Of a DNA stretch of 64,000 nt, positions 1 to 64,000 are shown in pieces. The stretch covers positions 620,001-684,000 of the forward strand of contig CP112982.1 of NCBI GenBank assembly GCA_041875495.1. Direction: 5' to 3'. The position numbers were made by a program, and so were the translations under genes. How positions within the stretch are numbered: the stretch's first letter is position 1; the number at the start of each line of letters is the position of its first letter. The notes below the pieces were generated by a model. It made no database searches, had not been told where the DNA came from, and was given only the letters and a program-made list of their open reading frames with translations. Origin of the DNA: Halomonas sp. CH40 (GTDB taxonomy: Bacteria; Pseudomonadota; Gammaproteobacteria; Pseudomonadales; Halomonadaceae).

Positions 1-729
1 TTCTTCTTCGGCCAGGGTCAACAGCAGCGGCATATCGAGGATATTCACTTCCCGGCCGGAAACGGCAACAACGCCCTGGCTCTGGAAACGGCTTAGAATG
101 CGGCTGACGGTTTCTACCGCCAGCCCCAGATAATTGCCGATATCCGCCCGGGCCATGGAAAGCCGGAAGCTGTAGGGGGAATAACCGCGGCGGCGGAAGC
201 GCTCAGACAGCGTGACCAAAAAAGTGGCCAGGCGCTGGTCGGCAGTCTTGCGCGAAAGAAGCCGCATCATGCGCCTATCATCGCGTAACTCCTTACTCAT
301 GCTGCGGTATAGCTGGCCGCGTAATTCCGGCAATTCTTCAGAGAGCAGATCCAGGCGGTCAAAAGGGATCTCGCATACCGTGGTGGTTTCCAGCGCCACC
401 ACGCTGCCCGGATAATGTCGCTCATCAATCCCGTCTAGCCCGACCAATTCGCTGGGCAGGTAGAAGTTGGTCAGCTGGTCGGTGCCACTGCCCTCGGTCG
501 TCAACTGTTTGAGGCTGCCGGAACGCACCGCGAACACGCTGGTAAAACGGTCTCCCTGACGAAACAAAGGCTCACCCTTTTTCAGCGGCGCACGACGACG
601 GATGATGGCATCAAACTGGCCCATGTCATCCAGCTCAAGGGCCAGGGGCAGACACAGCGAGCTGAGGCTGCATGTCTGGCAGCGGGCCTCATTGAGCCGG
701 GCTCGCCGACGGCTCATTAGTTCCGGCAT
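1..729 (-). CDS. anr: Anr/Fnr-type oxygen-sensing transcription regulator (partial)
   Basis: Crp/Fnr-family regulator that would switch genes on when oxygen is low. The 243 visible codons reach the window edge without a stop, so only the extreme C-terminus is missing. Cys17, Cys20 and Cys26 plus Cys119 match the four [4Fe-4S] ligands of Fnr. A cyclic-nucleotide-type beta barrel follows, and near residues 190-215 a helix-turn-helix carries ETVSR, the E..SR triad that reads TTGAT half-sites in Fnr. The ATG at 729 has a strong AGGAGG site 6 nt upstream. It lies downstream of hemN and the cco genes, its expected targets, on the same strand. Family assignment is secure; the name anr rather than fnr is by analogy with pseudomonads and Halomonas. 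Confidence 0.93.
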   Translation of the reverse strand, partial: MPELMSRRRARLNEARCQTCSLSSLCLPLALELDDMGQFDAIIRRRAPLKKGEPLFRQGDRFTSVFAVRSGSLKQLTTEGSGTDQLTNFYLPSELVGLDGIDERHYPGSVVALETTTVCEIPFDRLDLLSEELPELRGQLYRSMSKELRDDRRMMRLLSRKTADQRLATFLVTLSERFRRRGYSPYSFRLSMARADIGNYLGLAVETVSRILSRFQSQGVVAVSGREVNILDMPLLLTLAEEE

Positions 730-806
730 GTGCTCCTCCTTGGAAAGATAATTTATCCATTATGCGAGCAAGAGCACACCGCCGACAAGGGTGTTAAGAA
801 AGAGTG

Positions 807-2237
807 TTAAACAATCCTGGAATAACGCTGGGTGGTATCGCCAGGCAGATGAGCATCAAAGGCCATGGCCAGATGACGGATCAGCAGCCGTCCGATGGGC
901 GTGGCGCGCAGAAGGTCGCCGTTGTGCTCCACCAAACCATCACGCAGCGCACCCTGTAAACGTTCCAGGGTGGCGGCGAAGTAGCGCGGCGCATCAATAT
1001 TCCAGCGTTTGCCTACGTCTGCCAGATCAATCTGCATATCGCACATCAGGCGCTCAATCACATCACGGCGAATCAGGTCATCAGTGCTCAGGCGTAGCCC
1101 CTTGACCGTGGCCAGCTGACCCTGATCCAGCGCCTGCTCATAGCTTGCCAGGTCAGTCGGGTTCTGGGCATAGACATCATTGACCCGCGAAATGGCCGAA
1201 ACGCCCAGGCCCACCAGATCACACTGGGCATGGCTTGAATAACCCTGGAAGTTGCGCTGCAAGGTGCCTTCGCGCTGAGCAATGGCCAGGCTGTCATCCG
1301 GGCGGGCAAAGTGATCCATGCCGATATGCACATAGCCTGCGCTGGTCAGCATATCAATGGTGGTGTGCAGGATATCCAGCTTCTCTTCGGCGCTTGGCAG
1401 GTCGCTTTCATTGATGCGTCGCTGCGGCGCGAAGCGCTGAGGCATGTGGGCGTAATTGAATACTGATAAACGTGCCGGGTTAAGATCAATCACCTGACGC
1501 AGGGTATCGGCAAACCCCGCCTGGGTCTGGTGAGGCAAGCCGTAGATAAGATCAAGATTCAGTGAGCGAAAGCCCAACCGATGGGCTTCATCCATCAGGG
1601 TTTCCGTCAGCACTCGAGGCTGGACGCGGTTGATGGCTTTCTGTACCACAGGGTCAAGATCCTGCACGCCCAAGCTGATGCGGTTAAACCCTAGTGATTG
1701 CAGATGGCGCAGGGTGAACACATCCGCCTCGCGGGGGTCGATCTCGATGGCATAGTCGCGGCTGGGTGATGATGACAGACCAAAGCGCGCATCCAGGCGA
1801 TCAATGACGTCACTCATCTGGCTCAGGGTCAGAAAGGTTGGCGTACCGCCGCCCCAGTGCAGCTGTTCAACGTTGCGTGTGGTATCCAGGTGCTGGGAAG
1901 TCAGTACCATCTCACGGTCGAGGCGTGACAGATAAGGCTCAGCCAGGGCAGTGTTTTTGGTGGCAATCTTGTTGCAGGCGCAATAGAAGCAGATCTTGCG
2001 GCAAAAAGGCACGTGGACGTAAAGCGATAGCGGCCGTTGGGTGGCGTTGCTGCGCTCCAGCGCTGCGGTAAAATCAGCGGCACCAAACTGGTCGTGAAAC
2101 GACAGGGCCGTTGGGTAAGAGGTATAGCGTGGCCCGCTTTTATCGTAGCGACGCAACAGCGTTTCATCCCATACCGGGTTGTCTGGCGGCGCCGCTCTGT
2201 TAGCGGTTGAAGTAGCAGCGAGAGCGTGAACGGCCAT
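807..2237 (-). CDS. hemN: Oxygen-independent coproporphyrinogen III oxidase
   Basis: Radical SAM enzyme that decarboxylates coproporphyrinogen III to protoporphyrinogen IX without oxygen, supplying heme when O2 is scarce. Cys79, Cys83, Cys86 and Cys88 form the HemN C-x3-C-x2-C-x-C cluster motif, preceded by the RYTSYPTA segment and followed by the HWGGGTPT and GFNRISLGVQD blocks. At 476 residues it is full length. The frame is open up to a TTG at 2264, but ATG 2237 has TGGAG 7 nt upstream and is the better start. An Fnr-like box (2305-2318) lies upstream. It sits between the anr gene and the ccoGHIS genes, the usual arrangement around cbb3 oxidase. Confidence 0.95.
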   Translation of the reverse strand: MAVHALAATSTANRAAPPDNPVWDETLLRRYDKSGPRYTSYPTALSFHDQFGAADFTAALERSNATQRPLSLYVHVPFCRKICFYCACNKIATKNTALAEPYLSRLDREMVLTSQHLDTTRNVEQLHWGGGTPTFLTLSQMSDVIDRLDARFGLSSSPSRDYAIEIDPREADVFTLRHLQSLGFNRISLGVQDLDPVVQKAINRVQPRVLTETLMDEAHRLGFRSLNLDLIYGLPHQTQAGFADTLRQVIDLNPARLSVFNYAHMPQRFAPQRRINESDLPSAEEKLDILHTTIDMLTSAGYVHIGMDHFARPDDSLAIAQREGTLQRNFQGYSSHAQCDLVGLGVSAISRVNDVYAQNPTDLASYEQALDQGQLATVKGLRLSTDDLIRRDVIERLMCDMQIDLADVGKRWNIDAPRYFAATLERLQGALRDGLVEHNGDLLRATPIGRLLIRHLAMAFDAHLPGDTTQRYSRIV

Positions 2238-2304
2238 GAAGGAACTCCAGTACTGAGTGAACAAGGATTAAATCCCATCCTACTCCTGGTGAACCTGGCA
2301 AGAA

Positions 2305-2318
2305 TTGAGCTGCGTCAA
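2305..2318. promoter_or_regulatory. Fnr/Anr box upstream of hemN
   Basis: TTGAGCTGCGTCAA keeps both outer TTGA and TCAA half-sites of the Fnr consensus TTGAT-N4-ATCAA at the correct spacing. It lies about 70 bp upstream of the chosen hemN start. With an Anr-type regulator gene in the same cluster, direct activation of hemN at low oxygen is the natural reading (inference). Confidence 0.72.
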
Positions 2319-2410
2319 GGAAGCATGGATGTGGCTGAAAAGCCGGCTTGGCAGGGGCTGTGTGGCCAAGGGTCAGTGAATGATGCTGTCAGTTCAATGA
2401 CCCTATCAGT

Positions 2411-3106
2411 TCAATGACTATAGGATACTGTCAGATCATAAAGCTGCCACAGCGCAAAAGCGATGATGCTCAGCGCGGCGATGCTGCGCGTGGCGGGGTG
2501 GCGAATCAGCCCGCTCAGCTGGCGGGCCGCAATCCCGGTGGCCAGCAGTGCGGGCAGGGTGCCAAGCCCAAAGGCGCCCATCAACAGCGCGCCTTCCAGC
2601 GGGTCGGCAATCGCCAGGCTCCAGGCCAGCATGGAATAGACCAGACCGCAGGGCAGCCAGCCCCAAACGGCGCCCAGGGCAAAAGCCTGGGGGAGCTTGA
2701 CCACCGGCATCAGGCGCCGCCCAAAAGGCTCAATATACTTCCAGACGCGTCGCCCCACGGCTTCTACCTTGAGTAAGCCCTTCCACCAGTTGGCAATATA
2801 CAAAGCCATCAGAATCAGCATGACAGCGGCAAATGCCTGCAGCGCCATGCCGGCGCTAGGAGATAACGAAAGCAGGGTGCCCAGAGCCGCCACGATGGCA
2901 CCGGCGATCATATAGCTCAGAATGCGGCCCAGGTTGTAGCTCAGCAAAAGCCCGCCAAGGCGCGCTGGCTGACGCATGCTGGGCGGCACGGCAAAGGTCA
3001 GGGCGCTCATGATGCCGCCGCACATACCAATACAGTGAGCGCCTCCCATCAAGCCAAAAATGAACGCTGCCAGCATGGGGGGCAGATCAAAGCCAGTGGG
3101 GTTCAT
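2411..3106 (-). CDS. TauE/SafE-like membrane protein of the cbb3 biogenesis cluster
   Basis: Integral membrane protein of 231 residues with about six hydrophobic segments, belonging to the sulfite exporter TauE/SafE/UreH-like family regularly found beside ccoS and ccoI. The first segment carries HCIGMCGG, a conserved His/Cys motif of the family that could bind metal or heme-related ligands. Its start overlaps the ccoS stop by 4 nt, which indicates translational coupling. A role in copper handling or oxidase assembly is inferred from context; the substrate is unknown. It should not be called a sulfite exporter on this evidence. Confidence 0.82.
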   Translation of the reverse strand: MNPTGFDLPPMLAAFIFGLMGGAHCIGMCGGIMSALTFAVPPSMRQPARLGGLLLSYNLGRILSYMIAGAIVAALGTLLSLSPSAGMALQAFAAVMLILMALYIANWWKGLLKVEAVGRRVWKYIEPFGRRLMPVVKLPQAFALGAVWGWLPCGLVYSMLAWSLAIADPLEGALLMGAFGLGTLPALLATGIAARQLSGLIRHPATRSIAALSIIAFALWQLYDLTVSYSH

Positions 3107-3339
3107 GGTTGTTCACTGTCGTCGTGTGACTTGCGGGCGGCACTTTTCTTATCGCGTGCCTGCTGGCGCCGCTGGCGTTCTTCCGGGGCCAGGTCGTTTT
3201 CATCCTCATCAAACAGAATGCGATGGGCAGGCCCTTCCAGGTCGTCAAACTGATCGTGCTTGACCGCCCAGAAAAACGCCCAGACGGCCAGCCCCAGCAG
3301 AATAAGCGACAGTGGAATGAGCAGATATAAAATGGTCAT
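3103..3339 (-). CDS. ccoS: cbb3 oxidase assembly protein CcoS
   Basis: Small 78-residue protein with one N-terminal membrane helix (ILYLLIPLSLILLGLAVWAFFW) and a charged cytoplasmic tail containing the DDLEGPAHRILFDED region typical of CcoS. CcoS is needed to insert heme and copper cofactors into the cbb3 catalytic subunit. The gene overlaps ccoI by 4 nt at its 5' end and the TauE/SafE-like gene by 4 nt at its 3' end, so the three are probably translated from one message. Confidence 0.9.
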   Translation of the reverse strand: MTILYLLIPLSLILLGLAVWAFFWAVKHDQFDDLEGPAHRILFDEDENDLAPEERQRRQQARDKKSAARKSHDDSEQP

Positions 3340-5789
3340 GCGGATACCGTTTTGGGGGTGGGGGTCGAAATAGCCGCTGGCCGACGGCTTTTCCAGCGGG
3401 TCAGGCGTAGCGCATTACCAACCACCACCAGAGAGCTGAATGACATGCCCAGCGCGGCTAGCCAGGGCGGCACCAGCCCAAGGGCGGCCAGTGGTAGGGC
3501 CGTAAAGTTGTAGCACACCGACCAGATCATGTTCTGGCGCATGATACGCCGGGTCGCCCGCGAGATGTCAACGGCATCGGCAATGCGCAGCAGGCGCGGG
3601 TTGAGCAGCACCGCATCGGCACGGGTGCGCGCCAGGTCAGTGGCGCCGTTCATGGCAATGGCAACATCAGCGCCCGCCAGCACGGGGACGTCATTGATGC
3701 CGTCACCCACCATCACTACGCATTCGCCCTTTCCCTGCAGGGCCTGAAGGTGGGCAAGCTTGCCTTCGGGGCTGGCGCCTGCCTGCCAGGTATCGATGCC
3801 AAGCTGCTTGGCAAGTTCCCTGACCGTTGCGGTCGTGTCACCGGACAGCAGCTCAACGGCAATGCCGTTGGCTTTCAGGGCGGCAATGGTGTCGCCGGCA
3901 TCATCGCGCACGCCGTCATACAGGCGAAACCAGGCCCTGGGCGCGGCGTTCTCGCTGAGCAGCAGCCACTGGCCCGGGCCGGGAGCGGTTGGCGTGGCCT
4001 CCTGACAGGCAAAGGCGGGCTTGCCCAGCCGCCAGAGGGCGCCATTCAGAGAGCCTTCAAGCCCCTGGCCGGTGAGGCTGCGCAGGCCAGTGGCCTTAAG
4101 AGTCGCATTCCGGTAAGGGCGAAAAGCGCGGGCAATCGGGTGTTCGGAGCGTGACTCCAGCGCGGCGGCAATCGCTCTGGCGCGCTCGGCATCCAGAGTA
4201 TCGCTGCACAGGCGCGTCTCGGTCAGCTGCATTTCGCCGCGGGTCAGGGTGCCGGTCTTGTCGAAAATCACCCGGGTGGCGCTGGAAAGCGACTCCAGAG
4301 CATCCGCGCGAGTAATCAGCACGCCGCGTTGTCGCAACTGGCCGTGCCCGGCGGTCAGGGCGGTGGGGGTGGCCAGCGCCAGGGCGCAAGGGCAGGTAAC
4401 CACCAGCACGGACAGCATCACCCAAAGCACCCGTGACGGGTCGATCCACCACCAGACGGCGGTGACGCAGACGGTGACCACCAGCAGGCGCAGGACAAAC
4501 AGATGCGCCATACGCGCAGCCATCTGGGCCAGGCGTGGGCGGCTGGCAAAGGCGCGGTCGGTCAGATCGACAATGCTGGCCACACGGGCATCGTTACCGG
4601 CATGGGTGACCCGCATGACCAAGGGGTTTTCCATGTTCTGGCTGCCGCCGACAATGCGCTCGCCCGTCTGGCGGGTCACCGGCAGGTATTCGCCGGTCAG
4701 CATGGATTCATCCAGGCTGGAGTCACCTTCTTCAATAATGCCGTCAGCCGGAACGCCATGGCCGGGCTTGATCAGTACCCGGTCGCCTTCGCGCAGTTCG
4801 CTGGCGGGCAGAATGCGCTCGCTGCCGTCTGCTTCCAGACGAGTGGCGGATACTGGTAGCACGCTGCTGAGCGCATTACCGCTCTGACCGTTGCGGCGTC
4901 GGGCGCGGGCCTCGATATAGCGGCTGAACAGCAGGAAGAAGGTGAACATGGCGACTGAGTCAAAATACACCTCGCCGACATTGAAGATCACCGCGTAGGC
5001 GCTGGCGGCATAAGCACAGCCAATCGCCAGTGATACCGGTACATCCATGCCCAGTACGCCGGTTCTGAGGTCGCGCAGGGCATTGTGAAAGAACGGCTGG
5101 GCGGAGAAAAACACTACCGGTGTGGCAAGGGCAAAGGACAGCCAGTGAAACAGCACGTAAAAATCTTCCGACATGCCGTCTGCCCCGGCGACATAGATCG
5201 GAATGGAAAACATCATCACCTGCATCATGCCAACGGCGGCAATGATTAGGCGGCGTACATTCATGCGCTCTTCTTTCTGCAGGCGTAACTGGGCCTGATC
5301 CGGCTCATAGGGCTGGGCGGTGTAGCCAATCGCCGCCAGTTCAGCCAACAGTTGGGAAAGCTGGATGATTTCTGGGTCCCAGCTGATACGCACACGATGG
5401 TGGGTCAGGTTGACGGCGCTACTGGCAACCCCTTCCAAGGCATTGAGGCGATGCTCGATCAGCCAGGCGCAGGCCGCACAGGTAATTCCATCGACCGCCA
5501 GGGTGGCGCGTACATGGCCTTCATCGCCGTCAGGATGAACGAACTTGGCCTGCAGGCCGGGGTCGTCGAACACCTGCCAGGTATCCGCATTGGCGGCCTG
5601 GCGGTCATCCGGGCGTTCAGGGAGTTCGGTGCGATAGCGGTAGTAGCTTTCAAGGCCACCCTCAATGATGGCATGGGCCACGGCTTCACAGCCGGGGCAA
5701 CATAGAGAGTGGGAAGTGTCGTCAATCTCGATACGCCAAGGTGCCCCGTCGGGCACCGGGTTGCCGCAGTGGTAACAGGTGTCGGCCAT
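3336..5789 (-). CDS. ccoI: Cu+-translocating P-type ATPase CcoI (oxidase assembly)
   Basis: P1B-type copper ATPase of 817 residues that delivers copper for the CuB centre of cbb3 oxidase. The N-terminus has an extra Cys-rich zinc-ribbon-like region (CYHCGNP, CCPGC, residues 5-34) followed by a heavy-metal domain with CAAC at 104-107. The membrane CPC motif lies near residue 465, the phosphorylation motif DKTGT near 508 and GDGIND near 695. The start codon overlaps the ccoH stop (TGATG). All catalytic motifs are intact. The N-terminal Cys region and operon position separate it from housekeeping CopA. Confidence 0.94.
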   Translation of the reverse strand: MADTCYHCGNPVPDGAPWRIEIDDTSHSLCCPGCEAVAHAIIEGGLESYYRYRTELPERPDDRQAANADTWQVFDDPGLQAKFVHPDGDEGHVRATLAVDGITCAACAWLIEHRLNALEGVASSAVNLTHHRVRISWDPEIIQLSQLLAELAAIGYTAQPYEPDQAQLRLQKEERMNVRRLIIAAVGMMQVMMFSIPIYVAGADGMSEDFYVLFHWLSFALATPVVFFSAQPFFHNALRDLRTGVLGMDVPVSLAIGCAYAASAYAVIFNVGEVYFDSVAMFTFFLLFSRYIEARARRRNGQSGNALSSVLPVSATRLEADGSERILPASELREGDRVLIKPGHGVPADGIIEEGDSSLDESMLTGEYLPVTRQTGERIVGGSQNMENPLVMRVTHAGNDARVASIVDLTDRAFASRPRLAQMAARMAHLFVLRLLVVTVCVTAVWWWIDPSRVLWVMLSVLVVTCPCALALATPTALTAGHGQLRQRGVLITRADALESLSSATRVIFDKTGTLTRGEMQLTETRLCSDTLDAERARAIAAALESRSEHPIARAFRPYRNATLKATGLRSLTGQGLEGSLNGALWRLGKPAFACQEATPTAPGPGQWLLLSENAAPRAWFRLYDGVRDDAGDTIAALKANGIAVELLSGDTTATVRELAKQLGIDTWQAGASPEGKLAHLQALQGKGECVVMVGDGINDVPVLAGADVAIAMNGATDLARTRADAVLLNPRLLRIADAVDISRATRRIMRQNMIWSVCYNFTALPLAALGLVPPWLAALGMSFSSLVVVGNALRLTRWKSRRPAAISTPTPKTVSA

Positions 5790-6313
5790 CAGCTCTCCGA
5801 GCGGCCTCCAGGACGCAGCACAATACTGTCTTCAGTCGGGAAGGTGGCTTCACCGATCAGCCGCCATTCGGCATCATCCTGCTCAAGCTCGGGCTGAATC
5901 TGCAAATACCAGCGATAGCGCAGATTGTCTGGGCCTTGCGTGATGTAGCGGCCATTGCGAACATGCTCAAGCACAAAGGTCTGGTCGCGGTCATTTTCAG
6001 TCGGGAAGATCAGGCTCAGGTAAAGCTCGTCCGGGCGAACATCGCCGCTTAGATCCACCACGATATCGCTGGTCAGCGGGTCGAGACGCATATCGGCGAC
6101 CAGATTGAGTTCACGGGCGCGCTCCTGTTTGGCAAGCACCATGTTGATGGCCTTGCCGTGCTCGTAGTAATCCTCCTGAACCACCATGCCGTCGAAGCTT
6201 TTGATCGAGACGACGGCAAAGGTGGTACTGACAATAATCGACGAGAACAGCAGGCCGAGAAGAAACCACGGCCAGAACTGCTTGTACCACGGTGTCACCG
6301 GAGTGGATGACAT
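5789..6313 (-). CDS. ccoH: cbb3 oxidase assembly protein CcoH (FixH)
   Basis: Protein of 174 residues with one N-terminal membrane helix (FWPWFLLGLLFSSIIVSTTFAVV) and a periplasmic FixH domain; the segment after the helix, VVQEDYYEHGKAIN, is characteristic. CcoH interacts with cbb3 subunits during assembly. The frame extends 20 codons further upstream, but ATG 6313 has AGGAGA 7 nt ahead and starts the normal family N-terminus. It lies 4 nt after ccoG and overlaps ccoI by one base. Confidence 0.9.
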   Translation of the reverse strand: MSSTPVTPWYKQFWPWFLLGLLFSSIIVSTTFAVVSIKSFDGMVVQEDYYEHGKAINMVLAKQERARELNLVADMRLDPLTSDIVVDLSGDVRPDELYLSLIFPTENDRDQTFVLEHVRNGRYITQGPDNLRYRWYLQIQPELEQDDAEWRLIGEATFPTEDSIVLRPGGRSES

Positions 6314-6317
6314 TGCA

Positions 6318-7757
6318 CTATCTCCTGAGTTCGCCAATAAAGCGTGTGTCGCGTTCCAATCGGATGCTGTCATCCAGCTCGGACTCGATAGTCAGCACGA
6401 TGTCATGGCTGGGCTGTTGGATGGCGTCACCATCAGCGGTAACAGTGACGACCGTTGAGCGTGATTCACCTGCCGGAACGCTGATGCTTTGCTGGTCAAG
6501 GGTCAGCCCGGAAAGGCCAGAAGCGCTGAGCTGGTAGGTGTGATCACGTTTGTCCAGGTTACGCACTATCAGGTTATAGACATTGCTGATCTGACCGTCG
6601 CGGGTGACCTGATACAGTTCAGTGCGCTCGCGTTCTGCTTCAAAATTGAGCGGCATGCGGTCATTCACTGCCCAGGCAAAGGCACCTACCATTACTAACA
6701 GGGCCGCTAGATAACCGATCAAACGCGGACGAAGGATATGAGTGGGCTTACCTTCCAGGGCATTTTCGGTAGTGTAGCGAATCAGGCCACGCGGATAGCC
6801 CATCTTGTCCATGACGCTATCGCAGGCGTCAATGCAGGCAGCACAAGAGATGCATTCATACTGTAAGCCATCGCGAATATCGATCCCTGTTGGGCAAACC
6901 TGTACGCACAGGTCGCAGTCGATGCAGTCCCCGTGGCCTTCCGCCCGGGCCTGCTCATGGCTGAGGCTGCGCTTGCGCCTACCACGCGGTTCACCGCGGG
7001 CGGTATCGTAAGAGACGATCAGTGTATCACGGTCAAACATGACGGATTGAAAACGCGCGTAGGGGCACATGTAAATGCACACCTGCTCGCGTAGCCAGCC
7101 AGCATTGAGATAGGTAAATACGGTAAAGAAACCTACCCAGAAATATGACCAGCCGTGGGCTTGCAGGGTGGCCAGGTCAGGCATCAGCTCACGGATGGGG
7201 GTGAAATAACCCACAAAGGTAGCGCCTGTCGCGAAGGCGATCAAAAGCCAGGCTATGTGCTTGAGGGTTTTGCGGCGCAGTTTCTCACCTGTCAGCGGTT
7301 GGTTGTCGAGCTTGATGCGCTTGTTGCGCGGCCCTTCAATGCGGTGCTCAAGCCAGATGAACAGAAATGTCCATACGCTCTGGGGGCAAGTGTAGCCACA
7401 CCAGACACGCCCGGCGAACACGGTAATAAAAAACAGCCCGAAGGCGCAGATAATCAATAACCACGAGAGAAGGACAAATTCCTGCGGGTAGAAGGTGCCA
7501 AAAAAGATATGGAATTCCCGGCTTGGCAGATCAAACCAGATGGCCGGTCTGTCGCCGATATTGATCCAGGGTAACAGGAAGAACGCCAGCATCAGTGCCC
7601 AGTTGGCGCTGCGTCTGAGTTTTTGAAAGAAGCCCTTTATTTCACGCACATAGATATGTTTTCGCTGGGCATACATGTCCTGGGTGACGGCTTCACCTTG
7701 GGCGCCGTGATGATCGGCTTGCCGAGGGGTAACGTCTTTACTGGGTATCTTTTCCAT
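6318..7757 (-). CDS. ccoG: cbb3 oxidase accessory ferredoxin-like protein CcoG (FixG)
   Basis: Membrane iron-sulfur protein of 479 residues, first gene of ccoGHIS. It has several membrane helices in the N-terminal half, the VWCGYTCPQSVW motif, and two ferredoxin-type cluster motifs (CIDCDLCVQVCPTG and CISCAACIDACD), then a C-terminal Ig-like periplasmic domain. CcoG is proposed to reduce Cu2+ to Cu+ for CcoI. The frame opens at GTG 7856, but ATG 7757 (MEKIPSKD) fits the family; its ribosome site is weak. A 7-bp tandem repeat lies about 125 bp upstream of this start. Confidence 0.92.
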   Translation of the reverse strand: MEKIPSKDVTPRQADHHGAQGEAVTQDMYAQRKHIYVREIKGFFQKLRRSANWALMLAFFLLPWINIGDRPAIWFDLPSREFHIFFGTFYPQEFVLLSWLLIICAFGLFFITVFAGRVWCGYTCPQSVWTFLFIWLEHRIEGPRNKRIKLDNQPLTGEKLRRKTLKHIAWLLIAFATGATFVGYFTPIRELMPDLATLQAHGWSYFWVGFFTVFTYLNAGWLREQVCIYMCPYARFQSVMFDRDTLIVSYDTARGEPRGRRKRSLSHEQARAEGHGDCIDCDLCVQVCPTGIDIRDGLQYECISCAACIDACDSVMDKMGYPRGLIRYTTENALEGKPTHILRPRLIGYLAALLVMVGAFAWAVNDRMPLNFEAERERTELYQVTRDGQISNVYNLIVRNLDKRDHTYQLSASGLSGLTLDQQSISVPAGESRSTVVTVTADGDAIQQPSHDIVLTIESELDDSIRLERDTRFIGELRR

Positions 7758-7880
7758 GGCAATTTTGCGGCTCGAAGAGGCGGGAGATTGGCAACCGCCC
7801 GAAAATGGCGGAACGTGTCTGGGCGTTAGTGCACCAACAGACGCGATCTGACTCACTACGCGTTATTCATGACCTACAAT

Positions 7881-7929
7881 TCACTACTCACTACTCACTA
7901 CTCACTACTCACTACTCACTACTCACTAC
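7881..7929. repeat. Heptanucleotide tandem repeat, 7 perfect copies
   Basis: TCACTAC is repeated seven times without error (49 bp). On the minus strand, in the sense of ccoG, the unit is GTAGTGA. Because 7 is not a multiple of 3 and the unit contains stops across frames, it is not coding. It lies between the terminator of ccoNOQP and the ccoG start, in the likely promoter or 5' leader of ccoGHIS. Repeats of this type can change copy number by slippage. Confidence 0.95.
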
Positions 7930-7970
7930 CTACTCACGATCTACGCATCAGTTTAAGGCAGATACTGTCA

Positions 7971-8000
7971 AAAAAGGGTGCGGCTTCAAGCCGCACCCTT
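7971..8000 (-). terminator. Rho-independent terminator of ccoNOQP
   Basis: An 11-bp GC-rich stem (arms 7974-7984 and 7990-8000) with loop TTCAA is followed on the minus strand by six T. It is 34 bp past the ccoP stop and separates ccoNOQP from ccoGHIS. Confidence 0.88.
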
Positions 8001-8033
8001 CAATATCAACAGCTTATAGCTAAGTTATAGCAA

Positions 8034-8963
8034 TTAGTTGCTAAATCTTAGGCTGTAGACATAAGCGGCTACCAGATGAACGCGCTCTTCACCAATGTAG
8101 GCGGTCTGAGATGGCATGTGCCCGTTACGTCCATTGCGCAGCGTCTGGCGAATGGAGTCGGCAACGGTCTGGCCCTGAGCCAGATACAGCCAGATATCGT
8201 TCGTCAGGTTAGGCGCACCCAAGGCAATATTCCCTGTACCTTGAGGCGTATGGCAGGCAGCACAGACCGACATAAAGGTGCTTTCACCCTGTTCGGCCCG
8301 TTCGGCGTCATGCTCAAGGTCAGACAGCGACAGAACATACTGGGTCAGGTTCTCGATGTTTTCTTCCCCCAGCTGCTGCCAGGCAGGCATCAGACCATTA
8401 CGACCGTTGTTCAGCGTCATCATGATATTTTCAGGCTCGCCGCCATACAACCAGTCATCGTCGGTCAGGTTGGGGAAGCCGTAGCCGCCCTGAGCATTGG
8501 AGCCATGGCAGACCGCACAGTTGTTGAGGTAGATACGCTCAGCGACCTGCATGGCGTCCGCGTCCTTTGCCAGTTCAGGAATCGGAACTTCCTGATACTG
8601 GGCAAAGATAGGCGTGAAGCGCTCTTCGGCGCGGGCGACTTCCTCTTCCCACTGGCCTTCCTGAGACCAGCCCAGAACCCCGGCAAAGTTACCCAGGCCC
8701 GGGTAGAGCACCAGATAGCCCAATGAGAAGATAACGGTACCGACAAACAGCTGGAACCACCACTTCGGTAGTGCGTTATCGTACTCTTCGATACCGTCAG
8801 CCGCATGGCCGGTGGTCTCGACATTACCCTCAGCGTCCGGCTGTTTATCGGTGCGCCGGTTAGCAAACAGCAGCCAGGCGCTAAGCGCGATCGTGCCTAG
8901 TGTGATAACGATGATCCAGGCGCTCCAGAAGCCAGGCAAGGAGTCGCCCCATAGATTATTCAT
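8034..8963 (-). CDS. ccoP: cbb3 oxidase diheme cytochrome c subunit CcoP
   Basis: Subunit III of cbb3 cytochrome oxidase, 309 residues. An N-terminal membrane helix (residues 14-34) and a second one near 67-89 anchor the protein. Two periplasmic c-type domains follow, with heme-binding CAVCH at 149-153 and CAACH at 234-238, each with a downstream Met ligand context (GRNGLMP, GRNGHMP). It passes electrons from the bc1 complex or soluble cytochrome c towards CcoO and CcoN. Its start overlaps ccoQ by 4 nt, and it is the last gene of the operon before a clear terminator. Confidence 0.96.
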   Translation of the reverse strand: MNNLWGDSLPGFWSAWIIVITLGTIALSAWLLFANRRTDKQPDAEGNVETTGHAADGIEEYDNALPKWWFQLFVGTVIFSLGYLVLYPGLGNFAGVLGWSQEGQWEEEVARAEERFTPIFAQYQEVPIPELAKDADAMQVAERIYLNNCAVCHGSNAQGGYGFPNLTDDDWLYGGEPENIMMTLNNGRNGLMPAWQQLGEENIENLTQYVLSLSDLEHDAERAEQGESTFMSVCAACHTPQGTGNIALGAPNLTNDIWLYLAQGQTVADSIRQTLRNGRNGHMPSQTAYIGEERVHLVAAYVYSLRFSN

Positions 8964-9178
8964 GTATTTTTATCTCCCCTGTCGTGGCGGGAATCTGCTT
9001 CATCCCCGGATGCAGCAGGCTTGTCACGGGACGGTTGCTCATCATCATCGGCGAAGGGCAGGTTGGCCGCTTCCTCGAAGTCTGGTTTACGTCGCTTGGA
9101 ATAGGCCCACCAGGTGATGCCCAGAAAAGCGATGATTAATATCAGCGTGATGAGGCCGCGAAAAGTTCCCGTATCCAT
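8960..9178 (-). CDS. ccoQ: cbb3 oxidase subunit CcoQ
   Basis: Small 72-residue membrane protein with one N-terminal helix (LITLILIIAFLGITWWAY) followed by the conserved SKRRKPDFEEAANLPFADD segment of CcoQ. CcoQ stabilises the assembled cbb3 complex and the binding of CcoP. It sits between ccoO (3 nt gap) and ccoP (4 nt overlap), the standard position. Confidence 0.95.
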   Translation of the reverse strand: MDTGTFRGLITLILIIAFLGITWWAYSKRRKPDFEEAANLPFADDDEQPSRDKPAASGDEADSRHDRGDKNT

Positions 9179-9181
9179 AGC

Positions 9182-9790
9182 TTAGCGAGTGCCCTCAAGC
9201 ACGGTTCCCAGTTGCTGTAAGAAAGCGATCAGTGCAGTGATTTCCTGAGTTCCATTGACCTCGGCAGTCGCGTTGGCGATCTGCTCATCGGTATAGGGAA
9301 CGCCCAGGCTTTGGAGCGCACGCATCTTGGCCGGTGTATCTTCGCCATCCAACCGGTTTGAAAACAGCCATGGGTAGGCAGGCATGATGGACTCTGGCAC
9401 AACGTCGCGCGGGTTATACATATGCGCACGGTGCCAGTCGTCGCTGTAACGGCCGCCTACACGTGCCAGGTCAGGCCCGGTACGCTTGGAACCCCACAGG
9501 AAGTTATGGTCATAGACAGACTCGCCCGCCACGCTGTAGTGGCCGTAGCGCTCGGTCTCAGCGCGGAAGGGGCGAACCATTTGCGAGTGACAGCTGACAC
9601 AGCCTTCACGGCGGTAGATGTCACGTCCTTCCAGTTCTAGGGCGGTGAGGGGCTCCAGCCCCTCGACCGGCTCAGTGGTCTGTTTCTGGAAAAACAGTGG
9701 AACAACCTCAGCCAGGCCGCCGAAACTGATTGCAACCAAAATCAGTACGGCAAGCAGGCCAACGTTCTTTTCAACGATATCGTGTTTCAT
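9182..9790 (-). CDS. ccoO: cbb3 oxidase monoheme cytochrome c subunit CcoO
   Basis: Subunit II of cbb3 oxidase, 202 residues. One N-terminal helix (residues 9-33) anchors a periplasmic cytochrome c domain with CVSCH at 64-68 and the family blocks [28 protein letters not shown] and MPAYPWLF. The frame includes a TTG three codons earlier, but ATG 9790 (MKHDIVEKN) matches the family start. It follows ccoN by 18 nt. Confidence 0.96.
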
Positions 9791-9808
9791 TGGTCTCAAC
9801 TTCCCCGG

Positions 9809-11236
9809 TTAAGCGGCTTGTGGCATCGGCTGCTGGCTGACAGCTTCGCTACGTTTAACCGTCTGGTAGACATTGTAGGCCATGATCAGCATGCCGGTGA
9901 CCCAGAACAAACCACCAATCAAGCGTACGAAGTAACCTGGCGCACTTGCCTCAACGGCTTCAACAAAGGTGTACATCAAGGTGCCGTCCGCGTTGATGGC
10001 ACGCCACATCAGGCCCTGCAGAATACCGTTTACCCACATGGAGGCGATGTACAGCACGGTGCCGATGGTGGCCAGCCAGAAGTGCACGGCAATCAGGTTG
10101 ACGGAGTGCATTTCAGTGCGGCCGAACAGACGCGGGATCAGGTGGTACATGGAGCCGATAGTGATCATGGCGACCCAGCCAAGCGCGCCGGAGTGTACGT
10201 GACCAATGGTCCAGTCGGTGTAGTGCGACAGAGCGTTGACGGTCTTGATCGCCATCATCGGGCCTTCAAAGGTCGACATGCCATAGAAGGACAGGGCAAC
10301 CACCAGGAAGCGCAGGGTCGGATCGGTGCGCAGCTTATGCCAGGCGCCGGAGAGGGTCATCATGCCGTTGATCATGCCGCCCCAGGAAGGTGCCAGCAGA
10401 ATGATCGACATCACCATGCCCAGTGACTGCGCCCAGTTAGGCAATGCAGTGTAGTGCAGGTGGTGGGGGCCAGCCCACATGTAGACCATGATCAGTGCCC
10501 AGAAATGCACGATCGACAGGCGGTAGGAATAGACCGGACGTTCAGCCTGCTTGGGAACGAAGTAGTACATCATGCCCAAAAAGCCTGCAGTCAGGAAGAA
10601 GCCTACAGCATTGTGCCCATACCACCACTGCACCATGGCATCAATCGTGCCCGCATAGATGGAGGTTGAGTACATCGGAGTAACGGGGATGGCCGCATTA
10701 TTGACGATATGCAGCACCGCTACCGTCAGGATGAAGGCAGCAAAGAACCAGTTCGCCACATAGATATGCGAGGTTTTACGCTGTTTGATGGTCATCAGGA
10801 AGACCAGGGCGTAAGTGACCCATACAATGGCGATCAGGATGTTGATCGGCCACTCCAGCTCGGCATATTCCTTGGTAGTGGTATAGCCCAACGGAAGTGA
10901 CACAACGGCAGAAACAATCACTGCCTGCCAACCCCAGAACGTAAAGGCCGCGAGCTTGTCAGAAAAGAGTCTCGTCTGACAGGTTCGCTGCACCACGTAA
11001 TATGAGGTGGCAAAAAGTGCCGAGCCGCCAAAGGCGAAGATTACGGCATTGGTATGAAGAGGACGCAGGCGCCCAAAGCTAGTCCAAGGTAAGCCAAGGT
11101 TCAGTTCCGGCCATACCAGCTGTGCGGCAAGAATGACGCCAAGCGTCATGCCTATGATGCCCCACACAACAGTCATGATCGCGAACTGCCGAACTACCTT
11201 GTAGTTGTAGGTCGGGTGTTCTAGTGCTGTGCTCAT
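9809..11236 (-). CDS. ccoN: cbb3-type cytochrome c oxidase catalytic subunit CcoN
   Basis: Subunit I of the high-affinity cbb3 terminal oxidase, 475 residues with about twelve membrane helices. It reduces O2 to water at a heme b3-CuB centre while pumping protons. Histidine-rich metal ligand regions are visible (LHTNAVIF near the N-terminus, [25 protein letters not shown], and [14 protein letters not shown]). The ORF extends 28 codons further upstream, but ATG 11236 ([13 protein letters not shown]) is the normal start. It is the first gene of ccoNOQP, and a candidate Anr box lies 71 bp upstream. Confidence 0.97.
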
Positions 11237-11306
11237 TTCATGTTCCCATCGAACGCGGTTAGGGGGTAACCCAGTGCTATTTTGCCTGGATGCGACCGCC
11301 CGCTTG

Positions 11307-11320
11307 ATGACGCAGGTCAA
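11307..11320. promoter_or_regulatory. Candidate Anr/Fnr box upstream of ccoN
   Basis: On the minus strand the site reads TTGACCTGCGTCAT, with one perfect TTGA half and TCAT in place of TCAA, at Fnr spacing. It lies about 71 bp upstream of the ccoN ATG. It is weaker than the hemN site but in the expected place for an oxygen-controlled cbb3 operon. Confidence 0.5.
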
Positions 11321-11386
11321 GATCCATTAAAGATTTTAACGCAGCAGGCGCCCAAGCTGAACAAGCCAATTGTTTAAGCTGGCGGT

Positions 11387-12142
11387 ATGAGAGTGAATCA
11401 CATGCCATATTATGCCCAACAGGGTTATGTTGAAATTAATTTTGATTTGTTTGTATCCACAATGCAGGCAGGCGCCTGCGGGCGGTTTTACGTGGATAAT
11501 CATACACCCGTTACCCTGCAGGGGGTGCCAAAGAAGGGCTGTCTGCTGTTTGCCCATGGTGCTGGAGCGGGGCAGGAGTCTGATTTTATGCGGCAATTTG
11601 CCACATCAGCTGCCCAGGCCGGTATCCAGCTGATGACCTTTGATTTTACCTACATGCAACGCATGAACATTGAAGGCCGTCGACGCCCGCCCGCTAAAAT
11701 TGAGCAGCTCGTCACAGAAATGTCAGCCTGGTATGGGTCACTCTTTGCGGCGACTGATCAACCCATCTGGGTGGGTGGCAAATCGATGGGCGGTCGAGTG
11801 GCCAGCCTGCTGGCGGCTCAGCGCCAGGTGCCTGGCGTGATTATCGCGGGATATCCGTTTCATCCGCCACGCTCACCCGATAAGCTCAGGTTGGCACATT
11901 GGGGAGACGTCTCTGCGCCGAATCTTATTATTCAGGGCGAGCGTGATCCGTTTGGCCGCCGTGATGAAGTGGCTGCCTATTCGCTGCCCGCGAATGCGAA
12001 AGTTGAATGGCTGGCAACGGGCGATCACGACTTCAACCCCCTGCGTGCCAGTGGATGGGATCAAAGCGCACTGATTCAGCAGGCGACTCGGAAAGCCGCG
12101 GATTTCATGCTGACACACCGTGATGTTAATGGGGTGTGCTAA
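11387..12142 (+). CDS. Alpha/beta-hydrolase of the KANL3/Tex30-like family
   Basis: Predicted soluble alpha/beta-hydrolase, up to 251 residues. It has the LLFAHGAGAGQESDFM oxyanion region, the nucleophile elbow GGKSMGGR, an acid position in IIQGERDPFG, and a late histidine in TGDHDF. These features fit the small hydrolase family related to eukaryotic KANL3/Tex30, usually 210-230 residues in bacteria. The start is uncertain: no clear ribosome site precedes 11387, and the first 40 or so residues may not be translated (ATG 11462 is an alternative). It is divergent from ccoN and unrelated in function; the substrate is unknown. Confidence 0.75.
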   Translation: MRVNHMPYYAQQGYVEINFDLFVSTMQAGACGRFYVDNHTPVTLQGVPKKGCLLFAHGAGAGQESDFMRQFATSAAQAGIQLMTFDFTYMQRMNIEGRRRPPAKIEQLVTEMSAWYGSLFAATDQPIWVGGKSMGGRVASLLAAQRQVPGVIIAGYPFHPPRSPDKLRLAHWGDVSAPNLIIQGERDPFGRRDEVAAYSLPANAKVEWLATGDHDFNPLRASGWDQSALIQQATRKAADFMLTHRDVNGVC

Positions 12143-12216
12143 TGGGTGCGAGCATAAGAAACGGCCCAAGCAGTGCGCTCTTTTCAAAGCCGAATAAAAA
12201 AGTTGCCAATTCATTG

Positions 12217-12244
12217 TTGACTTCCCCCGGCGCTTAGGTAGAAT
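12217..12244 (+). promoter_or_regulatory. Sigma70 promoter of the tRNA cluster
   Basis: TTGACT (12217-12222) and TAGAAT (12239-12244) are separated by 16 bp and followed by a GC-rich discriminator (GCAGCGCC). The first tRNA begins 19 bp after the -10 box. The GC-rich discriminator is typical of stringently controlled stable-RNA promoters. Confidence 0.8.
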
Positions 12245-12263
12245 GCAGCGCCACGTGACCAGC

Positions 12264-12339
12264 GGGTGGTTAGCTCAGTTGGGAGAGCACCAGCCTTACA
12301 AGCTGGGGGTCACTGGTTCGAACCCAGTACCACCCACCA
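12264..12339 (+). tRNA. tRNA-Val (TAC), copy 1
   Basis: 76-nt cloverleaf. The acceptor GGGTGGT pairs with ACCACCC, the anticodon is TAC, the T-loop is GGTTCGAACCC-like, and the 3' CCA is encoded. It is identical to the copy at 12660. Confidence 0.98.
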
Positions 12340-12408
12340 CGCCTTAAAAAGCGTTATATGGCCACGTGAAAAAGCATCTTGTTGTTAGTAATGCGATAGA
12401 TAGTATGC

Positions 12409-12485
12409 GGACCGGTAGTTCAGTTGGTTAGAATGCCGGCCTGTCACGCCGGAGGTCGCGAGTTCGAGTCTCGTCCGGTCCGCCA
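12409..12485 (+). tRNA. tRNA-Asp (GTC), copy 1
   Basis: 77-nt cloverleaf. The acceptor GGACCGG pairs with CCGGTCC, the anticodon loop is CCTGTCACG with anticodon GTC, and CCA is encoded. Three identical copies occur in this cluster. Confidence 0.98.
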
Positions 12486-12533
12486 TTATCATCACAAAGT
12501 TTTCATTATAGATGTTTATTATTGTCGTTCAGT

Positions 12534-12610
12534 GGACCGGTAGTTCAGTTGGTTAGAATGCCGGCCTGTCACGCCGGAGGTCGCGAGTTCGAGTCTCGTC
12601 CGGTCCGCCA
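12534..12610 (+). tRNA. tRNA-Asp (GTC), copy 2
   Basis: Identical in sequence to the tRNA-Asp at 12409, with encoded CCA. It is separated from copy 1 by 48 bp of AT-rich spacer, so it is probably cotranscribed. Confidence 0.98.
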
Positions 12611-12659
12611 CGATAATGAGATGCATTACCTGTAAAATTAAGTTAGTATGTTGGCACTT

Positions 12660-12735
12660 GGGTGGTTAGCTCAGTTGGGAGAGCACCAGCCTTACAAGCT
12701 GGGGGTCACTGGTTCGAACCCAGTACCACCCACCA
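12660..12735 (+). tRNA. tRNA-Val (TAC), copy 2
   Basis: Identical in sequence to the tRNA-Val at 12264, anticodon TAC, encoded CCA. Confidence 0.98.
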
Positions 12736-12794
12736 TTTACCAAAAAGTCGTTTGGTATGTGGAAAAAAGCAAAAGATAGATCGCACTTAGATGC

Positions 12795-12871
12795 GGACCG
12801 GTAGTTCAGTTGGTTAGAATGCCGGCCTGTCACGCCGGAGGTCGCGAGTTCGAGTCTCGTCCGGTCCGCCA
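12795..12871 (+). tRNA. tRNA-Asp (GTC), copy 3
   Basis: Third identical tRNA-Asp, last in the Val-Asp-Asp-Val-Asp series; a strong terminator follows 35 bp later. Confidence 0.98.
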
Positions 12872-12905
12872 TTAAGTGATACCAGCAACGCTGGATAGAT
12901 TCCTG

Positions 12906-12936
12906 AAAAACCCGGGTCATTGGCCCGGGTTTTTTG
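12906..12936. terminator. Bidirectional terminator, tRNA cluster / glcG
   Basis: The stem CCCGGG/CCCGGG, with TCATTGG between the arms, is flanked by five A on the left and six T on the right. It can terminate both the tRNA transcript (+) and the convergent glcG transcript (-). Confidence 0.88.
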
Positions 12937-12960
12937 CGTCTGTCGATCATAGTACGTCGT

Positions 12961-13359
12961 TCAGAGCACGCTGACGGCAGCCTTGGCAACCTGCACATCC
13001 TGATCAGGCTTGACGCCGGAGATGCCTACAGCGCCCACTACCTGGCCGTCAACGATGATGGGTACACCGCCTGACAGCAGTGCCTGCATGGGCGCAGATA
13101 CAAAGGCCGTACGGCCACCGTTGATCATCTCTTCAAATACCTGGGTTTCCTTGCGCCCTATGGCGGCGCTACGCGCCTTGTTGGCCGCTACATCCGCAGT
13201 AAAGGGCGCAGCACCATCCAGGCGGCGCAAGGCCAGCAGATGGCCGCCATCATCGGTAACCGCCACGGTAATCGCCCAGTTTTCGCGTTCGGCTTCCCGT
13301 TGGGCAGCATCCAGTACCTTGGCAACATCATCCTGGGTTAATACAGCTTTGCTTTGCAT
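12961..13359 (-). CDS. glcG: GlcG/HbpS-family (DUF336) protein
   Basis: Protein of 132 residues from the GlcG/HbpS family, found next to glycolate oxidase genes in many bacteria. Some members bind heme; the role of GlcG in glycolate use is not settled. Family motifs are visible: TVAVTDDGGHLLALRRLDGA, the ANKARSAA segment and the C-terminal GGVPIIVDGQVVGAVGISG block. ATG 13359 (MQSKAVLTQ) fits the family; the frame extends 19 codons further upstream without a good ribosome site. It is downstream of glcDEF on the same strand after an 89-nt gap. Confidence 0.85.
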   Translation of the reverse strand: MQSKAVLTQDDVAKVLDAAQREAERENWAITVAVTDDGGHLLALRRLDGAAPFTADVAANKARSAAIGRKETQVFEEMINGGRTAFVSAPMQALLSGGVPIIVDGQVVGAVGISGVKPDQDVQVAKAAVSVL

Positions 13360-13448
13360 GGTGATTTCTCTTGGGTGGGTGATAAGTGAATGGTTGATCA
13401 AAAAGTGGGTGATCAACCAAACAGTGATGAGCTGGGCGGTAGCCGCGC

Positions 13449-14681
13449 TTAGCCAAGCGCGGCATCGACCACTTCAATCCAATGACGAACCGGGGTGCGG
13501 TTAGCGCCTGCCAGATGGGTCTGACAACCGATATTGGCGGTGACAATCATTTCCGGGTTGCCTGCTTCCAGTGCGTCAAGCTTGTTATTGCGCAATTCGG
13601 TGGCAAGTTCAGGCTGGGTAATTGAGTAGGTGCCTGCCGAGCCGCAGCACAGGTGAGCATCCTGAACCGGCGTCAGTTCAAAACCGAGCTGGGTCAGTAC
13701 GCCTTCTACGGCACCGTTAAGCTTCTGTGCGTGTTGTAGGGTGCAAGGGCAGTGGAAGGCGAGGCGTTGGTCTGTCTTGACGCTGAGCTCATCCAGCGGC
13801 TCTTCGCGCAGCACTTCCACCAGATCTTTTGCCAACTCGCTAATACGCTCGGCCTTTGCCGCGTAGTCCGGGTCATCCTTGAGCATTTCGCCATACTCTT
13901 TAACGAAGGCGCCGCAGCCGCTCGCGGTTTGCACAATGGCTTCGGCGCCCTGTTCAACCTGGGGCCACCAGGCATCAATATTGGCGCGGATGCGTTCCCG
14001 CCCGTCGTCCTGGGCGTTAAGGTGGAAGTCGATAGCGCCGCAGCAACCGGCTTCTGTCGCAGGCGTGATGCTGATTCCGAGGCGGTCGAGGACGCGGGCA
14101 GTGGCAGCATTGGTGTTCGGCGACAAGCCGGGTTGCACGCAGCCTTCGAGCATCAGCATGCGGCGCGAATGAGTCGTAGCCGAAGGACGTGCCCCGGCAT
14201 CAAGGGGCGCGGGGGGCATCTTGTCGCGCAGCTTGCCGGGCACCAGTGGCTTGAAGGTCTGGCCAAGCTTGAGCAGGGCAGAAAAGCGCTTGGGCTCGAC
14301 CAGCATCTTGCGTAACGCATAGCGCTGGGCGCGTTCTGCCGCTGGGCGCGGGACGCGGCGTTCAATTTCAGCGCGGCCGATATCCAGCAGTTTGTGGTAC
14401 TCCACCCCAGACGGGCAGGTGGTTTCACAGTTGCGGCAGGTCAGGCAGCGGTCAAGGTGAAGCCGGGTTTCCTCGGTGACCTGGTCATCGTCATCCTGGC
14501 TTTCGAGCAGTTCCTTCATCAGGTAGATGCGCCCGCGCGGGCCATCACGCTCGTCACCGAGTATCTGGTAGGTTGGGCAGGTCGCGTTACAGAAGCCGCA
14601 GTGAACGCAGCTGCGTAAGATACGTTCCGCTTCCTGAATATGCGGCTTCTGGCGGTCTGCGTCGGTAAAATGCGTCTGCAT
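13449..14681 (-). CDS. glcF: Glycolate oxidase iron-sulfur subunit GlcF
   Basis: 410-residue electron-transfer subunit of the membrane-associated glycolate oxidase GlcDEF. Two ferredoxin-type motifs lie near residues 29-40 (CVHCGFCNATCP) and 79-90 (CLTCRNCETTCP), probably holding two [4Fe-4S] clusters. Two CCG-type domains follow in the C-terminal half (GCCGAIDFH, LCCGSAGTYS). It takes electrons from the flavin subunits towards the quinone pool. It lies 14 nt after glcE. Confidence 0.95.
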   Translation of the reverse strand: MQTHFTDADRQKPHIQEAERILRSCVHCGFCNATCPTYQILGDERDGPRGRIYLMKELLESQDDDDQVTEETRLHLDRCLTCRNCETTCPSGVEYHKLLDIGRAEIERRVPRPAAERAQRYALRKMLVEPKRFSALLKLGQTFKPLVPGKLRDKMPPAPLDAGARPSATTHSRRMLMLEGCVQPGLSPNTNAATARVLDRLGISITPATEAGCCGAIDFHLNAQDDGRERIRANIDAWWPQVEQGAEAIVQTASGCGAFVKEYGEMLKDDPDYAAKAERISELAKDLVEVLREEPLDELSVKTDQRLAFHCPCTLQHAQKLNGAVEGVLTQLGFELTPVQDAHLCCGSAGTYSITQPELATELRNNKLDALEAGNPEMIVTANIGCQTHLAGANRTPVRHWIEVVDAALG

Positions 14682-14695
14682 GTCAGCTCTCCTGG

Positions 14696-15796
14696 TTAAA
14701 ACGCCGCATAAAGACGCCCGGGATTGAAAATACCCTGGCTATCCAGCTGTGCTTTCAGCTGACGGTGATATTTTTCCACCACTGGATTGAGTGGTGTGAA
14801 GGGGGCTTGCGCACCGCCATAGACAGCAGGCGTGTAACAGGTGGCATGGCCGCCTGCCTGTTGGCAGACGTCGCGGAGGGTGTCGGCGTCAAGCGATGTC
14901 TTGATAAAACGCTGGCTGCCCGCCCAGTCATAGAAAATATCGCTCTCGGCAATATCCAGCGCCAGGGCTGGGGTGTTGGGGGGCAACGACAGCCGCCATA
15001 GTGCCTTGTCGTTATTCTGGGTGAAAAAAGCGTGCTCCAGATCGCGCAGCTCTCGCCACAGATCCTCACTGATTTCCTCGCCGCCCAGTTGTTCACGGGT
15101 AGCGCTTACGGAGCTTTTGCCGCCTTCCAGGCGCAGAAACAGCTCACCGGCGTGCCAGGCAGCAGCGGTGATTGGCAGCGGCTGGCGGCCCAGCTTGGCC
15201 AGTTTTTTGAGCGCATCATCCAAGGGCATGGAGAGCTTCAGGCTGTGGCTTGCAGTGGGTTTGGGCAGCACCTTGAAGGAAATATCTGCCAGCACACCCA
15301 GAGTGCCTTGGGCACCCACCATCAGGCGCGACATATCGTATCCGGCCACGTTTTTCATGACCTCGCCACCAAAGCGCAACAGCTTGCCTTCCTGGCTGAT
15401 GACCCGTGCGCCCAGCACGAAATCGCGGGCGGCGCCAGCCCAGGGGCGGCGTGGCCCGGAAAGCCCGGTGGCCACCGCGCCACCAATGGTGCTGGCGCTG
15501 CCAAAGCGCGGCGGTTCAAAGGCCAGTATCTGGTTATGCTCGGCAAGAGCGTCTTCAAGGTCGCTGATACGAGTGCCAGCACGCACGGTAACCACCAGCT
15601 CGATGGGGTCGTAGGAGACAATGCCGGTGTGTCCAGCCATTTCCAGCGGTTCGCCGTCAACCGGAAGACCGTAGAAGCCCCGGGTATTACCGCCAACAAT
15701 ACGCAGCGGTGAGCGTTCGGCGTAGGCCTGTTTGACCTGGGCGCAAAGAGAATCAGCAATGTCTTGATCAGCGTTCAGCGTGGCGGTCTCAGTCAT
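14696..15796 (-). CDS. glcE: Glycolate oxidase FAD-binding subunit GlcE
   Basis: 366-residue FAD-binding (PCMH-type) subunit of glycolate oxidase, a shorter paralogue of GlcD. FAD-domain motifs include LRIVGGNTRGFYG near the N-terminus, the GSASTIGGAVATGLSGPRR segment and MKNVAGYDMSRLMVGAQGTLG. ATG 15796 (MTETATLNADQ), with AGGAAAG upstream, is chosen over the longer frame, which runs back into glcD. It is 16 nt downstream of glcD. Confidence 0.95.
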   Translation of the reverse strand: MTETATLNADQDIADSLCAQVKQAYAERSPLRIVGGNTRGFYGLPVDGEPLEMAGHTGIVSYDPIELVVTVRAGTRISDLEDALAEHNQILAFEPPRFGSASTIGGAVATGLSGPRRPWAGAARDFVLGARVISQEGKLLRFGGEVMKNVAGYDMSRLMVGAQGTLGVLADISFKVLPKPTASHSLKLSMPLDDALKKLAKLGRQPLPITAAAWHAGELFLRLEGGKSSVSATREQLGGEEISEDLWRELRDLEHAFFTQNNDKALWRLSLPPNTPALALDIAESDIFYDWAGSQRFIKTSLDADTLRDVCQQAGGHATCYTPAVYGGAQAPFTPLNPVVEKYHRQLKAQLDSQGIFNPGRLYAAF

Positions 15797-15812
15797 AATC
15801 TTTCCTGCAGGC

Positions 15813-17312
15813 TCAGAAACGGGGCAGTTCCGGATGCGGAAGCTCGTTGTTGTGTACATGCATGGCGCCAAATTCAGCGCAGCGGGCAAGGGTCGGGATG
15901 TTCTTGCCAGGGTTGAGCAGACGGTCAGGGTCAAAGGCCGCTTTCAGGGCATGAAAGACACTGATCTCGTCGGCCTGGAACTGGCTGCACATCTGGTTGA
16001 TCTTCTCGCGCCCAACGCCATGTTCACCGGTAATCGAGCCACCGGCGGCCACGCAGAGTTCAAGAATCTTGCCGCCGACCTCTTCTGCCAGCGCCAGTTC
16101 GCCTTCGCGGTTGGCATCAAACAGAATCAGAGGGTGCATGTTGCCATCACCGGCATGGAATACGTTGGCCACGGGCAGGCCGCTTTCCTGGGACAGCGCC
16201 GCAATGCCCTTGAGTACGCGGGGCAGTTCGCGGCGCGGAATGGTGCCGTCCATGCAGTAGTAATCCGGTGACATGCGCCCCACCGCCGGAAAGGCGTTCT
16301 TGCGACCCGCCCAGAACTTGGCTCTTTCGGCTTCATCACGGGCCAGTTTGATATCGGTGGCGCCGGCTTTCTCAAGCACCTGGCGAACGGTCTGGCAATC
16401 GTCGTCGACGTCGGCTTCCACGCCATCCAGCTCGCACAGCAGAATGGCCTCGGCCTCAACGGGGTAGCCCGCCTTGACGAAGTCTTCCGCGGCCTGGATG
16501 GCCAGCTTGTCCATCATTTCCAGGCCACCGGGAATAATCCCTGCAGCAATGATATCGCCCACAGCGCGGCCGGCTTTTTCAACATCATCAAAGCTTGCCA
16601 TCAGCACCTTGGCGGTTTCCGGCTTGGGCAGCAGTTTGACGGTAATCTCGGTGACCACACCGAGCATACCTTCAGAGCCATTCATCAGTGCCAGCAGGTC
16701 AAAACCAGGGGCGTCCAGCGCCTCGGAGCCCAGCGTCATGCATTCGCCTTCGATGGTAATGATATCGACACGCATGACATTGTGAACGGTCAGGCCATAC
16801 TTCAGGCAGTGAACACCACCGGCGTTTTCAGCAACGTTGCCGCCAATGGAGCAGGCAATCTGGGAAGACGGGTCTGGCGCATAGTAAAGCCCGTAAGGCG
16901 CAGCGGCCTCGGAAATGGCCAGATTGCGTACCCCGGGCTGAAGGCGGGCAAGGCGGGCATCCGGGTCGATGGCCAGGATCTTCTTGAAGCGTGACATTAC
17001 CAGCAGGACACCGCGCTCCAGCGGCAATGCGCCGCCGGAAAGGCCGGTGCCAGCGCCGCGAGTGACCACGGGGACACCCAGCGCGTGACAGCGTTTCAGC
17101 AGTGTCTGCACCTGCTCAAGCGTCTCGGGTAGGGCGACCAGCATGGGAAGAACGCGGTAAGCGGCTAAGCCGTCGCATTCGAAAGGACGCAGGTCTTCTT
17201 CGCGATGCAGTAGCGTCAGTGAGGGCGCTGACTGCTGTAAATCTGCGAGGATATCGCTTTTTTCAAAAGACTGCAGTTCACCATCGATACGTTCATCATA
17301 AAGAATGTTCAT
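15813..17312 (-). CDS. glcD: Glycolate oxidase FAD-linked catalytic subunit GlcD
   Basis: 499-residue flavoprotein that oxidises glycolate (and often D-lactate) to glyoxylate. The FAD-binding domain contains PVVTRGAGTGLSGGALPL, QIACSIGGNVAENAGG and the LMNGSEGMLGVVTE block. The C-terminal cap domain ends with the GSITGEHGVGREK motif carrying the catalytic histidine. ATG 17312 has AGGAG 5 nt ahead. It is the first gene of glcDEF. The glyoxylate it makes could join that released by the ureide pathway at 27.8-30.1 kb. Confidence 0.96.
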   Translation of the reverse strand: MNILYDERIDGELQSFEKSDILADLQQSAPSLTLLHREEDLRPFECDGLAAYRVLPMLVALPETLEQVQTLLKRCHALGVPVVTRGAGTGLSGGALPLERGVLLVMSRFKKILAIDPDARLARLQPGVRNLAISEAAAPYGLYYAPDPSSQIACSIGGNVAENAGGVHCLKYGLTVHNVMRVDIITIEGECMTLGSEALDAPGFDLLALMNGSEGMLGVVTEITVKLLPKPETAKVLMASFDDVEKAGRAVGDIIAAGIIPGGLEMMDKLAIQAAEDFVKAGYPVEAEAILLCELDGVEADVDDDCQTVRQVLEKAGATDIKLARDEAERAKFWAGRKNAFPAVGRMSPDYYCMDGTIPRRELPRVLKGIAALSQESGLPVANVFHAGDGNMHPLILFDANREGELALAEEVGGKILELCVAAGGSITGEHGVGREKINQMCSQFQADEISVFHALKAAFDPDRLLNPGKNIPTLARCAEFGAMHVHNNELPHPELPRF

Positions 17313-17457
17313 GGCTGCTCCTGAGGGCAAGGAGGGCGTAAGAAAAACGCTGGTTTTGATTCTATGGAAAATGTTTTCATAAATCTATCCCTGCTATTAA
17401 AAAGCGTTAACTTAGCGCCCGCTAATTGACCAAGTTCATCAGTGACTGAACGCTTGC

Positions 17458-19137
17458 CTACTTGTAATAGGGCGTGCGCGGTAGCTTGCCGATGCCAGGG
17501 TTAAAGCAGTTGGTCGGGTCGAGCTTGCGATAGAACGCCGCCAGATCCTTCTTGGCCGGATAGAGATGCCCGACATTATGCTCGGCAGGGTATTCAGCGC
17601 CCCTTTCATCAAGAATTTTCAGCATGGCCTTTTTCAGCGCATCCACATCAGCGCCGCGGCGGAAGATATAGTCCTGGTGAAACACATGGCAGAAGAAGTG
17701 GCCGTAATAAAGCCGATGGACAATATCCTTGGAGATGCTTTCTGGCAGTTGCTCGAACCATTCAGGGTCATTACGTGACAGCGCAATATCCAGGGCCAGA
17801 ATGTCTTCGACGTCCTTGTGGTGAATGGTGCGGTAGCGCACCGCCGCCCCAGCCGCCGCAAAGCGATGGAGCATGGCGCGCTCGCCTTCATCCGGCGTGC
17901 AGCGGAACCAGGCATCCTGGCCAAAGCATTCGCTCAGGAAGCGCTCGGTCTCTTCGCACATGTCGCCGTTAACGCGGATGATCAGGTGGTGCTCATAGGC
18001 ATCCCGCCAGGTGTGCAGGCGCTTGGGCAAGGGAGATGGCAGTACGCGAGAAACCGCTTGTAGAACGTGGTCGGTAAAGGGTTCTGGTAAAAACGGAATC
18101 TTGCGGAACAGGCTATCCACCCGGTTCTTGAGGCGGAAGGCGCCAGGCAGGCGCTGGGTGCCCAACCACTTGATCAGCAGGAAGCTGTCCTTGCCGTAGC
18201 GTTTGGCGACATCAAACAGCTCGCGGTGCAGGTATTCGGTGGTAATCGGCAGGCGTGACGCTTCTAGCAGGAAGCGGAAACGGAAATCCGCCAACTGCTG
18301 GGTATCGTTGGTACCCACGTAATAGGTAGTGACATCTTTTTCCTGCTCGAAGGTGTCCAGGCGTACGGCAAACACCACGACCTTACCGGCACTGCCGGAA
18401 GCACCATGCAGCAGGCGCGGGTCGTTGTTATAGCGCGCGGCCCCAGGCTGGTCGGCGCCACGGATAATGGTCTGATAGTCATCGTCGGAGGCCTTGCCGA
18501 CATCATGGCGCACACTATCTTCCGGGAAGTCTCCCTGCTCAACCCGTGGCAGGATCTCTTCCGGCGTATCGCCCAGGTCGATGCCCAGGTCATTGATCAA
18601 TTCAAGCTCGTTGTTCTCATTCACCCGGGCATAGAGGGCAAGTTCGGTATAGGCCGGGCCGCGGCGGCACAGAGCACCCCCGGAGTTGTTGCACACACCG
18701 CCCACCACAGAAGCGCCAATCGAGGTGGAGCCAATCACCGAGTGGGGTTCCCGGCCAATGGGCGCCAGCTGCTGGCTAAGCTCGAACAGGGTGGCACCCG
18801 GCAAGGCGACCACCTGCTTGCCTTCCTGCAGAAAGTGCAGGCCTTTCAGGCGCATGGTGCTGAGGATGACCGCTGGCCGCCCGTAGTCGTCCTTGGGCGT
18901 CGAACCTTCGGTCAGGCCGGTGTTGGCCGCCTGGGGGATGATGACAGCATCATGCTGATGGCAGGCTTTCAGCACTTCCCATAGTGCCAGCAATGAAGTG
19001 GGGTACACCACGGCAGCGGCTTCGCCATAGCCGGAGCGGTAGCCGGTTTGGTGCGGGCGCTTGGTGGCGTCGTCGGTGGCAATGTTGTCACTGCCAGCCG
19101 CGGCAGAAAGTGCGTTGATAAGCGTCGATGCGGACAT
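17458..19137 (-). CDS. dld: Quinone-dependent D-lactate dehydrogenase
   Basis: Membrane-associated FAD enzyme oxidising D-lactate to pyruvate with quinone as acceptor; 559 residues against 571 for E. coli Dld. The FAD domain (IIPQAANTGLTEGSTP, GSTSIGASVVGGVCNNSGG) and the large Dld-specific membrane and cap regions are present, and the end NPGIGKLPRTPYYK is typical of the family. ATG 19137 has AGGAG 7 nt ahead. It lies between the lactate permease and glcDEF on the same strand, so uptake and oxidation genes are grouped. Confidence 0.93.
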   Translation of the reverse strand: MSASTLINALSAAAGSDNIATDDATKRPHQTGYRSGYGEAAAVVYPTSLLALWEVLKACHQHDAVIIPQAANTGLTEGSTPKDDYGRPAVILSTMRLKGLHFLQEGKQVVALPGATLFELSQQLAPIGREPHSVIGSTSIGASVVGGVCNNSGGALCRRGPAYTELALYARVNENNELELINDLGIDLGDTPEEILPRVEQGDFPEDSVRHDVGKASDDDYQTIIRGADQPGAARYNNDPRLLHGASGSAGKVVVFAVRLDTFEQEKDVTTYYVGTNDTQQLADFRFRFLLEASRLPITTEYLHRELFDVAKRYGKDSFLLIKWLGTQRLPGAFRLKNRVDSLFRKIPFLPEPFTDHVLQAVSRVLPSPLPKRLHTWRDAYEHHLIIRVNGDMCEETERFLSECFGQDAWFRCTPDEGERAMLHRFAAAGAAVRYRTIHHKDVEDILALDIALSRNDPEWFEQLPESISKDIVHRLYYGHFFCHVFHQDYIFRRGADVDALKKAMLKILDERGAEYPAEHNVGHLYPAKKDLAAFYRKLDPTNCFNPGIGKLPRTPYYK

Positions 19138-19446
19138 TGGCTGCTCCTGTGTCTGTCGAGTGGCGGCAAGCAGTTGAATCGCCATGGACAGTCAATAGTG
19201 TCGAATAAGGCTCTGGAATCTTGGGGTGTCATAACGTTTTGACACGAATCCTGAGCATTAAGTTGAGCATTAACCTTGAGAAGGCGGTTGCAACATGCTC
19301 TTGAAAACCGTTCGTAGTGGTCATGGCTTGGCGGGAAGCAGGGCGCTAGGGGGTAGGGGAAGCGTCTGCGTTTGCACAACGTCATGGAAATAACGTTGAC
19401 CTTCGCCGGGGTTGCCCCGGCGAAGGTGCTTGCAGGGAGTAAGGCG
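19138..19446. other. Spacer between lactate permease and dld
   Basis: 309 bp without a credible gene. It holds a strong hairpin near the permease stop and should contain the dld promoter. I see no convincing -35/-10 pair or operator by eye. Confidence 0.6.
19400..19426 (-). terminator. GC-rich hairpin downstream of the lactate permease
   Basis: A perfect 12-bp stem (19400-19411 with 19415-19426) has a 3-nt loop and starts 20 bp past the permease stop. No T-run follows on the minus strand, so it may be a weak terminator or an mRNA-stabilising hairpin between permease and dld. Confidence 0.6.
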
Positions 19447-21162
19447 TTATCCTCCCAATACCTGCATAAGCGGATCGCTTAAGCCAATAACATAGAAACC
19501 AATCAATCCAATCACACCCGCAGCGACAAGGTAGTAGATAGTCGGCAGGATGGTTTTGCGAATGGTGGTTCCCTCACGTCCGAGTAGCCCGACTGTTGCC
19601 GATGCGGCCACCACGTTATGAATGGCAATCATGTTACCAGCGGCGGCACCCACGGCTTGCAGTGCCACCATAAAGGCCGTTGAGAGCCCCAGCTGATTGG
19701 CCACGTTGAACTGGAAGTCTGAAAGCATCAGGTTGGAGACGGTGTTGGAACCTGCAATAAAGGCACCCAGTGCACCCACGGCGGGGGCAAAGAATGGATA
19801 GACGCCGCCGAAGCTGTCGGCCACCAGTTGCGCCATGGCCACTGGCATGGAAACAAGATCGGCACCATTGACGCCGGAGTTGATCAGAATACGTACCATC
19901 GGGATGGTGAAAATCAACACAAAGCCGGCGCCCAGAATCGTCTTGGAAGAGTCAGTAAAAGCATCCTTCAACTCGCCAAGCTTCATACGGTGCAAGAGGG
20001 CAGTCAAAATAACCACCATCAGCAGAATCCCACCGGGAAGGTAGAGCGGCTGTATGGCGCCGGAGATACCCGCTTCGCCGAGAATATTGCTCCACCCGAA
20101 GCTGAGTGACTGAAGGGCTTCACGGAAAGGATCAACCACCCGTGATGCCACCAGGATTATGGCCAGCAGCCCATAGGGAACCCAGCCCATGAAGGTGGAG
20201 ACAGGCGCCTTACCGGCAATGTCGTCCATCTTGATTTCCAGCTTGCCAATCCACTCATCAGGCCAGGACTTGGAATCCGGGAAGTCCCAGGTGTCTTTCG
20301 GCAGCAGGAAGCCGCGCCGTGCAGCGGGCACCACAATCGCCAGGCCAACCATGGCGCCAATCATTGACGGGAATTCCGGGCCAAGGAAAACCCCAGCCAG
20401 CATATAGGGAACGACAAAGGAAACACCGGCAAACAGCGCAAAGGGCGTAATCGAAAGGCCTTCCTTCCAGGAGCGGTTGGCCCCGAAGAAGCGCACCATG
20501 ATGATCACCATCAAAAGCGGCATCAGTACACCGACAAGCCCGTGGACAATGGCGACTTCGCTGACGACCAGGCGGAAGTATTCCATCCAGGTAACATCGC
20601 CCGTTGCCAGCGTTTCAGTAATGCCGTCACGGTCAATACCTCCCGTAACGCCGACGACAATGGGCGTGCCCACGGCGCCGAAGGAAACCGGCGTGGACTG
20701 GATCATCATGCCCACCACAACGGCCGCCAGTGCCGGGAAGCCTAGCGCTACAAGCAGCGGTGCGGCAACCGCCGCTGGCGTGCCGAAACCGGACGCCCCT
20801 TCAATGAAGCAACCAAATAGCCAGGCGACAATAATTGCCTGCACCCGGCGGTCAGGGCTGATACCCGAAAAACCTTTACGGATCGCCGTGATGCCCCCGG
20901 AGTGCTTCAGCGTGTTGAGGAGCAGGATGGCCCCGAAAATAATCCAGAGTATCGAGATTGTCAGGATCAACCCTTGCAAGGTTGACGCCAGTACTCGAGA
21001 GAATGTCATATCCCAGGCAAGCAGTCCGATCAGGGCTGTGACCACAAAAACAATCGGCATGGCCGTTTTGGCCGCCATTCGTAATCCGATCAACAGCACA
21101 CCTGCCAGTACCAAGGGTACGAAGGCAAGTAATGCGAGTAGTGTGTCATTCATGGGAGGCAT
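19447..21162 (-). CDS. lldP: L-lactate/glycolate permease (LctP family)
   Basis: 571-residue membrane carrier of the LctP family (LldP/GlcA), with 12 or more hydrophobic segments, for proton-coupled uptake of lactate and glycolate. Family blocks seen include [33 protein letters not shown] and [11 protein letters not shown] near the C-terminus. The start may be 21162 or 21153; AGGGGA lies 3 or 12 nt upstream, so neither is ideal. It is first in the permease-dld-glcDEF-glcG run, and a GntR-type operator (21272-21286) lies upstream. Lactate versus glycolate preference cannot be told from sequence. Confidence 0.92.
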
Positions 21163-21271
21163 TTCCCCTGTTATTAATAATGATATGCTCCGCTATTGAT
21201 CAACTACATAAGCAGTCATCGTAACGGCTGTAAAGATACGTAGTCAGTCGGCGCATGGCTATTGCTGGTTA

Positions 21272-21286
21272 ATTGGTCAGACCAAT
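21272..21286. promoter_or_regulatory. GntR/FCD-type operator upstream of the lactate permease
   Basis: ATTGGTCAGACCAAT is a perfect interrupted palindrome matching the GGT-N-ACC pattern bound by PdhR/LldR/GlcC-type FCD regulators. It lies 110 bp upstream of lldP. The regulator may be encoded elsewhere; the FCD gene at 22857 is the only candidate in the window. Confidence 0.62.
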
Positions 21287-21451
21287 ATTTGAATGTACTT
21301 TTACTGCCAGCCAGACACCGACTAAAGACTAAAATATTGTTTATAAATGGAATATGTGCAAATTTCAGGAAGATTAAAGGTTAGGTTTATTAGACTAATA
21401 GACAATTTTTAGAGATCCAATATTTTCAAGATCCAACAAAAGGAATCAACA

Positions 21452-22165
21452 ATGGCGCGTATTCTCTATGACCTCTACGGCCGCGATGAGCAACTACGTT
21501 TTTCACCCTATTGCTGGCGCGTAAGGATGGCGTTGGCCCATAAGGGGCTGGATGTCGAGGTGAAACCCTGGCGTTTTCAACAAAAAGACGCCATTGCCTT
21601 TGCCAACACCGATAAGGTGCCGGTGCTGTGTGATGGTGATCAGGTCGTTGCCGATAGCTTCGCGATCATGCGTTATCTTGACGATGCCTACCCGGATACC
21701 CCGGCTGTGCTGGGTAGCGGTGTCAGCTATCAGCGCGCGCTGCTGTTCTGCCATTTTGTTGACCGCCAGGTTGCCCCGGCCCTGTTCCGCATTGTCGCCT
21801 TGGATCTGCTGGCCGCCATTCATCCGGATGATCGGGATTACTTCCGTGCCACCCGTGAGGCCCGCTTTGGTTGCACATTGGAAGAGTTTCACTCACCCGA
21901 ACAGGGCCAGGCATTGCTGTATAAAGCCCTGGCGCCGGTAAGGGAAGTATTACGCACCAGCCCATTTCTGGATGGCGAGACTCCCAGCGGTGCTGATTAC
22001 CTGCTGTTTGGTAGCGTCATGTGGGCAAATATCGTCTCCCGACAGGCGCCGGTGATTGAAGAGCCTGTGGTTGGCGACTGGTTCAAACGGCTATGTGCTG
22101 CCCATAACGGGCTGGGTGATCAAGCACTTACCGTACGTGACCTGGGCGACGAACAGTCGGCATGA
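21452..22165 (+). CDS. Glutathione S-transferase family protein
   Basis: 237-residue protein with an N-terminal thioredoxin-fold GST domain and an all-helical C-terminal domain. The active-site region SPYCWR (Ser18, Cys21) opens the second element, KVPVLCDGDQVVADSFAIMRYLDD gives the cis-Pro loop and glutathione-contacting Asp-Ser pair. It resembles the bacterial beta-etherase/lignin-type GST branch. It stands alone between the lactate permease (divergent) and the phasin; the substrate is unknown. Confidence 0.85.
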   Translation: MARILYDLYGRDEQLRFSPYCWRVRMALAHKGLDVEVKPWRFQQKDAIAFANTDKVPVLCDGDQVVADSFAIMRYLDDAYPDTPAVLGSGVSYQRALLFCHFVDRQVAPALFRIVALDLLAAIHPDDRDYFRATREARFGCTLEEFHSPEQGQALLYKALAPVREVLRTSPFLDGETPSGADYLLFGSVMWANIVSRQAPVIEEPVVGDWFKRLCAAHNGLGDQALTVRDLGDEQSA

Positions 22166-22358
22166 TAAATCTCTGGGTAAATTATGTTGCACTGCACAAA
22201 AATGCCTGCTAGCTTGATGGATAGCAGAGGCCACTGCATGAACCTTGCAGCGTAGAGATTGATTATGACCAGAGGGTTGTTGCTCATCGCTGCTCATTCA
22301 TTGCCTATTTATTGTCATAACGTTTTAGACGAACGATCAAAAACGTTGCGGAGGAAGT

Positions 22359-22724
22359 ATGAATAAAGCTACCGAAAAGACGACCCAGCAGTTGGAATCC
22401 ATCGTGGCTGCACCAATGCGCGCCTACGCTGCCAAGACGCTTGATTATTGCGATCAGATGTTAAGCGCCCAGGTTGATGCAGCACGCGCCTACAGCGATT
22501 TTTCTGTCGCCCAGATGCGCACCTGGCTGGACGTGAAAGATGCAGACAGCATGAAAAAAGCCGCCGAGAGTCAGCAAAAGGCAGCGACGGATCTGATGGA
22601 ACGCTTCAAAGGCGACGCAGAAAAAATGAACGCTCTTAGCCAGAGCTTCTTTCAGGACAGCCAGAAACTGGCTGAAGACAGCCTGAAAAGCGTGACTGAG
22701 GCCACCCAGAAAGCCGCCAGCTAA
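22359..22724 (+). CDS. Phasin family protein
   Basis: 121-residue, largely helical, charged protein of the phasin family that coats polyhydroxyalkanoate granules or acts as a chaperone-like surface protein. Amphipathic helices rich in Ala, Gln and Lys run throughout (VDAARAYSDFSVAQMRTWLDV, then KAAESQQKAATDLMERFKGD). GGAGGAAG precedes the ATG, and a strong terminator follows 17 bp after the stop, so it is a single-gene unit. No PHA synthase gene is in the window. Confidence 0.85.
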   Translation: MNKATEKTTQQLESIVAAPMRAYAAKTLDYCDQMLSAQVDAARAYSDFSVAQMRTWLDVKDADSMKKAAESQQKAATDLMERFKGDAEKMNALSQSFFQDSQKLAEDSLKSVTEATQKAAS

Positions 22725-22741
22725 TACTGACTGACCGCCAG

Positions 22742-22780
22742 AGCCCCGTTGAGCAGCCCGAGCTGCCAACGGGGTTTTTT
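22742..22780 (+). terminator. Rho-independent terminator of the phasin gene
   Basis: Outer stem CCCCGTTG/CAACGGGG and inner stem GCAGC/GCTGC with loop CCGA are followed by seven T. Confidence 0.93.
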
Positions 22781-22856
22781 TATGTCCAGGCGTCAGTGGA
22801 GATGGCAAGTATCGGCCTCTGGCGGGTAACATAACGACCTTGCAAAGGAGATTGAT

Positions 22857-23564
22857 ATGCAGGGCGTTCAGCAATCGCAGGCCACCGGCAAGCAAGGCAA
22901 ACATCGCCATGAAGAGATTTATCGGTCAATCAGTGATGCCATTATCGAGCACCGCCTAAAGCCAGGCGCGCGTCTGCGTGAAGATGCATTGGCGGATGTG
23001 TTCTGTATCAGTCGTACCGGGATTCGCAAGATTCTGCAACGCCTGGCGTTGGAACAGCTGGTGACTATTGCCCCCCATCGCGGCGCCAGTGTTACGCGGC
23101 CCAGTGCCGATGATGCCAAGGATGTGTTTGATGCCCGCCAGCTGGTCGAGTGTGGCCTGATGCCGGATGTGGCGCGTAACATGCGCGCCGCTGAGGCGGC
23201 CGAGTTACGTGAGATGGCAAATCAGGAACGACAGGCCTTGCGTAAAGGGCAGCAGAGCATAGCGATTCGCCTCTCCGCTGATTTTCATGTCCGCCTGGCA
23301 CAACTGTCCGGCAATGAGGTGCTAGCGGATTTTGTTGAACGGCTATGTTCACGGTCATCCTTGATTCTGGCCGTGTATGGCAACCCGGGCCATCTGGGAT
23401 GTGAGTCCCACGATCACGATGAGTTGATCCGCTTTCTGGAGGAAGGTGACGGAGAGCGCGCCAAAGCCTTTATGAGTCGCCACCTTAAAACCATCGAATC
23501 GTCGCTTTCGATCATTGAAGAAGACAGCAGCGCCCCCGACCTGCGTCAGGTATTTGGCGTTTAA
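22857..23564 (+). CDS. GntR-family transcription regulator with FCD domain
   Basis: 235-residue regulator with an N-terminal winged helix (residues about 17-85, EEIYRSISDAIIEHRLKPGARL opening and the recognition region VFCISRTGIRKILQRL) and a C-terminal all-helical FCD ligand domain with metal-binding His positions in DFHVRL, SHDHDEL and SRHLK. AAAGGAG precedes the ATG. It is convergent with the NCS1 permease gene of the ureide cluster, so it is a candidate regulator of that cluster, whose divergent promoter has two TTGTATACAA palindromes. Effector unknown. Confidence 0.88.
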   Translation: MQGVQQSQATGKQGKHRHEEIYRSISDAIIEHRLKPGARLREDALADVFCISRTGIRKILQRLALEQLVTIAPHRGASVTRPSADDAKDVFDARQLVECGLMPDVARNMRAAEAAELREMANQERQALRKGQQSIAIRLSADFHVRLAQLSGNEVLADFVERLCSRSSLILAVYGNPGHLGCESHDHDELIRFLEEGDGERAKAFMSRHLKTIESSLSIIEEDSSAPDLRQVFGV

Positions 23565-23610
23565 CCTTGGGTGTGTGACAAATAGGTATGACAATCAGGG
23601 GTGCCATTAA

Positions 23611-23635
23611 AAACGCCCGGCTAAACCGGGCGTTT
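23611..23635. terminator. Bidirectional terminator, gntR / NCS1 permease
   Basis: A perfect 10-bp stem AAACGCCCGG/CCGGGCGTTT with loop CTAAA lies between the two convergent genes. Short T-runs occur on both sides. Confidence 0.8.
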
Positions 23636-23693
23636 CTATTGATACAGGCAGGTAAGTGTCAGCGTTGCGGGATGGTCATGCAATCACTCAGGC

Positions 23694-25160
23694 TCAGCTG
23701 GCAAGCGCAGGCGCTGCTTTGAACTGGCGCATCAGCATAAAATAGAAGACGCCACCCAGGCCCGCGCCAATCATCCAGCCAAAACCACCCAGGCTTGAAA
23801 ATGCCGGCACTAAGACGGTGGACAGCGAGAACAGCGCCGCACCGCCAAAGGCCATCATGGCCCGAGCATTCCAGCCGTTAACATAATAATAGGCACCGCT
23901 GGGGTCTGACGAGAACAGATCCTGCATATCAAGCTGTTGGCGTTTGATCAGGTAATAATCGACCACAATGATGCCGTAGAAGGGCGCCACAATCGCTCCT
24001 AGTGCATTGACGAAGCCTGGCACCCCAATCTGGCTGATCACCGAAATCCATAGCGCCCCGACAAAGAAGGCAATCACAGCCGTAATCAGGCCGCCTGTCT
24101 TGAAGCTGATCTTGCTGGGAAAGAGGTTAGCCAGATCGTAGGCAGGGGGAATAAAGTTGGCGACCAGGTTGATACCTACCGTGGCGGCGAAGAAGGTCAG
24201 AGCAGCCACTATGGTCAGCGGTAGTGAATCAACGCGCTCAACGATGTCAGCCGGGTTGGTCAGGGCATCGCCGAACAGCACCAGGGTACCTGCTGTGATG
24301 ATCAGGGCGATAAACGAGAAAAACGCCACATTGAGCGGCAGGCCGAGAAGGTTGCCAAGCTTCATCTGGCGCTCGGTTTTGACAAAGCGGGTGAAATCAC
24401 CAAAGTTGATCACAACGGCCGCGAAGTAGGCCACCATGGTGCCTACAATCGCCATAAAGGCACCGATACCACTGCTACCTTCTGCCTCGTTGCCACTGAA
24501 GATACTACCGATGGCAGGCAGCAGCTCACTCCCGGCCTGAAACCAGACAACCAGCATCAATACAACCATGACCACGTAGACCAGCGGGCCTGCCCAGTTA
24601 AGGAAGTGCTTGATGCGCTCAATGCCTTGCCAGAAAATCGCAATCTGAAACAGCCAGACAATCACAAAGGATAGCCAGGCGACGCCAGAGAGCCCCAGGA
24701 AAGTGCTGCCATCTCCTGCGCCAAACAGGGCAGTGATCAGCAAGGCCACGGCGGTTGAGGCAAAGTAGGTCTGCACGCCGTACCAGAAAATGCCCACGAT
24801 AGCGCGCAACATGGCAGGCAGGTTGGCGCCGCGTACCCCCATGCTGGCGCGCACCATCACGGGAAAGGGAATGCCGTATTTAACGCTGGGTTTACCAGTC
24901 AGGTTGACCAGGTACATGACGATGATGCCAGCGACAATGATCGCCGCCATAACGGCCCAGCCGTTCAGGCTGTAGGAAAGAAAAAGCGAGGCTGCCAGGG
25001 TATAGCCAAACAGGCTCTGGATGTCGTTTGACCATACATTGAAGATTTCAAAGGCGCCCCAGTTACGGTGCTCAGGCTTTAGAGGAGCAAGATCCTCATT
25101 ATAAAGGCTGGGGTCAATCTGCTTGATGTCGAGATCGCTACGCGCTGATGGTTCATTCAT
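23694..25160 (-). CDS. NCS1-family permease, allantoin/hydantoin/nucleobase type
   Basis: 488-residue carrier of the nucleobase:cation symporter-1 family with about twelve membrane helices. The family signature NEDLAP at the N-terminus and the RNWGAFEIFNVWSNDIQSL helix-1 segment place it close to PucI/Mhp1-like allantoin or hydantoin carriers. A second conserved block is GKPSVKYGIPFPVMVRASMG. It lies 40 nt after a second NCS1 gene and in the same strand run as the racemase, so allantoin is the most likely substrate (inference). Uracil or another hydantoin is possible. Confidence 0.85.
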   Translation of the reverse strand: MNEPSARSDLDIKQIDPSLYNEDLAPLKPEHRNWGAFEIFNVWSNDIQSLFGYTLAASLFLSYSLNGWAVMAAIIVAGIIVMYLVNLTGKPSVKYGIPFPVMVRASMGVRGANLPAMLRAIVGIFWYGVQTYFASTAVALLITALFGAGDGSTFLGLSGVAWLSFVIVWLFQIAIFWQGIERIKHFLNWAGPLVYVVMVVLMLVVWFQAGSELLPAIGSIFSGNEAEGSSGIGAFMAIVGTMVAYFAAVVINFGDFTRFVKTERQMKLGNLLGLPLNVAFFSFIALIITAGTLVLFGDALTNPADIVERVDSLPLTIVAALTFFAATVGINLVANFIPPAYDLANLFPSKISFKTGGLITAVIAFFVGALWISVISQIGVPGFVNALGAIVAPFYGIIVVDYYLIKRQQLDMQDLFSSDPSGAYYYVNGWNARAMMAFGGAALFSLSTVLVPAFSSLGGFGWMIGAGLGGVFYFMLMRQFKAAPALAS

Positions 25161-25200
25161 GGTTAATGCTCTCTTGTCCGGTGTCTTGACTGGCTCGGGC

Positions 25201-26568
25201 TTACTGGTTGAACCGCTGGCAGGGAGCCCATGACTTCATCAGCAGGTAATAGGTCACACCGGCCGGGATCAGGCTGGCATACCAGGAAACCGCCGAGAAG
25301 GTAAGAGCCGCGATGATGCCCACCGCCGTGGCGATAAGAGCGGCCGCATTGACGCCTTTATAAGGGCCCTGTTCGTCATAGAGCTTGTCAAGATCAAGCG
25401 TGCGCTTGCGGATCAGGTAGTAATCCACCACCAGAATCGCAAAGATAGGCCCAAGGAAGGCTGAGTAGGTCTGAACAAACAGCTGCAAACCGGCGGCAGA
25501 ATCCGGCTGAACCAGTTTCCAGGGGAAGGTGGCGAAGGCCAGTAAACCAACGATGATGGTTGAGGTGGTGAATTTAAGCTTGAACACATCCATCAACACA
25601 TAGGTGGGTGGTACGACGTTGTTCAGTACGTTGGTCGTGACCTGGGCAAAGGCGATGAACAGCAAGGTGGTCATCAGCAGTGGCGTGTTATCCACGGCGT
25701 TGGCAAACACCTGAATCGGGTCAGCGGTGCCGGTGGCTTCCGACACCATATAACCGATCAGCCCCATGAACAGGGTGCAGGGCAGAATCGACATGGCGTA
25801 GATAGTGGTCAATAAGCTTTGGGCAGTGCCTTTTTCATGCTCGCGTGAGTAATCACTAACGTTCAGCATCATGGTGCTGTAGATGCCGAGAAACAGCATG
25901 GTGGCACCCCAGAACGGCATTCCCCAAGAGCCTTCCATGGTCAGCAGGTTGGCGGACAGCTCATCACCGTAGCGCTGCACGGTGGCATAGAACATGTACA
26001 TCAAGGACAGCAGAATAAAGGCGCTGCCGATATTTTCCAGCCACTTGATGCCCTGGAAACCCATCACGGACAGGCCGATCTGCAGGAGCTGGAAGGTAAT
26101 GAAGTAGAACACCAGGTTGTCAAAGCCAAACAGGGTGGCGGAGACCATGTTAAGCGCGCCTGCGCCGATCCAGCTTTGAAAGCCATACCAGACAATCGCC
26201 GGAACCGCGCGCACCAATCCGGGCAAACGCGTACCGGCAAAGCCAAACGCGCTGCGGGCCTGCACCATAAAGGGGATGCCGTACTTGTAGCCCGCAGCAC
26301 CGTTAAGCGCCAGGGCGATACCGATCACAAAGCAGCCAATGGCAATCGCCAGGGTCGCTTGGAGCAGGTTGAGCGTTCCTACAACGCTTGAACCCATGGC
26401 AAAGGTGCCAATGGAAACACAGCCACCAAACCAGGCCAGAAAGTAGGAGGCCCTGCCCATGATCCGGGTCTGCTGGGGGGCTAGGGACTCTTCACCGGGC
26501 GCTTTGCCCGGGGAGGTATCTGGCTTGGCAGTGCCCGCTGCCAGGTCAGAGGGTGTTGATTGGGTCAT
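25201..26568 (-). CDS. NCS1-family permease, cytosine/purine permease-like
   Basis: 455-residue NCS1 carrier, less close to PucI than its neighbour. After a Pro/Ala-rich tail of about 30 residues, RIMGRASYFLAWFGGCVSIGTF starts the first helix, and KYGIPFMVQARSAFGF is the family block of helix 3. About twelve hydrophobic segments follow. It is upstream of the other NCS1 gene by 40 nt and downstream of the racemase by 141 nt. Two different NCS1 proteins side by side suggest split substrate roles, for example allantoin and a purine or pyrimidine. Confidence 0.83.
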   Translation of the reverse strand: MTQSTPSDLAAGTAKPDTSPGKAPGEESLAPQQTRIMGRASYFLAWFGGCVSIGTFAMGSSVVGTLNLLQATLAIAIGCFVIGIALALNGAAGYKYGIPFMVQARSAFGFAGTRLPGLVRAVPAIVWYGFQSWIGAGALNMVSATLFGFDNLVFYFITFQLLQIGLSVMGFQGIKWLENIGSAFILLSLMYMFYATVQRYGDELSANLLTMEGSWGMPFWGATMLFLGIYSTMMLNVSDYSREHEKGTAQSLLTTIYAMSILPCTLFMGLIGYMVSEATGTADPIQVFANAVDNTPLLMTTLLFIAFAQVTTNVLNNVVPPTYVLMDVFKLKFTTSTIIVGLLAFATFPWKLVQPDSAAGLQLFVQTYSAFLGPIFAILVVDYYLIRKRTLDLDKLYDEQGPYKGVNAAALIATAVGIIAALTFSAVSWYASLIPAGVTYYLLMKSWAPCQRFNQ

Positions 26569-26662
26569 GATGTGTTTCCTCGCAAGAAATTATGGTTGTC
26601 TTCCGGTCTACCTGACCGGGAAGGCTTGCGGCTGGCGTGCCTGTTAATGGCGTCAACTATTG

Positions 26663-26690
26663 TTGTTAGTGCAATTATTGTTAGTGCAAT
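26663..26690. repeat. 13-bp direct repeat upstream of NCS1 permease
   Basis: TTGTTAGTGCAAT occurs at 26663-26675 and again at 26678-26690, a 15-bp period. It lies about 95 bp upstream of the NCS1 gene at 26568 and 20 bp past the racemase stop. Tandem sites at this spacing could be a regulator binding pair or a local duplication. Confidence 0.8.
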
Positions 26691-26709
26691 CAAGCAAGTG
26701 GTGTGCCAC

Positions 26710-27456
26710 TTAGCGTGCTGGCTGCCAATCTGAAAGATGCTCAAATTGGCCGGTAAAGCGTTTGGGGCGTGGAAAGGCGAGATCGCCAAATTTGCTGGTA
26801 CCCAGCCCCAGGCCGACCAGCGCTTCGGCGAGCTTGACCGCTGCTGTCACACCCTCCAGAACGGGAAGGCCCACCTCACGAGAGATCGTCTCGGTCAGAT
26901 CAGCCATGCCCCCGCAGCCCAGTACAATGGCGCCGATATTGTCTTCATCCCGGGCGCGCTGGCACTCGGCAATGATGCGCTCAAGTGCTGCATCGCTATT
27001 TTCTTCCAGATCCAGCACCGGAATTTCCGCCGCGCGCACCCGCCGACAGTGCTGGGAAAACCCGTACTGCTCAAGCAGGTGTTCAGCAATGATGCCGGTG
27101 CGCCCCAGAGTGGTGACGATTGAAAAACGCGTACTGATCAGGGTGGCCATATGAAAGGCCGCTTCGGCAATACCCACCACCGGAGCACGGGTAAGCTCGC
27201 GTGCGGCCAGCAGGCCCGGGTCGCCAAAGCAGGCAATCACATAGGCGTCGGTGGCGTCACGCTCACCCTTGATGATTTCTTCGGCCACGCCGACGGCACT
27301 GATGGCCTCGTCAAAATGGCTTTCAATCGAGACCGGCCCGGCATCAGGTTGCGTCGCCACGATATGCGTCCCCGGCGCTGCCACCCTTTGAGCGGCCTCG
27401 CCAATGGTTTGCGTCATACCGTGAGTAGTATTGGGGTTAATGATGCGTAGCTTCAT
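26710..27456 (-). CDS. hpxA: Allantoin/hydantoin racemase (Asp/Glu racemase superfamily)
   Basis: 248-residue cofactor-independent racemase. The two catalytic cysteines of the superfamily are at Cys76 (ACFGDPG) and Cys181 (VLGCGGM), and RIINPNTTHGMT at the N-terminus is typical of hydantoin racemases. HpxA of Klebsiella, in this family, interconverts allantoin enantiomers, and the neighbouring allantoinase (puuE, divergent) and NCS1 permeases make allantoin the likely substrate. The specific name rests on context; hydantoin racemase is the safe call. It is divergent from puuE across a 325-bp spacer with paired palindromes. Confidence 0.83.
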   Translation of the reverse strand: MKLRIINPNTTHGMTQTIGEAAQRVAAPGTHIVATQPDAGPVSIESHFDEAISAVGVAEEIIKGERDATDAYVIACFGDPGLLAARELTRAPVVGIAEAAFHMATLISTRFSIVTTLGRTGIIAEHLLEQYGFSQHCRRVRAAEIPVLDLEENSDAALERIIAECQRARDEDNIGAIVLGCGGMADLTETISREVGLPVLEGVTAAVKLAEALVGLGLGTSKFGDLAFPRPKRFTGQFEHLSDWQPAR

Positions 27457-27484
27457 GAATCATCCAGAACGATAAAGGGTAATC

Positions 27485-27494
27485 TTGTATACAA
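27485..27494. promoter_or_regulatory. Palindromic operator TTGTATACAA, racemase side
   Basis: Perfect 10-bp palindrome 29 bp upstream of the racemase ATG, identical to the site at 27679. TTGTATACAA-like sites are commonly bound by GntR-family regulators. Binding by the FCD regulator at 22857 is a guess from proximity. Confidence 0.62.
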
Positions 27495-27678
27495 AATAGA
27501 TTTCTTTTATGTGCAGTACAAGAGAGTAGCAGGGTGTAAGGAGGTGCATTTTTCAGCCAACGAGCGGATAAAACGGCGAAAGAAAAGGAATTTTGTATAT
27601 ATATAAAGGTTTTACTGGATGGCTAGACCTTGGTATCAAAATATTATAAAACAGTGTTTGAATATATGTGGCCTTAAT

Positions 27679-27688
27679 TTGTATACAA
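27679..27688. promoter_or_regulatory. Palindromic operator TTGTATACAA, puuE side
   Basis: Second perfect copy of the palindrome, 94 bp upstream of the puuE ATG. Two identical palindromes in one 325-bp divergent spacer suggest joint control of uptake/racemase and degradation genes. Confidence 0.62.
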
Positions 27689-27781
27689 GTTAGCTGCTAT
27701 ATTGATCTGAGTTTACTCAGCTTGGTGATATCTTCACTTGTGAAGCTGTTATGTCCTGCAACCCATTTGTGAGAGTGTTTT

Positions 27782-28720
27782 ATGCCTGTGGATACCCTGT
27801 CGGAATACCCGCGTGATCTTATCGGCTACGGCCGTCAGCCACCTCAGGCCAACTGGCCCGGCAAGGCCCGCATTGCCGTTCAGTTTGTGCTCAACTATGA
27901 GGAAGGCGGTGAAAACTGCGTGCTGCACGGCGACGCGGGGTCAGAGCAGTTTCTTTCCGAGATTATTGGTGCGCAGAGTTATCCTGACCGTCACCTGAGT
28001 ATGGAATCCATCTACGAGTATGGTTCGCGGGCAGGCGTGTGGCGGATTCTGCGCGAGTTTGAAAAACGTGATCTGCCGCTCACCGTGTTTGGCGTTGCCA
28101 TGGCGCTGGAGCGTCATCCCGACGTGGCCATGGCGTTCAAGGAGCTTGGGCATGAAATTGCCTGCCACGGCTATCGCTGGATTCACTATCAGGAAGTGCC
28201 TGAGGCGGTTGAACGTGATCATCTGCATAAGGCAATGGCCATATTCCAAAAGCTCTATGGCGAAAAGCCCCAGGGCTGGTATACCGGACGGGATAGCCCG
28301 AACACCCGCCGCTTGATTGTTGATGAAGGCGGCTTTCTCTACGATAGCGATTATTACGGCGATGACCTGCCATTCTGGACGCAGGTGACGGATAGCCAGG
28401 GGCGCGAGCATGACCATCTGATTGTGCCCTACACCCTGGATACCAACGATATGCGCTTTGCAGCCCCCCAGGGGTTTAATACCGCCGAGCACTTTTTTAC
28501 TTACCTGCGCGATGCTTTTGATGTGCTCTATGCCGAAGGTGGCAAGTCGCCCAAGATGCTTTCAATAGGCATGCACTGCCGCCTGCTTGGGCGCCCTGGG
28601 CGTTTTCGCGCATTGCAGCGTTTTCTGGATTACATTGAAGCCCATGACCATGTCTGGGTTGCCCGTCGTGTGGATATTGCCCGCCACTGGGCTGAACACC
28701 ATCCTGCGCCTAATCGCTAA
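27782..28720 (+). CDS. puuE: Allantoinase PuuE (polysaccharide deacetylase family)
   Basis: 312-residue metal-independent allantoinase that opens allantoin to allantoate. It belongs to the polysaccharide deacetylase (NodB) fold, not the amidohydrolase allantoinases. Recognisable blocks are RDLIGYGRQPPQANWPGKARIA at the start, LNYEEGGENCVLHGD, the GHEIACHGYRWIHYQ motif and GWYTGRDSPNTRRL. The length matches the family. It is first of three ureide genes, 9 nt before allE. The substrate would come through the NCS1 permease and be racemised by the divergent racemase. Confidence 0.93.
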   Translation: MPVDTLSEYPRDLIGYGRQPPQANWPGKARIAVQFVLNYEEGGENCVLHGDAGSEQFLSEIIGAQSYPDRHLSMESIYEYGSRAGVWRILREFEKRDLPLTVFGVAMALERHPDVAMAFKELGHEIACHGYRWIHYQEVPEAVERDHLHKAMAIFQKLYGEKPQGWYTGRDSPNTRRLIVDEGGFLYDSDYYGDDLPFWTQVTDSQGREHDHLIVPYTLDTNDMRFAAPQGFNTAEHFFTYLRDAFDVLYAEGGKSPKMLSIGMHCRLLGRPGRFRALQRFLDYIEAHDHVWVARRVDIARHWAEHHPAPNR

Positions 28721-28729
28721 AGGTCAATC

Positions 28730-29554
28730 ATGCACCCATCACCTTACTATGCGCCCCAGGGCGGGCATCCGCCGCAAACGCAGTTGACCGCTGACCGCGC
28801 AGTCTTCACCGAGGCTTATGCGCTGATTCCCAAGGGCGTCATGCGCGATATCGTCACCAGCTACCTGCCTTTCTGGGAAAAAACCCGCCTGTGGGTGCTG
28901 GCTCGGCCGCTGTCCGGTTTTGCGGAAACCTTTTCACAGTACATTATGGAAGTGCAGCCTGAAGGGGGCAGCCACAAGCCTGAGCTGGACCCCAGGGCCG
29001 AAGGCGTGCTGTTTATCGTGGAGGGGGAGCTGACGCTGTCGCTGGAGGGTAATCGGCATCTGATGCAGCCGGGCGGCTATGCGTTTATCCCTCCCGGCAG
29101 CCGCTGGCAGGTGCGCAATGCGTCAGCCGCGCCGGTACGTTTTCACTGGATTCGCAAAGCCTACGCCTTTGTGGATGGCTTGGAGGTGCCTGACCCCTTT
29201 GTCACCAACGAGCAGACCATTACGCCGATTGAAATGCCCGGCACCGAAGGGCGCTGGGCAACGACGCGCTTTGTCGACCCCGCTGACGTTCGCCATGATA
29301 TGCACGTCAATATCGTCACCTTCCAGCCCGGGGGTGTGATCCCTTTTGATGAGACCCATGTGATGGAACATGGCCTTTACGTGCTGGAAGGCAAGGCGGT
29401 CTATCACCTCAATCAGCAGTGGGTGGAAGTCGAAGCCGGTGATTTCATGTGGCTGCGTGCCTTCTGCCCCCAAGCCTGTTACGCCGGTGGCCCGGGCCCG
29501 TTTCGCTACCTGCTCTACAAGGACGTTAACCGCCACGCAGCGCTAACGCTTTAG
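28730..29554 (+). CDS. allE: (S)-ureidoglycine aminohydrolase (bicupin)
   Basis: 274-residue bicupin that releases ammonia from ureidoglycine to give ureidoglycolate. The first cupin spans roughly residues 65-150 (VLFIVEGELTLSLEG, YAFIPPGSRW) and the second about 185-265 (FDETHVMEHGLYVLEGKAVYHLN, with His/Glu metal ligands). It is homologous to E. coli AllE (formerly YlbA). It lies between puuE and allA. The enzyme that would make its substrate from allantoate (AllC/HpxK type) is not in the window. Confidence 0.92.
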   Translation: MHPSPYYAPQGGHPPQTQLTADRAVFTEAYALIPKGVMRDIVTSYLPFWEKTRLWVLARPLSGFAETFSQYIMEVQPEGGSHKPELDPRAEGVLFIVEGELTLSLEGNRHLMQPGGYAFIPPGSRWQVRNASAAPVRFHWIRKAYAFVDGLEVPDPFVTNEQTITPIEMPGTEGRWATTRFVDPADVRHDMHVNIVTFQPGGVIPFDETHVMEHGLYVLEGKAVYHLNQQWVEVEAGDFMWLRAFCPQACYAGGPGPFRYLLYKDVNRHAALTL

Positions 29555-29565
29555 GATGGAACACC

Positions 29566-30060
29566 ATGCTCGAACTGATTGCTGAACCCCTGACCGCTGA
29601 AGCCTTTGCTCCCTTTGGCGAGGTCATCGATGCCCGTACGTCAGCGTCATTCCCCATCAATGCTGGCCGCACCCAGCGCCATCACGATCTGGCGACGGTA
29701 CAGACCCTGGGGGAAAACGCCCGACCCCTGATCAGTCTCTTTGTCAGCCAGCCAGTGACCCTGCCCCTGGAGCTGACGTTTCTTGAGCGTCACCCGCTGG
29801 GCAGCCAGGCCTTTATGCCGCTGCACGAGGAGCGCTTTATTGTTGTCGTGGCGCCGCCCGGAGAAAACATTGACGCGGCCGATGTGCGCGCTTTTGTGAC
29901 CGACGGCCGTCAAGGTGTGAACTACCGGGCGGGAACCTGGCATGCGATTCAGTCAGTGCTCGATCGGGAAGGCGAGTTTCTGGTGGTTGACCGTGGCGGC
30001 GAGGGCGATAATTGCGATGAGTATCCATTGCTCATGCGGATCAGGTTGGCACTGGCATAA
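29566..30060 (+). CDS. allA: Ureidoglycolate lyase AllA
   Basis: 164-residue cupin-fold enzyme that splits ureidoglycolate into glyoxylate and urea, the last step of the ureide pathway. FAPFGEVID near the N-terminus, FLERHPLGSQAFMPL and VNYRAGTWHAIQSVL are family blocks, the last with the HxxxLH-like metal region. AGGATGGA precedes the ATG. It follows allE by 11 nt, and the ureide operon ends here. Glyoxylate produced could enter central metabolism together with the product of GlcDEF. Confidence 0.93.
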   Translation: MLELIAEPLTAEAFAPFGEVIDARTSASFPINAGRTQRHHDLATVQTLGENARPLISLFVSQPVTLPLELTFLERHPLGSQAFMPLHEERFIVVVAPPGENIDAADVRAFVTDGRQGVNYRAGTWHAIQSVLDREGEFLVVDRGGEGDNCDEYPLLMRIRLALA

Positions 30061-30204
30061 CGTCATGATCGTAACCGTCATCTTGATGGCGCTACAATGC
30101 TAGGCTAGAAGATGGTCGGTTAAAGCCTGATGTTTCTGAGTGCTTAATAAAGGCAGTTTCAGAAACGTTTTTTAGACAGTTTATCTGCATACCCTGGGAG
30201 CTTT

Positions 30205-31683
30205 ATGAACGCACTGCATTATTCCTCTATTCGTCGCACCAAAATTGTCGCCACCCTGGGGCCAGCCAGTGATCGCGAAGGTGTGCTTGAAGCCATGCTG
30301 GCGGCAGGGGTGGATGTGGTGCGGCTGAATTTCTCCCACGGCAGCCCCGAAGACCATCAGCGCCGTTTGCAGGCAGTACGGGAAACCGCCGCCCGCCTGG
30401 GCCGCAGCGTTGCAGCACTGGGCGACCTGCAGGGGCCGAAGATTCGCATTGCCCGCTTCAAGGAAGGTGCGGTGGTGTTGAAGGAAGGCGAGCCCTTTAC
30501 CCTCGATATGGCGCTTGATAGCGATGCAGGCGATACCCAGCGGGTAGGCTGTGACTATAAGACGCTAGCAGATGATGTCAGCGCAGGCGACCGTTTGCTG
30601 TTGGATGATGGCCGTCTGGTGCTGGATGTCACTGGCGTAGAAGGAAAGCAAGTGCTCACCCGGGTTGTCGTGGGTGGCAAGCTTTCCAATAACAAAGGCA
30701 TCAACAAGCAGGGCGGTGGCCTGTCGGCGCCCGCACTGACGGAAAAAGACAAGCAGGACCTGAAAACCGCCGTTGCCATTGGCGTTGACTACCTGGCTAT
30801 CTCATTTCCCCGCTCGGCACAGGATATGTTGGAAGCGCGTAAGCTGCTGGGCGAGGCAGGCGCTGACATTGGTCTGGTGGCCAAGATGGAGCGGGCAGAG
30901 GCGGTGATGGATGAAGCCACCATGGACGGGATTATTGAAGCTTCCGAGGCCGTCATGGTAGCGCGGGGCGATCTGGGCGTTGAAATTGGTGATGCCAAGC
31001 TGGTGGGTATTCAGAAGCAGCTGATCAAACGCGCGCGCACCCTGAATCGTGCGGTCATCACGGCGACGCAGATGATGGAAAGCATGATCAGTGCGCCGCT
31101 GCCCACCCGCGCTGAAGTGTTTGATGTGGCCAATGCCGTGCTGGACAGCAGCGATGCGGTCATGCTGTCAGCAGAAACCGCTGCAGGAGATTACCCGGTG
31201 GAGACCGTCGAGGCGATGGCGCGGGTCTGTCTGGGCGCCGAGCGGGAAAAAATTGCCCAGGAATCCGGCCACCGTATTCATGAGGGTTTTTTGCGCGCGG
31301 ATGAAACCATAGCGCTGTCTGCCATGTATGCGGCCAACCATATGCAGGGCGTCACGGCGATTGCCTGCATGACCGCTTCGGGCTACACCCCGCTGATTGC
31401 CTCACGGATTCGTTCCGGGTTACCGATTGTCGGGCTGGCGCATAACCCGATTGCCCAGCGCCGTATGGCTCTGTATCGCGGCGTGGTGTCGTTGCCGTTT
31501 GATACCTCTGAAATGAGTGCCACTGAGTTAAATGACCGCGCCCTGTCATTGCTGGTGGCGCAGTGCATTGTCGCCCCGGGTGACCATGTGATCCTGACCC
31601 GTGGCGACCATATGAACGCCCATGGCGGCACCAACACCATGAAAGTAATGACGATTACCGAACAGCACCTGGGTAAGGAGTGA
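30205..31683 (+). CDS. pyk: Pyruvate kinase
   Basis: 492-residue enzyme making pyruvate and ATP from phosphoenolpyruvate. [14 protein letters not shown] and [10 protein letters not shown] at the N-terminus, the catalytic Lys region ([11 protein letters not shown]) and the signature [11 protein letters not shown] are intact, with a C-terminal allosteric domain. Its length and start suit the type II (PykA) branch. GGGAG precedes the ATG. The stop is 3 nt before the modA ATG, an unusual tight link to molybdate transport. Confidence 0.95.
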
Positions 31684-31686
31684 ACC

Positions 31687-32475
31687 ATGCGCGGTCTTGT
31701 CACTGCCTCCTGCCTGTGGCTGGTAACCCTGTGTTTGCCTGCCAGCGTACAGGCACAGTCAGCGCCGCCGGTGGTGGCCGCCGCGTCGGATCTACAGTTT
31801 GCGCTGACCGAGGCAGCCGAACGTTTCGAGCAGCAGAGTGGCCATGCCTTGCGGCTTAATTTTGGCTCTTCCGGTAACTTCCGGCGTCAGATTGCCCAGG
31901 GCGCGCCGTTCGAGCTCTACCTTTCCGCCGATGAATCCTATGTGCTGGCGCTGCATCAGGAAGGCCATGTGCAGGATGAGGGTGTCATCTATGCGATTGG
32001 GCGCCTTGCCTGGCTACAGAGCCCCGGTACGGCTGAGCTTGATGAAGATAACCCCTTGGCCGCCGTGGAACAGGCGCTGGCTGCTCATCAGGCGGGTGAG
32101 CGCCAGCGGATTGCCCTGGCCAACCCGGAGCATGCTCCTTATGGCGTCGCCGCCAAGGAAGTGCTTGAGCATGCTGGGCTGTGGGAGGCGACGGCCGATT
32201 TGCATATTCTTGGCGAAAACGTTTCCCAGGCGGCGCAATACGCCCTTTCCGACGACGTCAGTGGTGGCCTGGTGGCCTATTCCCTGGCACTGGCGCCTGC
32301 ACTTGAAGCGCGCAGTGAGCACCTGCTGATTCCTGAGAGTTGGCACAACCCGCTGCGCCAGCGCATGGTGCTGACAAACCAGGCCGGTGAAGTAGCCGAA
32401 CAGTTCTATCAATGGCTTCAGCAGGACACCGGGCGGGCAATATTGAGTGACTATGGTTTTGTTGTGCCGCAATGA
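31687..32475 (+). CDS. modA: Molybdate ABC transporter periplasmic binding protein ModA
   Basis: 262-residue secreted substrate-binding protein. A signal peptide covers about residues 1-24 (cleavage after VQA). The oxyanion contacts of ModA are recognisable in AAASDLQFAL and FGSSGNFRRQI. AAGGAG lies 6 nt before the ATG. The gene overlaps modB by 4 nt (ATGA). It supplies molybdenum for molybdopterin enzymes; no Mo-enzyme gene with an obvious cofactor ligand is in the window. Confidence 0.93.
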   Translation: MRGLVTASCLWLVTLCLPASVQAQSAPPVVAAASDLQFALTEAAERFEQQSGHALRLNFGSSGNFRRQIAQGAPFELYLSADESYVLALHQEGHVQDEGVIYAIGRLAWLQSPGTAELDEDNPLAAVEQALAAHQAGERQRIALANPEHAPYGVAAKEVLEHAGLWEATADLHILGENVSQAAQYALSDDVSGGLVAYSLALAPALEARSEHLLIPESWHNPLRQRMVLTNQAGEVAEQFYQWLQQDTGRAILSDYGFVVPQ

Positions 32476-33143
32476 TGGATTGGGCAGCACTTTCTGTTTC
32501 TTTACGTCTGGCGGTACTGACCTGCCTGATTCTGCTGCCTTTGGGCATCTGGGCAGGGCGGGCACTGGCCTATGCGCGTTTCAAGGGGCGCGGGTTTTTT
32601 GAGGCGCTGGTGGCCTTGCCCCTGGTGTTGCCGCCGACGGTGCTGGGCTTCTACCTGTTGATGGCGTTCAGCCGCGATGCGCCCCTTGGTGCTTTTTGGG
32701 CCAGTGTGTTTGGCAGCGGCCTGAATTTTACCTTTACGGGTATTCTGTTGGCCTCGCTGGTCGCCAACCTGCCCTTTGCCATCCAGCCAATTCAGCGCGC
32801 CTTTGAAAATATCCCCGCCAATTTGCGAGAAGCGGCCTGGTGCAGTGGCCTGTCTCCCTGGCAAACCCTATGGCGGATTGAGTTGCCGCTGGTATGGCCG
32901 GGTTTGCTGTCGGCGTTTGCGCTGACCTTTGCGCATACCCTGGGCGAGTTTGGGGTTGTCCTGATGGTAGGCGGCTCTATCGATGCTGAAACGCGTACCC
33001 TGGCGATTGCCATCTATGACCGCATGCAGGCGTTTGACGAGGCAGCCGCTGCCCTGATGTCCGCCGTGCTGCTAAGCGTTTCGTTTATCACCATTGGTGT
33101 GGTGTACGGTCTGGCCGGGCGGCGCAGGAGGGTGCATGGCTGA
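32472..33143 (+). CDS. modB: Molybdate ABC transporter permease ModB
   Basis: 223-residue inner-membrane permease with five or six hydrophobic segments. The EAA loop is visible as LREAAWCSGLSPWQTLWRIELPL, and LPLVLPPTVLGFYLL is typical of ModB. It overlaps modA by 4 nt and modC by 8 nt, so translation of the three genes is coupled. Confidence 0.94.
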   Translation: MMDWAALSVSLRLAVLTCLILLPLGIWAGRALAYARFKGRGFFEALVALPLVLPPTVLGFYLLMAFSRDAPLGAFWASVFGSGLNFTFTGILLASLVANLPFAIQPIQRAFENIPANLREAAWCSGLSPWQTLWRIELPLVWPGLLSAFALTFAHTLGEFGVVLMVGGSIDAETRTLAIAIYDRMQAFDEAAAALMSAVLLSVSFITIGVVYGLAGRRRRVHG

Positions 33144-34275
33144 ACTGTCGCTACAGCTCGCCCAGCCGGGGCCGATTCCTTTACAGGCTGAGTTTGCCTG
33201 CCAGAGTGGCGAATTGCTGGCGTTGGTCGGCCCTTCTGGCAGCGGAAAAACCACCTTGCTGCGGGCCATTGCCGGTCTTTATCAGCCCGCTGAAGGGCTT
33301 ATCCGCTGTGGAGAAACATGCTGGTTTGATGCTCAGCGTAAGCACTCACTTAGGCCACAGCAGCGCCGAGTGGGGATTGTCTTTCAGGATTATGCGCTGT
33401 TTCCGCATCTGAGTGCGCGGGATAATATTGCCATACCGCTACGCCATCTGCCCAAGCCCGCTCAGGCCCATCGGGCCGAAGAATGGTTGGCGCGGGTCAA
33501 GCTCGAAGGGTTGGGAGGGCGGTTTCCCCATCAGCTATCGGGTGGCCAGCGTCAGCGGGTTGCGCTAGCGCGCGCCCTGGCACGGGAGCCTGAGGTGCTG
33601 CTGCTGGATGAGCCTTTTTCCGCCGTGGATCAGGTCACCCGCCGTCGCCTGCAGCGCGAACTGGCCTTGCTACGTCAGCAGATTGCCATTCCCATTGTGC
33701 TGGTGACCCATGACCTGACCGAAGCAGCGGCCCTGGCAGATACCATGTGCGTGCTACATAATGGCACCACCCTGCAAAGCGGCCCGCCAGAGGCGCTGTT
33801 TCGTCGTCCGGCATCATCTGCTGTGGCCAGGCTACTGGATCGCCATAACCTGTTTCGTGCCACGCTGAGACACTATCAGGGCCGCTACTGCCTTGAGTGG
33901 GGGCGTTTTCTGCTCGAAGTAAGTGCTGAGGTGCAAGCCCAGTTGGGAGGCTATAGGGTAGGTGACAAGCTGGAATGGTATCTGCCGCCTTCAGATATTG
34001 TGCTGCATCGCCGCGAGCGCCCTTCCAATGGCGAGCGGGAAAACCCGGTCGCCGCCATGGTCAGCGAAGTTGTCGCGCTTGGAGGGATGACATCGGTGGC
34101 CCTGAGGGTTGCCCATGGCGATATGCTACGGTTTGAAATCGGCACCCATGCGGCGCGTCGTAACCAGTTGGCGCCCGGCGCCATGGTGAAGGTGTCCTTG
34201 CTGGCATCCGGCATTCATGTGATGGGGCCGGTGGCCAATGAAGTATCCACATCCCCTGGCGTTTATGAAACCTGA
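33136..34275 (+). CDS. modC: Molybdate ABC transporter ATP-binding protein ModC
   Basis: 379-residue ATPase with the Walker A GPSGSGKTT, the Q-loop in FQDYALFPH, signature LSGGQRQR, Walker B VLLLDEPFSAVD and a switch histidine in VLVTHDLTEA. The C-terminal third (from about 290) is a Mop/TOBE oxyanion-binding domain. The frame opens 14 codons earlier, but ATG 33136 has AGGAGG 4 nt ahead and begins with MAELSLQL. It is followed by a Tat-exported DUF192 gene after 10 nt. Confidence 0.93.
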   Translation: MAELSLQLAQPGPIPLQAEFACQSGELLALVGPSGSGKTTLLRAIAGLYQPAEGLIRCGETCWFDAQRKHSLRPQQRRVGIVFQDYALFPHLSARDNIAIPLRHLPKPAQAHRAEEWLARVKLEGLGGRFPHQLSGGQRQRVALARALAREPEVLLLDEPFSAVDQVTRRRLQRELALLRQQIAIPIVLVTHDLTEAAALADTMCVLHNGTTLQSGPPEALFRRPASSAVARLLDRHNLFRATLRHYQGRYCLEWGRFLLEVSAEVQAQLGGYRVGDKLEWYLPPSDIVLHRRERPSNGERENPVAAMVSEVVALGGMTSVALRVAHGDMLRFEIGTHAARRNQLAPGAMVKVSLLASGIHVMGPVANEVSTSPGVYET

Positions 34276-34285
34276 GGAAACCACC

Positions 34286-34813
34286 ATGCATCTCAATCGC
34301 CGTGCATTTTTAACCGCCTCACTGGCAGTACCGCTTCTGGCGCTGGCCTGGCCGCTATCGGCACTGGCCACTACACCAGAAGCAGCTCCGCTTGAACGGA
34401 TGGCCTTGGCCGTGCATGGCGCTGAAGGGCCGCATCGTCTGGATGTTGAGGTCGCCCGCACGTCAGCGCAGCGCCAGCGTGGCCTGATGGGGCGGGAAAG
34501 CCTGCCAGCCGACCACGGCATGCTGTTTATGTACCCCCGCGAGCAATCCGGGCGTAATGGCTTCTGGATGTTTCAGACCCTGATTCCGCTGGATATTGCC
34601 TTTATCAACAGTGAAGGCACTATCGTGGCGATCAGAACCATGCAGCCGTGCGGCTCACCATCCCCCAGCGACTGCCGCTCCTACACGCCGGATACGCCCT
34701 ATGCGGCGGCGCTTGAAGTCAATGCCGGTTACTTCGCCCAACGGGGTATTCGCGAATGTGATTGCGTGGCCTTGCCGGTTACTAACGGTAGATGCGCCCA
34801 GGATAATGAATAG
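34286..34813 (+). CDS. DUF192 protein with Tat-type signal
   Basis: 175-residue exported protein. The N-terminus (LNRRAFLTASLAVPLLALAW) has a twin-arginine motif NRRAFL followed by a hydrophobic stretch and an ALA cleavage site, so Tat export is likely. The rest is a DUF192 domain (VARTSAQRQRGLMGRESLP, GMLFMYP, FWMFQTLIPLDIAFI). The function of DUF192 is unknown. It begins 10 nt after modC with GAGGAAA upstream, so it appears to belong to the pyk-modABC unit. Confidence 0.85.
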   Translation: MHLNRRAFLTASLAVPLLALAWPLSALATTPEAAPLERMALAVHGAEGPHRLDVEVARTSAQRQRGLMGRESLPADHGMLFMYPREQSGRNGFWMFQTLIPLDIAFINSEGTIVAIRTMQPCGSPSPSDCRSYTPDTPYAAALEVNAGYFAQRGIRECDCVALPVTNGRCAQDNE

Positions 34814-34909
34814 TTTTACGTCTGCCTTGTCGGGTTTTAATGTTATTAGTATATTTTTTCTGGTTATTTGTAATGTAAGCAGGTAATCAAAACTCGATGA
34901 GGAGACGTC

Positions 34910-35146
34910 ATGTTTTTTCCACCCCGTTATGCGCGCTGGGTTTTTGCGGTTCTGATGTCGATCTACATGGTGACATTGATGACATTCGTGATCACCTGGG
35001 CAAATACCGGTCTGGCCGAGGGCTTTCTGGGGCGCTGGTGGCGAGCCTTCTATATTGCGTGGCCAATTGCGTTCGCGCTGATTTTGATCGGCGCGCCGCA
35101 GTTGCAGAAGGCCACCGCCAAGCTGGTTAAAAAGCCTGAACAATAG
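34910..35146 (+). CDS. DUF2798 small membrane protein
   Basis: 78-residue protein with two hydrophobic segments (WVFAVLMSIYMVTLMTFVITW and YIAWPIAFALILIG) and the PPRYAR N-terminus characteristic of DUF2798. Function unknown. GAGGAGACG precedes the ATG. It stands alone, 96 bp after the DUF192 gene, and its own promoter is probably in that AT-rich gap. Confidence 0.82.
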   Translation: MFFPPRYARWVFAVLMSIYMVTLMTFVITWANTGLAEGFLGRWWRAFYIAWPIAFALILIGAPQLQKATAKLVKKPEQ

Positions 35147-35655
35147 TGCGTGAAACACCGCTTGTGGGCGCCTGCGATGAGGCGCTATGAGCGTATAAAA
35201 TCTTGTGTCGCCTACCTGAGAAGCCACTGTTTTCATAAAGTGTTTGAAAAAACAGGCATCTATGCCATGCTGAATTGAAAGCTAAAATTTTTAGACTGTT
35301 TATCGCCATATGAACAGTAGGCGACGAAACGTCGGTAGGTTCTAAACTTTTCTGTAATGCCTTATGCAACGTCGGCATAAAAAATAAACGCCTACCAACG
35401 CTTCAAGCCGTTAGACTCAGGTATAACCTGTAAAACGCGACGTAATGTTTTTGTTTGTTAATGCTTGCATATTCGCCAACAGGTTTTTTTTCGCTAAAGT
35501 AGCGTTTGCCAGCTAGCAAAGCTGGTGTGTTGAGTGCTTCATCTTGAAATGATGACCTGCAGCAACGGGTCGTCAGTAAAAAGAGTGCTGGCGGTGCTCT
35601 GTCACCACAGCACCATATGCGTCATCTAGATAACATCAAGAAAAGAGGTAAGCCA
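35147..35655. other. 509-bp non-coding region before the TAXI-TRAP operon
   Basis: No convincing gene. The left half has several inverted repeats (for example GTCGCCTAC and GTAGGCGAC about 100 bp apart). The right third contains three consecutive hairpins directly ahead of the transporter operon. It very likely holds the operon promoter and a long structured leader. Confidence 0.65.
35509..35613 (+). promoter_or_regulatory. Three-hairpin leader before the TAXI-TRAP operon
   Basis: Three stems follow one another: 35509-35525 (CCAGCT/AGCTGG), 35550-35575 (TGATGACC with GGTCGTCA, one GU pair) and 35585-35613 (GTGCTG/CAGCAC with inner GGTG/CACC). The last ends 42 bp before the ATG of the binding-protein gene. 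No known riboswitch class is recognised. Confidence 0.5.
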
Positions 35656-36636
35656 ATGAATCGTCATGTATTTTCGACCGCAGCTTTTTCCGGTGCGCTG
35701 ATCGCAGCAGCAACGTTTGCCTCTCCCGCAGTGGCCCAGGATGAACAGTTCATTACCATTGGTACCGGTGGCCAGACGGGTGTCTATTACGTAGTGGGTC
35801 AGTCGGTCTGCCGTCTGGTCAACCGTGGCAGTGATGAGCACAACATTCGCTGTAACGCCCCGTCTACCGGTGGTTCTGTTGCCAACGTCAACGGCATCAA
35901 GTCCGGCGAGCTGGATATGGGGGTTGCCCAGTCTGACGTTCAATATCAGGCTTATAACGGCACCGTTAATTTCGAAGACGAGGCCTACGAAGATCTGCGT
36001 GCCATTTTCCGTATTCACGGCGAGCCGCTGACACTGCTGGCCCGTGCTGATTCCGGCATTGAAACACTGGATGATCTGGAAGGTAAGCGCGTTAACATCG
36101 GCAACCCGGGTTCTGGCCAGCGTAACACCATGGAAGTCGTCATGGATGCCAAGGGCTGGGATGAGGATACCTTCTCACTGGTTTCCGAGCTGGGCGCTTC
36201 CGAACAGGCGGCAGCACTGTCGGATAACAACATTGATGCCATGGTTTACGTGGTAGGCCATCCGAATGGCTCCATTCAGGAAGCGACAACCACGGTCGAT
36301 TCACACCTGATTCCGCTCAACGATGAAGACATTGATGGCATTGTTGAAGAATTCCCCTACTACTCCAAATCTGTGATTGCGGGCGGTCTGTACAAGAACA
36401 ACCCGGATGATGTGGAAACCTTCGGTGTAGCGGCCACATTGGTCACCACAGCGGAAACATCTGAAGAAGCCGTCTACGAAACAGTCAAGGCTGTTTTTGA
36501 TGACTTTGATCGTTTCAAGCGTCTGCACCCTGCCTTTGAGAACCTTGATCCAGAAGACATGATTTCATCAGGCCTGTCAGCGCCGCTGCATGATGGCGCG
36601 GCGCGCTATTACCGTGAGCAGGGCTGGATTGAGTAA
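35656..36636 (+). CDS. TAXI-family TRAP transporter solute-binding protein
   Basis: 326-residue periplasmic binding protein of the TAXI family. A signal peptide ends near residue 28 (SPAVAQD). The family signature ITIGTGGQTGVYYVVGQSVCRLVNRG follows directly, then APSTGGSVANVNGIKSGELDMGVAQSD. ATG 35656 with AGAGGTAAG is chosen over a frame that extends 13 codons upstream. It pairs with the fused TRAP permease downstream. TAXI carriers transport mostly uncharacterised carboxylates or amino acids; no substrate can be given. Confidence 0.93.
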   Translation: MNRHVFSTAAFSGALIAAATFASPAVAQDEQFITIGTGGQTGVYYVVGQSVCRLVNRGSDEHNIRCNAPSTGGSVANVNGIKSGELDMGVAQSDVQYQAYNGTVNFEDEAYEDLRAIFRIHGEPLTLLARADSGIETLDDLEGKRVNIGNPGSGQRNTMEVVMDAKGWDEDTFSLVSELGASEQAAALSDNNIDAMVYVVGHPNGSIQEATTTVDSHLIPLNDEDIDGIVEEFPYYSKSVIAGGLYKNNPDDVETFGVAATLVTTAETSEEAVYETVKAVFDDFDRFKRLHPAFENLDPEDMISSGLSAPLHDGAARYYREQGWIE

Positions 36637-36714
36637 GTCCATCTTAATCAGCCACTAATATTGTTGTTAACATTAGCGGCTGTAAAAGCGAGGTAAACTG
36701 CCTCAATGGAAATG

Positions 36715-36742
36715 ATGCGCGGTCCCTCTGGGGGCCGCGCAT
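36715..36742 (+). promoter_or_regulatory. Intercistronic hairpin between binding protein and permease
   Basis: A 12-bp stem (ATGCGCGG...CCGCGCAT extended by CCC/GGG with a GU pair) has loop TCTG and no T-run. It lies 79 bp after the binding-protein stop and about 80 bp before the permease. Such hairpins usually protect the upstream message so that the binding protein is made in excess. Confidence 0.7.
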
Positions 36743-36822
36743 TGTGTTTAGGGTGCCAAAAGGCATTGGATTAACAAGACGCCATGTCATCTATCGACAG
36801 CGTCTTCCACTTATAGCAGGGC

Positions 36823-39423
36823 ATGCTTATGACAGAGAACAACAGGGCCCCCGACGCGGCTGTTGATCTTGAGGATATGGTCGCCTCATCCGACTCCGGG
36901 GCACGTAAGCCCACGGGTATGCCGGGCAAGCTGCTAGTGAGCATTGCGGCCATCTGGTCGCTGTTTCAGCTTTGGATTGCTTCACCGCTGCCCTATATGC
37001 TGGGGTTTGGGGTGTTCAATGCGACGCAGTCGCGTTCCATTCACCTGGCTTTTGCACTCTTTCTGGCCTATATGGCGTATCCCGCGCTCAAGCGCTCTCC
37101 GCGTGATCGTATTCCCATTCAGGACTGGGTACTTGCCAGTGTCGCTGCGTTTTGCGGTGCTTACATGTTCCTTTTCTATGAAGGGCTTTCGGCGCGCCCT
37201 GGGGCGCCTTTGCTGCAGGATGTGGTGATTGGTGTCACAGGTCTGGTGCTGCTGCTGGAAGCGACCCGGCGGGCGCTGGGGCCACCTTTGATGATCGTCG
37301 CTTCCGTGTTTCTGATCTACTCGCTGGCAGGGCCTTACATGCCAGGCTTGTTGGCCCATGGGGGCGTTAGCCTGTATGGCTTGATCAACCATCAGTGGCT
37401 GACCACGCAAGGTGTATTTGGTATTGCCCTGGGGGTTTCTACCAGTTTTGTCTTTCTGTTTGTACTGTTTGGCGCCTTGCTGGATAAAGCTGGCGCGGGT
37501 AACTATTTCATCAAGGTGGCCTTTTCTATGCTGGGCCATTTCAAGGGCGGCCCGGCCAAGGCAGCGGTGGTGGCCTCTGGTATGACCGGCCTGATTTCCG
37601 GCTCCTCAATTGCCAATACCGTCACCACAGGGACTTTTACAATCCCGATGATGAAGCGGGTCGGTTTTTCATCGGAAAAGGCCGGTGCGGTTGAAGTCGC
37701 TTCGTCGGTGAATGGTCAGATCATGCCGCCAGTTATGGGGGCAGCGGCCTTTTTGATGGTTGAGTATGTGGGCATTTCCTATGTCGAAGTGATCAAGCAC
37801 GCCTTCCTGCCTGCACTGATTTCCTATATTGCCCTGATTTACATCGTCCACCTTGAAGCGTTGAAAGCCAACATGCAGGGACTGGAAAGCAGTAATCCAC
37901 CCAAGCCGCTGGTACGCAAAGTGATTGGTTTTTTGGGTGGTCTGTTGTTGATGATGATTACCGCGCTGGCGGTTTACTACGGCCTTGGCTGGTTGAAGCC
38001 AACGCTGGGCGGCGCTGCTCCCTGGGTCATAGCGGCAGGCCTGGCGGTCATTTATATTGCACTTTTGAAGATGGCGGCGGCTTACCCAGAGCTGGAAATG
38101 GATGACCCCAATGAACCTGTCATCAAACTGCCGCAAACGCGCCCAACCGTTATGGTCGGCCTGCAGTATATCCTGCCGGTGATTGTGCTGGTCTGGTGCC
38201 TGATGGTGGAGCGCCTGTCGCCAGGACTGTCGGCTTTTTGGGCAACCGTCTTCATGATTTTCATCATGCTGACGCAGCGCCCGATTACCGCTATTTTCCG
38301 CGGTAAAGGCGATATGCAGGCCGATTTACGCGAAGGTGCCATGGATTTGTGGAACGGCCTGGTCACCGGTGCCCGCAACATGATCGGTATCGGTATTGCC
38401 ACGGCGACGGCCGGGATTATTGTCGGTGCTGTGTCGCAAACCGGTGTTGGCCTGGTGCTGGCGGATGTGGTGGAAACCATTTCCATGGGCAACCTGATGC
38501 TGATCCTGTTCTTCACCGCCATTCTGAGCCTGATCCTGGGGATGGGCCTGCCGACCACGGCCAACTACATCGTGGTGTCTGCCCTGTTGGCACCGGTGAT
38601 CATTCAGTTGGGCCAGCAGAATGGCCTGATTGTGCCGCTGATCGCCGTGCATCTGTTTGTGTTCTATTTCGGCATCATGGCGGATGTGACGCCACCGGTG
38701 GGGCTGGCCTCCTTTGCCGCAGCAGCGGTCTCCGGCGGCGACCCGATACGTACCGGTTTCCAGGCCTTCTACTACAGCTTGCGCACGGCTGCCTTGCCGT
38801 TTCTGTTCATCTTCAATACGGATCTGTTGCTGATTGATGTGACCTGGCTACAGGGGATAGTGATATTTATCATTTCCACCATTGCCATGCTGATATTTGC
38901 AGCGGCGACGCAAGGCTTCATGATTACCCGCAACCGCTGGTATGAATCGATTCTGCTGCTGTTGGTTGCCTTTGCGCTTTTCCGTCCTGGCTTCTTCATG
39001 GACATGGTTCATGACCCTTACCGTTCTGTGCCGCCGGCTGAATTTGTGCAGGCGCTGGGTAATGTCGATGAAGATTCCACTTTGCGGGTTCAGATTGAAG
39101 GGCTCGATGATTTCGGTGATCCGATGACGACCTATATGCAAGTGCCGGTGCCTGAAGGTGAAACCGGTCAGGAGCGTCTGGATAATCTGGGTCTGATGCT
39201 GCTGTTTGAGGATGACAGGGCGATTGTCGATATGGTGACCTATGGCAGCCAGGCATCCGACATTGGCTTTGATTTTGACCAGGAAATCACCGAAGTTCTG
39301 GCGCCGGTGGAACGCTGGACAAAGGAACTGATGTGGATTCCAGCCTTTGTGGTATTCGGGTTTGTGGTTGTGTTGCAACGCCGTCGGCGCAGCAAGTCTG
39401 ACGCGCAAACGGCAACGGCATAG
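36823..39423 (+). CDS. TAXI-type TRAP transporter fused permease
   Basis: 866-residue membrane protein in which the small (4-TM) and large (12-TM) TRAP subunits are fused, as is usual for the TAXI group. Conserved blocks include FKGGPAKAAVVASGMTGLISGSSIANTVTTG, ASSVNGQIMPPVMGAAAF and LILGMGLPTTANYIVVSALLAP. An extra C-terminal region of about 150 residues contains a small soluble insert flanked by helices. ATG 36823 or 36829 may be used. A Usp-family gene follows after 11 nt. Confidence 0.93.
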   Translation: MLMTENNRAPDAAVDLEDMVASSDSGARKPTGMPGKLLVSIAAIWSLFQLWIASPLPYMLGFGVFNATQSRSIHLAFALFLAYMAYPALKRSPRDRIPIQDWVLASVAAFCGAYMFLFYEGLSARPGAPLLQDVVIGVTGLVLLLEATRRALGPPLMIVASVFLIYSLAGPYMPGLLAHGGVSLYGLINHQWLTTQGVFGIALGVSTSFVFLFVLFGALLDKAGAGNYFIKVAFSMLGHFKGGPAKAAVVASGMTGLISGSSIANTVTTGTFTIPMMKRVGFSSEKAGAVEVASSVNGQIMPPVMGAAAFLMVEYVGISYVEVIKHAFLPALISYIALIYIVHLEALKANMQGLESSNPPKPLVRKVIGFLGGLLLMMITALAVYYGLGWLKPTLGGAAPWVIAAGLAVIYIALLKMAAAYPELEMDDPNEPVIKLPQTRPTVMVGLQYILPVIVLVWCLMVERLSPGLSAFWATVFMIFIMLTQRPITAIFRGKGDMQADLREGAMDLWNGLVTGARNMIGIGIATATAGIIVGAVSQTGVGLVLADVVETISMGNLMLILFFTAILSLILGMGLPTTANYIVVSALLAPVIIQLGQQNGLIVPLIAVHLFVFYFGIMADVTPPVGLASFAAAAVSGGDPIRTGFQAFYYSLRTAALPFLFIFNTDLLLIDVTWLQGIVIFIISTIAMLIFAAATQGFMITRNRWYESILLLLVAFALFRPGFFMDMVHDPYRSVPPAEFVQALGNVDEDSTLRVQIEGLDDFGDPMTTYMQVPVPEGETGQERLDNLGLMLLFEDDRAIVDMVTYGSQASDIGFDFDQEITEVLAPVERWTKELMWIPAFVVFGFVVVLQRRRRSKSDAQTATA

Positions 39424-39434
39424 GAGGCGTACAG

Positions 39435-39863
39435 ATGTACAAGAAAATTTTATTGCCGGTTGACCTTAACGCAGAAGAATCCTGGCAGAAGGCTTTGCCA
39501 ACGGCGATCACGCTGTGCCAAACCTTTGGGGCGTCCCTGCATGTGGTGACGGTGATGCCGGAGTTCAACATGCCAATGGTTGGTGCCTATTTTCCGAAGA
39601 ATTTCTCCAAACAGGCGCATGAAGCGATTTCGGAAGCGCAACATGCCTTTATCAAGGAGCATATTCCTGAGGACATTGTGACTCAGAGCGTGATTGTCGA
39701 CGGTTCGCCCTGGGAAGCCATCATCAAGGCAGGCAAGAAGCTGGAGGTCGACCTGATCGTGATGGCATCGCACAACAAGCGCAAGTTTGTGGATTACGTG
39801 TTGGGCCCTAACGCCGAACATGTTGTACACCACGCCAAAATGTCAGTGATGATAGTGCGCTAA
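39435..39863 (+). CDS. Universal stress protein (UspA family) linked to TRAP transport
   Basis: 142-residue Usp-fold protein (YKKILLPVDLNAEESWQKAL at the start, LIVMASHNKRKFVDYVLGPNAEHVV near the end). The nucleotide motif G-2x-G-9x-G(S/T) is degenerate: the first glycine positions are replaced (MASHNKRKF), with only the late G preserved. In Halomonas a Usp protein, TeaD, is encoded with and regulates the TRAP transporter TeaABC; a comparable regulatory link is inferred here. It has GGAGG upstream and a terminator 53 bp after the stop. Confidence 0.88.
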   Translation: MYKKILLPVDLNAEESWQKALPTAITLCQTFGASLHVVTVMPEFNMPMVGAYFPKNFSKQAHEAISEAQHAFIKEHIPEDIVTQSVIVDGSPWEAIIKAGKKLEVDLIVMASHNKRKFVDYVLGPNAEHVVHHAKMSVMIVR

Positions 39864-39915
39864 CGGCCAACACAGAGTAAGGCGCTATTGCACTGCGCAT
39901 CGCTAAGGCGTCCGA

Positions 39916-39947
39916 AAGCCCCGGTCATTTGATCGGGGCTTTTTTTG
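39916..39947 (+). terminator. Rho-independent terminator of the TAXI-TRAP operon
   Basis: The stem AAGCCCC/GGGGCTT, with GGTCATTTGATC between the arms, is followed by a run of seven T. Confidence 0.92.
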
Positions 39948-40151
39948 GCCTCGCTGATGGTTCTTCTGATTGATGTTTAACACTTTGGTAGGGTTTTTGT
40001 ACATATCTTGAATAACTATTTGCGGATGCCGTGAAGTCCGCTACAGTGAAAATATGAGATTAAGTGACACTTTGCATGCTAATGGGTACTTAATCAGTCT
40101 GGATTTTTACCGGCAGCTAGCGACAGGTAACCGTGACAAAGGGGTTTCACC

Positions 40152-40949
40152 ATGGGTACATCAATAACAAAGCCACTTGATCAGGCGGGTTTAGCCGTGA
40201 CCAAAATCAACATCAAGCACATCGATACAGACCGGCCCAAGGCCTGGCTTGCCGCCGGTTTTGAAGATTTCCGTCGGGCACCGATCGTCAGTCTCACCTA
40301 TGGGTTGTTCTGGGTGGGCTTGAGCATTGTGATTACCGCCGGTACCGTCAACATGGGGTTCTGGCATTGGCTGTTACCGCTGATTGCTGGTTTCATGTTT
40401 GTGGGCCCCATGGTGGCGGTTGGATGCTATGGCATCAGCAAAGCGATTGAGGATGGAAAAACACCGCATCTGGGCCATGCTCTGGGTCATTGGCGGCCGC
40501 ATGGCAGCCAGCTGGCGATGGTCGGCGTGATGATGATGATTTTCTTTCTTGCCTGGATTCGCCTGGCAACCCTGCTGTTCGCGCTATTTTTTGGCCTTGA
40601 AGTGCCCAGCCCGGAAGTACTTTACGCTTCCTTGCTGACAACGCCCCAGGGGCTAGGCTTGGTAGGAGTGGGGACTGTTATCGGCGGTTTGCTGGCATTT
40701 GGTGCCTTTGCGATCAGTGCGATTGCCATTCCGGTTGTCATGGATCGTGACATGAGCTTTATGGAAGGCATAGAAGCCAGCATTCGCTGTGTGACCACCA
40801 ACTTCCGCCCCATGCTACTCTGGGGAGCCATGCTGACGGTTAGCTTCATTATTGGTGTTATGACTTTCTATATTGGCTTGGCGTTGATATTACCTGTACT
40901 GGGTTACGCCAGCTGGCACGCCTACGAAGACTTGGTGAGCTTTGAGTGA
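40152..40949 (+). CDS. DUF2189 integral membrane protein
   Basis: 265-residue membrane protein with about six hydrophobic segments matching DUF2189. The N-terminus TKINIKHIDTDRPKAWLAAGFEDFRRAPIVSLTYGLFW is the family signature. Some family members are annotated as cytochrome c oxidase-associated, but no function is established. It is a single-gene unit between two strong terminators. The 288-bp upstream spacer holds the previous terminator and an ATTAAGT/ACTTAAT inverted repeat around 40062-40097. Confidence 0.82.
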   Translation: MGTSITKPLDQAGLAVTKINIKHIDTDRPKAWLAAGFEDFRRAPIVSLTYGLFWVGLSIVITAGTVNMGFWHWLLPLIAGFMFVGPMVAVGCYGISKAIEDGKTPHLGHALGHWRPHGSQLAMVGVMMMIFFLAWIRLATLLFALFFGLEVPSPEVLYASLLTTPQGLGLVGVGTVIGGLLAFGAFAISAIAIPVVMDRDMSFMEGIEASIRCVTTNFRPMLLWGAMLTVSFIIGVMTFYIGLALILPVLGYASWHAYEDLVSFE

Positions 40950-41032
40950 GTAACTGAGTTTTTGATAGAAGGCTTCGTTCCGGCTTCATTTGGTAACTAT
41001 TAGCCAAGTGCCTTTTGACTGACCTTGCAAGC

Positions 41033-41063
41033 GAGATGGCGTATTCTTACGCCATCTCTTTTT
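41033..41063 (+). terminator. Rho-independent terminator after the DUF2189 gene
   Basis: A perfect 11-bp stem GAGATGGCGTA/TACGCCATCTC with loop TTCT is followed by five T. It ends only 27 bp before the ATG of the next gene, whose promoter must therefore overlap it or lie upstream. It may act as an attenuator for the sensory genes. Confidence 0.9.
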
Positions 41064-41090
41064 CATAGGGCACTTGCGAGGAGGCCATGA

Positions 41091-41603
41091 ATGAAAAAAC
41101 GCTTATCAATTGCTGTTTTGTGGCTAGCTTGTGCCTTGCAGGTAGGGGTTGCCAATGCTGGGCAAGATTTGCCTATGCCCGAAGGTCAGGTCATTCTGAA
41201 AATGTCCGGTAATATTGCCCGCACTAATGTTGGTGAAGAGGCGCACTTTGACTTTGCCATGCTTACTGATCTGCCTCAGCATCAGTATTACACTGGCACG
41301 CCTTGGACCAATCAGCCCTTTCACTATAGTGGCCCCTTGATGCGCGATCTGCTGGGCTATCTGGGGGCAGAGGGTGAGCGTACTCACGTGTCAGCGCTGA
41401 ACGGTTATGAAGCCTATATTCCTACCCGTGACTTTGTTGAATACGATGTATTACTGGCCTTGAAGCGTAATGGTGAGCCTATTTCCATTCGTGAATATGG
41501 CCCGCTCTGGGTACTCTATCCTTTTGATCACAATACGGAGCTTCTGAGCGAAATGTTTCGTTCCCGCGCTGTCTGGCAGGTCATGAAGATTAATGTGCGC
41601 TGA
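41091..41603 (+). CDS. Secreted SUOX-fold (molybdopterin-oxidoreductase-like) domain protein
   Basis: 170-residue protein with an N-terminal signal peptide (cleavage after VANA, about residue 23). The rest resembles the small oxidoreductase molybdopterin-binding fold ([44 protein letters not shown]). No cysteine remains after signal removal, so the Mo-ligating Cys of true sulfite oxidases is absent and the domain is probably a sensor or ligand module. Its 3' end overlaps the hybrid kinase gene by 11 nt, which suggests they work together in the periplasm. Confidence 0.8.
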
Positions 41604-43851
41604 CACTGTGTCTCTACGCCAGCCGTCCTTGCTGCGCTACCCCAGGCGGGTCAAGTTTGTCACCATTGTCTCTGTGGTGTTGTTTGCTTCTGCCTTGATG
41701 GTGGCGGCGCTGGCGGCCTGGCGTCAGGACAGCCTGACTCAGGGATTGCGTGAAGATACATCCTGGGTGGTCTATAAGCTTGACCGGGATACTGTCCAGT
41801 TGCTGAATGCCCTCCTGACGGCACCCCGCGAATCACTTTCGGCAGAAGAGCAGGACGCAATCAACCTGCGTTTTGAATTGCTCTATAGCCGCATCAATGT
41901 GTTGACCCAGGGGGAGTTTTCCCGTCTGCTTGGGCAGGTTCCCAATGCCCAGGTGTTGGTTGAAGACATTCGCCAGGCACTGGATATTCTCGACCAATTG
42001 ATTATGCCCTATGAGCAGCAAAGCCCTTTGGCGATGGCTGACATTGAGGACGGCCTGCAAGCGTTGGCGCGGCACACTGAGCGTCTGGTGATGACCATCA
42101 ACGCCTATCAGGCCGAAGCCGCTACCCAGGAACGCGCCCAGCTAAGTGCCCTGTATCGCTTGTTGATCACGCTACTTGTTGGCATGAGCGTTTCGGCCTT
42201 GCTGGTCGTGATGTTTCTGGTGCGTGAAATGCGTGAAAGTGCCTCTGCGCGGCGCGAACAGGAACTGCTTGGCTTGCGACTTGAAGAGTCAGCCAAACAG
42301 GCACGATCAGCCAATCAGGCCAAGTCTGATTTTCTGGCGGTGGTCAGCCATGAAATCCGTACACCGTTGAATGGGGTACTGGGAATGAGCGAGTTGCTGA
42401 TCCAGCCGCAGCAGCATACGCCGAGTCCTCACGAAGTCCGTGTATACGCTCGTACGATTCATGACAGCGCCACCCAGCTGATGAATATGATCAACGACAT
42501 CCTGGATTTTTCCAAGATTGAAGCCGGGCATTTAACCCTGGAAGAAAAACCTGTTGAGCTTGAGGCGTTGATGCGTGGCGTTATTGCCCTGTACGAACCG
42601 CGCGCCCAGGCCAGAGGCATCCATCTGCAGATGCATATTGATAGCACTGCGCCTGCCTGGGTCAGTCTGGATGCCTATCGGGTGCGTCAGGTGTTGCAGA
42701 ACCTGGTGGCCAATGCGCTTAAGTTTACTGAGCAGGGCCAAGTGAAGCTGTCGCTAAGCTGCCATGATGAAGATCAGCTGTTATTGACGGTGACGGATAC
42801 GGGCTGCGGTATTCCAGCGACACAGCAGGATTATCTGTTTGAACCTTTCCAGCAGGCAGATGCTTCGGTCACCCGGCGTTATGGCGGCACAGGGCTGGGG
42901 CTGGCGATCTGTAAACGTCTTTGCGATGCCATGGGAGGCCAGATAGGTGTCAAGAGTCAGCAGGGCCGGGGCAGCACCTTCTGGATGACCTTGCCAAGAG
43001 TGGATGCGCAGCCGCAAGCGCCGTTGGCTACGCCACAAATTAGCCATTTCAGTGATTGCCCGGTACTGCTGGTGGAAGATGATATCGTCAATCGTCGCGT
43101 GGCAGTGGGGATGCTACGCCGTCTGGGTTGTCAGGTGGAGGTGGCAGAAAATGCCCAGCAAGCCCTTGGCCTGATTGAACGCAGACCCTACGATATTATT
43201 CTGATGGATGTCCAGCTACCCGATCAGGACGGCTTGACGCTGACCCGTCAGCTTCGCCAGCAGCCTGGCTGGCTGGCAAAGGTGCCCATTGTAGCCATGA
43301 CCGCCGGTGGCGCTGTCGATGATCGCAAACGCTGCCTGAGTGCAGGAATGAATGACTACCTGACCAAGCCGTTGAGCCTGGCCACACTTAGCCAACGCCT
43401 GGCGCTGTATATCACTGTCGACAGTCAGGTGGTTGAAAAACCGCCCTCGATAGCACCGCTGAATGTTGACAGGCTGTTTGATGGATTGATTGATGGATTA
43501 ATTGATGGCCGGGTACTGCAACAGCTGGAAACCAGCTTGGGCAAGCCAGGGTTAGATAAACTGCTTGGCCTTTTCCTGAAACATGCCGCTGAGTACTTTG
43601 AACAGCTTCGCGGGCAGCTCGCTGTCCAGCCTACACCAACAGCAGATATTCAGCGGCTGACACATCAACTGCGTGGCGAAGCGGCCAGCGTGGGCGCTTT
43701 TGCCATGGCCGATGCTGCCCATAAGCTGCAACAGGCTGTAGAGGCTGAGCGCGCGATAGAGCAACACTGGAAAGCCCTTGAACAGTTTTCCCAGGATACC
43801 TTTAGCGCATTTAAGGCTCTGAAGAAGGGGGTTGATGTTTCATCCTCTTGA
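41593..43851 (+). CDS. Membrane hybrid histidine kinase with receiver and Hpt domains
   Basis: 752-residue phosphorelay kinase. TM1 is about residues 20-42 and TM2 about 185-205, enclosing a 140-residue periplasmic helical sensor. HisKA ([17 protein letters not shown]) and HATPase ([25 protein letters not shown]) follow, then a receiver with Asp in [12 protein letters not shown], and a C-terminal Hpt with histidine in [15 protein letters not shown] perfect DGLI repeat lies in the linker before Hpt. It overlaps the SUOX-like gene by 11 nt and the FIST gene by 20 nt. Ligand and partner regulator are unknown; the LuxR-type regulator at 46311 is a candidate. Confidence 0.93.
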
Positions 43852-45013
43852 CGAACAAGGTGCTCACGAGCCTGACAATGGCATTATCACTGCCGTGAGC
43901 AGCCAACGCCATGCCTGGCGAGCAGTGGCTGAGCTGGCCGCCAGGCTTCATCACCCGGCATTGGGTGGCGTGGTCTTTTTCTGCTCGGCTGAATACGACC
44001 TTGAGGCGCTGGGGCAAGCGCTATCGGAAAGCTTTGCCAAGGTGCCCATATGTGGCTGTACCACAGCCGGGGAAATTACGCCTTCTGGCTACGGGCGAGG
44101 CTGTATCGTTGCGATTGGTTTTGATTGCCGGGTATTCAGCGTGGTGCCTGCCCTAGTGGATGATCTGGTCGGGTTTGACCTGCCCCGCGCCCAGCAGCTG
44201 GTGGATTCCCTGCTGGCCAACTGTCGACCCAAGGCAGTGGCGCCACTGAATGAAAACAGCTTTGTCATGACCCTACTGGACGGCCTTTCCAGCCGTGAAG
44301 AACAGGTGCTGGCGACCCTGGATGCCGCTCTGGGGCGTATTCCCAGTTTTGGCGGCTCTGCCGGAGATGACAATCACCTGACCCACACCCATGTGTTTGC
44401 CGAAGGGGCTTTTCATACCCAGGCAGCGGTCATGTTGATGATCAACACCCGGCTGCCCTTTGATGTCTTTTCTACTCACCATCTTGCCCCGCGTACCGAA
44501 AAGTTTGTGGTAACCGCCGCCGACCGGGAGCAGCGCCGGGTGCGGGAGCTTAACGGTGTGCCTGCCGCCACCCTGTATGCTCAATGGGTGGGTGTGGCGG
44601 TGGAAGACCTGATGCCTGCGCTGTTTGCCCGCTACCCGCTGGCAGTGCGTCTGGGGGATCACTATTTTGTGCGCTCGATCCAGCGCGCCAATCAGGATGG
44701 CAGCCTGAGTTTCTACTGCGCGGTGGAAAACGGCATTGTGCTCAGCGCCATGCGGCCCTTGCCGCTGCTGGCGGATCTGGAAAACATGCTGGATGAGATC
44801 AAGGCGCGTGTGGGGCCGCCTGCCCTGATGATCGGCTGTGACTGCTTTCTGCGCCGCATGGAACTTGAAGCACTCGGCCAGCTGGAGTCAGCCTCGGCGC
44901 TGTTGCGCGCCTCCCAGGTGGTTGGTTTCAATACCTACGGTGAACAGCATCATGGTATGCACGTTAACCAGACCTTTACGGGGGTGGCCTTTGGCACTCT
45001 TTCAGCTGGATGA
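43832..45013 (+). CDS. FIST-domain sensor protein (NosP-like)
   Basis: 393-residue soluble protein with FIST N (about 30-220) and FIST C (about 225-370) domains. Typical blocks are [20 protein letters not shown] and [22 protein letters not shown] proteins bind small ligands; NosP of Pseudomonas aeruginosa is a FIST hemoprotein that senses NO and is co-encoded with the kinase NahK. Here it overlaps the hybrid kinases on both sides (20 nt and 23 nt). NO sensing is an inference from synteny; heme binding cannot be shown from sequence. Confidence 0.88.
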
Positions 45014-46352
45014 TGAGCATGACCAGAACGCTGACCCTCAGGCGCTGGCGGAAGAAAACCGCCGCTTGCGCAAGGTCTGTCAGGCACTGATCGAACGGGT
45101 GGAATCCGGTAGCGCTGCCAATGGGGCTCCCTATGCGGCGTTCGAGCACGCTGTGTTGCTTGCCGAACAGGTGCGCGAGCGCACGGATGCCCTGCATCGC
45201 GCCCTGGATGAGCTAAACCAGGTCAATGCGCAACTGCGCGAAGCCCATGCCGAGGCCCAGGCCGCCAACCAGTCGAAGAGCAAATTCCTGGCAGCGGTCA
45301 GCCATGATCTGCTCCAGCCGCTCAACGCGGCCCGCCTGTTTACCAGCGCCCTGGAAACCCACGCCTTGCCGGAAGATGCCCAGCCATTGGTGGGCCGGAT
45401 CGGCCGTTCATTGAAGGATGTCGAATCACTGCTCGGCACCCTGGTTGATATGTCACGTCTTGATGCCGGCGTATTACAGGCCGATAAAGCACCTTTCAGC
45501 GTCGATACGCTGCTGGATGCCCTGGCCGAGGAATACCGCCAGGTGGCGGGGGTGCGAGGGTTGGCACTGCATTATGTGGGCTCTTCGGTGGTCGTGGAGT
45601 CTGACCTTTCGCTGTTGGCACGCATCATTCGTAATTTCCTCAGCAATGCCGTGCGCTACACCCCTCAAGGCCGGATTCTGCTTGGCTGTCGCCGCCGCCC
45701 AGGCGGGCTTGAAATCATGGTGGCCGATACCGGCCCGGGCATTGCCGAGCAGCAGCGTGAATGGATTTTTCAGGAGTTTCAGCGAGATGCACTCACCAGC
45801 CAACAACATAGCCGTGGGCTGGGGTTAGGGCTGGCGATTGTCGATCGCATCAGCACCATGCTGGCCCATCCGGTGACCCTGGTCTCCAAGCAAGGCCAGG
45901 GCGCCTGCTTCTCGGTGACTGTGCCTTATGGCCAACACGCGCCGCGCCTGCCTGGCCCGGTAACCGCGCGGCTGGAAACGGACTTTAGCCGTCAGGTGGT
46001 CTGGGTGATTGATGATGATCCGACCATTCTGGAAGGGATGCAGGCGCTTTTGGGGCAGTGGGGTTGCCGGGTGCGGGCGGCGGGGACTGTCACGGCGCTG
46101 GAAGCCGCCAGTGACGGTGAACGCCCGCAGGTACTGCTGGTTGACTATCAGCTGGGCCAGCGGCGTGAGAATGGCCTGACGCTGGCCAAGCGTCTGGAAA
46201 GACGATATCCGGGGCTGGCAACGGTGGTGATTACCGCCAACCATGATGCTGAAATCAGCCGTCAGGCCCGTGAAGCCGGGATGCACTGTCTGTTGAAGCC
46301 GCTGAAACCGCTACGCCTGCGTATGCTGTTGACGTCGCTGCTGGCGCAGTGA
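44991..46352 (+). CDS. Soluble hybrid histidine kinase (NahK/ErcS'-like)
   Basis: 453-residue cytoplasmic kinase: an N-terminal coiled coil (about 15-100, AEENRRLRKVC to the NQSKSKF linker), HisKA (VSHDLLQPLNAARLF), HATPase (RNFLSNAVRYTPQG, ADTGPGIAE, RGLGLGLAI) and a C-terminal receiver (VIDDDPTILEG, phospho-Asp in LLVDYQLGQ). HDLLQPL and the C-terminal receiver are traits of the ErcS'/NahK group. The start is uncertain. TTG 44991 has GGGGTGG ahead and is chosen; ATG 44952 in the same frame is the alternative. It overlaps the FIST gene and converges on the LuxR-type regulator gene with a 42-nt overlap. Confidence 0.88.
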   Translation: MALFQLDDEHDQNADPQALAEENRRLRKVCQALIERVESGSAANGAPYAAFEHAVLLAEQVRERTDALHRALDELNQVNAQLREAHAEAQAANQSKSKFLAAVSHDLLQPLNAARLFTSALETHALPEDAQPLVGRIGRSLKDVESLLGTLVDMSRLDAGVLQADKAPFSVDTLLDALAEEYRQVAGVRGLALHYVGSSVVVESDLSLLARIIRNFLSNAVRYTPQGRILLGCRRRPGGLEIMVADTGPGIAEQQREWIFQEFQRDALTSQQHSRGLGLGLAIVDRISTMLAHPVTLVSKQGQGACFSVTVPYGQHAPRLPGPVTARLETDFSRQVVWVIDDDPTILEGMQALLGQWGCRVRAAGTVTALEAASDGERPQVLLVDYQLGQRRENGLTLAKRLERRYPGLATVVITANHDAEISRQAREAGMHCLLKPLKPLRLRMLLTSLLAQ

Positions 46353-47000
46353 TTCGATATCGGCATCCCCCGCCATTACCACGGCATGCACCCGGCTGCT
46401 GGCGCCCAGCTTGCGCAGGATGGCAGAGACGTGGGTTTTAACCGTGGTTTCAGCAATCTCCAGTTCCCGGGCAATTTCCTTGTTGGAACTGCCGCGCCCC
46501 ATGCAGGCCAGCACCGCTAGCTGTTTATCGGTCAGCTTAAGTACCGCACTATTGATGATAGGCGGCGCGACGGCACTGGCCGCCGGGGCCTCGTCAATTG
46601 GGCGGCGCATGATGTCGGAGGGCAGGTAAACCTGGCCGCCAAGAATCTGTTCCAGTGCATTCAGCAGTGCTTCGCGCGGGGTGGATTTGGGAATATAGCC
46701 CACCGCACCTAATGCCAGGGCATCGAGTATATGCTGGCGGGTCTGGCTGGCCGAAATGATGGCCACCGGCAGCCAGGGCTGCTGCTGACGCACCTGCTGT
46801 AAACCTTCCAGCCCCTGGGCATCTGGCAGGCTGAGATCCAGTAGTAACAGATCCAGATCCGGGTGCTGCTCAGCCAGGGTAAGCGCTGCGGCCAGGGAAT
46901 CGGCTTCATGTAGCTGGCAATCCGCCATGCCGCCCAGAATCACCGCCTGCAGGGCATCGCGGAACAGCGGGTGGTCATCAGCAACCAGCAGTGAAACCAT
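46311..47000 (-). CDS. LuxR-type response regulator (ErbR/AgmR-like)
   Basis: 229-residue NarL/LuxR-class regulator. The receiver (residues 1-120) has the acidic pair in VADDHPLF and the phospho-acceptor Asp in LLLLDLSLPDAQG; a Pro-rich linker leads to the helix-turn-helix (LTDKQLAVLACMGRGSSNKEIARELEIAETTVKTHV). ATG 47000 has AGGAGC upstream. It is divergent from the ExaC-type aldehyde dehydrogenase over 116 bp. In P. aeruginosa, ErbR (AgmR) controls ethanol oxidation genes including exaC, and the ercS' kinase is nearby, so it probably governs the dehydrogenase here (inference). Confidence 0.9.
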   Translation of the reverse strand: MVSLLVADDHPLFRDALQAVILGGMADCQLHEADSLAAALTLAEQHPDLDLLLLDLSLPDAQGLEGLQQVRQQQPWLPVAIISASQTRQHILDALALGAVGYIPKSTPREALLNALEQILGGQVYLPSDIMRRPIDEAPAASAVAPPIINSAVLKLTDKQLAVLACMGRGSSNKEIARELEIAETTVKTHVSAILRKLGASSRVHAVVMAGDADIESLRQQRRQQHTQA

Positions 47001-47025
47001 GCGAGCTCCTACCAATGGATGAGGG

Positions 47026-47037
47026 TGGCTAGTGCCA
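47026..47037. promoter_or_regulatory. Inverted repeat in the regulator / exaC divergent promoter
   Basis: TGGCTAGTGCCA is an interrupted palindrome (TGGC-N4-GCCA) in the 116-bp spacer shared by the LuxR-type regulator and exaC. It is a possible binding site of that regulator; evidence is shape and position only. Confidence 0.35.
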
Positions 47038-47116
47038 ATGGGCGATGTTGTCCGCTCCCGGCATGGCCAACACTGTGAAAGCACCTTTAATAATCATAAT
47101 ACTCAGGAGCACTTTC

Positions 47117-48637
47117 ATGATTTACGCCAACCCCGGTGAGACCGGCTCAGTCATTACCTTCGACAAGCGTTACGGCAACTATATTGGTGGCGAGTTCGTA
47201 GCGCCAGTCAATGGTCAATATTTCGACAACGTCAGCCCTGTCAACGGCGCGGTATTCTGTGAAATTCCCCGCTCCACCCAGGAGGATATCGACAAGGCGC
47301 TTGACGCCGCCCATGCCGCGGCGCCTGCCTGGGGGAAAACCTCTGCCGCCGAGCGCAGCAATATTCTGCTCAAGATTGCCGACCGCATGGAGCAGCACCT
47401 GGAAATGCTCGCCGTCGCCGAAACCTGGGACAACGGCAAAGCGGTACGTGAGACCGTGAACGCTGACTTGCCGCTGGCCGTTGACCACTTCCGTTATTTT
47501 GCTGGCTGTATCCGCAGCCAGGAAGGCACTGCCGCGGATATCGATGCCAACACCGTCGCCTATCACTTCCATGAACCGCTGGGTGTGGTCGGGCAGATTA
47601 TCCCGTGGAACTTCCCACTGCTGATGGCGACCTGGAAGCTGGCCCCGGCACTGGCCGCCGGTAACTGCGTGGTACTCAAACCCGCCGAGCAGACGCCAGC
47701 CTCCATCCTGGAATTTGCCAAACTGGTCGGTGATCTTTTACCCCCAGGCGTGCTGAATATCGTCAACGGCTATGGCGCTGAAGCTGGCCAGGCGCTGGCG
47801 AGCAGCAAGCGCATCGCCAAGATCGCCTTTACCGGGTCAACGCCAGTCGGCTCACATATTCTGAAATGCGCGGCCGAGAACATTATTCCTTCGACCGTTG
47901 AGCTGGGTGGCAAGTCACCCAACATCTATTTTGCCGATGTCATGAACGCCGAGCCTGAGTTTATTGATAAATGCGTGGAAGGGCTAGTGCTGGCGTTTTT
48001 CAACCAGGGCGAAGTGTGCACCTGCCCATCGCGGGCTCTGGTTCAGGAGTCCATGTACGACGAGTTTATGGCCAAGGTGGTTGAACGTACCCAGAACATC
48101 AAGCGCGGTAACCCTCTGGATACCGATGTACAGGTAGGCGCCCAGGCCTCCCAGGAGCAGTTCGACAAGATCATGTCCTACATGGATATTGCCCGTGATG
48201 AAGGCGCCCAGTTCCTGACTGGCGGCGACCGGGAAACACTGGATGCCAGCATCAATGATGGTTTCTACATCCAGCCGACCCTGCTCACGGGCGACAACAA
48301 GATGCGTGTCTTCCAGGAAGAGATCTTCGGGCCTGTGGTGGCGGTCACCACCTTCAAGGATGAAGCGGAAGCGCTGGCGATTGCCAACGATACCGAGTTT
48401 GGCCTGGGCGCGGGTGTCTGGAGCCGCGATATGAACGTTGCTTTCCGCATGGGGCGCGGCATTCAGGCAGGGCGCGTGTGGACCAACTGCTACCACCAGT
48501 ACCCGGCACACGCAGCCTTTGGTGGTTACAAGAAATCCGGCGTCGGGCGCGAGACCCACAAGGTAGCGCTGGAGCACTATCAGCAGACCAAGAACCTGCT
48601 GGTCAGCTACGATATCAACCCGCTAGGCTTTTTCTAG
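47117..48637 (+). CDS. exaC: NAD-dependent aldehyde dehydrogenase, ExaC type
   Basis: 506-residue dehydrogenase oxidising acetaldehyde and other aldehydes to acids. Family sites are present: [10 protein letters not shown], the NAD-loop [11 protein letters not shown], catalytic Glu in VELGGKSPN and catalytic Cys in [10 protein letters not shown]. The ending [10 protein letters not shown] and overall sequence agree closely with ExaC of Pseudomonas as I recall it. ATG 47117 (AGGAGC ahead) is chosen over a frame that extends 24 codons upstream. It is divergent from the regulator gene. No PQQ-ethanol dehydrogenase or pqq gene is in the window. Confidence 0.93.
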
Positions 48638-48672
48638 GCAGCCGATATCCGCTGAGCTGGCGTTAACGCCAT

Positions 48673-48714
48673 AAAACCTATATCACAAAACCCATACCAC
48701 AAAACCTATGCCAC
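48673..48714. repeat. Three imperfect 14-bp tandem repeats
   Basis: Three copies of AAAACCYATRYCAC run back to back at 48673, 48687 and 48701, directly before the exaC/betT terminator. Copies differ at 2-3 positions. Confidence 0.85.
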
Positions 48715-48717
48715 AAA

Positions 48718-48760
48718 AAATCCCGGCCCCGGTGTTCTTAAACATTCGGGGCCGGGATTT
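48718..48760. terminator. Bidirectional terminator, exaC / betT
   Basis: A perfect 13-bp stem (48718-48730 with 48748-48760), rich in GC and framed by AAA and TTTT, lies between two convergent genes. Confidence 0.92.
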
Positions 48761-48800
48761 TCGTTTGCGAGACTTGCTAATCCAGCACGTTAGCGCCGTG

Positions 48801-50852
48801 TTATGTCTGCTGAGAATCCTCAGGTAGATCGCCGATGGTGCCCGGCATGGCCTGGACGTTGCCCAGTTGCTGGTCGGCCAGGGTGAGGAAGTGGATGTGG
48901 CGCTCGTATTCCGCAACCAGATCACCAATCACCTGACCCCGTGTGTAGCCGTTGAGATCCTTATCCTGGCCACCTTCGGCAAGGTAGACATCCAGACGCA
49001 CATAGTAATCATCGTCGGCGGGCAAAAAGCTGGGGGTGCGCAGCCGCTGCGGGCAGACCTGATAGACAAAGCTTGCCGCGTTGTCCAGATCCACCTGAAG
49101 CGTCAGGCGTGGCAGCGATTCACCTTCCAGGGCTTCTTCGGTCACGTTGGCTGTCTGGCCACGGCTTTCAAGTTCCTGTGCAAACTGGGTCATCGCCGGG
49201 CGAATAGAGTGCTCAATCGTCGCCGCAGCACCGGCGCGGTTGGAAGTGTCCAGCGCCCGGTCCAGCCGTTCACGCCAGTCACCGCCCGGCGCACTACCCG
49301 CTATCATACGGCGAGCATCCGCTTTGCTGCCTTCCAGTTTGAGGGCTTTATACATGCCTATCATGATGGCAAAGATCACCACCGAGAACGGCAGGGCGGT
49401 AATTACCACAGCGCTTTGTAGCGCATTCAGACCACCTGCCATCAAGAGGGCAATAGTGATCAAGCCGATCACGGCCGCCCAGAAAATACGCAGCTTGATC
49501 GGCGCATCATGGTTCACATCTGACAGAATCGAGGTGAAGTTGGCCAGTACCAGGGCACCGGAGTCCGCCGAGGTAATGAAAAACACAATGCCCAGAACGG
49601 TGACCACTGCCGCTGAGATAGCCACATAGGGGTAGTATTCCAGCAGGGTGTACATAGTGGTCTGCGGTGTATTCAAGGCCTGTTCGCCCAGTTCGGCCAC
49701 GCCCTGGTTGGCCACCAGCTCAATACCGCTGTTACCGAAGATCGACATCCAGACCATCATGAAGGCCAGCGGGATAAACAGGGCGCCTGCCACAAACTGG
49801 CGAATGGTACGTCCACGGGAAATACGCGCCAGGAAGAGCCCGACAAAAGGCGTCCAGGCAATCCACCAGCCCCAGAAGAAGATGGTCCACCACATTTTCC
49901 ATTCCTGGGCACTTTCATCGGCATAGGCGTAGGTATCAAAGCTTGCCGCAACAAAACCGGCAAAGTAATCCCCGGCGTTGTTAACCACTTTATCCAGCAG
50001 CATCAGGGTATTGCCGTTGAACAGCACAAACAGCATCAGCCCCAGCGCGAGCAGCATGTTGAATTCGGATAGACGACGGATACCTTTATCCACGCCGCTG
50101 ACCACCGAGATGGTCGCCATGACAACCACCATCACGATCAGGATGATCTGCACGCCAAGATTTTCCGGCACATCGAACATGTAGTTCAGGCCGTAGTTCA
50201 GCTGCAGGACGCCAATCCCCAGGCTGGTGGCGATACCGAAAACGGTGGAAATGACAGCGGTAATATCCACCGCATTACCGATCGGGCCGTGAATGCGCTT
50301 GCCCAGCAGCGGGTACAGAGCGCTGCGGATAGCGAGCGGCAGGCGGTGGCGATAGCTGAAGTAGGCCAGCGCCATACCCATCAACACGTAAAGGCCCCAG
50401 CCGGAAAGCCCCCAATGCAGATAGGTTTGGACGACGGCATTACGCATGGCGGCCTGGCTTTCCGGCGTCAGGTCGGGCGGTGCCAGGTAATGGGCGACCG
50501 GCTCGGCAACGCTGAAGAATAAAAGATCAATGCCGATACCGGCGGCAAACAACATCGCCGACCAGGACAGCAGCGAAAACTCGGGCCGCGAGTGGTCAGG
50601 CCCCAGCCGGATGCTGCCAAAGCGTGACATGCCGATCATCACCACAAAGACCAGATACGCCACGATAGCCAGCATGTAATACCAGCCAAAGGTCTTGCTG
50701 ACCCAGGCCAGGCCCGCATCAAAAAACGCGCCAGCCTGTTCGGTAAACAGCATGGTCATGACAAGAAAAACGAGGATACCCGCAACGCTGCCGTGAAAAA
50801 CCACGGGGTTTAAGCGGTCTCGCGAAGGAAGCTCGGAATCATTATGCGCCAT
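48801..50852 (-). CDS. betT: BCCT-family choline/betaine transporter (BetT-like)
   Basis: 683-residue secondary transporter for trimethylammonium compounds, with about twelve membrane helices (residues 12-500) and a cytoplasmic C-terminal tail of about 170 residues. The long tail and N-terminal part (NPVVFHGSVAGILVFLVM) match BetT rather than the shorter BCCT carriers. The Trp-rich helix-8 signature appears as KMWWTIFFWGWWIAWTPFVGLFLARISRGRT. AAGGAGAT precedes the ATG. A BetI-type palindrome lies 51 bp upstream, so choline is the probable substrate and betaine synthesis the purpose. No betIBA genes are in the window. Confidence 0.85.
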   Translation of the reverse strand: MAHNDSELPSRDRLNPVVFHGSVAGILVFLVMTMLFTEQAGAFFDAGLAWVSKTFGWYYMLAIVAYLVFVVMIGMSRFGSIRLGPDHSRPEFSLLSWSAMLFAAGIGIDLLFFSVAEPVAHYLAPPDLTPESQAAMRNAVVQTYLHWGLSGWGLYVLMGMALAYFSYRHRLPLAIRSALYPLLGKRIHGPIGNAVDITAVISTVFGIATSLGIGVLQLNYGLNYMFDVPENLGVQIILIVMVVVMATISVVSGVDKGIRRLSEFNMLLALGLMLFVLFNGNTLMLLDKVVNNAGDYFAGFVAASFDTYAYADESAQEWKMWWTIFFWGWWIAWTPFVGLFLARISRGRTIRQFVAGALFIPLAFMMVWMSIFGNSGIELVANQGVAELGEQALNTPQTTMYTLLEYYPYVAISAAVVTVLGIVFFITSADSGALVLANFTSILSDVNHDAPIKLRIFWAAVIGLITIALLMAGGLNALQSAVVITALPFSVVIFAIMIGMYKALKLEGSKADARRMIAGSAPGGDWRERLDRALDTSNRAGAAATIEHSIRPAMTQFAQELESRGQTANVTEEALEGESLPRLTLQVDLDNAASFVYQVCPQRLRTPSFLPADDDYYVRLDVYLAEGGQDKDLNGYTRGQVIGDLVAEYERHIHFLTLADQQLGNVQAMPGTIGDLPEDSQQT

Positions 50853-50898
50853 AAAGACGATCTCCTTGGTTCGCAGTTCAGGGAAAGGTTCTTATTTT

Positions 50899-50914
50899 TG
50901 AATGAACGTTCAAA
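50899..50914. promoter_or_regulatory. BetI-type operator upstream of betT
   Basis: TTGAATGAACGTTCAA contains the palindrome TGAACGTTCA and agrees with the BetI pattern around GAACGTTC. It lies 47 bp upstream of the betT ATG. Choline would relieve repression by BetI, whose gene is not in the window. Confidence 0.65.
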
Positions 50915-51000
50915 TAAAATACGCACTTTACCCGGAGGCTTCAAGACCGGAACAGAGATTCTTCGTCAGGAAAATGGCGATTCAACGCTGATTGGACACA

Positions 51001-51023
51001 AAAATGCCCGGGAAACCGGGCAT
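51001..51023 (-). terminator. Terminator of the Spy-like gene
   Basis: The stem ATGCCCGG/CCGGGCAT with a short AAA-type loop is followed on the minus strand by four or five T. It lies 37 bp past the Spy-like stop. Confidence 0.75.
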
Positions 51024-51058
51024 TAGCTGACTGTATTAAATTAAGTAAGAATTAACGT

Positions 51059-51484
51059 TTATTCGGCGTTTTGTGGGCTATTACCCTGGCCATGACCTTT
51101 TTGGCCCTGCTGGCGGCGGTCCTCATGAAACTCCTCACGCATTTCGCGCATGGTTGACTCAAGAGACTGGCGCTCTTCGTCGCTTAAAATGGTCCGAATA
51201 CGTGCCTGATGCTCTTCACGGACTTCGCGCATGGCGTTGTAATGCACTTCTCGTGCTTCCTCCAGTTGCGTCTGCTTTTCCTCGCTGATGCCGGCACGCT
51301 GGTACATCTCTGCCCGGCGTTCCTGCATCCGTTCCTGCATCTGCTCGGCCTGGTTGCCGCGCTCGCCGTCGTGCTTGCCGTGTTGGTCGGCCTGAGCGGT
51401 CAGGGCCAGCGGCATCAGGGCGAGCGCCAGCAGTGCCGGGGTAAGTGAACGGCGTAATGCATGAGTCAATGATGATATTTGCAT
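51059..51484 (-). CDS. Spy/CpxP-family periplasmic protein
   Basis: 141-residue secreted protein. A signal peptide covers about residues 1-32 (LALALMPLALTAQA). The mature part is a highly charged helical protein of the Spy/CpxP (LTXXQ) family, with repeated Glu/Arg/Met-rich stretches (QMQERMQERRAEM, VREEHQARIRTILSDEERQS). Such proteins are ATP-independent periplasmic chaperones. ATG 51484 has AGGAG ahead; the frame runs back a further 29 codons but that part is Cys-rich and unlike the family. In E. coli, spy is a target of BaeSR, and a BaeSR-like pair is 1.2 kb away. Confidence 0.85.
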   Translation of the reverse strand: MQISSLTHALRRSLTPALLALALMPLALTAQADQHGKHDGERGNQAEQMQERMQERRAEMYQRAGISEEKQTQLEEAREVHYNAMREVREEHQARIRTILSDEERQSLESTMREMREEFHEDRRQQGQKGHGQGNSPQNAE

Positions 51485-51683
51485 GGAGGCTCTCCTGTTG
51501 AAGGGGCGGGAAGATGATAACGGCCCCTGGACACAGCAATAATGGCATTTGCTAGTGCAAGGGCATTGCACAGAATGTGCAATAAAGAGGGTGATTCAGC
51601 CACCGGGCAAGCGTGACATCCAGATAAGGGCGGGTCAGACTGTGCTTCAGGGGGAGGGGTTATCACGCTCAAGGAGCCGTACC

Positions 51684-52652
51684 ATGAAGCTTGCCAAACC
51701 GCACCGAACGCCGTCAGCGATAGATAATGCCCAAAGCTCTGGTTTATTCAGCCAGTTTGCCCGTTTAACCGGATTGAGTCTTGCGGCGGCGCTGCTGTCA
51801 GGCTGTGGCGTGATTCATCAAGCCAGCCAGGGAGAAACGGCGTTGGAAACCCAGGGGCTGAATGCGCCGGTGGCCTTTACCCGCCTGCCTGCCCAGCGCT
51901 ATTCCCCGGAGGATTGGCCGCAGCCGCTAAACGCCGATGTCTACCTGCCCGAGGCCAACGGCGATCTCCGCCCAGCGGCACTGGTGGTCCACGGCGGCGG
52001 CTGGCGCAACCGCGGGCCGGAGGATATGACCGATATCGCCGAACAGCTGGCGGCCCAGGGCTATGTCACCGTCAGTATCGAGCACTGCTTTGCCCCTGAC
52101 TACCGCTTTCCTGCCCAGGTGCATGACCTGCAGCAGGCCATGCGCTGGCTGCATGACAATGCCGATGACTGGCAGTTGGATACCGACAGGATCGTTGGCG
52201 TGGGCTTTTCGTCCGGCGCGCACCTGGTCAGCCTGCTGGCCCTGGCCGGTGCTGAAGGCCCCTTGGCGGAGCCTTATGGCGGCGAGCACGCGCGCCTGGC
52301 AGCGGTGATGGCGGGCGGTGTGCCCAGCGACCTGCTCAAGTTCGACGATGGTCGCCTGGTGGTGCAGTTTATCGGCGGCACCCGGGCGGAGAAGCCCGAG
52401 GCCTATGCGCTGGCGTCGCCGGCGCGCCAGATCAGCGACAATGCGCCGCCTTTCTTTATCTACCACGGCCGACTGGATCAGCTGGTGCCGGTGGATCACG
52501 CCACGGATTTTTACGCCCAGCTCAAAGCAGAGGGCGTTGAAAGCGAGCTTTATCTGCTGCGCGGGCGCGGCCATATCACCAGCTTTGTTCTGGAAGGGCA
52601 AGCGATCGAAGCGGGTATCGCCTTTCTTAATCAGCAAGTAAACCCGCGTTGA
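51684..52652 (+). CDS. Alpha/beta-hydrolase lipoprotein (BD-FAE-like)
   Basis: 322-residue predicted lipoprotein. LSLAAALLSGCG supplies a lipobox with the lipid-modified Cys41, though the stretch before the hydrophobic core is long. The catalytic part has the oxyanion motif HGGGWRN, the nucleophile Ser in GVGFSSGAHL, an acid in HGRLDQLVP and a histidine in GRGHITSF, all as in carboxylesterases of the BD-FAE/kynurenine formamidase group. ATG 51684 with AAGGAG is clear. It is convergent with baeR (6-bp gap) and unlinked to it in strand. Substrate unknown. Confidence 0.85.
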   Translation: MKLAKPHRTPSAIDNAQSSGLFSQFARLTGLSLAAALLSGCGVIHQASQGETALETQGLNAPVAFTRLPAQRYSPEDWPQPLNADVYLPEANGDLRPAALVVHGGGWRNRGPEDMTDIAEQLAAQGYVTVSIEHCFAPDYRFPAQVHDLQQAMRWLHDNADDWQLDTDRIVGVGFSSGAHLVSLLALAGAEGPLAEPYGGEHARLAAVMAGGVPSDLLKFDDGRLVVQFIGGTRAEKPEAYALASPARQISDNAPPFFIYHGRLDQLVPVDHATDFYAQLKAEGVESELYLLRGRGHITSFVLEGQAIEAGIAFLNQQVNPR

Positions 52653-52658
52653 GGAGCG

Positions 52659-53351
52659 TTATCCCATCGGCTGATACTTGTAGCCCACGCCGTAGACGGA
52701 GCGGATGATTTCCTTTTCGGGAAGCGCATCGGCGATCTTGCGACGCAGCTTCTTGATATGGCTGTCGACGGTACGCTCGGAGACAATGCGGTTATCGCGG
52801 TACATATGATCCATCAGCTGCTCGCGGGTAAAGATACGCCCGGGCGCGTCCATCATCACCCGCAACAGCTGGAACTCAACCGCAGTGAGGCCCAAGTCCT
52901 CGCCAGCGGCAAAAGCCTGCCAGCCGTCTTCGTCAAGTGTCAGCAGGGCGGCGTCGGGTGAAACGCCTGCCTCGTTGGGCTGGCCGCGTCTTAACACAGC
53001 TTTTACCCGCGCCACCACTTCACGGGGGCTGAACGGTTTGCAGATATAGTCATCGGCGCCCAGCTCCAGGCCCAGCAGGCGGTCGACCTCTTCCACCCGG
53101 GCAGTCACCATGATAATGGCGACCCCAGGGTGGTGCTGGCGAATCTCGCGGCATAGCGTCAGGCCGTCCTTGCCGGGCAGCATCAGGTCCAAAAGGACAA
53201 GCGCCGGGGCGTTGTTGGCCAGCCAGGGCAGGACGTCGTTGCCATTTTCCAGCGCCAGGGTGGTGTAACCATCGGCCTGAAGGTAATCGGCCATCAGGCG
53301 GGCGATCTTGGGTTCATCCTCGACAATCAGCAAGCGGTGGTCATCCGCCAT
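52659..53351 (-). CDS. baeR: OmpR-family response regulator (BaeR-like)
   Basis: 230-residue regulator with a receiver domain (VEDEPKIARLM, phospho-Asp in VLLDLMLPGKDG, Lys in YICKPFSPREVVARVK) and a C-terminal winged helix (LTAVEFQLLRVMMDAPGRIFTREQLMDHMY, RTVDSHIKKLRRKI, VYGVGYKY). Close similarity to E. coli BaeR is recognisable, especially KPFSPREVVARVK. AGGAGAG precedes the ATG. It lies 20 nt after the sensor kinase and is the last gene of a pump operon, so the regulators are probably transcribed with the pump they control. Confidence 0.92.
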   Translation of the reverse strand: MADDHRLLIVEDEPKIARLMADYLQADGYTTLALENGNDVLPWLANNAPALVLLDLMLPGKDGLTLCREIRQHHPGVAIIMVTARVEEVDRLLGLELGADDYICKPFSPREVVARVKAVLRRGQPNEAGVSPDAALLTLDEDGWQAFAAGEDLGLTAVEFQLLRVMMDAPGRIFTREQLMDHMYRDNRIVSERTVDSHIKKLRRKIADALPEKEIIRSVYGVGYKYQPMG

Positions 53352-53371
53352 AAGTCTCTCCTTGAAGGCCA

Positions 53372-54775
53372 TCAATCAGTCGGTAAAAGTGCCAGGGTCA
53401 AAGTCCAGCGCAACCCGCCCAGCGGCGAAGCGCTGGCCTGCAGCTGCCCACCATGGGCGTGCACCAGAGCATTAGCAATTGAAAGGCCCAGGCCACTGCC
53501 GCCGCTGGCGCGATTGCGCGAGCCTTCCACCCGGTAGAGGCGCTCAGTCAAACGGGCCAGCTCGCTTTGCGGCACACCAGGAGCACTGTCTTCCCATATC
53601 AGCACAGCATGCTGGCCGTCACGGCGTAACGTTACGCGCAGGGTGCCGGGCGCCTGGGTATAGGCGCAGCTGTTATCCAGCAGGTTACTCCATAGCTGGC
53701 GCAGGCGTTGGGCATCGCCGTGCACCTCAATATCAGGTTCGATCCGGCTTTCCAGGGTCAGGCCTGCGTCTTCCAGCCAGTGGCAGGCGTCGTCCAGACG
53801 GTGTTGCAGGTGGTCGCTGAGGTTGAGCGGCGCCAGCTGGATCTCGAGAGCACCGGCGTCGCTTTGCGAGAGCAGCCGCAGGTCGGTCACCAGGCGTTCC
53901 AGCTGAGCGACCTCCTGGCCCAGAGAGCCGAGGTTTTCCTGGGTCAGGGGGCGAATGCCATCCTGCATGGCTTCGATCTCACCTCTTAAAACGGCCAGCG
54001 GAGTGCGCAGTTCGTGGGCGGTATCTGAGACCCAGCGGGCGCGGGCTTCGCGATTGGCCTCCAGGGTTGCGGCCAGCACGTTGAAGTCCCGGGCCAGGCG
54101 TGAAAGCTCATCGCGCCCGCGCTCTTCCAGGCGGGTATGGTAATCCCCCTGGGTGAGGCGCTGGGTGGCGCTTGCCAAGGCCCGGGCGCGACGCCCCAGC
54201 CACCAGGCAAGCCCACCGGCCAGCAGCAGGGAAGCAAGGCCCAGAGAGGCAACAATAATCACCAGATTACGCTGCTGGCGTTCCAGAAAGCGGCTCTCCA
54301 TGCGCTCCATGACCTGCCGGGGTGGACGGTAACCCAGGGTGCCAATGGTTTGGCCCTCCACCTCAAGCCTCAGCCAATGCCAGGCATCTGGCCCGCTTGC
54401 CCGCCGGCTATCGGCCTGAATCACGAAGTCGCCATCCGGGTCGCGGAGTACAAAGTCCCGGGCTTCCCCCAGCAAGGAAGGCCGCTCACGGTAGGACTTG
54501 CCCAGCGCATGGCGCACCACCGCAGGCCAGCGGTCGGGTTCGTCGGCCAGCCACGCCCAGCCCTGGTGATATTGCCAACGAGTCTGCAGCCCTTCGGCCA
54601 ACACCTGGGCACGGCGTTCCTGGGCCTGGTTCAGATACTCAAAAAAACCGCGATCAATGCTGTGGGAAACCGCCATAAATACCCCGGCGGAAATCGCCAC
54701 GTTAACGCTGAGAATGATCACAAACAGCTTGATTCCCAGCCGCGAGGTCTGGCGCAGTGCGGCAAAAAGCTTCAT
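53372..54775 (-). CDS. baeS: Sensor histidine kinase (BaeS-like)
   Basis: 467-residue membrane kinase. TM1 lies at about residues 17-38 and TM2 at about 168-190, around a periplasmic sensor region; a HAMP segment follows (RRARALASATQRLTQGDYHTRL). HisKA has VSDTAHELRTPLAVLRGE and HATPase the N-box LLDNSCAYT and G-box GGSGLGLSIANALV. The start overlaps the RND gene stop by 4 nt. Envelope stress or drug exposure is the expected cue by analogy with BaeS. Confidence 0.9.
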   Translation of the reverse strand: MKLFAALRQTSRLGIKLFVIILSVNVAISAGVFMAVSHSIDRGFFEYLNQAQERRAQVLAEGLQTRWQYHQGWAWLADEPDRWPAVVRHALGKSYRERPSLLGEARDFVLRDPDGDFVIQADSRRASGPDAWHWLRLEVEGQTIGTLGYRPPRQVMERMESRFLERQQRNLVIIVASLGLASLLLAGGLAWWLGRRARALASATQRLTQGDYHTRLEERGRDELSRLARDFNVLAATLEANREARARWVSDTAHELRTPLAVLRGEIEAMQDGIRPLTQENLGSLGQEVAQLERLVTDLRLLSQSDAGALEIQLAPLNLSDHLQHRLDDACHWLEDAGLTLESRIEPDIEVHGDAQRLRQLWSNLLDNSCAYTQAPGTLRVTLRRDGQHAVLIWEDSAPGVPQSELARLTERLYRVEGSRNRASGGSGLGLSIANALVHAHGGQLQASASPLGGLRWTLTLALLPTD

Positions 54776-57700
54776 GACGTGGCCTCCGCTGTGTTCGTCT
54801 GGCGGGTAAAGCGCTCGCGCAGATTCTCAAGGCCCAGGTAAAGGCAGGGCACCAGCACCAGCAGGATCAGGGTGGCGAACAGCATGCCAAAGCCCAGCGA
54901 AATGGCCATGGGGATCATGAAGCGCGCCTGACGGGAGGTTTCCAGCATCATGGGGGCCAGCCCCAGGAAGGTGGTCAAGGTGGTCATCATGATCGGCCGC
55001 AGGCGGCGGGTTGCGGCGGCGACAATCGCCTCGCGGGCAGCCATGCCTTCGCGGCGCTTGCGGTTGGCGTAGTCAATCAGCACCAGAGCATCGTTGATCA
55101 CCACGCCGGAGAGCGCCAGCATGCCCAGCAGGCTGATAATCGACAGGCCAAAGCCCAGAATCACATGCCCGCCCATGGCCCCAACAATGCCGAACGGAAT
55201 CGCCGCCAGCACCAGCAGCGGCTGGGTATAGCTGCGAAACGGAATGGCCATGAGAGAATACAGCGCGCCGAGCATCAGCCACATGGCGGTACGTAGTGTG
55301 GCTAGATTATCGGCGGTGTCCTGCTGGCGGCCACCCAGGCCGACTTCCAGACCGCTGAACTGCGCCTGAAGGTCGGGGAAGACCTCCTCGCGCAGGGTCG
55401 CCAGCACCTGATTGATCGCCACATCGCCCTCGCTGTCCGCCGTCACGGTAATGATCCGCCGGCCGTCAATGCGTTGAATGCTGCTGGACGCCTGGCTCAG
55501 GGTGAACTCCGCGACCCGAGACAGCGGCACACTCAGCCCCTCCGGGGTCTGGATCGGCAGCCGATAAAGCGCGTCAAGGCTGTCGCGGGCGTCAGGGGGC
55601 AGGCGTACTTCAATGCTGACCTCGCTGCGGCCGCTGAACTGCTCGATGGCCGTGGCGCCCTGCAAGGGGCCGCGCAGGGCGCTTGCCAGCTCACTGCCGT
55701 TCAGGCCCAGCGCCCGGCCCTCGCTGGAAAGGCGCATTTCAAGCTGGGGTTTGCCATCGCCCAGGCCGCTGTCGACATCAATCAGGCCAAAGTTTGTCAG
55801 CTCAGTCGCCAGCCGTTCGGCGGCGCTTTCCAGCACCTGGGTATCCGGGTGGGAAAGCCGCAGGCTAAGCGCCGCACCGCTTCCCGGGCCGCCAACGTCT
55901 GATTCAAAACGCACCGACTGGGCGCCCACCAGGTCACCGCTCAGCTCCCGCCAGGCCGGGGCGATGCGTGAAGGGGGCCAGTCGTCGAGGCTGTCCGCGG
56001 CGATATCCAGGCGTACGCTGAGGCTTTCGCCATCCAGCTGGGTGCGTGAGCTGCTAAAACTCAGGCTGTCTTCGCTCTCTGCCAGGGTGTCGGCGGCGTC
56101 GAGCAGTTGCTGGCTCAGGCGGCGGCTAAGGCTGATGGGGCTGCCAATCGGCAGAGTGATGCTGGCCTGCACCTGATCGGATTCGACTCTGGGCATCAGC
56201 GAAAAGCCCAGCCGCCCGCTCATTGCCCAGGCCAGGGTCAGCGCCAGAATGACCACCCCAATGGAAATCGTCAGCAGGCGCTGATTCAGGGCGCGTTGCA
56301 GAAAAGGCTCGAAACGCTGGTAGGTGAAATCATGCAACCCGGCCTGCATCCGCTGGCGCAGTCGGTCCAGCCAGTTGGCCTTTGTTTTCTTGTTCGCCCG
56401 GCTATGGGCCAGGTGGTTGGGCAGGATAAACAGCGCTTCCACCCAGGAAATAAGAAAGACGGTGATCACCACCAGGGGTACGGTGGCGAATATCAGCCCC
56501 AGGAAACCGGGCAGGAACAGCAGCGGCAGAAAGGCGACGATATTGGACAGAATGGCAAAGGTCAGCGGCGTGGCAATCTCGCGTGCCCCGAGAACCGCCG
56601 CATCGCGCAGGGAATAGCCCTGCTCGCGGTAGCTGTAGATGTTTTCACCCACCATGATGGCATCATCCACGACGATGCCGAGGGCGATAATAAAGGCGAA
56701 CATGGAAATCAGGTTCAGCGAGACGCCCATCCAGGGCAGAAACAGCAGAGCGCCCAGAAAGGCAATCGGAATGCCCAGGGTGACCCAGAAAGCCAGTCGG
56801 GCCTGGAGGAACAGCGCCATCAGCACCATCACCAGGGTCAGCCCCAGCCAGGCATTCTTGAGCAGCAGATCCAGACGGCCCTGATAGTACTCTGAGGTAT
56901 CGCGGGAGACATCCAGGCCCACGTTTTCCGGCAGGTTGGCGCGCAGGCGCTCAAGCTCGCCCTGAACCGCACCGGAAAGCCCGGTGGGGGTCTGGTTGCC
57001 CACCTGATACACATTGACCGACAGCGCTGGCTCGCCGTTATAGAAAACTTCGCGATCCGTTTCGGCAAAGCCCGCCTGCACGCGGGCAATATCCCCCAGG
57101 CGCACCGGCGCGCCCTGGGTGCTGGTGATGACCGGTAAATCGGCAAACTCAGCGGCGCCGTTACGCCGCCCCTGGTAGCGCACCAGCCATTCGCCTTCCC
57201 GGGTACTCAGCTGGCCGCTGGCCAGGTCCAGAGCTTCCTGGCCAATCAGGTTGGCCAGCGCCTGGTGGTCAATGCCGTAGCGCTGGATGGCTTCCTCATC
57301 CAGATGGATCTGGATTTCCCGGTCACGGTCGCCGGAAACCTCCACCCGGGAGATGCCCTCAGCCGCCAGCAGTTCAGCGCGCACGTTTTCGGCGGCGTCG
57401 TGCAGGGCGCCTAAGCCCACCTGGCCGTAAACCTGCAGGCTGAGCACGCTGCGCGACCCGCCCGAGAGGCTGATCCGTGGCGGATTGGCGGCCTCCGGCA
57501 GAATGGTGATGGCATCCACTGCCTGCTGGATATCCTGGTAGACGCGCATCACGTTGATACCTTCGGTCAGCTCGGCGCGCAGCTGGCCACTGCCTTCATT
57601 GGCGGTGGCGGTTAGTTCGTCAATGCCCTCGACATCGGCCAGCGCCGCTTCCACCGGCAGCAGGATACTTCGCTCGATATCCTCAGGCGTAGCACCCGGG

Positions 57701-57861
57701 TAGCTGATGCTGACATTGATAATCTCCATCTCGAAATCGGGAAACAGCTCCTTCTTGATGCTCAGCGAGGCCAACAGGCCGCCGGCAATCAGCAGAATCA
57801 TCAAGAGGTTGGGGGCGACGCCATGGTCGACCATCCAGGCAAGCGGGCCACGGCGGTTCAT
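54772..57861 (-). CDS. RND-family efflux pump inner-membrane protein
   Basis: 1029-residue resistance-nodulation-division exporter with the usual 12 helices and two large periplasmic loops. The proton-relay acidic pair of TM4 is present (GIVVDDAIMVGENIY). In TM10 the segment SGVVINDALVLIDYA has no lysine where AcrB has Lys940; the aligned residue appears to be Asn. This is usual for a separate RND branch rather than a defect. It overlaps the adaptor gene (4 nt) and the sensor kinase gene (4 nt). No outer-membrane channel gene is nearby, so a shared TolC-type protein is assumed. Substrate unknown. Confidence 0.93.
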   Translation of the reverse strand: MNRRGPLAWMVDHGVAPNLLMILLIAGGLLASLSIKKELFPDFEMEIINVSISYPGATPEDIERSILLPVEAALADVEGIDELTATANEGSGQLRAELTEGINVMRVYQDIQQAVDAITILPEAANPPRISLSGGSRSVLSLQVYGQVGLGALHDAAENVRAELLAAEGISRVEVSGDRDREIQIHLDEEAIQRYGIDHQALANLIGQEALDLASGQLSTREGEWLVRYQGRRNGAAEFADLPVITSTQGAPVRLGDIARVQAGFAETDREVFYNGEPALSVNVYQVGNQTPTGLSGAVQGELERLRANLPENVGLDVSRDTSEYYQGRLDLLLKNAWLGLTLVMVLMALFLQARLAFWVTLGIPIAFLGALLFLPWMGVSLNLISMFAFIIALGIVVDDAIMVGENIYSYREQGYSLRDAAVLGAREIATPLTFAILSNIVAFLPLLFLPGFLGLIFATVPLVVITVFLISWVEALFILPNHLAHSRANKKTKANWLDRLRQRMQAGLHDFTYQRFEPFLQRALNQRLLTISIGVVILALTLAWAMSGRLGFSLMPRVESDQVQASITLPIGSPISLSRRLSQQLLDAADTLAESEDSLSFSSSRTQLDGESLSVRLDIAADSLDDWPPSRIAPAWRELSGDLVGAQSVRFESDVGGPGSGAALSLRLSHPDTQVLESAAERLATELTNFGLIDVDSGLGDGKPQLEMRLSSEGRALGLNGSELASALRGPLQGATAIEQFSGRSEVSIEVRLPPDARDSLDALYRLPIQTPEGLSVPLSRVAEFTLSQASSSIQRIDGRRIITVTADSEGDVAINQVLATLREEVFPDLQAQFSGLEVGLGGRQQDTADNLATLRTAMWLMLGALYSLMAIPFRSYTQPLLVLAAIPFGIVGAMGGHVILGFGLSIISLLGMLALSGVVINDALVLIDYANRKRREGMAAREAIVAAATRRLRPIMMTTLTTFLGLAPMMLETSRQARFMIPMAISLGFGMLFATLILLVLVPCLYLGLENLRERFTRQTNTAEATS

Positions 57862-59072
57862 GGTGCTTCCTCCTCGCCCGTTTCCTTATTCTCTTCTTCA
57901 CCCGCTTCCTCACCCGTGCGAACGCGCTGGCCTTCACGGGGGTTAACAAGCCCGGCCACCACTACCCGCTTGCCCGTTTCAAGGCCGCTGCTGACCAGCA
58001 CCTCCCGCTCGCCACGGTGGGCCAGGGTGACCTGGCTTTGCTGCAGCTGGTTCTGGTCATCCAGCCACCACACCAGATTGCCGGGCCGCAGCGCTGCGGC
58101 GGGCAGGGCGATCAGGGCTTGCGTATTTGCCGGGTCAATCTCGGCGCGTAGCACATCCCCCAGGCGCAGGGCCGGGCCGGGGCTTTCCAGGGCCAAGGGG
58201 TCATCCACGCCAATCAATAGCTGCACCTGCAGGCCGTTTTCTTCCAAGCTGGGCAGCACGGCCAGCAGCTGGCCAGTGCGCTGGCTATCGTCAGGCCAGC
58301 CCCGGCTGGTAAGGGTGACGCTATCGCCAGGCGCCAGCCAGCTTGCGTGTTCGCCGGGCAGGGAGGCACGCACCCAGAACTGCTCCACGCTGATCAGGCT
58401 GACCACTTCAGTGCCCTGGCTAAGCAGGCTGCCCGCACCCACCAAACGCTCCTGCACCATGGCCCGGAAGGGCGCGCGCAGGGTGGCGCGTTCAAGGTTC
58501 AAGGCCGCCTGATCGCGAGCGACCCGCGCCTGGGTCAGCTGCGCCTCGGCCTGGCGTTGCTGCGGTTCACGCAGCACCAGGGCACGGCGCTCCGGCGAGA
58601 GCTGGCGCCCAAAGGATTCGTATTCGCTACGCGCGCGCTGCTGTTCTGCCTGCTCAAGGGCCAGCTGGGCCTGGGCATTTGCCAACTGGGCCTCGGCATC
58701 CTGAAGCGCCAGCTGCAGGTCGGCCTGGTCAATATGTGCCAGCACCGCATCCGCTTCCACCACGCTGCCGGGCACCACGTTATCGCCAAAGTGCTCCAGC
58801 TGACCCGCCACACGGCTGGCGATATTGGCCTGCTGCTCGGCCTCCACACGCCCGAAGGCGAGCAAGCGCGGCGCCTGCTCGCTGGCCTCCACACGCACCA
58901 CCTCCACCCGAGGCGGCACCGGCTCCGGCGGCGGGCGACGCTCCACCCGCGGCGGTTCATTCAACAACCACCAGGCACCCCCCAGCCCGCCCACCAGCAC
59001 CAGCAGGGCAATCAGAATACCGGGCCGAAAACGGCCCCGTTGGCGAGTAAGGCACAGGCGAGCAGCAGGCAT
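57858..59072 (-). CDS. RND efflux periplasmic adaptor (membrane fusion protein)
   Basis: 404-residue adaptor with one N-terminal membrane anchor (about 19-37, GILIALLVLVGGLGGAWWLL), a Pro-rich spacer, a lipoyl half (RVAGQLEHFGDNVVPGSVVEADAVLAHID), a long coiled coil rich in Ala, Gln and Glu (about 115-205), the second lipoyl half (LRAPFRAMVQERLVGAGSLLSQGTEV) and a beta barrel. ATG 59072 is preferred, although GTG 59084 in the same frame is possible. The C-terminus is an acidic Glu/Gly repeat-like tail. It is first in the adaptor-pump-baeS-baeR operon. Confidence 0.9.
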   Translation of the reverse strand: MPAARLCLTRQRGRFRPGILIALLVLVGGLGGAWWLLNEPPRVERRPPPEPVPPRVEVVRVEASEQAPRLLAFGRVEAEQQANIASRVAGQLEHFGDNVVPGSVVEADAVLAHIDQADLQLALQDAEAQLANAQAQLALEQAEQQRARSEYESFGRQLSPERRALVLREPQQRQAEAQLTQARVARDQAALNLERATLRAPFRAMVQERLVGAGSLLSQGTEVVSLISVEQFWVRASLPGEHASWLAPGDSVTLTSRGWPDDSQRTGQLLAVLPSLEENGLQVQLLIGVDDPLALESPGPALRLGDVLRAEIDPANTQALIALPAAALRPGNLVWWLDDQNQLQQSQVTLAHRGEREVLVSSGLETGKRVVVAGLVNPREGQRVRTGEEAGEEENKETGEEEAP

Positions 59073-59376
59073 AAGCGTGAACACTTCCGAGATTCAAAAT
59101 AACGTCAGGCGAAAAGGCCATAAAGATAACATGCCCCCAGCATGCGCGATGCACGCGCAACCAATCGACACACAATGTGCAAAGTGTGTGGAAGGTGGTA
59201 GGTTTGCTCAGTGACAAGGCCGGAATAAAAGAAATAAAAGGGGTCAGATCCAAATTAAATGGTCGGCTTTCATCATCCTTACACTTCAGGGATCCCATTT
59301 AATTTGGATCTGACCCCTTTTATTCTTGGATCTGACCCCTTTTATTTGTCAGTCGGGTGTTCATGGAGGAACTAGG
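59073..59376. other. Non-coding region before the efflux operon and GNAT gene
   Basis: 304 bp between divergent genes. The left half should contain the efflux operon promoter and has a CACAC...GTGTG hairpin around 59169-59190. The right half is occupied by a long inverted repeat. No gene is seen. Confidence 0.7.
59233..59347. repeat. Perfect 30-bp inverted repeat plus a third partial copy
   Basis: The arms 59233-59262 and 59295-59324 are exact reverse complements, built around GGGGTCAGATCCAAATTAAA, with a 32-bp spacer. A third copy of the outer 21-22 bp (59326-59347) follows in the orientation of the right arm. The layout suggests a non-autonomous mobile or REP/MITE-type element; I recall the GGGGTCAGATCC word as recurrent in gammaproteobacterial intergenic repeats, but cannot check it. 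Confidence 0.9.
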
Positions 59377-59862
59377 ATGCAGGAAGTCAGCACACCAGCC
59401 GTTCGAAAAATGTACAAACAAGATCTTGAGTGTGCAGCGAAGGTGCATCAAGAAGCGTTCCCTCGACAGCGTTCTTCCTACCAATGGCTGGAATGCAACC
59501 TGAATGCGGCACCACGAATGCTGAGCTATGTGGCCTTGATCAATCATCGCTGCGTTGGGTACATCATCTGGTCACAGAAAAGTGGGTTTCGCCCTGAAGT
59601 CATTCTTGAGTTGGAGCAAATTGCGGTGGCCGCGAACTACCGCGGACAAGGCATTGGGCGACAGTTAATAGTGGCATCATTGCCGGATGTCAAAACGCAG
59701 CTGTCTCATCAAGGCGCAGTGTTAAAGCATATTGTTGTCACAACAAGAAGCGATAACCATGCTCAAAGGTTGTATAAAGAAAGCTTAGGGGCAGAGGTTG
59801 AAGCGGTCATAAGCAATCTGTACTCGGCAGATGAAGTGTTCATGGTGGCACGTCATCTGTGA
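59377..59862 (+). CDS. GNAT-family N-acetyltransferase
   Basis: 161-residue acetyltransferase. The acetyl-CoA motif A is visible as LEQIAVAANYRGQGIGRQLIVASL, with RGQGIG as the pyrophosphate loop. A later NHAQRLYKESLGA segment is motif B. It resembles RimI-like enzymes in outline, but the acceptor is unknown. ATG 59377 has GGAGGAA 8 nt ahead; the frame extends 17 codons back into the inverted repeat. Codon use is less GC-rich than that of the efflux genes, as for the next two genes. Confidence 0.85.
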   Translation: MQEVSTPAVRKMYKQDLECAAKVHQEAFPRQRSSYQWLECNLNAAPRMLSYVALINHRCVGYIIWSQKSGFRPEVILELEQIAVAANYRGQGIGRQLIVASLPDVKTQLSHQGAVLKHIVVTTRSDNHAQRLYKESLGAEVEAVISNLYSADEVFMVARHL

Positions 59863-59915
59863 CATTTTCTAAGGATCATTCACTATAAAGAGCGACTGCC
59901 CAGGGAGGGCGAAAA

Positions 59916-60314
59916 ATGAAAATTCTCGTTACAGTGCTTTTACTACTTTTTCTGTCTTCTCACAGTACAGCTGACGACGATATGGCTAGAGAGACGGCCA
60001 TGAGCTGGCTATCGCTGATTGATAACGGTGATTATCTCGAGAGTTGGGAACAGGCGGGGGCGTATTTTCAGCAAGAAGTTCCTTCTGAACAATGGCGGGA
60101 GGCAGTCAGCGAGGTGAGAGATCCGTTGGGCAGTGTTATTTCCAGGCAGCAAGTGGAAAGAAAAGCGTATCAATCACTTCCGGGCGTGCCTGAAGGGGAG
60201 TATCTGGTCTTGCGTTTCTCGACACGCTTTACCCATCAAGCGGAAGTCATTGAAACTCTGACCCTCCAGTCAGTTGACGGTGACTGGAAAGCGCTTGGAT
60301 ATTTTGTCCGCTAG
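59916..60314 (+). CDS. Secreted DUF4019 protein
   Basis: 132-residue protein with a short signal peptide (KILVTVLLLLFLSSHSTA, cleavage near residue 19) and a DUF4019 domain (SWLSLIDNGDYLESWEQAGAYFQ, LRFSTRFTHQAEVIETLTL, DGDWKALGYFVR). Function unknown; the fold resembles small NTF2-like periplasmic proteins. GGGAGGGCG precedes the ATG. It is 53 bp after the GNAT gene on the same strand. A weak TTTCCGA/TCGGAAA hairpin follows the stop. Confidence 0.8.
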   Translation: MKILVTVLLLLFLSSHSTADDDMARETAMSWLSLIDNGDYLESWEQAGAYFQQEVPSEQWREAVSEVRDPLGSVISRQQVERKAYQSLPGVPEGEYLVLRFSTRFTHQAEVIETLTLQSVDGDWKALGYFVR

Positions 60315-60456
60315 CTACACGCAACAAGGCGTCATTTCCGAATAGGGTAATCGGAAAACAATCTTGAACTTTTTCGCTGAGAATCGTAAGTAAGTGGACT
60401 AGAGTTGGCCTGAAAAAAGTAGCGACGTAGAAATTTAATTTTTGATGAGGTTTAAA

Positions 60457-60876
60457 GTGAGTTCGAATATAAAAATTTACGTTAGTCGAGAAATGGTTTT
60501 TCCTTACATGTTTGTGGGGATGCTTGCCCCTATGGCACTGGCTAACTCTGGTGTGAATTTTTTAATTGTTGCTATCTTTATAGCTTTTTGGACTGCTATT
60601 TTTTTTATTGTTTTTATGAAATTTAAAAAAAAGGTGCTCTGGGAGGATGGTAAGTATGTATTTTTTAATAATAGTGGCGTTGTTGATAAGGTGTTAAAGT
60701 TTAATATTGAATGTATAAATTGTGATATAAACAATCAAGGGTTTTTTTTGATCAGGGTTGTGACGCGTACTGAAGGAAAGTTTATTATTCCTTTGCCTCA
60801 TAGCATGAGTCGGTCTGAGTTTGAAGAAGTAGAAAAGCAGATTAACGAGTATTCCGTAAAAAATGCACGCTTTTAA
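60457..60876 (+). CDS. AT-rich orphan membrane protein
   Basis: 139-residue protein I do not recognise. Two hydrophobic segments lie at about residues 15-35 and 40-60 (LIVAIFIAFWTAIFFIVFM), followed by a basic stretch (KFKKKVLW) and a small soluble domain rich in beta-type residues. GTG 60457 with TGAGG 6 nt ahead is the preferred start; ATG 60445 and TTG 60442 are upstream alternatives. The gene is strikingly AT-rich with long T runs, unlike the rest of the window, which suggests recent transfer. It ends a few bases before the IS4-family remnant. Confidence 0.65.
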   Translation: MSSNIKIYVSREMVFPYMFVGMLAPMALANSGVNFLIVAIFIAFWTAIFFIVFMKFKKKVLWEDGKYVFFNNSGVVDKVLKFNIECINCDINNQGFFLIRVVTRTEGKFIIPLPHSMSRSEFEEVEKQINEYSVKNARF

Positions 60877-60904
60877 AGGCTGAAGAATCCCCACGAATTT
60901 GGCG

Positions 60905-61013
60905 CTATGCGTCGCATAATGCCTGATCGTGGGCTTCTTCTCTCAGGCTGGCCTTCAGCGATGTCCAGCAAGGCCAGGGCACAGCGCCGGAAGGTTGTCG
61001 ACGCAGCCATTCC
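60905..61013 (-). pseudogene. 3' end of an IS4-family transposase cut off by IS66
   Basis: Minus-strand continuation of the transposase at 63480-64000. Joining 63480 to 61005 (removing IS66 and one copy of GCCATTCC) keeps the frame: after ...LGLEW the protein would read LRRQPSGAVPWPCWTSLKAS and end with ...LCDA at a TAG (60905-60907). These 30-odd residues are now separated from the body of the protein by 2466 bp. Confidence 0.8.
61006..61013. repeat. 8-bp target-site duplication, left copy
   Basis: GCCATTCC directly adjoins the left end of the IS66 element and is repeated exactly at the right end (63480-63487). Eight bp is the normal duplication for IS66. Confidence 0.95.
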
Positions 61014-61056
61014 GTAAGCGCCCTTAAATCGACACACTTGACCTAGCCGTGTTCTT

Positions 61057-62652
61057 TCACTTTTTTTCGGCGGGCGCCAAGTTCACGTTCCAGGGCAGCA
61101 GCGTTTCCAGTGCCTCTAACGTATCAGCGGTGGCGATGTGCTCCAGCACATAATGGATATAGGCAGCAGGCTCCAAGCCATTGGCTTTTGCCGTTTCGAT
61201 GAGTGAATAACAGGTGGCACTGGCGTGAGCGCCGCGGGAGGTATCCGCGAACAGCCAGGCTCTTCGACCAACGGCAAACGGGCGAATGGCGTTTTCTGCC
61301 AGAACATTACTGATATGCAGGTCGCCGCGCGCACAATAGCCGATGAGGAAGTCCCATTGGTTCAGCGTATATTCCATCGCCTGACGCGTCAGGCTGCCTT
61401 TCATGACGCGGGTAACATTAGCCTCTAGCCAAGCCTTGAAGGCCTCAAGACGCGGAAGGCTCAGCTCCTGGCGGACACGGTAGCGTTCCACTTCGCTGAG
61501 ATCCTTGATCTGCCGTTCGATGGCGTAGAGTTTGTTGATATGGCTAAGCCCTACCTCGGCCTTGGCCGGCGTGGCGCCCTTGCCTTTCGCGTTGACCTTG
61601 GCTGCCTTAGACGCTTCCACGAACTTGCGTCGCGCATGGTCCCAACAGCCAATGCGGGTAATGCCGTTGGCACGGCATACCTGGCCGTAACCGGCGTAGC
61701 CATCGGCCTGCAGGATCCCTGAGAAGTCGTCGAGTAGGCGCACCGGCACGCTGCCGCCGCGGGACGGGTCGTAGGCAAAGAGCACCGACGGTTGATCCGG
61801 TGGGCCACCTCGGGTGACCCACATCCATTTATCTGACTGAGCGGTCTTGCCGTCTTCCTTGAGCACTTGCAGCCGCGTTTCATCGGCTTGCAGATACGCG
61901 CTGCTGTTTTGCACTTCGCGCATCAGCGTGATCAAGGGCGTGAAGACGTCATTCAGGCGGATGATCCAGTTGGCCATCTGCGTGCGGCTAACAGCGTGGC
62001 CTAACCGCTTGAACATGCCTTCCAAGCGGTACAGCGGCAAACCGTCTGCGTACTTGGAGGTGATCACGTACGCTAGCAGTGACGTCGACGCCGTGCACTT
62101 GCCTAGCGGATGAACCGGACGCTCCGCAGTAAGGAGATGGTCGTTGCCCTCAAGCGGGAACACCGCTTTTTCCTGCCAGTATTCGAGGACTTTCAGCTGC
62201 GCGGGGATGAACTGAAGCTCTTCTTTTACCTTGGCGAAGAAGGTCTTGGTCGCCCCGACTTTTTCTTCTTCGCTGAGCGTAAGCTCAATACGCTCACGGA
62301 CCAGAGTGTCGGAGAAGCCACGTTGGCGACGTTGACGTGAGGGACGCGGCGCGTCTTGCTCTTCGACATCGTCGGGTAACTGATCGCGTAGCGCCTCGAT
62401 GTCAGCTTCCAACTCCGTCTCATCGAACAGATGAGCCTGGTTCGCAGACTTTTCACTGCGCGCGGCGAACTGCTGAATGCGCTGCAAGCGCAGCTTCTCT
62501 TCGAGCAATTGAATATAGAGATTACGTTGCTGTAACGCCGTCTGTTGAGCCGTCACCTGTTGCTGAAGCCCCGCCACAAGAGCCACTACCTCAGCGGCGG
62601 AGAGGCCACTGAGATCAGGCAGTTGGGAGGAGACTTCGGGGTGCTTTTTCAT
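61057..62652 (-). CDS. tnpC: IS66-family transposase TnpC
   Basis: 531-residue transposase, full length. An N-terminal leucine-zipper-like coiled coil (LVAGLQQQVTAQQTALQQRN) precedes a helix-turn-helix region, a zinc-finger-like region that has lost most cysteines, and the DDE catalytic core (LQADETRLQVL; YAGYGQVC as the second Asp region; the Glu near LAENAIRPFAVGRRAWLF). A 56-bp gap separates it from tnpB. It is the last gene of the element. Confidence 0.95.
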   Translation of the reverse strand: MKKHPEVSSQLPDLSGLSAAEVVALVAGLQQQVTAQQTALQQRNLYIQLLEEKLRLQRIQQFAARSEKSANQAHLFDETELEADIEALRDQLPDDVEEQDAPRPSRQRRQRGFSDTLVRERIELTLSEEEKVGATKTFFAKVKEELQFIPAQLKVLEYWQEKAVFPLEGNDHLLTAERPVHPLGKCTASTSLLAYVITSKYADGLPLYRLEGMFKRLGHAVSRTQMANWIIRLNDVFTPLITLMREVQNSSAYLQADETRLQVLKEDGKTAQSDKWMWVTRGGPPDQPSVLFAYDPSRGGSVPVRLLDDFSGILQADGYAGYGQVCRANGITRIGCWDHARRKFVEASKAAKVNAKGKGATPAKAEVGLSHINKLYAIERQIKDLSEVERYRVRQELSLPRLEAFKAWLEANVTRVMKGSLTRQAMEYTLNQWDFLIGYCARGDLHISNVLAENAIRPFAVGRRAWLFADTSRGAHASATCYSLIETAKANGLEPAAYIHYVLEHIATADTLEALETLLPWNVNLAPAEKK

Positions 62653-62708
62653 GGGCCAATGATACCAGATTCGGTGTGTTAAAGCACTGAAAATAAGAGC
62701 TTTATGGC

Positions 62709-63080
62709 CTATCCGACGCTGTCGTAATGCAGTGTTTTATGGCCGCGCATCAGGGTGATATCGTAGCCATCCAACAGCCAGTTGATCTGCTCGCCAGTCA
62801 ACGCCATAACGTCATCCGAGGGGCCGGGCCACTTGAAGCGCTCCTCGGCCAGCGCCTTGTAGTAGAGCACGAAGCCATTGTCTTCCCACATCAGGCACTT
62901 GATTTTATTTCGCTGCCGGTTAGTAAAGGCATACAGCGCCCCGCTAAAGGGGTTGTGTCCCAGTTCTTGCTCCACCAGTAACGCCAGGCCGTTGGCTTGC
63001 TTGCGAAAATCGACCGGTGCGCGGTACAGGTAGATCTCGGGCATTTCCCACGCGGGGCGTAAATAGCGCGGCCGCTTCAC
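62709..63080 (-). CDS. tnpB: IS66 accessory protein TnpB
   Basis: 123-residue IS66 OrfB protein (IYLYRAPVDFRKQANGLALLVEQEL, FTNRQRNKIKCLMWEDNGFVLYYKALAEERFKWP). GTG 63080 overlaps the tnpA stop (GTGA), the coupling found in IS66 elements, and is preferred to ATG 63044 and to the long open frame that continues upstream through tnpA. It is required for transposition in studied IS66 members; its exact role is unknown. Confidence 0.9.
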   Translation of the reverse strand: MKRPRYLRPAWEMPEIYLYRAPVDFRKQANGLALLVEQELGHNPFSGALYAFTNRQRNKIKCLMWEDNGFVLYYKALAEERFKWPGPSDDVMALTGEQINWLLDGYDITLMRGHKTLHYDSVG

Positions 63081-63397
63081 AGTTGCCTCAGGATATCGCC
63101 CAGTAACGCCACGTTGCCCGCGTGCAAGCCCGTGACCGTGATACCGCCGGGCAGTGATACCGTAAGCCCCGTGGAGTCTATTTCTTTTGCGGTGCCGGTA
63201 TTGGAATATGCGACGGTGGCAAAACCGGCGACTGGCTCTTTTGTTGACGATGCGCTGGCCAAGAGCTTTTGACGCCAGTAAGAAAGCTGATGGTACTTTA
63301 GCGCTTGTTGCTTGCAAAACGCCATGCCGGACAAGCCAGAGGTTTGCCATTCGGTGACTTGTTGCTGCCAATATTGCTCACGTTCTTGATGCGTCAT
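63077..63397 (-). CDS. tnpA: IS66 accessory protein TnpA
   Basis: 106-residue IS66 OrfA protein with an N-terminal helix-turn-helix-like segment (YWQQQVTEWQTSGLSGMAFCKQQALKYHQLSYWRQKL). It probably binds the element ends. It is the first gene, 68 bp inside the right end, and is coupled to tnpB by an overlapping GTGA. Confidence 0.93.
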   Translation of the reverse strand: MTHQEREQYWQQQVTEWQTSGLSGMAFCKQQALKYHQLSYWRQKLLASASSTKEPVAGFATVAYSNTGTAKEIDSTGLTVSLPGGITVTGLHAGNVALLGDILRQL

Positions 63398-63479
63398 GAC
63401 ACCCCCTCACAAAGATCTGATGGCATCAGTGTGAGGGGATAAAAGCGAGAGCGGTAGATGCCGGTTTAAGGGCGCTTAC

Positions 63480-63487
63480 GCCATTCC
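63480..63487. repeat. 8-bp target-site duplication, right copy
   Basis: GCCATTCC, identical to 61006-61013, directly beyond the right inverted repeat of IS66. Confidence 0.95.
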
Positions 63488-64000
63488 AGCCCAAGGCGCC
63501 ATACCGATAAAACATTGCGATGATTGATACTGTTGCTCTGGTAGTGTTTCTGCTGCCCTCTGGTTTTCACGCCCAGGCCAGCGACCATCATCGCCATATT
63601 GGCCAACATCGCGATCAGCAGCAGGATCTCGATACGCCTGCCCTGACGCGATTGATGCATACCAAAGCCCAGCCCAAAAAGGGGGCTTTTGACGTCGCGA
63701 AAACCTTCTTCGATCTGCATTCGTTGCCGGTAGATGGCGACCACTTTTTTCGCCTGTGTCGAGCGCTTCGGCAGATTAGTGACCAATACCCAGGGTTCTT
63801 CCTGACGGCGGGCGATGGCTCTGCTCGCACTGTCCTGAGAGGCCTGTCCACGCTTGTTACGATCTTTACGCCCCTTGGGCGATTGGTGATAGAGCACCAT
63901 CTGAGTCGTCAGTGGGTTGCTGCGCGCTATCTGAACTTCTCCAAGGGCACTGGGTACCGAGGTGGCTTGCTGAAACAATGAACTGACCGCCTGCCACGCT
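63480..64000 (-). pseudogene. IS4-family transposase, interrupted and cut by the window edge
   Basis: C-terminal half of a DDE transposase; the frame is open to the window edge. The IS4 signature Y-x2-R-x3-E-x6-K is exact (YRQRMQIEEGFRDVK). The next part (FGLGFGMHQSRQGRRIEILLLIAMLANM) is typical of IS4. IS66 inserted after ...LGLEW replaces the natural C-terminus by RKRP and a stop inside the IS66 end (63466). The displaced tail is at 60905-61013. Activity is doubtful, though only about 35 residues are lost. Confidence 0.88.

What the first reader, a model, noticed from the sequence alone, without database searches (positions are those of the whole stretch)
41091..48637. Overlapping five-gene phosphorelay cluster: SUOX-fold periplasmic protein, two hybrid kinases, FIST sensor and LuxR-type regulator facing exaC
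Seen: frames overlap by 11, 20 and about 23 nt, and the regulator converges with a 42-nt overlap. Known: a FIST protein (NosP) with NahK/ErcS', and ErbR with exaC, are linked in Pseudomonas. New here is a second, membrane-bound hybrid kinase with Hpt coupled to a secreted SUOX-fold protein in the same unit. Inference: one phosphorelay combines a periplasmic and a cytosolic (possibly NO or heme) signal to control aldehyde oxidation. The Hpt of the first kinase could receive phosphate from either kinase.
Basis: partly seen in the sequence, partly recalled or inferred. Interest (0 to 1): 0.78.

Follow-up and report, generated by a model that had tools for sequence, protein, structure and literature searches.

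The report
Likely pterin and NO sensor operon
In a salt-loving bacterium, genes for a likely pterin sensor and a likely nitric-oxide or heme sensor, each with its own kinase, overlap in one gene cluster beside an aldehyde dehydrogenase gene; both sensor types are known, and their fusion is a lineage-specific variant that may let one cell pathway read two signals.

Summary
In detail: overlaps of 11, 20, 23 and (convergent) 42 nt. The identities can be sharpened. The 'SUOX-fold' protein is PruR-like (its model matches PruR crystal structures). The first kinase is its PruR-DTB partner (W-x7-D, HisKA, REC, Hpt). The FIST protein is NosP; the second kinase is NahK/ErcS-family; the LuxR-type regulator is not ErdR and sits where AgmR/ErbR does; the dehydrogenase is ExaC. 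Both pairs are known kinds; I found their fusion in no paper searched. In the genus (Vreelandella) the pairs abut in 7 of 7 genomes, with the NosP start 20 or 23 nt before the kinase stop in 43 of 45 abutting loci. In 14 other family genomes they lie 9-17 kb apart with the fructose-PTS operon between. In 14 Vreelandella-clade loci NosP-NahK-regulator is missing after the kinase, while PruR-kinase stays (ExaC too in 9). So these are two separable modules run together in one lineage, not an obligate five-gene phosphorelay. Indirect support for integration: a second cluster in the same genome, where a FIST-linked and a PruR-linked kinase both lack Hpt beside one stand-alone Hpt gene. Transcription, ligands, phosphotransfer and ExaC control are untested.

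The parts
41033..41058 (+). Terminator-like hairpin followed by a T run, between the DUF2189 gene and pruR, about 27 nt before the pruR start
   Evidence: 8 terminator-like sites found in the scanned region against 7.5 expected in shuffles; this is the longest stem, 11 pairs. A scan upstream of pruR gave a hairpin plus T-rich tail in 36 of 102 loci, not all of the same sequence kind
41091..41603 (+). PruR-like protein (170 aa), SUOX fold, no cysteine outside the apparent signal peptide; N104, Y106, W162 align with the pterin residues of PruR
41593..43851 (+). DTB-type membrane hybrid histidine kinase (752 aa): helical region with W58-x7-D66 between two long helices taken as TM by inspection, HisKA (H253), HATPase, REC (D539), Hpt (H691)
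   Evidence: model pLDDT 78.9, pTM 0.40
42349..42351 (+). Phospho-acceptor His253 codon (HisKA)
43207..43209 (+). REC Asp539 codon
43663..43665 (+). Hpt His691 codon
43832..45013 (+). NosP (FIST N + FIST C), NosP equivalog 544.1 bits against cut-off 450; TTG 43832 or ATG 43835 start
44991..46352 (+). Soluble NahK/ErcS-family hybrid kinase (about 454 aa from TTG): HisKA H105, HATPase, REC D385; no PAS or Hpt match in Pfam
46311..47000 (-). NarL/LuxR-type response regulator in the AgmR/ErbR position; not ErdR
47001..47116 (.). Intergenic region between the divergent regulator and exaC (presumed control region)
   Evidence: no sigma-70-like site in it
47117..48637 (+). ExaC acetaldehyde dehydrogenase, 963.9 bits against cut-off 900

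Best explanation
The cluster is two known sensory modules joined end to end. Module 1 is PruR plus a DTB-type membrane hybrid kinase: PruR in the periplasm, loaded with a reduced pterin, is inferred to bind the kinase's helical periplasmic domain and set its H253-D539-H691 relay. Module 2 is NosP plus a soluble NahK/ErcS-family kinase plus a NarL-type regulator, next to exaC: NosP is inferred to sense NO or heme and set kinase activity, and the regulator is inferred to control exaC. In 14 other genomes of the family the modules are neighbours separated by the fructose-PTS operon; in the Vreelandella clade they abut with overlapping frames. Shown here: identities by sequence and model, gene order, conserved overlaps, independent loss of module 2. 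Inferred: loss of fru from between them (parsimony), co-expression, ligands, regulator target. Open: whether NahK's receiver hands phosphate to the DTB Hpt.
For: PruR: best PDB sequence matches are pterin-binding proteins (7rkb 4.4e-33, 7kos 1.1e-29) and the model matches 7rkb/7kos at TM 0.94 of the target. DTB: W in 115 of 115 aligned partners, eight residues before D (72) or E (43); kinase His and receiver Asp in 115 of 115 (six truncated rows dropped); the TorS model is the best NCBIfam hit, as the review says of DTB. NosP and ExaC pass curated cut-offs. Linkage: of 70 FIST hits in 54 of 81 genomes, 23 (22 genomes) lie within 20 kb of a PruR; in 22 of the 23 PruR is upstream on the same strand; window's genus 7 of 7 at 2.3-2.4 kb. 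The 14 genomes at 9.4-17 kb all have fruA between PruR and FIST (coordinates); 13 of the 14 were fetched and show fruR, fruB-type fusion, fruK, fruA. fruA is elsewhere in all 7 genus genomes and not found in G052. Tree: abutting order in the Vreelandella clade (56 rows, support 100) and separately in G052 + H. ventosae 1_TX.
Against: No expression data. Of the 70 FIST hits, 7 have a PruR on the same contig but over 300 kb away and 40 have none on the same contig. A terminator-like hairpin sits just before pruR and no sigma-70-like site was found near it, so the promoter is unknown. The tree was the quick method with long branches and a midpoint root; insertion of fru instead of its loss is not excluded. 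Window DTB has D, not E, in the WX7E motif. G013 carries NosP-NahK-regulator-exaC beside the same upstream genes without PruR-DTB. One genus genome (G010, L017) has no exaC in the fetched 7.9 kb beyond NosP.
Confidence: 0.66

Rival explanations
1. Shared-Hpt integration: the NahK-type receiver, which has no Hpt of its own, passes phosphate to the DTB Hpt (H691), so pterin and NO/heme signals meet in one phosphorelay that ends on the LuxR-type regulator and exaC.
For: The NahK-type kinase has REC and no Hpt match; the DTB Hpt is the nearest of 5 Hpt matches in the genome. A second cluster in the same genome (L007) holds FIST-HHK and PruR-HHK, both without Hpt, beside the only Hpt match in a short frame. 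15 of 15 full-length related type-B DTB kinases have Hpt (L147, L149, L150 dropped as truncated), and so, by similarity, does the one FIST-linked comparator kinase, of G002. V. azerica (L149) shows the same cluster, DTB end and short Hpt as the window's genome.
Against: DTB Hpt is kept in 41 of 42 aligned DTB-labelled loci with no NosP in the fetched stretch, so it is not there for NahK. NosP-NahK-regulator exists without DTB in G013, whose only Hpt match is in a 692-aa frame. The stand-alone Hpt is an alternative partner, as HptB is for NahK in P. aeruginosa (PMC11784011, passages). The second cluster was seen only in the window's genome and its close relative.
Confidence: 0.32
2. Neutral juxtaposition: loss of the fru operon placed two unrelated modules side by side and the overlaps are only a scar; each module still acts alone.
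For: PruR-DTB sits behind TAXI-TRAP-Usp-DUF2189 genes in many loci with and without NosP. In 14 rows of the 56-row Vreelandella clade NosP is not after the kinase; 9 of the 14 keep exaC directly after the kinase, and the NosP model finds nothing in 11 of the 14 genomes, a NosP elsewhere in 2 (L092, L102) and a weak hit below cut-off in 1 (L076).
Against: The -20/-23 NosP start relative to the kinase stop is kept in 43 of 45 abutting loci; where the two are within 20 kb, order and strand are the same in 22 of 23.
Confidence: 0.4
3. The SUOX-fold protein is a small molybdenum enzyme rather than a sensor part.
For: Pfam names it Oxidored_molyb (27.3 bits, cut-off 24) and databases call its homologues molybdopterin-dependent oxidoreductase.
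Against: No cysteine in the sequence after the apparent signal peptide, Trp in the PruR position invariant in 29 of 29 rows aligned, 170 aa only, nearest structures all PruR.
Confidence: 0.03

Closest known systems
PruR-DcpA / PruR-DTB pterin signalling (Agrobacterium PruR, DTB of Ruegeria; review PMC13259868, abstract, sections 5 and 8 and passages seen)
   Same: Adjacent gene pair, ~170-aa SUOX-fold protein without the Moco cysteine, pterin-site Tyr/Asn/Trp, downstream membrane protein with WX7[E/D] in its periplasmic part, TorS-like kinase
   Different: Kinase adds a C-terminal Hpt; D replaces E in the motif here; abuts NosP-NahK in the Vreelandella clade; no response regulator of its own labelled beside it in the NosP-less loci
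NosP-NahK (ErcS') of Pseudomonas and nosP-pedS1-agmR in the ped cluster (PMC12997753, passages); NosP-NahK-NarR of Legionella (PMC8846402, passages)
   Same: FIST protein next to a hybrid kinase and, in Pseudomonas putida, a LuxR-type regulator and an exaC homologue in the same cluster
   Different: Kinase is short (454 aa) with no PAS match; preceded by PruR-DTB. I did not search for PQQ-dehydrogenase genes
HptB-mediated relay of P. aeruginosa (PMC11784011, passages)
   Same: NahK hands phosphate to a stand-alone Hpt; a model for the stand-alone Hpt of the second cluster
   Different: The stand-alone Hpt here lies beside a FIST/PruR cluster with an RR-GGDEF-EAL protein; no NCBIfam match at 1e-10

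Membership tests
PruR | SUOX-type fold close to PruR structures | tested here: met
   7rkb and 7kos E 2.0e-17 and 3.3e-17, TM 0.94 of target; model pLDDT 84.4
PruR | No Mo-ligating cysteine; Trp instead; pterin-contacting Tyr (or Phe) | tested here: met
   W162 invariant in 29 of 29; Y106 and N104 present in the window protein. Residue roles are from PMC13259868
PruR | Secretion signal, ~170 aa | tested here: inconclusive
   170 aa; N-terminus looks like a signal peptide by eye, no predictor was run
PruR | Binds reduced pterin, then binds its partner | not testable with these tools
   needs protein
DTB kinase | Encoded directly downstream of pruR | tested here: met
   11-nt overlap here
DTB kinase | Periplasmic domain with WX7E | tested here: inconclusive
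   W-x7-D in the window; W in 115 of 115, E in 43, D in 72
DTB kinase | TorS/BaeS-like kinase part | tested here: met
   TIGR02956 TorS best hit, 451.3 bits (below TorS's own cut-off of 676.5)
NosP | NF041558 over curated cut-off, next to a hybrid kinase | tested here: met
   544.1 against 450
NosP | Binds heme and NO | not testable with these tools
   needs protein; the heme ligand was not assigned here
NahK proper (NF041831) | Model over cut-off 1500 | tested here: not met
   454.9 bits; it passes the wider NahK/ErcS family model NF041832 (488 against 400)
ErdR | NF041830 cut-off 390 | tested here: not met
   149.7 bits; a better ErdR-like protein (267.7 bits, also below cut-off) lies at C1:607829
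AgmR/ErbR | LuxR-type regulator beside nosP-nahK | tested here: inconclusive
   Position fits. No AgmR model was tested
ExaC | NF050026 cut-off 900 | tested here: met
   963.9

The most novel reading that the evidence does not exclude
Pterin (periplasm) and NO/heme (cytosol) signals are integrated by hybrid kinases that share one Hpt: through H691 of the DTB kinase in this operon, and through a stand-alone Hpt in a second FIST-kinase/PruR-kinase/c-di-GMP cluster of the same genome, where both kinases lack the Hpt that their relatives carry.
Probability: 0.3. Interest if true: 0.72.

Novelty: new variant of a known kind. Interest (0 to 1): 0.5.

Why it matters
Pterin signalling in bacteria is newly described, and its wiring has been worked out in Agrobacterium, as far as the parts of the review that I read tell. 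Here a PruR pair sits in one run of genes with a NosP pair, and natural relatives lack one module, keep the two apart, or (second cluster) have one Hpt for two kinases. That makes it directly testable whether two redox-linked cues converge on one relay.

Tried and rejected
Moco-enzyme reading of the first gene: rejected. ErdR as the regulator: rejected. A functional unit with the fructose PTS: PruR-DTB neighbours fru in many loci of other genera, but the Vreelandella clade has them apart and I found no further link. Rfam: one hit far below its gathering score, ignored. Linkage outside the family (194 order genomes: NosP in 31, PruR at 1e-15 in 27): nine genomes outside the family hold both; in three they share a contig about 1 Mb apart, in six they are on different contigs, so no linkage was seen, though contig breaks limit this. 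FolM as pteridine reductase: no hit over cut-off in the own genome; an SDR at C1:3456383 has TGGATRLG and YLLSK, fitting the TGX3RXG and YX3K motifs quoted in PMC13259868, but stays below all pteridine-reductase cut-offs shown.

Limits of the counts. The Hpt family survey lists only the stronger matches, so weaker stand-alone Hpts in relatives are unknown. One search used 109 PruR rows and left out the 16 weakest (under 52 bits), and all 70 FIST rows; FIST hits include proteins that are not NosP. The named loci come from one peptide pattern and the best 80 of 104, so they favour relatives of this PruR; their flanks are 7 kb, so a NosP farther off would not be seen. Of the 80: 37 NosP next, 19 type A with neither NosP nor fruR, 8 with fruR, 3 doubtful, 11 type B, 2 with no kinase frame found (L079, L132; L079 has NosP pieces next to it). 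The alignment of 115 kinases dropped six truncated rows (L043, L049, L100, L147, L149, L150). The tree has 102 rows: the remaining DTB-labelled rows and 3 type-B rows. Gene calls in scripts are simple ORF calls with BLAST labels, not curated annotation. The confidences of the best explanation and of the first two rivals overlap, since those rivals are stronger and weaker readings of the same anatomy.
Full report
WHAT IS THERE. Six genes: pruR-like (41091-41603), a membrane hybrid kinase (41593-43851), nosP (43832/43835-45013), a soluble hybrid kinase (44991-46352), all +; a NarL/LuxR-type regulator (46311-47000, -) and exaC (47117-48637, +) diverging from it.

IDENTITIES. The first protein is matched best in the PDB by pterin-binding PruR proteins (7rkb, 7kos). 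An AlphaFold model from 29 aligned sequences (pLDDT 84.4) matches them at TM 0.94 of the target; true sulfite oxidases come later (TM about 0.53-0.60 of the query). It has no cysteine outside the apparent signal peptide, and keeps the Tyr, Asn and Trp that the review PMC13259868 names at the pterin site (abstract, sections 5 and 8 and passages seen). The kinase next to it has a helical stretch between two long helices (model pLDDT 78.9, pTM 0.40) carrying the W-x7-D variant of the WX7E motif, then HisKA, HATPase, REC and Hpt: the PruR-DTB pairing of the review. NosP and ExaC pass NCBIfam cut-offs; the second kinase passes the NahK/ErcS family model. The regulator is not ErdR: a better, still sub-cut-off, ErdR-like protein lies about 59 kb away. 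Its place beside nosP-nahK is that of AgmR in the ped cluster (PMC12997753, passages); sequence alone does not decide.

HOW THE CLUSTER AROSE. In 81 genomes of the family FIST occurs in 54 and PruR-like proteins in 63. Of 70 FIST hits, 23 (in 22 genomes) lie within 20 kb of a PruR, 7 have one on the same contig over 300 kb away, and 40 have none on the same contig. In the window's genus it is 7 of 7 at 2.3-2.4 kb. G052 of another genus also has 2.4 kb. In 14 other genomes the distance is 9.4-17 kb; fruA lies between in all 14 by coordinates, and the 13 of them that I fetched show the fructose-PTS operon there. Upstream genes (TAXI, TRAP, Usp, DUF2189) are shared with many loci that have no NosP. 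fruA is at another site in all seven genus genomes and not found in G052. 80 named loci and matching contig lengths (G033 with V. maris, G069 with V. hamiltonii) show that the genus is Vreelandella; nearest kin is V. azerica. On a quick tree of 102 kinases the abutting order appears in the Vreelandella clade and, separately, in G052 with Halomonas ventosae 1_TX. The simplest reading is loss of fru from between two older neighbours, twice; the tree is not good enough to exclude insertion.

IS IT ONE UNIT? For: start positions at the junctions are conserved (kinase -11/-14 in 42 of 45; NosP -20/-23 in 43 of 45). Against: 14 of the 56 clade rows lack NosP after the kinase; in 9 of these exaC follows the kinase directly, about 90-240 nt on. 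The NosP model finds nothing in 11 of those 14 genomes, a NosP elsewhere in 2, and a weak hit in 1. So NosP, NahK and regulator left together while PruR-DTB stayed; DTB-labelled kinases without NosP in view keep Hpt in 41 of 42. The regulator is with NosP-NahK in 68 of 75 NosP loci, the other 7 ending too early to tell. exaC (over 60% identity) is in 19 of 23 NosP loci with at least 5.2 kb of room, 1.0-6.3 kb downstream in 16 and upstream in 3; the four misses include one genus genome, G010.

THE HPT QUESTION. Pfam finds five Hpt domains in the genome: in frames of 723, 903 and 905 aa, in the window kinase, and in one short frame. The short one (116 aa, C1:3335337-3335687) lies beside a second cluster: RR-GGDEF-EAL, FIST (no NCBIfam match at 1e-60, so not NosP by that model), hybrid kinase with two receivers, PruR, DTB kinase. 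Both kinases there lack Hpt. Of 115 aligned DTB kinases 113 have it; the two without are this one and an out-of-family row, L064. The one FIST-linked comparator kinase, of G002, has an Hpt-like end by similarity. V. azerica has the same cluster and short Hpt (its kinase row was left out as broken). No FIST gene was labelled beside the other type-B PruR-kinase loci fetched. This suggests, without proving it, that a FIST-linked and a PruR-linked kinase can share an Hpt. Against carrying this over to the window: G013 has the NosP module with one Hpt match only, in a 692-aa frame.

CONTROL REGION. A hairpin with T run ends about 27 nt before pruR; a scan upstream of pruR found hairpins with T-rich tails in 36 of 102 loci, many of closely related sequence. 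It probably ends the upstream operon; where the pruR promoter lies is unknown.

LITERATURE. Searches 'NosP'+'NahK'+'nitric oxide' (7 papers), 'PruR'+'pterin'+'DcpA' (3), 'Halomonas'+'NosP' (4), 'PruR'+'NosP' (1), 'DcpA-TorS-BaeS'/'PruR-DTB' (1), 'pterin'+'NosP'+'operon' (1) and 'NahK'+'NarR'+'Burkholderia' (2) showed no description of the linkage in the listings and passages I saw. Most subscription papers are not held, and the primary PruR survey could not be read.

VERDICT. A real operon-like fusion of two known sensory modules, kept across most of one clade; ordinary in its parts, unusual in its combination. The single-phosphorelay reading is possible but not shown.

Noticed in passing
L007:1616-11688 (own genome C1:3325615-3335687): Second FIST/PruR cluster: stand-alone Hpt, RR-GGDEF-EAL, FIST, two-receiver kinase, PruR, DTB kinase, then an HDOD/EAL protein; both kinases lack Hpt.
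   Followed up: partly
L008:5078-8521 (own genome C1:1952077-1955520): Third PruR-like pair: PruR, histidine kinase without receiver, receiver-LuxR regulator.
   Followed up: partly
L009:4508-6228 (own genome C1:549507-551227): Divergent PruR-like protein in front of a GGDEF protein.
   Followed up: partly
own genome C1:1588072-1588395: A fifth, weak PruR-like match (40.5 bits).
   Followed up: no
window 41033-41058: Long terminator-like hairpin immediately before pruR, with related hairpins in other Vreelandella-clade loci; possible attenuator or just the end of the upstream operon.
   Followed up: partly
L011-L016, L023-L029, L034-L037, L039: PruR-DTB sits near cra/fruR and the fructose-PTS operon in these other-genus loci, with or without NosP.
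   Followed up: partly
L054 (G013): NosP-NahK-regulator-exaC next to the TAXI-TRAP-Usp-DUF2189 block without PruR-DTB or fru.
   Followed up: partly
L058 (G003): A DTB-like remnant (413-aa ORF) with an Hpt match directly before nosP on a 9.5-kb contig, with no PruR hit on that contig.
   Followed up: no
L166:1501-2259 (own genome near C1:3456383): SDR with the TGX3RXG signature of pteridine reductases, a candidate PruA-like enzyme, below curated cut-offs.
   Followed up: partly
L155 (own genome C1:607829-608455): ErdR/CrbR-like regulator just outside the window, 267.7 bits (cut-off 390).
   Followed up: no
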